The position numbers and the translations under genes are program-made. Below are positions 1 to 41,116 of a DNA stretch of 41,116 nt, piece after piece; position 1 is the first letter of the stretch; every line of letters begins with the position of its first letter. The DNA is from Cytauxzoon felis (taxonomy: Eukaryota; Apicomplexa; Aconoidasida; Piroplasmida; Theileriidae), in contig JAIQCW010000233.1 of NCBI GenBank assembly GCA_020283715.1, positions 1 to 41,116 of the forward strand, in the 5' to 3' direction. The notes under the pieces are model-generated. The model had not been told where the DNA came from. It searched no databases and saw only the letters and a program-made list of their open reading frames with translations.

Positions 1-1
1 A

Positions 2-346
2 GCCCTTATTATTTTGCACATCTTTGTAAGTTTGATTTTACTAAAATTTTTATATTTGTAGTGTGGATTATACTATCTATTCTCATTTTTCGATGTATAC
101 GTCATGAAGGTGGTAGCATGTATATCGTATTTTCTAGCTGTATCGCTAAGTATTTCAAGCACATGTTGCTATATAAATACCAGATTCCGTCCTGAATACT
201 TCAGTCGTATTGTTGGTACAATATTCACAATTGCGGGAGCATTCACTTTAACCAGTATCCCCCTTTATGATTTCTGTGCTATAACATTAAAAGACAGTGC
301 TCCATACAATTTCAGGCCTGCTTCAATAATACTAATGGTTTGTTAA
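2..346 (+). CDS. 3' end of a polytopic membrane protein, possibly an MFS-type transporter (partial)
   Basis: This is the C-terminal part of a gene that enters from the left edge. An open exon ending at 25 joins, through a 36-nt GT...AG intron (26-61), to a second exon that stays open from 62 to a TAA at 344-346. The joined frame gives about 100 residues. They contain two or three hydrophobic segments separated by short polar loops, with several cysteines and aromatics, as in the last helices of a multi-span transporter. The layout resembles a major facilitator superfamily C-terminus, but no diagnostic motif lies inside the window, so the family is a guess. The next gene, Psf3, is on the opposite strand and converges with this one. 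Confidence 0.5.
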
Positions 347-631
347 TAGTTTTATAATCACATATTGTTTAGTGTTATATGGTAGTTTGTGTGTGTATGA
401 GTTCGACACTACTCTACATTTCAAAAAAGGACGCCAAATGTTCAACTAATGAAGTTTAATCAAAATATTTTTACAGTTTAAAGGTGTAAAACCAGTTATA
501 CAGTTTAACAGTTACAAAACTTGTAACATCTAATTATATTTATGTATCAAATCCATAAAAATCGTTTATATTCTGTGAATCCATAGTTGTTGATAGTGCG
601 TTGCTGTTTCCGTGCGATAACAAATTTAATA

Positions 632-1291
632 CTATATGTCTGTTAGGTATCAATAATAAGACTTACATTTTTTCTCATCATGTGTTAATCCTGTATAGAA
701 TGTATCGTCTGCTGGGTTACTTCTTTTAAGCAAAAAGCAACGCCTTTTACATTCAGCTTCTCTTAGTATGTTTTGAAGATTTTCGACAGGCCAATCATTT
801 TCGGGGATGCTAAGTATTATAATAAAATCATATATTCCACGTACAGTTTACATAATTCATAACCTAACTCAAAATAAAATGGGCAAAATGTACCAACTGC
901 AGCTGCAGTAGACTCAGCGAAAAGTGCTCTGGCCGATTTGTAAAATGGTGGAAATTCTAAGCTGCATAAACCTGCTTTGTAAAGATGTTTGGCATAAAAA
1001 AAGTATAACTCGAGCTCATCCTCAGGTAATAACTAACAATTGAGTGGGTTATATTTTTAGTTAAAAACACACCTCATCTGCCCTAGTTGAATGTTTAAGT
1101 TCCTCCATAGCCTTTGGTGACAGAAAAGCAAGACCGGGAAGAACACACATTGGCTTACATGGAATACGCTGCAAAGTAAAAGGAATAATTTATTAATTAA
1201 TTATAGGTAAAATTACCATATAGTCAACATATTTGTTATAACCACTCTGATTCACAACTATATCTTGAATGTTTCTTTCCAAATCATCCAT
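632..1291 (-). CDS. PSF3: GINS complex subunit Psf3
   Basis: Psf3 is one of four subunits of GINS, which joins Cdc45 and MCM2-7 to form the replicative helicase in the nucleus. Start ATG at 1289-1291 on the minus strand. Introns at 1169-1216, 1033-1072, 810-844 and 640-666 give five exons and about 169 residues. The family pattern is visible: an IPC-K segment near residue 25, then VLPGLAFL, an acidic stretch (LLPEDELEL), a PPFYKSAR segment, [11 protein letters not shown], and a short terminal LTHDE motif matching the helical end of Psf3. The length is close to the 180-220 residues usual for the family. The last intron is only 27 nt and the last exon codes for the final one to two residues, so the 3' end is the least certain part. 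Confidence 0.75.
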
Positions 1292-1625
1292 ATTATGTAA
1301 TTATCATTCTAATAATCAAATAACATAAGTGTGTAATGATTTATAGTATCAGTAATTCATTAATCATTATAATAGAGACGTCAATGATATCAGCATCAGA
1401 TCAAAATCTAAGTGCAATAATGTTACGGTATATAACTAGTATTAATTGTCATTAATGAAATTTTTTTCAAAGTTTGCATATATATGTGTAAATAGTCAAT
1501 ATGGATCATAGCTATCATTATTATGGTGTATGGGCATTTAGTATCATAAATAAGTATTAGTCATATCCATTTATTAGGTAATTGTGTTGGATAATTTATA
1601 AGTATGGTTCAAATGGCCTTTGAAT
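1292..1625. other. Intergenic spacer between divergent Psf3 and ELOF1
   Basis: AT-rich spacer of about 330 nt upstream of both neighbouring genes, so it probably holds both promoters. I see no conserved gene, tRNA fold or repeat in it. Confidence 0.5.
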
Positions 1626-2317
1626 ATGGGTAAAAGAAAAACAAAAAAAATTAAGCCATCCAATGCAGCTTTGGCTTTGAAACGTAGAGGCAAATTAGAC
1701 AAGGTATTTTTGTGTCATTTTTGTCAACACGAGGGTGCCGTAACTGTAAAAATGTATGTATATGTTTACTAGATTGACATATTAATAATATATGTAGGGA
1801 TATGCATTGTGGAGTCGGAATTTTAAACTGCCGCGTCTGTGGCGTTAATTTTTCAACCAAGATATCTTCATTGGACGAGCCAATAGATGTATACACTACA
1901 TGGATGGACAAATGTCGTGAATCTAGTGTAAATAATGTTGATTCCAAATTATCTAATGATGAAAGCGGCGCTCTAACAGTTTCAAGGAAGGGGAACCTTG
2001 GTAATCGTGTAATCGAAAAGCCTCAAAATGACAACTATAAAACTACTAAAACTATACATCAATCAACTGAAGTTCACGATGAAAGAGTTACAAAACTAAT
2101 ATCGACATACGGTGATGAACAAGATCACAAAATTCCTATTCTAAATCGTAGGCGAAAAATGATCAGAGACGTTGATGAAATGCTAGACAATCAATTTATA
2201 CCCACTAAATATACCAAGGCATTAGATATTGATTCTGATAATAACATCGCTCGTGTTTCAAGTAATATCACCGCGCATGACATAAGTGCGCACAATCTAT
2301 TTGATGATGATGAATGA
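1626..2317 (+). CDS. ELOF1: Transcription elongation factor 1 homolog (Elf1/ELOF1) with a long C-terminal extension
   Basis: ELOF1 is a small zinc-ribbon factor that travels with RNA polymerase II and supports elongation through chromatin. Start ATG at 1626. One 44-nt intron (1754-1797) splits the zinc ribbon. The N-terminus is basic (MGKRKTKK), as in all Elf1 proteins. Two CxxC pairs follow: CHFC near residues 35-38 and CRVC near 56-59. After these come the typical [18 protein letters not shown] segment and a following MDKC. The core ends near residue 85, where most family members end. Here the frame continues to about 215 residues with an acidic, Asn/Ser-rich tail of unknown role. Core identity is secure; the tail is unusual. 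Confidence 0.85.
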
Positions 2318-2568
2318 TCTATTTAGTAGCAATATTTTTAATTGCATTTTTAAATATTTTAAGTAATGTCTGTATGTAATGATCGTTTTTAATTTAGCTG
2401 TTACTTCGATAATATAGGTGCAACTCAATAGCGCATTACTTTCGCAACTTAAGTAAAGAATACCTTGTAACAAAAACAAACAAAACTATGAAATGACCGA
2501 CATATCTTGTGATAAACCTTTTTTTAATTAAAGAGGCACCAGGTGATTTAAGTAATTATTCTGACAAA

Positions 2569-3875
2569 ATGGAAAAGGGCGGATTAATTTTTAAAACTTT
2601 AAAGGGATCTAAAATGCAGGGTAGACATATGATTATAGAGGTTAAATGTGGACAAATAATAATGAATGAGTATAGTTGTAATGATTTACTGAAAAAGGTA
2701 AAGGATAAATGTAGTAAATACCGTTCGAATAACAATGGTCTGATTACTTATCGTGATTGTAAACAATTATTATCTGATGCAGAATATACACCAAAGATTG
2801 ATGCAAGATTTGAATGTATATTGGTTAGATTGTTTCCTGTTTGTTGTATAATTTTGAGAGATTCCGTATTAGTCGTAGCTAACGGGAACACATGTATTGA
2901 TGATTTTATTAAAAATTTGTGTTATATAAGTGATTTATACCATAGAAAGGTGGATTATATATACGATAATGGTCATCGTAGTAATAATGATATGCAGTTA
3001 AGTCTTAGTTCATTCTCGAATAGTTTAGATGAACACGAACAAACATCAGACACAAGTCTTTCATTCGAAGTGTCGGTACTAGAATGCTGTTATTCAACAG
3101 CCATATCTCATTTAGAAATAGGTTAGATATGCCCTTAATATTTAATTAAAAAAAATTAGATCTTATTGACATAGAGGGAAAATTCAGACATGTAGAACAA
3201 ATGGCATCTAGTAATAAGAAATACAAAAACATTTCAATATTAATCCACGAACTTAAACAACCCGTGTCCAATTTAACTGAAATAATGAGAGGTTTCGAGG
3301 ATTTAATGGATGATATTCTTAATTCCCAACAATATATGAATCTTCTAGAATTTAGTAACCACGCTAAAATTTATTCTAATAATCCTTATTCAATCGATTC
3401 GGTATCTTCAATTATAAAAAATCATAAATAGTTAATTTAGGGCGAGTATTCTATTAATAGAGACTTAGAGTGTCTCCTGGAGTATTTTGACCAAGAAATA
3501 GAAAGTGTTTGTTTAAAAATGCTTTCATATTACTATATATTTATCCAGCTTTCCAAGAGATCTAGGTCAATAGGAAGTTCACTAAATGATTTAGAAACAT
3601 ATATTAACCTTGAACTTTCTATTTCTCTGAATGAAATAATGCGTTTTGAGCTAATGTGTAGTATAATAGGTGCCACTTTTGGTGCGGGTGGCTGTATCGC
3701 GGGTATGTTATGATATGTAAATATTTTAACCAATAAAGGACTTTTTGGAATGAATGTCATTAATGGATATGAAGACAGTAAATCGATGTTTGCCTTAGTC
3801 AGCGTTTCATGTTTACTGTTACTTTTAGTATCCCTCTTTATTATTAGATTTTTACACGTAAGACAGCGTGTATAA
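2569..3875 (+). CDS. CorA/Mrs2-type magnesium transporter
   Basis: Mrs2/CorA proteins form pentameric Mg2+ channels, often in the inner mitochondrial membrane. Start chosen at ATG 2569; an open frame extends slightly upstream but has no ATG. Introns at 3122-3159, 3402-3440, 3507-3548 and 3703-3738 were placed by frame continuity. They give about 383 residues in five exons. The signature GMN tripeptide, the selectivity-filter motif, lies in exon 5 at the end of a Gly/Ala-rich first helix (IIGATFGAGGCIAGLFGMN). It is followed by a loop and a second long hydrophobic helix, then a short basic tail. Upstream there is an alpha-helical region (LNDLETYINLELS) matching the conserved stalk, and an FEVSVLECC segment matching the Mrs2 domain. 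No clear targeting peptide is visible. Confidence 0.8.
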
Positions 3876-4201
3876 TCAAAAAATCTTGTTATTTATTAAT
3901 TATCGCAGAAGTATTCTATTGAAGCTTATTATAAATTTAATCACTTAATAAGAAAATATCGTAATCGGGTTATATAATATTTTAGTATTACGGATTCTAT
4001 TTCAGATGCAATTGCATCAGATAAATAATATTTTATGTATTCTAATCCAATTTATTTTATTTTTACATGTATATTGCCTATATTTGATATAATGATGCTC
4101 ACATGAATCCCGTAATAATACACATATTTGGTTCGTTGTTCCTTTACTTCTTATTTCTAATTTGTAATACCAATTCTTTCTGTTTTCATAATAAATCACC
4201 C
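3876..4201. other. Intergenic spacer between Mg2+ transporter and DNA ligase
   Basis: About 325 nt of AT-rich sequence between two genes on the same strand. I find no supported gene, RNA or repeat. Confidence 0.45.
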
Positions 4202-7017
4202 ATGAAAAAGTCTACGAATATATTGTAAGTTTTATGTGTTGCACATAAGTTTCAACATCACAGATCATACTTTCTCAAGCCTAGCGATTTAAGTGTTTGT
4301 GAAGTATCACCAAAAAGAAGAATAGGTACACTATTTAATAATGGTATGTCTTACATGGTAATCTATTTTAGTTTTTAGATGATGATAAACTCTCGGTTAC
4401 GCCTGTCAATAAGAACAGCAAGTCTATTTCAAGTAAATTGATTTTAGACACTCATTAAAATGTATAATATAGGTCAAAATAGCTATAATATGTTAAATAA
4501 TAATAGTTCTCGTGAAATTTTGAACGGAACCCATGTTTATAATTCTTTGGAATCACCTAAAGTTTTGGTGAAATCGTCTTTTGATGACGATCCTGCCATC
4601 GGCTCACTTTTTAATTGTCATGTTACTAAAGATGATAGTAACAACGATGTTACATCACCAAGATTTGATCCATCTCTTTTTGATGTTACAAAGTATTTTC
4701 CAACCAAAACACAATCTGGGTCAAACGATTCCTTATCGTGAGTTTAATATAATCTATTTAAGTGTATTATGTATTAGATTTTCTTTTCTTGCCGAAATAT
4801 TGCAGAAGTCGGATGAAGTATTCTGTACAGGCAAAGGTAGTCGTAAATCTATGCTAACTTTATTGTCAAACTTTTTTCGCGTTTTAATATATTATAAACC
4901 TGCAGACATAATTCCCTCCATATATATTCTTCAAAATCGGTATTTTAAGATGTTATAAACACTTGTATATTTTTAGTATTTGTCCCGAGTATGAATCTAC
5001 AGAATTAGGTGTTGGTGATTCATTAATAATTAAGTCTATGGCGGAAGCCTATGGTAAATCAGATAAAAATATAAAAAGCAGTATGTAATATTTTGTTTTT
5101 TATTGCACTTTTAGTGATGGTAAAATATGAAGACTTGGGTGTTATCGGTAGTATTAGCAGTTGTACTACTCAAACCCTTGTTAAACTACCAGAAAATACT
5201 ATTCGTAGTGTTCTATTTCAATTTAGATCCATTGCAAAGGTTACGGGAAAAAATTCAAACAACGCTAAGCGCGATATTGTTTGTGTTAATATTATTAATA
5301 TAGATTATTTTTAGATTAAGAAACTCTTAATTAGTGCAAAAAAGAATGAAGTAAAATATATAATTAGATTTTTACAGCAGAAACTAAGAATTGGAATAGG
5401 AATCAATACAATATTCCAAGTATGTATATTATTCTCTGTTTTTTTTTCAATTTACTAGTGTGTTGCTGATGCATTTTATCTTACGAGGGTTTCGAAGGAT
5501 GGAAAACCTCCTACAGGAGATGTCAGAACTGACAAAAGTATAAAATTATCGGGTACTTTGGAAGAAATGGAGATGGCTGTTAAGACCGCTATTACAAACG
5601 TTCCTTGTATAGACAAAGTTATCGGTCATTTGCTTGATAGTGATGATTGTAATGAACTCGTTGAACACTGTAAAATAGTTCCTGGAATACCAGTTAGGCC
5701 AATGTTAGCAAAGCCCGTAAATAGTATGAGTGATATTATTCAATCTATTGGTGGGGAAGATTTGCCATTCACATGTGAATATAAATATGATGGAGAAAGG
5801 ATACAGTTACATTTATTAAAAGACAGAAGCATTAAGTAATTTATATATTTTCTATCATGGTGACAATAATTATAGATTGTTCAGTAGAAATATGGAGAGT
5901 CTATCGGAAAAGTATCCAGATGTTATAGAAAAGTTTTCAAAGTGTATAAGGGACGATCTAGTTGATTGCATTATAGATTGTGAGGTTGTAGCATTTGATA
6001 ACAACAATGGAATATTACCATTCCAACATTTATCTACAAGGAAACGTAAAGATGTAGATTTAAACGTAAGTTCATTTTTAACTGCAGATATGATTTGGAT
6101 CATACAGAACATTGAAGTACAAGTTTGCCTATTTCCATTTGATATCCTTTATTGTAATGGTGAATCTCTGGTTTCACAGCCGCTTTATAAACGAAGAGAA
6201 TATATGACTAAATATTTAATAGAAAAGCATGGTAATCTAACATTTACCAAGAGAAAGGATATGAATACTATTGATGACATTGATGAGTTTCTTCGTCAGG
6301 CTGTTTCAGGTATAAAATGTTTACAATATAATTTTACTTACAGAATCGTGTGAGGGTTTAATGATTAAGTCCCTGGATGAAAATGCTACTTATGAGCCAC
6401 AGAAACGATCTAATAAATGGTTGAAATTTAAAAAGGATTATATTACAGGAATGTCTGATTCTATTGATTTAGTCCCAATTGCTGCATTTTATGGAAAGGT
6501 ATTGGATTATATTATATTTTATTAATTATTTAGGGAAAGAGAATAAGTGTATATGGTTCATACTTACTAGCTGTATATGATCCTGTACAAGAAATATACC
6601 AAGGCGTATGTAAAACGGGTACTGGATTTACTGATCAAGTATTAAAGCATTTATATGATACATTACAACAACATAAAATTCAATCCAAGTCACCATTATG
6701 TGAAGTTCCAGATAAGATGGTATTTTTAATTTTCTAATTTGTATTATTATATAGGAACCTGATGTTTGGTTCACACCTTGCAAAGTATGGGAATGTAAAG
6801 CAGCTGATTTATCTATATCACCAGTATATACAGCTGCAAATAGATTAACAGATAATGGGAAGGTAAATAATAATATTAATAATAATTAATATAAATCTAG
6901 GGAATTGGTCTACGTTTTCCAAGATTTCTTAGGGATCGTGATGACAAAAATGCTGTAGATGCAACAACAAGTGAACAAATTTATGATATGTATATAAATC
7001 AATTTTCTAAAAATTAA
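4202..7017 (+). CDS. LIG1: ATP-dependent DNA ligase I
   Basis: Joins Okazaki fragments and repair nicks in the nucleus. Fifteen exons joined by fourteen introns of 35-50 nt give about 755 residues ending at TAA 7015-7017. The first exon codes for only seven residues plus part of a codon. Across that junction the N-terminus reads [14 protein letters not shown], a PCNA-binding PIP-box-like sequence (I-x-x-Y-F) resembling the start of human ligase I. The DNA-binding domain follows ([23 protein letters not shown]). The adenylation domain holds the catalytic lysine in EYKYDGER at about 5780, then [30 protein letters not shown] and CEGLMIKS. The oligonucleotide-binding domain contains WLKFKKDY and ends in [14 protein letters not shown], a typical family end. 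Complete and apparently functional. Confidence 0.93.
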
Positions 7018-7054
7018 TAAATTCATTTCATTATTTAATATGATAATAATTAAT

Positions 7055-8336
7055 TTATTTGATTAAACTGTTCATGAATTCATCCTTGATAACACAATCT
7101 TTCAATGGATGTCTTCCTGTATATATAAAATATAAATGAATAAATAAATATTAAAATACCTTCATAATAAAAGTGTAATATTACTTTACAGATAATATCC
7201 TGTTGTAATAATGTTTTGTAATCATCAATTTTACGTTTTATAGGTAATTCAACTAAATACCAATCATTCAAATCTATTTCATCAATCAATATTTCTTGTA
7301 TTTGTTTTCTCATATATAAAACAGATATTCTTGTTGATAAATTGATCTTTAATGTTATAGAATTTGGAAAACGAAGTTTTATCTCAACTATAGGTGATTT
7401 TTTAATCAATTCAGATTGTGTTTCAAGAATATCAAGTTTTTTTTTGATTGTGATTCAAAATCATTACATTTACCAACATTATAAAACTATTAATATAAAT
7501 ATAAATACAATTTCTAAATAATACCTTAATCAATGAAGATGAAGATGATGATGATTTAGATTCTTGTATATTATCATCTGAATAATTATGAACCTTTTTA
7601 GCTGTATAATTTTCTATATATAATTCTGGATTCCAATCACTTAATTTAGATTTATAATCATCACATTCCTATTATATTATTATAAAATATTATCTAATGT
7701 ACTTACAGATAAATTTTTCATCATTTTATCAATCATATGTTTTGTATTATCTTTATCTTTAATTTCAAAACTATTTATATCCATACTTATTTATTTAAAA
7801 ATAAAGTTAATTAAAATAAAACATACTTATTAGATATATTAGTAGCATGTTTATATGCCTTGAATGGATTAAAAAAATGTGATTCTAATGATCTATACTC
7901 AAGATGAAGTACAGTATTAACATGTTTAATAATAAATTTATATGCACGAGAAAGTCTAGGGATATCTACAACCTGAAGAACCAAAAATCCAGTTATACTT
8001 TTAAACCCTAATGAAGTCAAAATCCTCAAAAAAAGGTCATGATTAGAAATATATCTAATAAATGTAGAATTCGATTCCCTAATCCTACGCGTCTTCAACC
8101 CCCTAGGATTTAATAATATATTTTCTAAAATCTTCAATAAATAAACACAACCCTTTGCTTTAACCTGATCATTTTGCATCTAAATAATATTATAAAGAAA
8201 ACATAATATTATAAACCTGTTCTAATTCATCCAAACACTCAATTAAACCAAGAGAATATTCATCGTCTTTAAGACCCAAATAATCAACGATATCTGTCTC
8301 AAACAAATGGGTAGTCTCGTCTGTGTCACTACTCAT
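7055..8336 (-). CDS. PUB-UBX domain protein, Cdc48/p97 cofactor (UBXN6-like)
   Basis: Two open stretches become one gene when an intron near 7784-7824 is removed. That intron joins the end of the PUB exon to an exon beginning MDINSF. Start ATG 8334-8336; stop at 7055-7057; about 360 residues. The N-terminal half contains a PUB (PUG) domain: LLKILENILLNPRG, RRIRESNSTFIRYI, ILTSLGF and FLVLQVVDIPRLSRAY. PUB domains bind the tail of Cdc48/p97. The C-terminus (VEIKLRFPNS...LNDWYLVELPIKRKI...YYEGRHPLKD) fits a UBX or related ubiquitin-like fold, less surely than the PUB domain. PUB plus UBX is the architecture of UBXN6/UBXD1. In the linker, a run of nine T on the plus strand (7437-7445) puts the two halves out of frame by one base; see findings. 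Confidence 0.65.
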
Positions 8337-8652
8337 CAGTAATGATGGGAAATTTAATGAATACTAAGATATCTCATGCTTGAAGAAGAATCTAACATTA
8401 TAATATACAATAAAACTGTTTAAAATATCGATTTATAACACAATGTAACAAAAAATAATATGGGTAAAATTTTTATAGAAATTAATAAATGGAATCCTGG
8501 ATACAAGCATAACGATATTTTTTTAATTATACAATTTTTATGAATAAATAACTTCTCCTATAAAAGTTAAATAAATTAAAGTCGATAAAAATGTTCTTAT
8601 GTGTGATTAATATTATTACATAACACTTTATCGCTGTACCGAGTAAAAATAG
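8337..8652. other. Intergenic spacer
   Basis: AT-rich spacer of about 315 nt between the start of the PUB-UBX gene and the 3' end of the RTRAF-like gene, both on the minus strand. No gene, RNA or repeat recognised. Confidence 0.45.
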
Positions 8653-9477
8653 TCAAGCAAGATTCCCCTGAATTATCTTTGTCAACCAAATCATCTCAGT
8701 CTGAAACACACGTAAATCAAACGCTGCAAAATTATATTTTAATAGATGTTTAACATACTGTAAAGAAGTTTCAATACCATAGTCCACTTATCGATGTTGT
8801 ATTCTTCATTGTCAAATGTACTAGGTGGATGTAAAGGCAGGATGTGTTGCTTATTATTAGTGTCGTTTCCATTGGATGTATTTTTGTTACATTTAAATGA
8901 TAGAAGAAATCTTAGAGCAGACCTTATTTGATTAGTATTGGCATTCTCATCCAAGACTGGCATATAGACATTTGATAAGTGTCTATTAAGTTTCACCAAT
9001 ACAGAAGACGATTCATAACCATGAGTGAACTTATTTGAAATAATTATTTTATCATTAATAGCCTTTTCTAGAAATACATTTGAAATTAGATATAAAGTTG
9101 TAACTAACCTTCACATAAATCCTGATACTTCTCTTTAATTGCAAAATTAAGCAATTTATTAAATATATATATCTTTCCCTCCGATGATATATCGTCGTCG
9201 GTAGCGAAATTTTTTGGTATGAAGATACCAAGATCGTCACAATACTGTATTCAATGTTAATAATATCAAAGGACTAAAATACCTTAAGTAACGCTTTAAT
9301 CCATGTCGATGGATTATTTGATAATAGTTCAACTCTCTTTGATTGAGGATAATACCTTATTTGCTCCTCTTCCAACTTTAATACTAATAGGTTAAATGAT
9401 ACCAAATAATCAGAAAGAGGATCATAACCTAGAAGTTTATATTTTTTATCTAACATTTGTAACTCTGTATTTTCCAT
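8653..9477 (-). CDS. RTRAF/hCLE (C14orf166) homolog
   Basis: RTRAF in animals is a small RNA-linked protein found in the tRNA-splicing ligase complex and in mRNA transport granules. Start ATG 9475-9477. Introns at about 9242-9281, in the 9067-9109 region and at 8724-8758 give about 235 residues, against about 244 in human RTRAF. Matching segments are YDPLSDYLVSFNLLVLKLEEEQIRYY near the N-terminus, NPSTWIKALLK, a middle helix FAIKEKYQDL, and a C-terminal helix. That helix only appears if the last 35-nt intron is removed (LLYTFDLRVFQTE, against LRLLHIEELRELQT in the animal protein). An apparent earlier stop at 8739-8741 lies inside this intron. Assignment rests on pattern and length, so it is moderate. 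Confidence 0.6.
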
Positions 9478-9932
9478 TATTTAAAGAAATATTTAGAAAT
9501 TGCGATAACAAAATAATATTATGTCTTTATATAAGATGGAATTACTCATCCTGCATCACAATTATGTAGTACTAATAATATGTCAATCGAATCGTTTTTT
9601 TGAACTTCTTAAAGCTAATTGTTCCCGTATTTTTTATAATTAAATTGTATTTAGTGTTGTCAGTTGTTATTATTTGTCAATCATATTGTATAGTTGTGTT
9701 AGATTCGATTACATTTTTGTTACATCTGTTACAGAGTAGAGTTTATAAATTCTATCAATTAAATTTCATAATGGTTCATTTTCAATAGTGTATTCATCAA
9801 ATGTTATGGAATAATTTTTGGAAGGACGGTGAAAAACATGTATGTTATTCTCATTTTTAAAAATCAAAGGGTATTTTAAAGTTTAAATATTATTAAATGA
9901 GTAGAATATTAGTTAGTTTGTTCTGAATTAAG
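9478..9932. other. Intergenic promoter region between divergent genes
   Basis: About 455 nt of AT-rich sequence between the divergent RTRAF-like and RING-RAWUL genes. It has T-rich tracts and no convincing ORF or RNA. Short open frames here look random. Confidence 0.45.
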
Positions 9933-11176
9933 ATGGATGATTCTTATTCTGATCCTATGATACGGAATGATAGTCATACAAATGTAGATTCATTTATTTT
10001 CAATTCACAAAAGTCATTATTATTACAATCGTCACTAAACGATGAAAATATTAAGAATTTAAATTTAGAATGTACGGTTAAGAATCATAAAGGAAATCCG
10101 AAACAAAATAATATTAATTTGATAGAGTACAATAATTCTCTAAGTAGAGCTGAATTTTCTAGAAGGATAGATGTTTTACGTAGTTGGTATAATGATTTGC
10201 CAATTGTTAGAAGTCGTAGATCTTTACATTGTAAATTTAATATTTCTGAATCTGATAATATTTGTTCTGGAAATGTTCCACATAAACCTGTTTTATTTGA
10301 AACACCAGAAGGATTAGATATTAGATTTGTATTGGGTATGCTAACTGATATATTATCATGTGCATTGTGTAAAGGTTTGTTTTATAATGCTCATACAATA
10401 AAAGAATGTATGCATACATTTTGTAAAAGTTGTCTTGTATTGTCTACTATAGAATGTTAGTTTAATTATTTAATTAATATTACTTATTTTTAGGTGGATT
10501 AATATGTCCTACATGTTATACACCTATTCCTGCTGATATACTTGAAGGGATTGAATATGATCATAATATACAGGGTTTGGTGGATAAAATATTCCCTAGA
10601 TTTACTGAAATAGAATCTGAACAGAAAAGATTATTAAGTAATATAATGGGAATTAATTCATCTGATATGTCTGTTGATTTAATGCAAAATAATATTCGAA
10701 CAGATTCTGTTGGAAGTGATATAGATAATGGTATGAATAATGCAGATTTGTTACGTATTATAGATTCAACAAGTAGTTTTTTGGAAAAAATTTTAAAAGA
10801 TAAGACAAAATTTTTAAATTTATTCCAAAATAGTGTATCTTGTATTGCTCTTTTGCATGAAATGGATGATGCAACATTTGAACAATTATATGATAATTTG
10901 AATACACATATAGATTATAATACTAATGATGTTATTTTAAATGGATCTGATAGTATTATTTATCCTAGAAAATATATTTGTGTACCTAAAAATCTTTTTA
11001 TTGCTGATATAATAAATTATTTGATCCATACATTGGCATTAAATTCTAGTGCTAAACTTTTTATAATACTAAATGACATTATATTACCTAAAAATCATAC
11101 TATAGAATTTATTTGTAAGAGTCGTAGAATTGATATGACGAAATGTATCATATTACGTTATAAAGTTGTCGAATAA
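9933..11176 (+). CDS. Polycomb-like RING finger protein with RAWUL domain (PCGF-like)
   Basis: Proteins with an N-terminal RING and C-terminal RAWUL domain are the PCGF and RING1 subunits of Polycomb repressive complex 1, which ubiquitinate histone H2A. Start ATG 9933; one 38-nt intron (10456-10493) interrupts the RING. About 401 residues. The RING lies near residues 139-190. It has C-x2-C (CALC), then CMHTFCKSC supplying the central Cys-x-His and C-x2-C ligands, and finally CPTC, followed by the PCGF-like loop TPIPADILEGIEYDHNIQGLVDK. The last 75 residues (RKYICVPKNLFIADII...IILRYKVVE) have the spacing of a RAWUL fold. The first 130 residues are Asn/Ser-rich. The RING is certain; the RAWUL assignment is likely. 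Confidence 0.75.
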
Positions 11177-11298
11177 TCTTAATTTTTAACTAACCTACAT
11201 AATCACCACAATTATAATGTTATATTGTTGTCTTTTATAATTTTTGTTAACTTGTTTTTTTTTCTATAAATTTATATACTTGGTGGTAAGTATGGCTA

Positions 11299-14162
11299 AT
11301 GTTTGGTATTAATGTGTATATTTTTAACCTTGTTTATGTTATATACTTGTTGATACTTAATAACAGTTCAAGTATAAGGATTAAAGAAAAAAATAATAAT
11401 AGGTGTAATATTTATTGTCCGGAAAATATTTATTTCAGTTGTTCTAAACATAAATATATAAATGATTCAACACATCTAGTGGATTCCTTACATTTCTATC
11501 AATCTAATAGAGACATTACAACATACATTGGAGGATATGATATAAAATATAATTTAGTTGATGTAATACGAGATATACTTGTAAATTGTGGTTGTATTAA
11601 AACTAAATTAAAAGTAGACAATCATACAAGACTTAATTACAATTATAATACTATAAATGAGATATATAAGATAGCAAAGGAATCAGATTATAAACTTAAT
11701 AATAATGATTACTCAAGTTTTAATAAGAATGGATTTATTAGATTCGATGGTGATGATGAAGATGAATTATCTATTATTAATATGAATCCTATAAACAATG
11801 GAGAAATATTTATAACAATTCCAGATGAATATTGTTTTTGTTTAAATTCCTCACTGAATTCTTTATATCAAAATTTTATTGTAATTTCTAATTCTTCTGA
11901 AGATATATTAGGGGAATCATCACTTATAACACATATAAACAGACTTTTAAATTTATCTTTTGGTACATTTATCAACAATGATAATATAAATTCCCAAAGT
12001 AGTTTTATTAATTTATATTCTAATGATAAATCTAAATGTGTCTATTCTAATTTTGAAAGTCGTATTTATGATTATATTAGGTATAAAAAACTTCAACTGC
12101 TTAAGACTTTGATTCTTTGTGACACTGTATTTTCCATAGACTCCCATTTGAGTGATATCTTAACAAATGATCATTTAAAATTTACATCAATAAATGATAA
12201 TGAAAAGGAAGTCTTATTATTATCTCTTTGTCTTATTGCTGATTATTTTATAAATGTTTCCACAACAGTTCTCAGGACTTTATATAGTTTAAGTACTAAA
12301 CAACCAGAAAATGATCTCAAGTATTATATTAAATCATTATGGTTACATAAATTATATAATAAGAAGGTATCTCATATACCCATGTTGACATCAAATGCGA
12401 GTATAGAGGAAATACAACAGCCAATAATAAAGTTTAGAATAATGCAAAGGAAGATAGCATCATCTAATATATTCAATTTATCAAAGGATCCTATTGTTAC
12501 AATTCGTGAATGTTTAGATTATGTATCAAAATCACATTATAAATTAGAAGATACAGTACCTGTTGAAACTGGATGTGGACCTATTGGAGAAAATCGTAAG
12601 ATAGAAATTGAAAAAAAATTAGAGAATATAGAGAATGAACTATTATCATTTCAATTATATGGAGATAGTACACCTTTTAGTATTGGAATACATGAAATAA
12701 ATTATGTTTTACAGACAGATTTTCAACAGATGCTATCTTCATCTTCAGATAACATCTGTTTAAATATATTTGAAAATTATATATTAAATTATAAAAAGAC
12801 AATTGATTATAATAATTTAAAACCGGAATTTTTATTTAATAGCTTAAATTCATTAATAACAAAGTCTAAGCTAGAGAAATTTATCGCAACATTAATATCG
12901 CATGTTATAAGAGTATCTAATAAGGATGATTTATATACAAGTCATTGTAAAAGTTTTGTATATAATTCATGTAGTGGTATTCAATGTATAATTGATTCAA
13001 ATGGTATGTCTTCTGATAATAAAATTAAAAATGATTTATATATAATACCATTTATTGACTTGTGTAATCATAGTTCAGATAATGCTAATGCAAAAGTTAC
13101 TGTATCATTTGTCAAATCTCAGTCACCACAGGGTGAAATTAGTAAAGGGTTGAAATTTAATCTTACTGCATTAAAGGATATTAAAGAAAATAGTGAAATC
13201 TTTATAAATTATGGAAATTATAACAATAATGTACTTCTAATGGATTATGGATTTATAAGTAATGATGTCTTAAATAGTGATGTATTATTAGAGATAGATC
13301 CAGATATTATTAAGAAATCTGCAAAAGAAAATGATGTTATAAATATGTTACCTTCATATTATCCTGTTGGTTTGCCTGAAGAAAAAATTTCAATTTTGAA
13401 AAGGATAAACCTCATTGAAATGCCTAAACATAGAGATGTTTCTGAATTCTATAAAAATCCATATTATGAAGGGATACCATTAGCTAAATTTCTTGAATTT
13501 AACAATAGATTCTTACTTCGAGAGGTAGAAAAACGGGATTCAACAATTGATTATGGATTAGATAAACCTCTTGATAGGACAATGTTTACACCTATACCAT
13601 CTGATATTAAGCCTAGGGAAAATATAGAAGCTGTTGATGAACCAAATAATTATATAATTATTAGAGGAGATGGTATTCCTGAAGGAAGATTAATATTATT
13701 ATTAAAGGTAATTAATATATTAATAAATAACCATTATATAGGTTACATTATGTAAAACAGTTAAACGCTTAAAATGGATATCAGAACAAGATGAAGGTTA
13801 TTTATCGACATCAATTAATTCACCAATGGATGTTTGTTTATATATTCAATTTTATAATACAATTTTAGATCAAGGCATTTAAAATGGCATCTAGCATTTG
13901 TTGTTTAGTTATTAAAGGATCTTTTATCAATACAATAAATGATGATTTAAAAATTATATTTGATAAGACATTAGAAGATGTTACTATAAAAAATATAAAT
14001 AAATCATTTAAGAATATAAAGGAAAAGTTCCCATCTATATGCAACTCCCTTTTTATAGCTCATGGATTAAAACAAAAAATACCCATTTATAAATGCGCAA
14101 ATTTTTATAATACATGTATTAAAGAAAATATTAAATTACATTCACAAAATGCGATAAATTAA
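11299..14162 (+). CDS. SET-domain methyltransferase of the Rubisco LSMT/SETD3 type
   Basis: Likely protein lysine (or histidine) methyltransferase. Start ATG 11299. The N-terminus has a hydrophobic stretch (VYIFNLVYVIYLLILNNSSS) like a signal peptide. With introns 13708-13741 and 13832-13868 removed, the protein has about 930 residues. The second intron matters: without it the frame stops at 13880-13882. With it, the reading continues in frame into what otherwise looks like a separate 92-residue ORF starting two bases later. The SET C-terminal motif is clear near residues 580-660: PFIDLCNHSS (the conserved NHS) and EIFINYGNYNNNVLLMDYGF (the NYG/SYG substrate motif). The long Asn-rich N-terminus and the helical tail are unassigned. 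A signal peptide suggests secretory or apicoplast routing, which is inference. Confidence 0.75.
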
Positions 14163-15266
14163 TGAAAATCTTTCAGATAGAAATGAAATAAATAAATTGG
14201 CATCCACTGGATCAGTTGGTAATGTCTCGAATATAATTAACATGGGTAATTTATTTCTTTTATATGTCAATTCAATATTATTAACCTTTATATTAATAGT
14301 ATTGTATGTATTTGCAATAGATAGTGCATAATTTGTTATATATTCATTCTTATATACCCTATTTACTACATTATCTTGATCATCTAGTACTTTAATAGAT
14401 GCAAATGGATGAAATATATTAGAATAGTCTAATGATGATGAAGATTGAATGCTTTTCTTCTTGAAATCTTCAGTCTGTTGACCAATAGATGTCATAATAC
14501 CACTCGTTTGCATTTGTGCTAAACCTGAAATTATAATTAATGATATATCATTGTCATGAAAAGATATTTCATTAGTTGAATGTATATAGTTCCATAACAA
14601 ATAATCATCAGAATATGAATCCAAATTTATATCCTCTGGTAATTTATTAGGATTCCCTAATCTTCTCAAATGATTATCATCAACAAATCTAAATAGTAGA
14701 CGTTTTAAATATTTCTCTCGTTTAATTTGTGCGTTCATAAAGGTGTATTGTGTGGAGTTTGGTGTCTCTACATCTTCAAGGATGTACTCATTACCATCAC
14801 TCTCCTCATTGCGAGCATTACCTCGCTCCACGTCAACTTCATGTGTTTCATCATTTCGTGTGAGTATTTCGTCAACATTTATCGAATTGGTATCAATTTC
14901 ATCATGAAATATATTGATAAAATCATCATTGGCATGTGAATACCTCAAAACACCATCACCAAAACAGCGATTTAATATAAATTCAAGTGGTCTAGAACCA
15001 ATCTCGTCCCCTCTGTCTTCATTGTAACCATGACAAGGGACTTGATTTAAATAAAAAGATTCAACTATAGACTTATCAAATACATTTAAACCATCCAAAA
15101 CTTCCCTTTTACAAATCAAAAATGCCAAAGATGTATCATTTATATAATATGAACAAAGTATAGCATCTGCAACTGTAATGGCGTGATTAAGAACAGTTGA
15201 TTCATCTCCACAAACGAGAATTACCACACTATGCTGGTAATTGAAATCATCCGAGATGAAATTCAT
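14142..15266 (-). CDS. Conserved-looking hypothetical protein, 374 residues
   Basis: I do not recognise this protein. It is a single uninterrupted exon, ATG 15264-15266 to a stop at 14142-14144. That stop overlaps by about 20 nt the 3' end of the convergent SET gene. The N-terminal 60 residues look like a folded domain with alternating beta strands and helices (HSVVILVCGDESTVLNHA, then SLAFLICKREVL). An acidic, Asn/Glu-rich linker spans about residues 110-170. The C-terminal half again looks folded (DISLIIISGLAQMQ, KLPMLIIFETLPTDP). There is no signal peptide or membrane helix. Lack of introns is unusual beside its many-exon neighbours. Function unknown. Confidence 0.6.
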   Translation of the reverse strand: MNFISDDFNYQHSVVILVCGDESTVLNHAITVADAILCSYYINDTSLAFLICKREVLDGLNVFDKSIVESFYLNQVPCHGYNEDRGDEIGSRPLEFILNRCFGDGVLRYSHANDDFINIFHDEIDTNSINVDEILTRNDETHEVDVERGNARNEESDGNEYILEDVETPNSTQYTFMNAQIKREKYLKRLLFRFVDDNHLRRLGNPNKLPEDINLDSYSDDYLLWNYIHSTNEISFHDNDISLIIISGLAQMQTSGIMTSIGQQTEDFKKKSIQSSSSLDYSNIFHPFASIKVLDDQDNVVNRVYKNEYITNYALSIANTYNTINIKVNNIELTYKRNKLPMLIIFETLPTDPVDANLFISFLSERFSLIYRIL

Positions 15267-15356
15267 TAATTAATATAAATTACAAATTGTAAAATATTAA
15301 TCACAGAATAAATAGATTATTTTACATATTATTAAGCTTTAAAGAGTGGAGCTCAA

Positions 15357-15840
15357 TCAACAACACAAAAAGTTCTTCTTTTGGCGATGTACTATTCTAT
15401 CATTAAATGCAGTCTTTTGATAATCTACATAATCTGCTCCATTATAATACACAATGTCATTACGTCCAATTGGTTCATGAGTAGGTATCATTTGAAACTG
15501 AGTTGGATAACAATTTGTCATTGTATTGTTAATTGGTATAGAATTATCATAAAAATTTAATCCATTATATCTCTTGTCTACACATTGATTTGGAATACCC
15601 TCCATGAATGTTGAATGTGCCATGTATGGATTACTCTGTATAGAATTTGACCTAAACTACATTTTTATAATGAATTTAAATAAAAATACTTACATCATCA
15701 TATAATCTCTTATAACCATAAGGTATATTAAATTCATCAGGATTACGTTCTAATGGCTGTGGTCCATTGAAAATAAAACCATTACCCATTTCCATATTTG
15801 ATTCTTGAGGATTCTCATTTATACTCATCTTGCGTTCCAT
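15357..15840 (-). CDS. Small hypothetical protein ending in a di-cysteine
   Basis: Two exons joined across a 37-nt intron (15657-15693) give about 148 residues, starting at ATG 15838-15840. The protein is polar and rich in Asn, Tyr, Met and Pro (e.g. NMEMGNGFIFNGPQPLERN). It has no membrane helix and ends KKNFLCC. A terminal basic-plus-dicysteine tail can be lipidated (palmitoyl or prenyl). In apicomplexans, small proteins of this composition are often attached to the pellicle or inner membrane complex. That is only an inference; I recognise no family. Confidence 0.55.
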
Positions 15841-16236
15841 TGTATAATTAAATTTTATTAATTAATTTAAATCAATCTTTACAATATTCTATTAGGAATT
15901 GATCTTAATTCAATACAGAATAAATATTAAATATATCTACTAGTTGATTTTATATTATTAAAAATAATTTTTTTATTATTGTAATTTAAGTGATGTAACT
16001 ATTACAAGGCTCTTTGTGTACATGATATCATGTATATGCTCACATTTACCACGAAATTATAATCATTATGCGCACTGTCGAATATTCTTTACAAGTTGAC
16101 CATTGACAATTCATTACTACTTTTATACTTGTGACGATGACTGATTTCCGTCGTCATGATGAATGATTTCCGTCGTAACTAATATTGACATCCGTCATCG
16201 CACAACCCTCAGTTGTCATCTCAGGAGGACGTATCC
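15841..16236. repeat. Intergenic region with short CCGTC-containing repeats
   Basis: About 395 nt between two minus-strand genes. Near 16141-16200 the motif (a)tttCCGTCGTc occurs twice and a third related copy, atCCGTCATCg, follows, in a locally GC-richer patch. No ORF or RNA is supported. The repeats lie just downstream of the BRCT gene's stop codon. Confidence 0.5.
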
Positions 16237-19200
16237 TCATCTCATGAGATAGCCATCCAGAGGTATAAAGTTCTTCGTCTCGAGTATTAATAGCATCCAT
16301 TCGACATCTAAAATCGGTACGCCTTCATACTTACCGAAACAAATTGTCTTGTTACCAATCATTGGTTTAATTAAATGACAATCGTGGATAGATTTTTTAC
16401 GCTTTTTGGGAGCTTCCTTTTGCGATAGTATTATAGAGTTTATGTATATACTGTCGAAAACAAGGTGTTTAGATAAATCGTCCTCGTTTATATTAAATTT
16501 TTCTAGTCTAGATAAGAGATCATCTTCTATTTCATCTTTAATACACGATAGATTATCCATCAATTTAAATCTGATACCACAATGTTTGCGATATAATTTA
16601 CAATCTAGTGGTGATAAAATATGTCTTTTAGAATCACAAATTATATATATATTCCAACCCCAGAGAAATTTAACATCTTGATATTTAGGATTAAATTCTA
16701 GTATTCTTCCTTGTAATGTTTCTATTTTATTTGTATCATCATTTAATTCAATAGATTTATTATCATCTAATGTGAGGCTATATTGTTCTAGGACTACATC
16801 ATTAAAAAAAAGTACCCCATCAAAATATGCATCAAAAATCCATGAGGTATCGACAATGTCATAAATAATCTTCCTTTTATTAAATGTAGATTTAATATCA
16901 TCGATGATAGATATTGTATTCTTGTATTCATCAGCTAACTTGGTAAAATCATGAATCAATGGTATTCCATAAATCATAATCTTGATGTCGGTAGTAATCT
17001 GAATGATGGAATATATATCGATAGAAGGAAGAGGCTGAAAGAGACTAACCTGTTTAATAATGTCATGTATACTTTTGATAAGTTTGTCACCTGTATTAAC
17101 AAATGAATATGTAATGTCATTTTTACTGCAAAATTTAGATATATCAGCAAATTGATCAAGATCAAATAATTTTATATAATTTTCTACATTTATAACACTA
17201 GGTTCAATGAATCTTTGATTATCCCCCACATCAGCACCATATTCTTTAAGTACATCTTTGGATGACAATGCAATAAGATCGGAATTTATAACGTCTTTAA
17301 TCAATTTTATATAATTTGCATCCATAATTGATTGAGGAATCTTGGTAATGAATAGAAAAATGACGTGGATATTAGATTCGACATCTATTTTATTCTCTCT
17401 ATTCATATTCTCATCCATAAATTTTATGATATTTTGTGTATCAGATTTGTCATAATCGAAGTCAAATTCACAATGATACACTCTTCCATGTGTTCTGGAT
17501 TCTGATGATACGGTACCAAATTCAACATTAATTGAGGATTGTGATAAATTCCCATCACTTGATTTTCTAAAGTAACTTGCACCACCTTCATAAAATGGGG
17601 TACTGATATCATTATAATATTGTGATGATTCAATCATCCCATATGGTTCATATGGTTTAATGACATATAAATCCCTATTGTTAATTGAAGATGATGTCGA
17701 AGGTAGTGATTGTTCGAAGTGTTGTGATGGCCCATCTCCTACAGCGTTATCGAGTAATTTTCCACCCTCACCAAGTAACCTTCCTCCCTCATCGACTAAC
17801 GTCCCTTCCCCTCCTTCATCTGGTGACTGTTTGGTGGATGTGGTGAGATGGTTATAATCGGTGCTTGCGTCACTGTAATCGCTTGTAGAATTCTTTCCAA
17901 ATATTTTATTCCATCCTTCACTTCTAGGAAGCTCAACTTCCTCATGCTCATATTCCCTAGTGTCATAGACGGCAACTTTAATATCAGATTGTGAAGCGTC
18001 TTTAATGTCAAATTGTGAAGCGTCTGATAACGAGAGGGTTAAATTCATACCACTGGAAATGTCATTAATTTGTTTAAATTTCCTGTTGCAGTAATCGATA
18101 TAAGAACATCCGAACATTTTACTGAAGCCTTTATTGAATTTGACATGTTTAACAAGATGAATGATGTAAGACTGTTGTGCTAGAGGGAAATTGATGGACT
18201 TTTCGAAATCTAATTCAAATCCATGATGAAAATCGCCATCACGTACATTATTATCAAGTAATGGAGGAGAAGTACCTTCATCAAGTAACATGGGGCTCTC
18301 AACACCATCGCTTCCAACACCATCATGTCCAATACCCCCAACACGACCATCACCGAGATGGGGTAATTTTTCAAAAAATGGTACTTTACCATATGTATGC
18401 ATTAAATATCCTAGTATCCAGATGATATTAGTTAGATTGAGTGGTGATACTATAGAAAAGACATGATTAGTCATTGTATTATCCATGTCGGGATATAATT
18501 CCACATAACATTTGATGCTTGATAAATTATAGAGTTTGATATTATTGAAATTACATGAATGAATTAATTTCAATGATCCATCTAGGAATGTTTTCGTCTT
18601 GTTATTGATTATATCATCAGTACCATAAATGTGTTTCATGGCATTTTTAATTTTAGATAGATTATAATATAACGAATCTTTAATTATAATAATATTTCCT
18701 AGATTATTATTATTATTAACCGATGAATAATTATAGTTTTCACTTCTTGAATCATCATCATTTGCAACAGGGAATGTTCCAAAGGTAGAGAGGTGAGGGT
18801 GAGGGTGGGAGGGAAGGTGGGAGTGAGGGTGAGGGTGGGAGGGAAGGTGGGAGTGAGGGTGAGGGTGATGAGAAGATGGATGATTAGTGATGGTAGGGTG
18901 ATGTGAAGAATGAGAATGTGAGTGAGTAGGAGGATGGGGATGATGATTGAATAATTTATTTTTTTTAGATATATTAACTTTACCATTATTAATAGTAAAA
19001 TAATTAAAGGGTATAAATTTTTTAAGTACTTTATAAGTATAAATAAAATTAAGTTTTAAATCTTGTAGATAATTAATAAAATTATGATAGATTCTATTAT
19101 TATTAGATATTCTTAAACATTTTTCATATAAATCATCATCAAATGATAAATTATATTTAATTTTGATTAAAGTATCTAATATTATAGATTTAGAATTAAG

Positions 19201-20979
19201 ATATTCAAAAATAAAAAATAAATTTTGTAAAATATGGGGTAATATAAATCCTTTAATATAAAATTTATAATAATTATTATTAGCATTAATAATATTAATA
19301 TTTAATTCATTTAATTTAGAATATATAATAGGAAAATTTGTTAATATACATTTAATAATAAAAATATTATTATTATTAATATTAATAATATTATTAATAT
19401 ATTCATTATTTAATAATTTATATAATTTATTACAATTAAATTTATCATTAATATGTATTATATTTATATCATATTCATCTGATATAGTTAATCTTAATGA
19501 ATTTAATATATATAATTTACATATATTTTCTATATTATAATTATTAATTATATCTTTATCTATTATATTTATATCATATTTTTTTATTTTATAATTATTT
19601 AAATAATAATTTATAATATCTATTGTATTATCAAATGTTGTTATTAAATTATTTATATTTTTACATTTTAATTTAATCTCATCATATATTGTATTATATT
19701 TAATACCATTTTTTATTAATTTATCTCTAAAACTTATTGTTGATCTTGTTATTAATATATCATCATTTGTAAATATACCACTATATTCATTTGTAATACA
19801 TATACCTTGATTAATTGAATTATTATCATTCATTATATTTATTATACAATCACGTAAACTACATATCATTTCATATTCTGTATTTTTATTTATTAAATTT
19901 AATTTTTTATTATTATTTATTATATTATCATAACTCTTGGAATAACCATCAAATAAACATAAATAATATAACATTGATCTACGTATCAAATTCTCAATAT
20001 ACATATCCGAGGGAAGTGTGGAGGTAGTGTTGAAGACACTGACGTTGTTTACAGCGGAAGTGGAAGCAGTAGTGACGGAAGTGGAAGCAGTAGTGACGGA
20101 AGTGGAAGCAGTAGTGACGGAAGTGGAAGCAGTGCTGACGTTGTTTACAACGGAAGTATTGACGTTGATATTAGTTTTGTTCAAATTTTGTGTATTGACA
20201 TCATGTGTGTTGGTGTTGTTTGTATTGACATCACGTGTATTGATGTCGTTTGTATTGATGTTGACATTAGTTTTGTTTTCATTTTGTGTATTGACATCAG
20301 TATTGATGTCGTTTGTATTGATGTTGACATTAGTTTTGTTTTCATTTTGTGTATTGACATCAGTATTGATGTCGTTTGTATTGATGTTGACATTAGTTTT
20401 GTTTTCATTTTGTGTATTGACATCAGTATTGATGTCGTTTGTATTGATGTTGACATTGGTTTTGTTTTCATTTTGTGTATTGACATCAGTATTGATGTTG
20501 ACATTGGTTTTGTGTGTATTAGTAGAATTTCCATCATGTGTATTGACAACGTCACTATTTACAGTACTTGAGTGGACATCAGTTTTACTTCCACCTTCGT
20601 TACTTCCATTATCATTCCTTCCATCCTTGTTACCTCCATCCTTAATCCTCAATCTCTCTCTATTTCCATCATCCCTCAACATCCTTTGACCTCCATCATC
20701 GAATAACATGCTCTGTGTAAATGTGTAATGTATATAGTTGTAAATTTACCAATGAATAACCATAAGGTCTTAAAATTTCATCGTAAATTGAATGTAAAGT
20801 TTCTATAATAATATAATATAATCTCTAATCAATTAAAACTTACCATTATTACCCTTACGCCTACGCCTATTTATCCTTGGATACTTGAAAGCATTCGTCA
20901 ACCATTTCGGTAACTTTGAAGACGATTTGTAACTTAATTCAACCTCACTAATCAAATGACAACAATAAGAAACCGCCAT
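16237..20979 (-). CDS. Giant low-complexity protein with tandem BRCT-like domains
   Basis: BRCT domains bind phosphopeptides in DNA-damage and replication proteins. The gene starts at ATG 20977-20979. Two short 5' exons are joined by introns 20803-20843 and 20713-20749 to one exon of about 4.5 kb, giving about 1,554 residues. The first 60 residues are basic (RINRRRRKGNN). Residues of about 90-290 are Asn/Thr repeats (see the 63-bp repeat). Further on come His/Pro repeats and long Asn/Ile-rich stretches. The C-terminus shows two BRCT ends: IVDTSWIFDAYFDGVLFF, and in the last 30 residues GVPILDVEWMLLILETKNF with the conserved tryptophan. A basic KKRKKS lies between them, possibly a nuclear localisation signal. 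The closest functional analogues would be TopBP1/Rad4-type scaffolds, but I cannot assign an ortholog. Confidence 0.65.
18790..18868 (-). repeat. 30-bp coding minisatellite (His/Pro/Ser) inside the BRCT gene
   Basis: About 2.5 copies of a 30-bp unit encode a PHPHSHLPSH repeat in the BRCT protein. The plus strand, which is the template strand, is strongly G-rich and contains GGGTGAGGGTGGGAGGG at about 18797-18813 and again about 30 bp later. Confidence 0.8.
20215..20520 (-). repeat. 63-bp coding tandem repeat (Asn/Thr-rich) inside the BRCT gene
   Basis: Four to five copies of a 63-bp (21-codon) unit encode repeats of the type NKTNVNINTNDINTDVNTQN. Copies are almost identical at DNA level and the unit length is a multiple of three, so copy-number change keeps the frame. 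A second, shorter repeat (TASTSVT, four copies) lies next to it at about 20037-20130. Confidence 0.85.
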
Positions 20980-21106
20980 TTTATGAAGTCAAATGTGATG
21001 AAGCTTAACGAAGTTCCATCAACAAGAGGGAGGTGATGGACTTTACGAAATTCAATCAACAAGAGGGAGGTGGCTATCAACCTACAACATCCAAACTCTT
21101 CGAGAA

Positions 21107-21420
21107 GATGACTATCAACCTACAACCTACAAACTCTTCTAGAAGATGATATCAACCTACAACCTACAAACTCTTCTAGAAGATGATATCAACCTACAAC
21201 CTACAAACTCTTCTAGAAGATGATATCAACCTACAACCTACAAACTCTTCTAGAAGATGATATCAACCTACAACCTACAAACTCTTCTAGAAGATGATAT
21301 CAACCTACAACCTACAAACTCTTCTAGAAGATGATATCAACCTACAACCTACAAACTCTTCTAGAAGATGATATCAACCTACAACTTACAACCTACAACC
21401 TCCAACCTCCAACAGTCAAT
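21107..21420. repeat. 37-bp tandem array with TTCTAGAA palindrome
   Basis: One 38-bp unit (21107-21144), six essentially identical 37-bp units (21145-21366) and a degenerate partial unit reaching about 21420. Each unit contains CTTCTAGAAG, a perfect 10-bp palindrome, followed by a C/A-rich part (ATCAACCTACAACCTAC). A related degenerate unit precedes the array at about 21072-21106. Upstream, at about 21004-21070, a shorter ATCAACAAGAGGGAGGT segment is duplicated. The array lies between the divergent starts of the BRCT gene (20979) and the large gene at 21670. The rest of the 690-nt spacer holds no gene. Confidence 0.9.
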
Positions 21421-21669
21421 CTTCGAGAAGATGACTATAAAGATGTGTAAGATGATAAATCGTTAATCTAGTATACTTCAATGACAAATACATTTTTAAT
21501 AGAGTACATTCAATAATTCGTATATTATAAACTATAATTCACATGACGTATAGACAAAGGTATTGGGGCACATTGACTCTTTGTAATTCCAAGATTTTTA
21601 TATAATCCTCTATAAATTTTTTATACAGTTGGAATATTCAGTAAATCTAATGATGACTTGATATGCTAT

Positions 21670-24600
21670 ATGTATTTTAATCTCGATCCTTATCATTTAC
21701 TCCATCGCAATAAATTTTTATCTATTGTTTATATAAATAATGGATATAAATTAATTAAATTTAATAGTTTAAGATGTTTTAATAGTACTTCTGTCCATTG
21801 TCATGATGAAACTTCATCTACATTGTTGTCTAATTCAGTCGAACACTCTATTGATAATCGAAATCATATCCAACCAAATACATTTAATGTATATGAAATC
21901 ATTAAATTGTATCAAGTCTTGAAGACAAAACCTTCTGGATATAATGATATATCGTTTTTAAGATCTCTTACAGTTAAAACATTAGGAAATTTACTTTTGT
22001 TCAGGTTTGTATATCATCATCACCATTTAAAATTATTATAGACCTAATGAATTATGTAGTTTTGTTGAGATATTTGCTCATTTAAGCTATAGAAATATAG
22101 TATTTATGCAAGGTGTTACTGAAGCATTATTTTGGTCATGTATGATTAAGAATATTAAAGTAAATGATATAACAAAATTTTTAAAATCATGTTCAATTTT
22201 AAAGTTGGTTTATTATTAAATTATAATTTCAATCAACTATAGGTATATACCAAATTCAAAATATTTAAATGCTTATTTTGAATTGATAAATAATAATTGT
22301 AATAACCTTTCTATTAATGATCATTTAAGAGTATTACATTTTCTGGTATATAAATTCTATTATAATTAGACATAATTCATTAGGTTTATAATAATTTAAA
22401 TGGGATTGATATATTTATGGATATATATTCAAGATGTTATAATCATTGTAAAATGAATTTAGGTAACATGACACATCCATTACTAGCATCATTTAGTCAA
22501 ATACAATTATTAATAGATGATACAGATCAGTATGTTTATAAGATGTATGGATTATATAATTAATTATTATAATAGGATTATATATGATTCTATATGTATA
22601 AATTTTTTACGTGATGTAAAAAATTCAAATGTTGCCAATTTTTTAATGATTTCAAATTCTATATTACGTTGTTCTATAAAGAGGATACCAACTCATTATC
22701 TAAAGGTATATTAATACAATTGTAGGATGATGTATAGTTATATGATGATATATAGGTGTTTAATTATTATATATTTAACCGTACAAATGATTGTAATCCG
22801 AAGATTATAATTAATGGATTATCGTTTGTTTGAAAATTTTTTTTCTGAAATAGAAATCTATATAGTATACTATCTAAATTTTATATGAGAGATACGGTAT
22901 GTCTGAGTAGGATTGGTTCAATAGTTTGTGATGGAATAATGAGTTATAATGATAACGAGGTTAATTGAGGGTGTTTATATTTATATATATATATATATAT
23001 TAAACGTATAGATTATTAAAATATTAAATTTATTATCTAGTTTATCTTATAAGCATAAGGAATTGATTTCTTGTGTATATAAATATACATCTGGTTGGTT
23101 GATGTTGTTGATATGATTGATGAATGATGAATTATAGGTATTGAATCATCTGAGAATTGTAATGTAACAAGGGCATTACTTAATTTAATACGTAAAGTTA
23201 AATACAATCACGCACCTTCAATTAAATATTTACGTGAAGGTGGTGGAAGGAAGGAAATTCTTCGAATGATAGAAGGAGGGGATGAAGTCATTCGAATGAT
23301 ATCCTCGCATCATCCATCATCAAATGACATTAATACTAGAGGGAATGTAATAATTACCAACGAGTTTATATTGAACGATCTTCCGAACGTAGTGAGGGAA
23401 GACCCGAACGTAGTGAGGGAGGTATTTCCGATGAACGAAGTGAGGAGGGAAGTTCCGAGTGAAATGAGGAACGAGGAATTTTCGAGGAACGAGGAATTTT
23501 CGAGGAACGAGGAATTTTCTCCGAATGAAGAATTTTCTACGAAGGAAGTTTCTACAATGACGAATTTTCCTACTAAGTCGAATTTTCTTCCTACTTCAGA
23601 GAATTTTCCTTCATCGAAGAATTTTCCTCCCTCGAAGAAAATTCCATCTTCCTCGCTTCACTCGGAGATACTTCCATCCTCGCTTCGCTCGTCGGACGTT
23701 CCTCCTTCGTCGGAACATCGTCCCTCACCTTGTAAGAGGACTGCACGTAGATTGATTAATAAAAATATCAGCGTAACATCGATAAATGATAATGTAAAGG
23801 TAAAATTTCTGCCATTAAATGCAGAATATAGAAAAAATATTACATTGAGAGAATCATTTAATAATTTTATTAATATACACTTCAATAATAGACATCCAGC
23901 TATTAGACGTATTGAAAATAGAAGGAACATGTTAAATCAAATGGATAGATTTAAAAAGAAATTAAAGTATAAAAATAGTAATTTATTAAATGATATATAT
24001 CTTGAAGGTAAAAATATAAATATAAATACATCTATAAAGAGATATAAGAAAAAAAAGAGATATTCTAGTTGTAAATTTATACAATTTGATACATTTTATT
24101 TAAATGAATGTAAAATATTAAGACGTTGTTTTTTAACACCATTAATAAATTATATTAATAATGGAAGTAAATTATTAAATTATGATGGATGTAAATTATT
24201 AAATTATTTTAAACGTATACATGATGTAAAATGTAATGACGACAACCCAACAGAGGAGGATGTCAATTCAACAGAGGAGGAGGATAACAACAATTCAATG
24301 AAGGAGGAGGATAACAACATTTCAACACAACTTCATCACAACACTTCATCTCCATCAACTCCAACACATCCATTTCCAACACTTCCACCTCCACCACAAC
24401 TTCCACCACCTCCATCAATGATTGATTGTATAGTATATAAGAATACACCATTACATATAGATAATAATTATTTAATACCTATAATAAAGATAAAATCATT
24501 ATATAATAAAAAAACGAAAATTTTTTATAAAAAATTGATAAAATATCATAAAAATATAAATGATATAATAAATTATAATATTAATAATAATTTATGGAAA

Positions 24601-26062
24601 TTTATAGAACATGAAGATAAAAATGTACAAAAATATAATAAACAAGAAAAAAATTTTATTAAACATTTAATTTACCACATAAAATCTATTAGAAATTTAA
24701 TGATTAATAATAAATCATTTAATATTATTAATGATTTTATTAAATTATTTTGGTTTGTTATATTGTTGTTATTATAATTATATTATAGCTCTAATGAATT
24801 TAAAAGAAATATAACTAATCATAATAATGAAATTATAATTGAATTGATCTATAACATCAATCTCATTATTTTTATAAAGTATCTAAATACAAATTGTAAT
24901 ACAGTATGTTATCTACATATATATCATCATCCATATCCAGAAGATATATAATGATGATGATAATAATAATATAATCAATCTAATATATAAACTACTCAAT
25001 ACTATTATATCAACATCCACCATACATAATGTACAATCCTACCCTCTTCCACTCGAGGTCCAATCCAACTCTTCTTCCATTCCACCTGAGGTTACAACGT
25101 CTATTCCACTCGCCGTGGTGGCCTCTTATAATTACCTATCTCTAAAGAGTAAAGCCACTCCCGGAGATCGTGGCGGAAGTGAAGGTGGAGATGGGACTTT
25201 AACCCGGAAGAACAAAGAGTGTCAACCCCTAAGAACAGAGAATTCTACCCGGAGGAACAAGAATGTTAACCCGGAGGAACAGGAAGTTAGTAATTTAACC
25301 TCAAGTGGAAAACCCGAGAACGATCTACGGGAGTTTGAGGGGGAAGTAAATAGAGGAGCTGACCGCAGGACGACCTCAGGTAGAGGTGGACTACCCGTAG
25401 CTGATCTCAGGGAAGCGGAGGGGGAAATAAATAGAGAAGCTGACGGCAGGAATGTAACCTCAGGTGGAAGAGGCACCATGCCTAGTGGAAAGACCTCAGG
25501 TGGAGAAGCTGTCTGCAATACGAAGGAAGATGATAAGAAGGATAATGATTTCATCTCAGGTCTTGAAGATGTTACATTATGTAAATTATTCAATAGTGTG
25601 TTATGTACGATATGGTTGATGATTAAATTTGGTATTCCTTATAATGAGAGTATGAGATATATTTATATTTATGGATCTTTATTTGAGAAGATTATATTTA
25701 ATAGATTGATGTATAATTCGATAGATACTGATCAAGTATATAATTTATTATCTAGTTTGAATAGATATTATATAGTACGGGGAATTTTTAATGATTATAT
25801 AATGAATTTGGGTTATAAATATATAGATGATGATTTATATATGAAGAAGTCATTATTTAAACAAATATTATTAAAGTATAGAATAACAGATGATATGTTA
25901 TATAATATTCAATGGTTTTTAGATGATAAGAATAGATTTGTTAATATCAAATGTTATAATGATGTAAAGTATAATTCTATAATTAAGCATAACATATCCC
26001 TATTAAATGATAATGATACCCAACTAGTATCATATTTTATGAAATTTTATAAATTTTATTAA
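21670..26062 (+). CDS. Large many-exon protein of unknown function, probably organellar, with a repeat-derived insert
   Basis: I join about ten exons. The first starts at ATG 21670, and each later exon connects through introns of 31-55 nt that keep the frame, through the long exon beginning near 23143. Near 24751 an intron (donor gtttgt) follows the FIKLFWF end. Near 24905-24940 a further intron of about 38 nt (gtatgt...ccag) leads into a frame open to 26062. The early part consists of helical hairpin-like repeats (SFVEIFAHLSYRNIVFMQ; VANFLMISNSILRC), like the helical repeats of FAST-kinase/RAP organellar RNA-binding proteins in apicomplexans. The N-terminus (RCFNS region) could be a mitochondrial presequence. 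Two GC-rich low-complexity inserts interrupt it: about 23370-23740, and about 25045-25560 (dispersed repeat). I cannot see a definite RAP domain. Function and exact exon set are uncertain. Confidence 0.5.
25045..25560 (+). repeat. Dispersed repeat copy read in frame within a coding exon
   Basis: Starts with the terminal motif CCACTCGAGGTCCAATCC. It then contains a CTCTAAAGAGTAAAGCCACT module, several CCCGGAGGAACA modules, sub-terminal module A' (NDLREFEGEVNR when translated) and module A (PVADLREAEGEINR). The whole segment has no stop in the frame of the surrounding gene. Local GC content is clearly higher than in the flanking exon sequence. Related copies lie at 27.2-27.6, 28.95-29.63, 34.8-35.25, 35.87-36.3 and 40.1 kb. 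Confidence 0.8.
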
Positions 26063-26122
26063 AATGTATATTTATATTTAATTATTTATTAATTATAAAA
26101 AATTATATATAATTAATTAATT

Positions 26123-26996
26123 ATGAGTTTTGTATCAGCTCCTCCAATTTTATCTTCACCAAAATCTGGTGTAAATGAGGGTAATAATTTACACCCTAGT
26201 AATAGAATTACATATAAAGGAGAGAGTTGTCCAACTACATATGTTATACATAAAATTCTTGGTATATTATCTCAACATAATAGATCCCTTCATACATTAG
26301 AGCTTGAAAAAGCACTTCGTAATTTAGGATTTATGGTAATTATTAAAATATAAATTTTCTAATATACTTTAGGGTGTTGAAATAACAACTAATAAAGAAT
26401 TATATGAATCATTAAAAAGAGTACAAAAAATAGAATTCGATACAGTTACAAAAAGATTACTTTATAAAAATCCATTTGAATCTATAAATAGTACTGAAAC
26501 TTTATTATCTTATATTAATACAAATTCATCTATTAAAGGTCTTAAAATTACAGATGAAATGTTAAATGCTAACCCTATTATGATTAATTGGATTAATGAT
26601 GTATTAAAACAACGTAAAGTTCGTTGTATTAGACCAAATTCATCGCATATTAAAGGTTTATATACATCATCTATCATCATTCATTCTATAGGTAAAAAAA
26701 AATGTCGACATTCTGGTACACCAAATCAATGCAGTATCTATAGCACAACTAAATGTCAAGAATGCTTTAATAATGTTCATGGCCTTATTTTATTCCCATT
26801 AGGTAAAGATATATTTGAAAATGATAGATTTAAACTTGATCATGATATTAAAAATTTATGGGATTCTGTACGTTTAATAATTATAAACATTCATCTCCAT
26901 CAGGTTGTCATACCACCCACAGATCAATTACTTAAAGAATATAATATCAATGAACGAGTCGTAAATATACCAATCTCTAGAATGTATGTTCCATAA
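26123..26996 (+). CDS. Transcription initiation factor TFIIE beta subunit
   Basis: TFIIE-beta pairs with TFIIE-alpha and recruits TFIIH to the RNA polymerase II pre-initiation complex. ATG 26123; one 37-nt intron (26336-26372); 278 residues, near the usual 280-290. The order of segments fits the family. A first winged helix starts TTYVIHKILGILSQHNRSLHTLELEKAL. A second follows after KRLLYKNPFESINSTETLLSYI. Then come LKITDEMLNANPIMINWINDVLKQRKVRCIR and, near the end, FKLDHDIKNLWDSVRL, matching the conserved acidic-LW-S-V segment. The last helix (DQLLKEYNI) matches EEYLKKQGI. A central insert carries CRHSG and CQEC cysteines, possibly a small zinc site not typical of animal TFIIE-beta. Confidence 0.72.
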
Positions 26997-27667
26997 ACAC
27001 ATATACATTATATCATATAATAGAGATAAAAGACGTAAAGGTAAAGACGATACAACCAAAGGGTATGCTAAAAAATCTAATCAATACATATAATAACATA
27101 CAGAACCAAAGTCAAAATGAGAAAAATCTATAATACACACCTATTCACACCACAAGAACTCAGAAGAGAAAATTAAATACAGTTACGCAGTGTAGTGTAA
27201 CGGAACGCAGTAAAGACTACCGAAGGTATACAGACACTACTACACTCGCATCCACCGAGGTCCAATCCACTTCTTTTCCACTCGCCGTGGAGGCCTCTTC
27301 CTTTTACTTCCCCTTCCAACTCCCATAGATCGTTCTCGGCTTTTCCACTTGAGGTCCAATTTAATAGACTCGAGTTTTGAATTCGGGTGGAGATTATTAT
27401 TATATTACAAGTTCTTGATTTGGATAATTGAGAGTAAGGGGACCGAAGAAAATTCTTCGATAACAACCCCTAAGAACAGAATTTGTCGACCTGGAGGAAC
27501 GAGAAGGTATGGATGTAACATCGAGTGGAACCCGTAGCTGATCTCAGGGAAGCGAAGGGGGAAGTAAATAGAAGAGCTGTCTGCAAGACGAAGATAAGGT
27601 GGATGATAAGGCTGTAACCTCAGGTGGAACTTCGAGTAGATGAATTTGTTAGTGTAAAAAATTAACA
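26997..27667. repeat. Intergenic region holding a dispersed repeat element with a second type of core
   Basis: About 670 nt between the convergent TFIIE-beta and G6PD genes. From about 27240 to 27645 it holds an element with the inverted A' module on the left (27283-27345), the A module on the right (27525-27590) and the motif GAGGTCCAATCC near the left end. The core differs from the CPSF73-intron copies but shares GGATAATTGAGAGT and AACCCCTAAGAACAGAAT with the G6PD-intron copy. Short ORFs across it are by-products of the repeat. The first 240 nt hold nothing I recognise. Confidence 0.75.
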
Positions 27668-30600
27668 TTACAATAATTTAAGTATTTCATTGGCTTCTTG
27701 TGGTCCGGTTGATCCACGTGGATACATTATGGGTATGATTTTTTCATTTTCGATTTGATTGATGACGGGGCTTAATATTCTCCATGATTCTTTAACTTCA
27801 TCAATGGTTGGGAAATAATCTTTACGTCCACTGAATGCATGATAGAATAGATTTTCATATGCACCTTCAATAGTTCTTTTAGTAGCTGCATATTCTACAT
27901 CTCTTAAAATACATATTTCATTATTTAATGTAATACCATCACTATCCATATCACTATATATATTAGATTTAACTTCACCAACATTAATTTCACTATCATC
28001 AATAATCCAAAATACAGATGGTGTAGGATGTATTCTAAATACAAGACTAGTAGGTTTAAAATCTAGAAAATCAATATTATTATAACCATCATTCATATTT
28101 AAACGAACTTCACATAAACGTTCATCTAATGCTTTACCAGATGTAATTATAAATGGTACATCTTTCCAATCATCATTATCAATATATAATAAACATGTAC
28201 AATATGTAATACATAATGAATCTAATGGTATACCAATTTCTTGTCTATAACTACAATATTTTCCATCAATACTATTAGTATATTGTCCAATTATACAATC
28301 ATTTATATTTAATGTTCTAATAGATTTTAATAATCTTAATTTATCATCAGATAATAATTTTTTATTACCATGTGTTAATCTCATTGCTATTAATGATAAT
28401 AATTGTAATCCATGACTTTGTATCATATCACGTATAATACCATAATTTTCAAAATATGATCTACCAAATGTACCAATATCTTCTTTTAATTTTATATGTA
28501 CACTTTTAATATATTTATTATTAAATAATGATGAATATTTTGATGATCTTTTGGCTGATATTATACAAGAGATCATAGGTTTACCTAAATAATGATCAAC
28601 AAAAAATAATTCATCTAATTCTATATGCTCTTTTAATACATTTTGTATCTCAATACAACTTAATAAATCACGTCCAAATGGTTTCTCAACCATAGCACGA
28701 AACCAACCTTGTTTAGGTCTACATACCGATGTAGCCATTCTCATTATAGGATGATATGCTTCTGCCGGTGTTGCCAAATATATCATTCTATGTGATGTTA
28801 ATGAACCAGATTCTATCTCTAATAATTTATTATTTAATGCGATTAATGATTCAGGATCGTCATATGTTATTTGTCTGTAGGAAATAAAGATGAAGAATGA
28901 AGGTAGTGAAGAGGGTAGTGATGGATCATCCATCATGGGAATGATGGAAGATGGTGCTAAGATGAGGTCCAATCCAACTCTTCTTCCACTCGGCGTGGAG
29001 CCTCCTTTAATTACCTATCTCTAAAGAGTAGAGCCACTCCCAGAGATCGTGGCGGAGGCAATGTCTGTTATTCCGGGTTGACACCTTTTGTTCCTCCGGG
29101 TATATTTCCTGTTCTTAGGGGTTGACTATCTTCGTTCTTCCGGGTAGACATTTATACTGAATAATCTTTCTCGGTCCCCCAACTCTCAATTATCCATATG
29201 AGGACTTCTGAATTCAAGAATAACTTCTACCCGGAAGAACAGACCTCCACCGAGGTCCAATCAACTCTCTTGGTCCTGCCGTCAGCTCTCCACCCGAGGT
29301 TAGTCCTGCCGTCAGCTCCTCCAATTATCTATCTCTAAAGAGTATAGCCACTCCCGGAAATCGTGGCGGAAGTTAGTTATTGGACCTCAGGTGGAGACCT
29401 CAAGTGGAACCTGTAAGCGATCTACGGGAGCTGGAAGGGGAAGTAAACAGAGAGGGCACCACGCCTAGTGGAAAGACATCATGTGGAATGAAGAGTAGTA
29501 CTGGACCTCGAGTGGAACCCGTAGCTGATCTCAGGGAAGCGGAGGGAGAAGTAAATAGAGAAGGCCACCACGGCGAGTGGAAGAGGTGAAGACAGTGATT
29601 GGACCTCGAGTGGAAAATAATTACATAAAACATACATTCTGCTACATTTATTTTTAAATTCGGCAATAACGGAAGGGAAATCGAATCGTATACCAAAATC
29701 TCTCATAAAAATATTAGTATTGATGGATGAGAATATATCTTTTGTAATATTAGAGAAGAATAGATTAAAATCCATATTTTTTCTACTAACGGCTAGGATA
29801 TGAAATTTATTGGGTAAGAAGCCTAAATAGAATAAATGAAATAATGCTGGATATAATTTTCTTTTAGCTAAATCACCGGATGAACCAAATAATATAAATG
29901 TTAAATAATCATTTTGTTCTAATGGTATTTTTATTCTAACTTTTCTAATAGTAGATGAATCTAATACAGCAATACAACCAGGTTTAGTAAATATTTGTGT
30001 AGCAGGAAATTTTACTGGATCTACATGTCTATATTGTAACATTGTAGTCCAGATACGTTTTTTACGTTCACCTTTTAAAAAAAATAATTTACTTTTTGCT
30101 TTACATAAAAATGGTAATGATATAGTAATACGTTCTCTAACTACAGCAGTTTCTGTATAAGTTGCTATAACTCTATGTATACAATCTGTTACATATGCTG
30201 TATCTAATGTAGCTAAATATTCTGGAAATAAACCTGCTATATGAAAATCATCACCTATACCTAATGTAATTAAATCTGGTCTTGAATTATGATATATTTT
30301 ATCTGTTGTATTATTATTATTAGATGAAGTATTATAATCATTATTATTAACTGGTCCAAATATTTTTTCTAAATCTTCTTCATATTTCTTAACACAATCT
30401 TCTAATGATAAACTTGTATCAGGAAATATTATATTACATTCTGGTACAGGCCAATATTTTAATAATGTATTCTTTATTAATCTAGTATTAGACATCTCAT
30501 CATCAATAGGTACATATCTTTCATCAATAAGAAATATAATTAATCTATTAAAATCAATCTCTAAATCTGTTAAACGTCCCATAAATCTATATATATCTCT

Positions 30601-31075
30601 AGGTGTTGAACCACCTGATAAACCAATTGTAACATATGCTGTATCTGATTTTGATTGACTTGTTTTTATTTTATGTAATATTAAATGTGTAGCTGCTGAT
30701 ACAAAACCTTCTTCTGTACGACAATCAAGTAAACATGGTGCTATTATATCTTCTGGATCACTACAATCATAATCAATAGGTAAATTCATTACTATAATAA
30801 TTATATTTCTTTATATAAAATCTAAACTAACCATGACTAGTATCCTTAAATTGTAATATCTCATGCATCTTACTAGCATAAAATTCCCTTAACCAATCAT
30901 GATAATCAGGTGATTGTAATGCCATCAAACTTGAAAATGAATTAAATGATTCACTATTAGAACTAGTCTTAAAAAATCTACGAGATAATATATCATGAGT
31001 AGATGCCGATGAACTATTCGGCTCAGGACATTGAGATGTTTCATTAGGATTACTACTAGAATTATCCTCTGTCAT
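27668..31075 (-). CDS. Fused 6-phosphogluconolactonase / glucose-6-phosphate 1-dehydrogenase
   Basis: Carries out the first two steps of the oxidative pentose phosphate pathway, making NADPH, in the cytosol. Start ATG 31073-31075. A 40-nt intron (30792-30831) and a 761-nt intron (28875-29635) give three exons and about 868 residues, similar to Plasmodium GluPho. The first 80 residues are Ser/Asn-rich. The lactonase half shows GLSGGSTPRDIYRF, FLIDERYVP, NTRLIKNTL and LGIGDDFHIAGLFPE. In most lactonases the last segment is GMGxDGHxASLFP; here the DGH is DFH. The dehydrogenase half shows the NADP-binding FGSSGDLAKRKLYPALF, EKPFGRD, the active-site DHYLGK, and YENYGIIRDMIQSH-like residues. The DHYLGK lysine and histidine are present. 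The large intron is filled with repeat sequence. Confidence 0.92.
28875..29635 (-). repeat. 761-nt repeat-filled intron of the 6PGL-G6PD gene
   Basis: Donor GTATG at 29635 and acceptor CCTACAG at 28875-28881 (minus strand) join CSR to IQITYDDPES in frame. On the plus strand the intron holds GAGGTCCAATCC at about 28961 and its inverted partner GATTGGACCTCGAGTGG at about 29598-29614. Between them lie two direct copies of the CTCTAAAGAGTAxAGCCACT module (about 28998 and 29325), CCCGGAAGAACA modules in both orientations, and modules A' (about 29400) and A (about 29510). All other introns in this gene, and nearly all in the window, are under 60 nt. Confidence 0.85.
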
Positions 31076-31198
31076 ATTAAAACTATAATCTATACTATGA
31101 AAAAATTTTTTTATATAATATTATACATTGTATAATAATTATTATCCGTCTATAAATCAATTCCAAAATCTAAATGTAATTCTAATCATCCATTGTAT

Positions 31199-31348
31199 GA
31201 ATACAAGAACATCTATCATGAAATTAGAATACGTCTTCACATCATTATGAATACAAGAACATCTATCATGAAATTAGAATACGTCTTTACATCATTATGA
31301 ATACAAGAACATCTATCATGAAATTAGAATACGTCTTTACATCATTAT
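31199..31348. repeat. 50-bp tandem repeat, three copies
   Basis: Three almost identical 50-bp units (31199-31248, 31249-31298, 31299-31348), each beginning GAATACAAGAACATCTATCA. Copies differ at about one position (c/t near unit position 40). A partial fourth unit may follow. Located upstream of the 6PGL-G6PD start codon. Confidence 0.9.
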
Positions 31349-31763
31349 AAATACAATAAACAAAAATTAACATGAATAACTATAAATATACATAACAAAC
31401 TATATTAATACTTAAATGATACAAAAAAATTAGTAAAATACAATAACATATTTTCAATGACAGTGGTATAATAATAGAGTGTCATTCTGAGGGGGGTTGA
31501 AAGTATGAATATCTAGGAGATATAATGTTAATTGTAGTATATATAATTAGTATTATTACAAGTATAATATAGTTACTATAATAGTATCATTTCATATAAC
31601 TAATAATGGATACAATATGTTAATGTTAGAAGTTGATACCTGAACAAGTGCAAATGGTAAATCGAAAGATATACACTTATTAATTACTAATAATTCACGT
31701 CTATATATACATAATATCATTATTTATATTATATATAACATCAAATTAGATGATGAAATTAGC

Positions 31764-31863
31764 AAGAAATTATATAATCTGTTCATTAGTAGTTGATGTC
31801 CTTGAAGGTGTATAAGAAATTATGTACTCTGTTCATTAGTATTTGATGTCATTGACAGTTTAT
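31764..31863. repeat. 50-bp tandem duplication
   Basis: Two units of 50 bp (31764-31813 and 31814-31863), each beginning AAGAAATTAT and containing CTGTTCATTAGTA and TTGATGTC, with several differences between them. It ends about 20 nt from the stop codon of the Vma21-like gene. Confidence 0.75.
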
Positions 31864-31884
31864 AAATGCATCTAATGAATCAAT

Positions 31885-32175
31885 CTAATCATCCTTAACA
31901 GATTTTTGTAATATAAAATTAGCTGATGTTTCACTATGTTCACATTGATTATATGCTATCCAAGCATATGTAAATGTAATACCAAGTACAAGCATTACTG
32001 ATGTAGTAACACTTATAACCATAGACATTGTAGTATTAAAACCCATTGTCTTTATAAATGAAGGTAATACTAACATTGTAGATGTTGGTAATGCAAATAA
32101 TAAAAATGAGAATCCACCTAGAACTTTTACCTTATTCATATCAGCCCAGTTAAAAAAGTTGAATTTTTTCGTCAT
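31885..32175 (-). CDS. Vma21-like V-ATPase assembly protein
   Basis: Vma21 is a small two-helix ER membrane protein that chaperones assembly of the V-ATPase Vo sector. A single exon of 96 residues. Two hydrophobic helices (about residues 18-38 and 52-74) are separated by a short loop, with a conserved Pro in helix 1 (FALPTSTMLVLP). Helix 2 ends in an aromatic-alanine-tryptophan motif (FTYAWIAYN) like the YVAWNE end of Vma21. The N-terminus is short and cytosolic-looking. The tail is polar, ends in KDD, and lacks the KKED-type retrieval signal of yeast. Size and topology fit, but with so small a protein the call is moderate. Confidence 0.55.
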   Translation of the reverse strand: MTKKFNFFNWADMNKVKVLGGFSFLLFALPTSTMLVLPSFIKTMGFNTTMSMVISVTTSVMLVLGITFTYAWIAYNQCEHSETSANFILQKSVKDD

Positions 32176-32420
32176 GTTGTCAACTAGAGTCTAAAGGAAT
32201 CCAATATTAAATTTTTAAATGGACATGTATAATATATTATTTTTTTTGAAAAAAAAATATACAAATGTATAATAATTCTATTAAATATAATTACATTATT
32301 ATAAATAATAATTTTAATCTATAATAAATAATTTTAATACCCATCACCATACCTATGAAGACAACTATACTATAGCTTAATAGAATTTATATATATAAAT
32401 ATAATCATTTACAATTCAAA

Positions 32421-33475
32421 TTAAAATATGCTCTGCATTAAAAAATTTAAACTGCGATCAATATTTGATGTATCACATGTGTTGAGATTATTTAAATGTA
32501 TAAAGAAAGAATCTTCAACCCTCTTTAATAGTACCTTATATTCTGGATCTATTAATATTACCGGTTTATATACATTACATATCTCTTTAAATAAATCATA
32601 ATCAGGTGGATCACAACATTCTGATATTAAATTTGCAAATTGTATAGGGATAGGTATCTATAATCATTATCTTCATCATTAATATAACAAACCTGTGGAT
32701 CATCAAGATCATAATCTAATAGATAAATTAAACATTTAGCATTACAAACATCTTTACATGATAATAACATTAATACAGCTCTTAAATAAAATAATTCAAC
32801 CTCATTATCACGACCATAATCTTTCCATTCATTTATTAATGAAAATAATACCTCTATATCTTGAGAATATATTAAATAACTTTGTGCCTTGGAATATTGA
32901 CCATCATTCATATAGTATAAACCAATAGATTTATGAAGAAGATTATTACCATATGGATAATCCTTAGATTTACTCCAAACTATAGCCCTATTCATAAATT
33001 TAAGATATAATGACATTATCATCGCAAGATCTTCAATGTTTGTAGAATTTAATTTCTTAACACCACCCATAGTAATCAATTTCATCTTCTTATCATGATA
33101 TTGCCATGGAGATTCAAATATAGTAATAATTTTTTTAATAATATCATCATTGCAAGGTATTGAACCCTCTTCAAGAATTTTTACAAACTCAACCATCAAT
33201 TCACCTGCCAAGACATATTCGTTTCGATCTAAATAATAATAAAGACATTATATAATAACAAACCAATGAATATCGTAGAATATTTATAAAGAACATCGAT
33301 ACATTCGTGATATTTATTGTATGAAATGTTCCTATAATATTATTTAGTCCTATTATATGTCCTAGAGAACAAACCTTTTCACAAAACTTATTATATGTTG
33401 TAGAGAATCATAAAATTTGCATTCTGCGATATCATTATTTATTCTATTAAACCTTTTATCATTGTATATATCCAT
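32421..33475 (-). CDS. GET4: Get4 homolog (tail-anchored protein insertion, cytosolic complex)
   Basis: Get4 with Get5 hands tail-anchored proteins from Sgt2 to the Get3 ATPase. ATG 33473-33475. Two 5' introns (about 33329-33371 and 33226-33260) and one 3' intron (about 32656-32690) give four exons and about 312 residues, as usual for the family. Its alpha-solenoid starts with NNDIAECKFYDSL, YNKYHECIDVLYKYS and YVLAGELMVEFVKILEEG. These match the repeat pairs of Get4/TRC35 (YSEALDLLYSGA..., ADLAMLVLEVLEK). Further on come LLHKSIGLYYMNDGQYSKAQSYLIYS and VELFYLRAVLMLLSCKDVCNAKCLIYLL. Removing the last intron extends the protein by about 70 residues past an apparent stop near 32627. Confidence 0.75.
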
Positions 33476-33811
33476 TGTGTTTAAATATGTGTAAATATTC
33501 TAGAGTTGAATGTTTATAAATACTCGATGGGGATTCAGTATAAATTTATTATTTAATGGAATGCTCACATCAAAATATCTACTCATATTATATTAAATTT
33601 ACTTCTGTGCTTGTTTTTGTATTATATTACTGATATTGTTGCTATATGTATATATTCTTAAATCACATCATGTATCTAGACACTATGACTAATCGAGTGA
33701 CACTTCATGGATAATAGATTAAAATTTTGGATATTAGAATATTTTAAAGTTCAAACTTCATTTATTTTCATGAACTTTTCATTTATTCATTGAAATAATG
33801 AGATTTGGAAG
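33476..33811. other. Intergenic promoter region between divergent Get4 and CPSF73 genes
   Basis: About 335 nt, AT-rich, between two divergent starts. No gene or repeat seen. Confidence 0.45.
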
Positions 33812-36800
33812 ATGGAATCTACACATGTATTTAATGAAGCGAATTATCCTACTACCATTACAGTATTAGGTGCTGGTTGTGAAGTAGGAAGATCTTGTGT
33901 TTTTGTTGAGAGAGGAACAAGTTGTATTATGTTTGATTGTGGTTTACATCCTGCATTATCTGGAGTTGGTGCATTACCTGTATTTGAAGCTGTAGATATA
34001 TCTAAAGTTAATGTATGTTTAGTAACACATTTTCATCTTGATCATTGTGGTGCTATCCCTTATTTATTATCAAAGACCGCTTTTAAAGGTAGAATATTGA
34101 TGACATATGCTACAAAGGCTATATGTCATTTATTATGGTCAGATTATGCACGTATGGAACAATTACAAAGTGTTAAAAAGATATTTGATTATTCAGATAA
34201 AACAGAAGATGATATTATTGATGAATTAGTTTGTGGGTCTGGATTATATACTTTTGAAGATGTTGAATATGCATTGAATAAGATAGAAACTATAGATTTT
34301 CATGAAGAAAGTATGATAGATAATATTAAAATATCATGTTTTAGAGCTGGACATGTATTAGGTGCTTGTATGTTTCTTGTAGAAGTAGATGGTGTTCGAA
34401 TATTATATACTGGTGATTATTCAACTGAAAATGATAGACATTTACCTAGTGCTGAAATACCATTTGTTAATGTACATTTATTAATAAGTGAAAGTACTTA
34501 TGGTATTCGTATACATGAAGAAAGAAAACAAAGAGAATCCAGATTTTTACATGTAGTATTGGATATCATAATGAGAAATGGTAAATGTTTATTACCCGTT
34601 TTTGCTCTTGGTAGAGCACAAGAAATACTCTTAATATTAGATGAATATTGGTCCACTAATAAACAATTACAAAATGTACCAATATTTTATATCTCACCAC
34701 TCGCCGCCAAATCACTACGAGTTTATGAAACTTTCGTCGGACTCTGCGGAGAATATATCAAAGAGGTTTGTTTATAATTTATACTCGAAGGAAATGTTGT
34801 TCTCCACTCGATGTCCAATCCTACTCCTTGTGTTCCACCTGATGTCGTCTTGCAGACAGCTCTTCTATTTACTTCCCCCTCAAACTCCCGTAGATCGTTC
34901 TCGGGTATAAATTCTAATCTCGCTGAGATAAGGATAAAGTGACGTAATCCATGTTTGTACGGATATCTCAATCAATATAAATTGGAATTAAGTGAGGTTT
35001 AGTAAATTCAATACAATCATCAAATTCCTCTTCAATGAAGTATTGATATTTATATTTCATTAAATATTCCATCCACAATCTTCATGAGTTTACCCGGAAA
35101 TTCAGTATTTCCTTCAATTTTTGAAAGTAAAAATGTAGTTAGTGAAACTAGACCTCATGTGGAAACCCGCAGCTGATCTCAGGGAAGCGGAGGGGGAGGT
35201 GATTGGAAGAAGCCCCCACGGCGAGTGGTACAGATGCGAATTGGACCTCAAGTAGAGTGTTCAGTATATATTTATAATAATTTAATAATATAGGGTGTAT
35301 ATAACGGTCATAATCCATTTAATTTTAAATTTGTAAAGTATGCGAGATCTGTAGAATCTGTACGAGCTTATTTACTTAGGGATGGTATATATATTGATTA
35401 ATAATGATTTTATTTATATATAGGTCCATGTATATTAATGACATCGCCAGGGATGTTACAAGGTGGTCCATCTCTTGAAGTATTTGAATTAATTGCACCA
35501 GATAATCGTAATGGTGTTATATTAACAGGATATACAGTTAAAGGTACATTAGCTGATGAATTAAAGAAAGATCCTGAAGTACTTAATTTAGGTAATAGAG
35601 TTATAAAGGTAAATTTTTTTTAAACATAATTATTTATTAATATTAATAGCGTCGTTGTACAGTAGATCAAATATCATTTAGTGCACATGCAGATTATCAT
35701 CAAACAAAAGATTTCATCAAACGCCTATCCGTACCAAATATCATACTTGTACATGGAGAACGATCCGAAATGAAAAGAATGAAAAATAAACTATCCGTAC
35801 GTATATATATTTCCATATTCATCCTTACCTACCCTATATCATTCCACTTCTAAACTCCATCATCACTTTTCCACTAGCCGTTCCACCTGAGGTCGTCTTG
35901 CAGACAGCTCTTCTATTTACTTGTCCCTCCGCTTCCCTGAGATCAGCTACGGGTTTTCCACTTGAGGTCCAGTTTCACTAACTACATTTTCACACCCAAA
36001 ATTTGAAGGAATTTCATCATTTCTGGGGAAACTCATGGAGATAACTCAGTGAATATTAGATGAATTTCTAATGTTAATACTTCATTGAAGAGGATTTTGA
36101 TGATTGTATTGAGTTTACTTAAGCTCGTTTAATTCCAATTTATATTCATTGAGATATCCCTTCAAACATATATTCCATGACTTTATCCTTAACTCGACGA
36201 GATTAGTAATCAACCTCAAGTGGAACCTGGAAGCGATCTACGGGAGCTGGAAGGAGAGATAAATAGAAAAGCTGTCTGCAAGACAAAGAAAGGTGGAATA
36301 TCAAATGTTTGATATATATATTTATATATTTTTTATAGGAGGATATACCTGAATTATCTGTATTTATGCCTGAGGTATTGCAGGCGATTACATTAAATTT
36401 TAATCAGAATCGTATTATTGATACAATTGGTACATTAGCTAAGGATTTGAATTATTTATTTATTGATTCTAAAGAGAAGTCAACGATATCTGTTGGTGAT
36501 ATAACATCTAATGTAGTAATTTATGATGATAATATACCAAAGATGATGTATGTTAATGATATTAAGAATCATTCATCATTGGAGACTTATACATTATCAC
36601 AAAAGATGGTAATATTATTTCCATTTGGATTGGATAAATTAAAGATTATGATTGATGAAGTATATGATGATGTAATTCAAATAAATACAAATCATTTATT
36701 AATTTCAAATATGGTTAATTGTATAGTAATGAATGGTGAATTAAAATTATATTGGACTGTATGTTGATAATTTTATTATATAAATTTATAATATTATAGA

Positions 36801-37249
36801 CTAATCCTGTTGCAGATCTTATTGCTGATAGTATAAATTTAATGGCTATAGAATTATTATCAAAAGATGTTGTAGATGAGAATTTAAATGATAAAATTAC
36901 AGAAGATACTGAGGAAATTTTTATAAAAATCGCAAAATTACACTTGATTCAAAAATTTGGTAAACCTCATGAAATAAAGAAGGAAGAAATTGAAGTTGAG
37001 AAGAAGGAGGGTAAAGGGTATGAAGGGGGTAAAAAAAGTGATGAGATAATGTATTTTACTGTTAATAATCCATCTCTAGATGGTAAAATTATTAATCTTA
37101 AAATTGATTTAATAAATAAAAAGGTAAATTTTATTATTATTATAAATCTGATAATTCATTAGGTGATATGTCAAGATGATGATACAAGAGAGATTGCTAT
37201 AGGGATAATAAAGAATGTATATGATTCATTAACACCAATTACAATTTAA
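33812..37249 (+). CDS. CPSF3: CPSF73-type mRNA 3'-end processing endonuclease
   Basis: CPSF73 is the zinc-dependent nuclease that cleaves pre-mRNA before polyadenylation. ATG 33812. Six introns (34766-35293, about 35385-35423, about 35609-35650, 35797-36338, about 36762-36799, about 37120-37162) give about 735 residues. The metallo-beta-lactamase motif HFHLDH is at residues 73-78. FRAGHVLGACMF, TGDYSTENDRHLPSAE and STYG follow, then the beta-CASP part: LLPVFALGRAQEILLILDEYW, NPFNF, SPGMLQGGPSLEVFE and NGVILTGYTVKGTL. ISFSAHADYHQT and LVHGERSEM supply the last ligands and the conserved HGE. All catalytic motifs are intact. The C-terminal domain is acidic and lysine-rich. This is the target of benzoxaborole drugs in apicomplexans (established knowledge). 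Two introns are expanded by repeat elements. Confidence 0.93.
34794..35250 (+). mobile_element. Foldback/MITE-like element in a CPSF73 intron (copy A)
   Basis: Lies within the 528-nt intron 34766-35293. Left end CTCCACTCGATGTCCAATCC; right end is the inverted match GAATTGGACCTCAAGTAGAG. Inside, an inverted A' module (34850-34905) and a forward A module (35165-35205) flank a core of about 240 nt. The core matches copy B along its length in the opposite orientation (shared phrases GGATATCTCAAT, ATATAAATTGGAATTAA, AATACAATCATCAAA, CTCTTCAATGAAGTATT, AAATGTAGTTAGTGAAACT). No transposase ORF is present, so it would be non-autonomous. Confidence 0.75.
35865..36300 (-). mobile_element. Foldback/MITE-like element in a CPSF73 intron (copy B, inverted)
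   Basis: Lies within the 542-nt intron 35797-36338, in the orientation opposite to copy A. The A module (reverse) is at about 35890-35960 and the A' module (forward) at about 36210-36290. The core is collinear with copy A after reverse complement, with scattered substitutions and small indels. The outermost inverted ends are less well kept than in copy A. The intron edges on both sides look like an ordinary short intron that received an insertion. Confidence 0.75.
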
Positions 37250-37309
37250 TTAATCCCCATGTAAAAATAAAATTTTTTTTATATAAAATGAATTCAGTTT
37301 ATATATAGA

Positions 37310-38089
37310 ATGATAAATTCAAATAATTTATTTCCATTTACTGGAAAAGATTATAAACCTTTTAAATATATAAATCCATATAATAATTTATATTGGTCCA
37401 ATTTCAAGTATATTGATCCCTTTCTATATCGCAATATATTATCCAATAATACTAGACGAAATAAATATAATGATGGATATTTTATACAACATAATACTAA
37501 TTTAAATAATTCAAAAGATAAATTATTTAATAATTTTATGAATTATTTCAATTCCGATTATAATACTTCATTTCGAAATATCATCAATGACTTCGATGAA
37601 GCAATAGAAGACTATTTCAATTCTATCAAAGGTGTCTTCTTCTCAGAAGATTCTAATTTAAAATATATTTACAAACAATTTAGTCGTGATTTAATGAAAG
37701 TGTTCAATAAAAGTGTATTATATGACGCTTATAAAATATTACCAAGAGAAGTTGATATAAATCAGTACCAAGATGATAAAAAAGACTCTTATAATAGTGT
37801 AGTAATATATAATGATAATAAATTCACTACAGATGATGACGATTTATATTATAATGTTACATTACGTTTACCGAAAATTAAAAGGGAGGATTTAAAGATT
37901 AACATTTATGACAATGTCCTCAAAATCAGTGCTACATCGCAATATGAAGATAATAATGAGGGTTTAAAGAGAATGAGGACCAGTTTTAAGCACAGTATGA
38001 CTCTACCACCAAATGTGGATGTAAAACACGCAAAAGCTACGTTTGTAGACGAAAATTTAAAAATCACTATACCTAAACTCTTGAAATAA
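37310..38089 (+). CDS. Small heat-shock protein (Hsp20/alpha-crystallin)
   Basis: ATP-independent holdase that keeps unfolding proteins soluble. Single exon, 259 residues, ATG 37310. The alpha-crystallin domain fills the last 80 residues: YYNVTLRLPKIKREDLKINIYDNVLKISATSQYE, then FKHSMTLPPNVDVKHAKATFVDENLKITIPKLLK. The end has the conserved A-x-(x)n-G/D-x-L-x-I-x-x-P pattern, with the usual Gly replaced (VDENLKI). The C-terminal extension beyond IPK is only three residues. The long N-terminal region is aromatic- and Asn-rich and unlike bacterial-type sHSPs. Located about 60 nt after the CPSF73 stop, same strand. Confidence 0.88.
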   Translation: MINSNNLFPFTGKDYKPFKYINPYNNLYWSNFKYIDPFLYRNILSNNTRRNKYNDGYFIQHNTNLNNSKDKLFNNFMNYFNSDYNTSFRNIINDFDEAIEDYFNSIKGVFFSEDSNLKYIYKQFSRDLMKVFNKSVLYDAYKILPREVDINQYQDDKKDSYNSVVIYNDNKFTTDDDDLYYNVTLRLPKIKREDLKINIYDNVLKISATSQYEDNNEGLKRMRTSFKHSMTLPPNVDVKHAKATFVDENLKITIPKLLK

Positions 38090-38300
38090 ATGAATATAAT
38101 TGAAGATTTCATGTATAATTATATACTTGCCAGGTGTCCACATATGGAGTAGAGGTGGTTGGTTAGAGTGTCATGGAGTAATGGAAGGTTTAAAGTTCAA
38201 TCTCCTTTATAAAATCATGTAGTAACGTATTTCAATAAATTTTTCATTTATAAATATGTAGTTTGATTGTATAAATATTAACTGTTGAGAATCTATAGCA

Positions 38301-40027
38301 ATGAATATAAACATTGTATTTATCTTCCTTGTGTTAGGTTGCTTTAAAGTTGAGTCCTATGTAATGGACTTATCTAACTTAAGTACATCAGACTTTGAGT
38401 TATGGTGTCATTTATGTAATATGCCATTATTGGCTATATATTCTGAAGAAGTTTTAACGCCTACTTATTATTTTTCACTTGAAAAAGGAGGTTTGTATTT
38501 AATAAATTACAATTATTATATTTCATTTTATTAGGTCGTATATCAGGAAATATTAAAGTTGTATCTGCTGAGAGTGTAAATTCTAATTTAGTCGTTTATA
38601 ATAACTCTAGTAATAGTAGTGATGATAATAAAATAACTCGTAAGCGTAATTTTATATTTAGGAAACGAATTATTAAGAGAAATTCAAGGAATAATCATTA
38701 TAATTGGCTATATTTATTCCATATTTTATTTAATCGAAGTATACCGATATCGGAGGATGTTTCTCCTCCATTGAAGGATCTACAGATATCGGAGGATGGA
38801 AGTACATTATTGAAGGATGTACAGACATCGGAGGATACTACTGTATCTTCATCTCAAGATAATACCATCCTCCCTCAACTTCAATATACTACTATACTTC
38901 CATTAGGTGATGATAAGGAGTTATTGGATGATATATATTTAATTCTATTGACACAAAATCAATGGGAATTATATTTAACATCAAATCCATTGAATACAAT
39001 ACAACCATCAAAAAATAAAAGAGGATATATACATTATAATAATATAATATCAAAGCTTAGGATACCAATAACAAAGATAGGTGATGATATAAAATTTGAA
39101 TTTGAATCAGATACATCAGATAGATATATATTAATATTAATAAATTTATATAAACGTGAATTAATATTAAATGGTAAAATAATATTTATGAATCCATCAA
39201 GTAAACATTTACCTATAGAAATGATATATCATTATAATATATTTAAATTTTGGATAATAATATTTATAACAACAACTATATTAACATTATTATATTTAAT
39301 TTTATTGGGTAAATTTAATATTAAACCTATAAATTATATGTTATCATTTAATTATTTATTTTATTCATTATTTTTATATATGGATATGAATTTAATTAAA
39401 TCATTAAATGATAATGGTACATATTCTGAAATATTATGGGCATTATGTCATCTATTAAAAAGATTTCATGAAATATATTTCTTATTATTATTAGTATTAT
39501 TATCATTTGGTTGGAATATATTAAGAGAACATTTATCATTAATTGAATTTCAATTAATATCATCTGTATGTCTAATATCTATATTTATGGGGTTTATTGA
39601 AATTATTATTAATGGTTTTGATATATCTAGATATTTAATACATGCTATTGCATGTGTATGTATATTAGTTGCTATTAATTTTAATAGTGTTATTATTAAT
39701 TCACGTATATCTGATGAAGGACTTACATTACAAGCTGGTATTGGTTATACACATATGAGAATCTATTCAAAATTTAGAATTTTCTTCTTTACATATATAC
39801 TCAAACCTGTTATCTTCTCTACTATCAAATTATTCTGTCTACAATCCTCTATCGATCGTATCACCATCTGGGATGAACATGTTAATCTATTTTTAAATAT
39901 CACATTCGATTTTATACTACATACACTACTATATACAAACTTTCTACCAGATACCAAAAAAGGACTCTTTACACACCTATTCCAACATGGAAATAACCTC
40001 TATGATAATTATGAAGTCACTACATGA
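38301..40027 (+). CDS. Seven-helix membrane protein, GPR180/TMEM145-like
   Basis: ATG 38301 with a signal peptide (MNINIVFIFLVLGCFKVESY). One intron of about 45 nt (38491-38535), after LEKGG, joins to RISGNIKVV. The protein has about 560 residues. A luminal or extracellular region of about 275 residues contains a polar Ser/Asp-rich insert (two degenerate copies of ISEDGSTLLKDVQ-type sequence). It is followed by seven hydrophobic helices from about 39250 to 39960. The pattern of large luminal domain, seven helices, RFHEIYFLLLLVLLSFGW and a tail after the last helix resembles the GPR180/TMEM145 (GpcrRhopsn4) and related GOST families of trafficking proteins. Assignment to the exact family is tentative. 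Apicomplexans largely lack classical GPCRs, so signalling should not be assumed. Confidence 0.5.
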
Positions 40028-41116
40028 AAATTAATGATATTCGATATACTTCATTCGATATTCTCTTTGTCTTCTACCCACCTTAGGTCATCCTGCTGTT
40101 GCCACTAGCCGTGGTGGCCTTCTCTATTTAGTTGTCCCTCCGCCTACCATAAGTCGGCTACGGGTATTCCACTCGAGGTTACATCCTCCAATAATACTAA
40201 AATAATTTAATTATAATCGCATAATTAACTTCTTTCAATCATTTACAACCCAAATTTAATATTTTAATAATTTTATGATGTATATTTAAGTAAGTATTAT
40301 TATAGGTATAATATAGTTACTAACTTCAGTTCATGTTAGTAGTTAAATAGTATATATATTATAATAATTATTTATATTAATACATATATATCATCATATA
40401 ACAATACATCATCCTTCAATTGTATTAATATATGAGTATATATTATATTTACTTCTCAATCTTCAATAGACATTAATATTATAGTGGAAATGGTGTTTTT
40501 TATCCCTATAACCAAAGGTTGATGGTGTTTTTTAACTTCACTATGTATGTACAATTACTAGGAAAGTATGGTGGTAAAAGTTGTTTACCTGATAATGGTG
40601 GTGATCATACATAGTAATTTACCATGTGCCATGAACAATGTAACCAACAAATGGTAATCGGTGGAAAACAGAAGAAGCCTCCATGGCTAATGGTGAAGAC
40701 TAAGAAAGAATATCAGGTGGAAATGAATGTGGAGGTTGTAATCCGAGTGATAATAAGGGAGCAAAAAGGTACTACTGATTGAGGAATATGACTGTCATAT
40801 GAATGATGTGGATACTGGAGCTATTGGATATTCATATAGAAACTATGGCTATGGAAGTGACTACAAGTGATGAAAAGTCCATAATAATCCTCAGATTCCC
40901 ATATGTGTTGGTAAATTTCATCATTCTAGAGATGATGTTACTGTAACACTGGCCCATGATGAAATGAATATTTATAGACTTATATCATTAAATCCTCCAC
41001 TATATACAGGTATTCTCAATTATTTACATCAGGTGGATTGTCTACAAGTGGTTAATTTAACTCAAGAATAGAATTGCTTTCATCAAATTGGGGTACTATA
41101 GTATGGAGGAATCACT
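40028..41116. other. Gene-poor right end with degenerate repeat remnants
   Basis: No convincing gene in the last 1.1 kb. It contains a dispersed-repeat fragment at 40083-40195 (separate entry) and AT-rich sequence with the phrase GGTATAATATAGTTACTA. From about 40480 there is a GC-richer tract resembling a decayed copy of the repeat family (AGCCTCCATGGCTAATGGTG against AGCCCCCACGGCGAGTGGTA; ATCAGGTGG). A 10-bp perfect inverted repeat, ACTATGTATG (40540-40549) and CATACATAGT (40606-40615), encloses 56 nt. Frames in 40800-41116 are interrupted. A gene may begin beyond the edge. Confidence 0.5.
40083..40195 (-). repeat. Dispersed repeat fragment (module A, reverse)
   Basis: In reverse orientation it carries the CCACTAGCCGTGGTGGCC segment, the A module (related to GTAGCtGATCTcaGGGAagc, here diverged) and the end motif TTCCACTCGAGGTTACATCC. 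It has no second module and no core, so it is a solo end or truncated copy. It starts about 55 nt after the stop of the seven-helix gene. Confidence 0.7.

What the first reader, a model, noticed from the sequence alone, without database searches (positions are those of the whole stretch)
25045..25560. Repeat element apparently translated inside a protein-coding exon
The same GC-rich modules that fill introns elsewhere are here stop-free in the frame of a large gene, adding about 165 residues with a PVADLREAEGEINR-type peptide. After removing a short intron at about 24905-24940, the frame runs unbroken from the preceding exon through the repeat to 26062. This parallels in-frame palindromic elements in Rickettsia proteins, which I do not recall being described in an apicomplexan.
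Basis: partly seen in the sequence, partly recalled or inferred. Interest (0 to 1): 0.85.

Follow-up and report, generated by a model that had tools for sequence, protein, structure and literature searches.

The report
Mobile palindromic repeat translated inside proteins
A GC-rich, hairpin-forming repeat with over two thousand copies in this piroplasm genome sits in reading frame inside this gene and many unrelated genes, apparently adding a floppy stretch to each protein, much as palindromic elements do in Rickettsia.

Summary
Confirmed, and larger than reported. The insert (25045-25560) is stop-free and in frame with a gene at 23131-26062; with two short introns removed the frame reads 958 residues without internal stop. 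It belongs to a palindrome-rich family with inverted-repeat ends: one 21-bp core has 2,071 exact copies in the 8.62-Mb genome, a piroplasm's (best named DHHC match Theileria equi). Copies lie between genes, in introns (G6PD, CPSF3) and in frame in unrelated conserved genes (RNA polymerase III RPC1, glutamate-cysteine ligase, EngA, DHHC and others). In-frame copies nearly always use one frame: 43 of 150 listed sense-peptide matches lie in ORFs of 400+ residues, against 2 of 146 antisense. Where a host frame enters a copy not used to pick its locus, 42 of 43 are crossed in frame, against 12 of 33 copies not entered. Splicing would not give this, so translation is the best reading. No amino-acid-level selection is visible: tolerated, probably disordered inserts. 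It works like Rickettsia palindromic elements but is a eukaryotic nuclear family. How it moves is unknown; the transposase models tried found nothing. mRNA retention and translation are inferred, not shown.

The parts
23131..24767 (+). upstream exon of the host gene (start codon not determined)
   Evidence: ORF 23131-24777; joins in frame
24768..24788 (+). inferred intron 1, 21 nt
   Evidence: GT..AG; keeps frame
24789..24903 (+). inferred middle exon
   Evidence: in frame
24904..24940 (+). inferred intron 2, 37 nt, GTATGT..CCAG
24941..26062 (+). last exon, stop included, carrying the repeat insert
25045..25560 (+).
25048..25059 (+). 5' inverted-repeat motif TCCACTCGAGGT; second copy at 25081-25092
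25106..25118 (+). 5' hairpin cassette CCACTCGCCGTGG
   Evidence: cassette set
25154..25174 (+). core M1 (GCCACTCCCGGAGATCGTGGC), peptide ..ATPGDRG
   Evidence: the 21-mer class has 2,071 exact genome copies
25298..25309 (+). 3' inverted-repeat motif ACCTCAAGTGGA; others at 25373-25384 (one mismatch), 25457-25468, 25493-25504
25322..25345 (+). core M2, first copy (..NDLREFEGEVNR)
25403..25426 (+). core M2, second copy (..VADLREAEGEINR)
25440..25450 (+). 3' hairpin cassette CTGACGGCAGG
28875..29635 (-). inferred 761-nt intron of the G6PD gene holding element segments 28898-29150 and 29225-29615; splice sites lie outside the masked element
34801..36286 (.). four element segments in gaps between exons of the CPSF3 gene (exon limits read by eye)
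21078..21399 (.). element segment not open in any frame
27251..27630 (.). two element segments between two convergent genes
40102..40186 (.). short element segment without a long open frame

Best explanation
The insert is one copy of a high-copy, GC-rich, palindrome-rich mobile element (ends like TCCACYYGAGGTCCAA..TTGGACCTCRRGTGGA, exchangeable hairpin cassettes near each end) that spread through a piroplasm genome. Copies that land in exons in the one orientation and frame that is open are kept, transcribed, not spliced out, and translated as a hydrophilic, probably disordered insert of about 25-200 residues in loops, linkers or tails; other copies persist in introns and between genes. Shown: copy number, inverted-repeat ends, the one-frame bias, unrelated hosts, insertion points in several hosts. 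Inferred: mobility, mRNA retention, translation, disorder, tolerance without a function.
For: 2,071 exact copies of one core, reversed control 0. ORFs of 400+ residues: 43 of 150 listed sense matches, 2 of 146 antisense, Fisher p 2.7e-12 (ORF counts by eye from capped listings). Of 79 in-ORF segments, 78 carry the same-frame peptide motifs. Of 66 in-ORF segments of 200 bp or more the used frame is open in 66, the other sense frames in 0 and 0, the antisense frames in 0, 1 and 5. Of 82 copies not used to pick a locus, 43 are entered by a host frame of 120+ codons: 42 cross M1 to M2 in frame, 41 run 60+ codons on; of 33 with under 60 codons before M1, 12 are open and in phase; p 2e-9 (6 copies with 60-119 codons left out). 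In 101 kb not picked for in-frame copies apart from the target, 3 of 20 M1 copies lie in ORFs of 200+ residues, all in the used frame, one being the target. Hosts unrelated after masking. Inserts in three hosts bridge parts that are close together in the homologue: RPC1 337-477 against human 626-631, glutamate-cysteine ligase 229-384 against yeast 222-251, EngA between its first GTPase and KH-like domains; in an ABC-F protein the insert follows the first nucleotide-binding match. G6PD copies differ: they hold stops, and GTATGT..CCTACAG outside the element restores a G6PD-like frame.
Against: No RNA or peptide evidence. L009-L028 were chosen for long ORFs, and copies not used as seeds often share an ORF with a seed, so those ratios are enriched. 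In the same 101 kb, M2 gave 5 of 28 in the used frame and one in an antisense frame, of an ORF that overlaps the G6PD exon and its intron. One in-ORF segment (L027:1667-1759) and two matches in ORFs of 645 and 1,345 residues are antisense. One entered copy (L020) is out of phase. Codon-position mismatch rates hardly differ between coding and other copies: M2 .148/.115/.153 (n=92) against .152/.130/.178 (n=83, one of 84 left out); M1 .102/.062/.139 (n=76) against .118/.078/.140 (n=51). No target-site duplication of 4 nt or more in 12 isolated copies. No transposase with the models tried. The target protein has no homologue found.
Confidence: 0.82

Rival explanations
1. The in-frame copies are introns (introner-like): spliced out, with the open frame coincidental.
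For: Copies do sit in introns of G6PD and, by eye, CPSF3. The repeat ends contain AG|GT-like steps (CTCAG|GT), and 25549-25559 resembles an acceptor.
Against: Splicing would not favour one frame and phase: 42 of 43 against 12 of 33, 43 of 150 against 2 of 146. In the three intronic arrays read in the window the splice sites lie outside the element in AT-rich DNA. The 12 possible 3n introns that remove the whole target insert have poor sites.
Confidence: 0.1
2. The inserts are domesticated: host proteins or the parasite gain from them (for example as disordered linkers), so they are maintained for function.
For: Many hosts, several copies per protein (nine listed segments in one 2,545-residue ORF), disorder-prone composition (GRAVY -0.86 against -0.27 for hosts).
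Against: No amino-acid-level constraint relative to non-coding copies; hosts are unrelated; the peptide varies by module exchange.
Confidence: 0.12
3. Coincidence or artefact: a GC-rich repeat happens to be stop-free and the gene ends before it.
For: The last exon before the insert is short (about 35 codons) and AT-rich, and the target has no homologue found.
Against: The 180 codons after the insert are open in DNA of 19.9% GC, and in RPC1, glutamate-cysteine ligase and EngA conserved parts lie on both sides in one ORF.
Confidence: 0.05
4. The ribosome bypasses the segment (mRNA retained, peptide absent), as in byp elements of some mitochondria (recalled, no call).
For: Hairpin-rich sequence, DNA-fold z -3.2.
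Against: Bypass does not require the skipped part to be open and in phase, yet it nearly always is.
Confidence: 0.03

Closest known systems
Rickettsia palindromic elements (RPE), and the Wolbachia protein-coding palindromic repeats
   Same: Inverted-repeat ends, stem-loops, copies both between genes and fused in frame in conserved genes (passages of PMC2229807; Wolbachia only from a reference title there).
   Different: Nuclear genome of a eukaryote; 2,071 exact copies of one core; composite segments up to about 590 bp against 105-146 bp; exchangeable hairpin cassettes; copies also in introns. No sequence comparison with RPEs was made.
GC clusters of yeast mitochondrial DNA (var1) and Allomyces double-hairpin elements
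   Same: GC-rich or hairpin elements; in the var1 ORF they are not removed from the RNA (passages of PMC2800124).
   Different: Organellar, and shorter and in few genes (recalled); here several hundred nuclear coding sites are estimated.
Introner elements (for example Amoebophrya)
   Same: Repeats with inverted repeats that spread within genes of an alveolate (passages of PMC7789003).
   Different: Introners end at the exon/intron boundaries; here the intronic copies read are spliced at sites outside the element and exonic copies keep frame.
MITEs / foldback elements
   Same: Short, without a gene of their own, inverted-repeat ends, high copy.
   Different: No transposase with the models tried and no target-site duplication in 12 copies. 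A survey of 64 apicomplexan genomes reports no Class II elements and discarded its MITE candidates (abstract and passages of PMC9141347).

Membership tests
Rickettsia palindromic element (as a family) | occurs in Rickettsia genomes | tested here: not met
   genome is a piroplasm's; best named DHHC match Theileria equi, 50% identity over 46% of the query
Rickettsia palindromic element (as a family) | inverted-repeat ends and palindromic fold | tested here: met
   604 motif hits in 304.5 kb; several near-perfect end pairs among 12 isolated copies, one perfect over 16 nt, but not all paired; DNA-fold z -3.2
Rickettsia palindromic element (as a family) | in-frame insertion in conserved protein genes | tested here: met
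Rickettsia palindromic element (as a family) | insert shown in the translated product | not testable with these tools
   needs proteomics; reported for RPE in gmk per PMC2229807
Introner element | element ends coincide with the splice sites | tested here: not met
   three intronic arrays in the window, limits partly by eye: donors 21 and about 37 nt before the first repeat motif where measured
Introner element | exonic copies excised from mRNA | tested here: inconclusive
   frame bias argues against; no RNA data
MITE | terminal inverted repeats | tested here: met
MITE | target-site duplication | tested here: inconclusive
   0 of 12 isolated copies with 4 nt or more; sample small
MITE | cognate transposase in the genome | tested here: inconclusive
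   DDE_Tnp_4, DDE_3 and hAT dimerisation models: none; the hAT control rang in no genome; other families not tried
Host multigene family with repeated domain | hosts related outside the repeat | tested here: not met
   masked blastp between hosts at E 1e-4: 4 rows (reciprocal rows counted), 30-37 residues, all in a further shared module

The most novel reading that the evidence does not exclude
A eukaryotic nuclear mobile family has come to be readable: its cores and its exchangeable hairpin cassettes (all six types at the 3' end and five at the 5' end of coding copies) share one open frame, so insertions into exons survive and several hundred protein sites (about 400 by extrapolation) carry it; it spreads without a transposase, by cassette exchange between hairpins.
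Probability: 0.35. Interest if true: 0.92.

Novelty: new variant of a known kind. Interest (0 to 1): 0.8.

Why it matters
In-frame palindromic elements are known to me mainly from Rickettsia and Wolbachia and from organelles. A nuclear case with over 2,000 copies would show that a eukaryote can take mobile DNA straight into the proteins of essential enzymes, would challenge the report that apicomplexans lack Class II-like elements (PMC9141347), and would give hundreds of natural loop-insertion experiments. It also warns gene prediction: such inserts could be taken for introns or gene breaks.

Tried and rejected
Spliced intron for the target: 89 candidate 3n introns, 12 removing the whole element, with weak sites in the six printed (best 1.9). 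Host gene family: rejected. Purifying selection on the peptide: looked for, not seen. Target-site duplications: none of 4 nt or more in 12 copies. Matching of 5' and 3' cassettes within one element: 19 of 94, shuffled mean 21.6, so a simple perfect palindrome gives way to independent cassettes. Reverse transcriptase: one RVT_1 ORF only (C56, 1,010 residues, possibly telomerase, not checked). Naming the species: cytochrome b not found in the assembly, the organism's own DHHC protein not among the hits; Cytauxzoon considered, passages of one paper seen, left open. CPSF3 as a taxonomic probe was no help; the length limit leaves out long relatives. The homologue search with the target frame found nothing at E 0.01 (7,996 candidates scored). 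Non-coding copies as evidence that the family is open by design: frame 0 open in 15 of 30, frames 1 and 2 in 8 and 6: only a hint. AlphaFold of the DHHC host, on 6 sequences: mean pLDDT 44, tail with the insert below 50; weak.

Full report
What is there. The window is the whole contig C135 (41,116 bp) of an unnamed 8.62-Mb, 181-contig assembly. The stop-to-stop frame 24887-26062 has 391 residues. With introns 24768-24788 and 24904-24940 removed the gene reads 958 residues without an internal stop. The insert is 48.8% GC between flanks of 23.1% and 19.9%. Of 89 possible 3n introns of 300 nt or more, 12 would remove the whole element, with poor splice sites.

Organism. A DHHC palmitoyltransferase from locus L005 has as best named match Theileria equi (50% identity over 46% of the query), then Babesia species and T. 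annulata among 13 hits. Cytochrome b was not found in the assembly.

The element. A 21-bp core occurs 2,071 times exactly, 1,016 forward and 1,055 reverse, with 0 for the reversed control. Ends carry inverted repeats, e.g. TCCAACTGAAGTCCAA .. TTGGACTTCAGTTGGA, a perfect pair in L025, and near-perfect pairs in several others of 12 isolated copies listed; a few of the 12 are not paired. Between these lie core M1 (..SSNYLSLKSIATPGDRG) and core M2 (..PVADLREAEGEVNR), and six hairpin cassettes found in one orientation at the 5' end and in the other at the 3' end. Of 105 M1-M2 elements, 94 had a recognisable cassette at both ends; the pair matched in 19, shuffled mean 21.6. The window insert, as single-stranded DNA, folds better than each of 100 shuffles, z -3.2.

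Where the copies lie. In 244.5 kb (the window, six loci brought in by DNA similarity and 20 chosen for long ORFs; L001 and L008 left out because they overlap other held stretches) the mask found 182 segments, 79 of them in an ORF with at least 40 codons on both sides. That sample is enriched. In 60 kb not chosen for in-frame copies (30 kb at the starts of C4, C8 and C9 and 30 kb inside C94) plus the window, 3 of 20 M1 copies and 5 of 28 M2 copies lay in ORFs of 200+ residues in the used frame, one M2 copy in an antisense frame, the rest in none; one of the three M1 copies and two of the five M2 copies are the target's. Among the 150 listed M1-peptide matches (of 2,059 candidates), 30 lie in ORFs of 400+ residues by my count. 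Times 2,071 copies this gives about 414, range 288-565; an extrapolation that takes peptide matches as typical of DNA copies. In the window, copies also sit in an inferred 761-nt G6PD intron and in gaps between CPSF3 exons, with splice sites in AT-rich DNA outside the element (G6PD identity, CPSF3 identity; CPSF3 exon limits by eye).

Frame bias. Sense-peptide matches lie in ORFs of 400+ residues in 43 of 150 listed, antisense in 2 of 146; p 2.7e-12. The rule is not absolute: those two antisense cases, and one of 79 in-ORF segments (L027:1667-1759). In 66 in-ORF segments of 200 bp or more the used frame is open in all; the other sense frames in none, the antisense frames in 0, 1 and 5. M1-to-M2 spacing is a multiple of three in 74 of 75 coding pairs and 18 of 38 others, partly circular because coding status was set by ORF length. 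A fairer form asks what happens when a host frame of 120+ codons enters a copy that was not used to pick the locus: of 82 such copies 43 are entered, 42 are crossed in frame and 41 run 60+ codons further; of 33 with fewer than 60 codons before M1, 12 are open and in phase; 6 in between were left out. Splicing would not produce this. Many of these copies share ORFs with seed copies, so they are not independent.

Hosts. After masking, hosts share only a further repeat module. Of 10 ORFs scanned, 6 match Pfam families over the cut-offs (MFS, DHHC, TPR, ABC1 kinase with beta-lactamase, DEAD with helicase C, EngA), one (Vps54_N) below its cut-off, three nothing. Against solved structures the RPC1 insert spans query 337-477 where human RPC1 has 626-631; in glutamate-cysteine ligase 229-384 against yeast 222-251; in the ABC-F protein it follows residues 86-119, which match the start of nucleotide-binding domains, and precedes the match at 396-465 (motif names recalled); the EngA inserts lie between its first GTPase domain and the C-terminal KH-like domain. 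The SMC-like match of L020 is weak. In the DHHC protein the insert lies in a tail that varies between relatives. The names kinesin, SWR1-like and ferredoxin-reductase-like for other hosts are my reading of the sequence and come from no search. That the chains are yeast and human is likewise recalled; the calls give chain and molecule names.

Selection. Mismatch rates by codon position are the same in coding and other copies within .025, so the peptide shows no sign of constraint; what is kept is openness and phase. The encoded peptide is hydrophilic (GRAVY -0.86, hosts -0.27). In an AlphaFold model of the DHHC host, residues 271-618, insert included, are below pLDDT 50, on six sequences and with a mean of 44.

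Mobility. Inferred from copy number and unrelated sites. No target-site duplication of 4 nt or more in 12 copies. DDE_Tnp_4 and DDE_3 found nothing; hAT found nothing, but its control rang nowhere; one RVT_1 ORF exists. Cassette exchange between hairpins is my guess.

Literature. RPE features come from passages of PMC2229807; apicomplexan mobile elements from the abstract and passages of PMC9141347; introners in Amoebophrya from passages of PMC7789003; GC clusters and double hairpins from passages of PMC2800124. In nine searches of the open library I saw no title or abstract start that describes translated palindromic elements in an apicomplexan nuclear genome; subscription papers and preprints are not held there.

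Verdict. A translated palindromic repeat in a piroplasm, working like RPEs, is the best reading. Translation remains to be shown.

Noticed in passing
window 23440-23760 and L018:6538-6685: A second, different module (peptide like ENFPSSKNFPPSKK..SLRSSDVPPSSE) is shared in the same frame between the target gene and another ORF of 740 residues in L018 (77% over 155 nt): perhaps a second translated repeat family.
   Followed up: partly
window 34801-35253 and 35839-36286: In both CPSF3 gaps an AT-rich core is flanked by inverted copies of the M2 arm, i.e. a longer foldback form with stops in it; by eye a similar AT-rich stretch precedes M2 in L022, L019 and L026.
   Followed up: partly
window 27668-30810 (-): G6PD follows what looks like 6-phosphogluconolactonase (recalled motif, no call) in one gene, as in Plasmodium (recalled); unexpected in a piroplasm from memory.
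   Followed up: partly
L010:1849-5586: One ORF carries an ABC1 kinase domain and a beta-lactamase-like domain, with two element segments.
   Followed up: no
window 20181-20571: In-frame tandem repeat NENKTNVNINTNDINTDVNTQ in the 1,502-residue ORF 16237-20745.
   Followed up: no
L023, L027, L015: A further shared in-frame module (like DKKHYN..PHDLDNKPHD) joins element segments in unrelated ORFs.
   Followed up: no
G000:C94:168573 and C142:15062: Two copies read in the antisense frame within ORFs of 645 and 1,345 residues.
   Followed up: no
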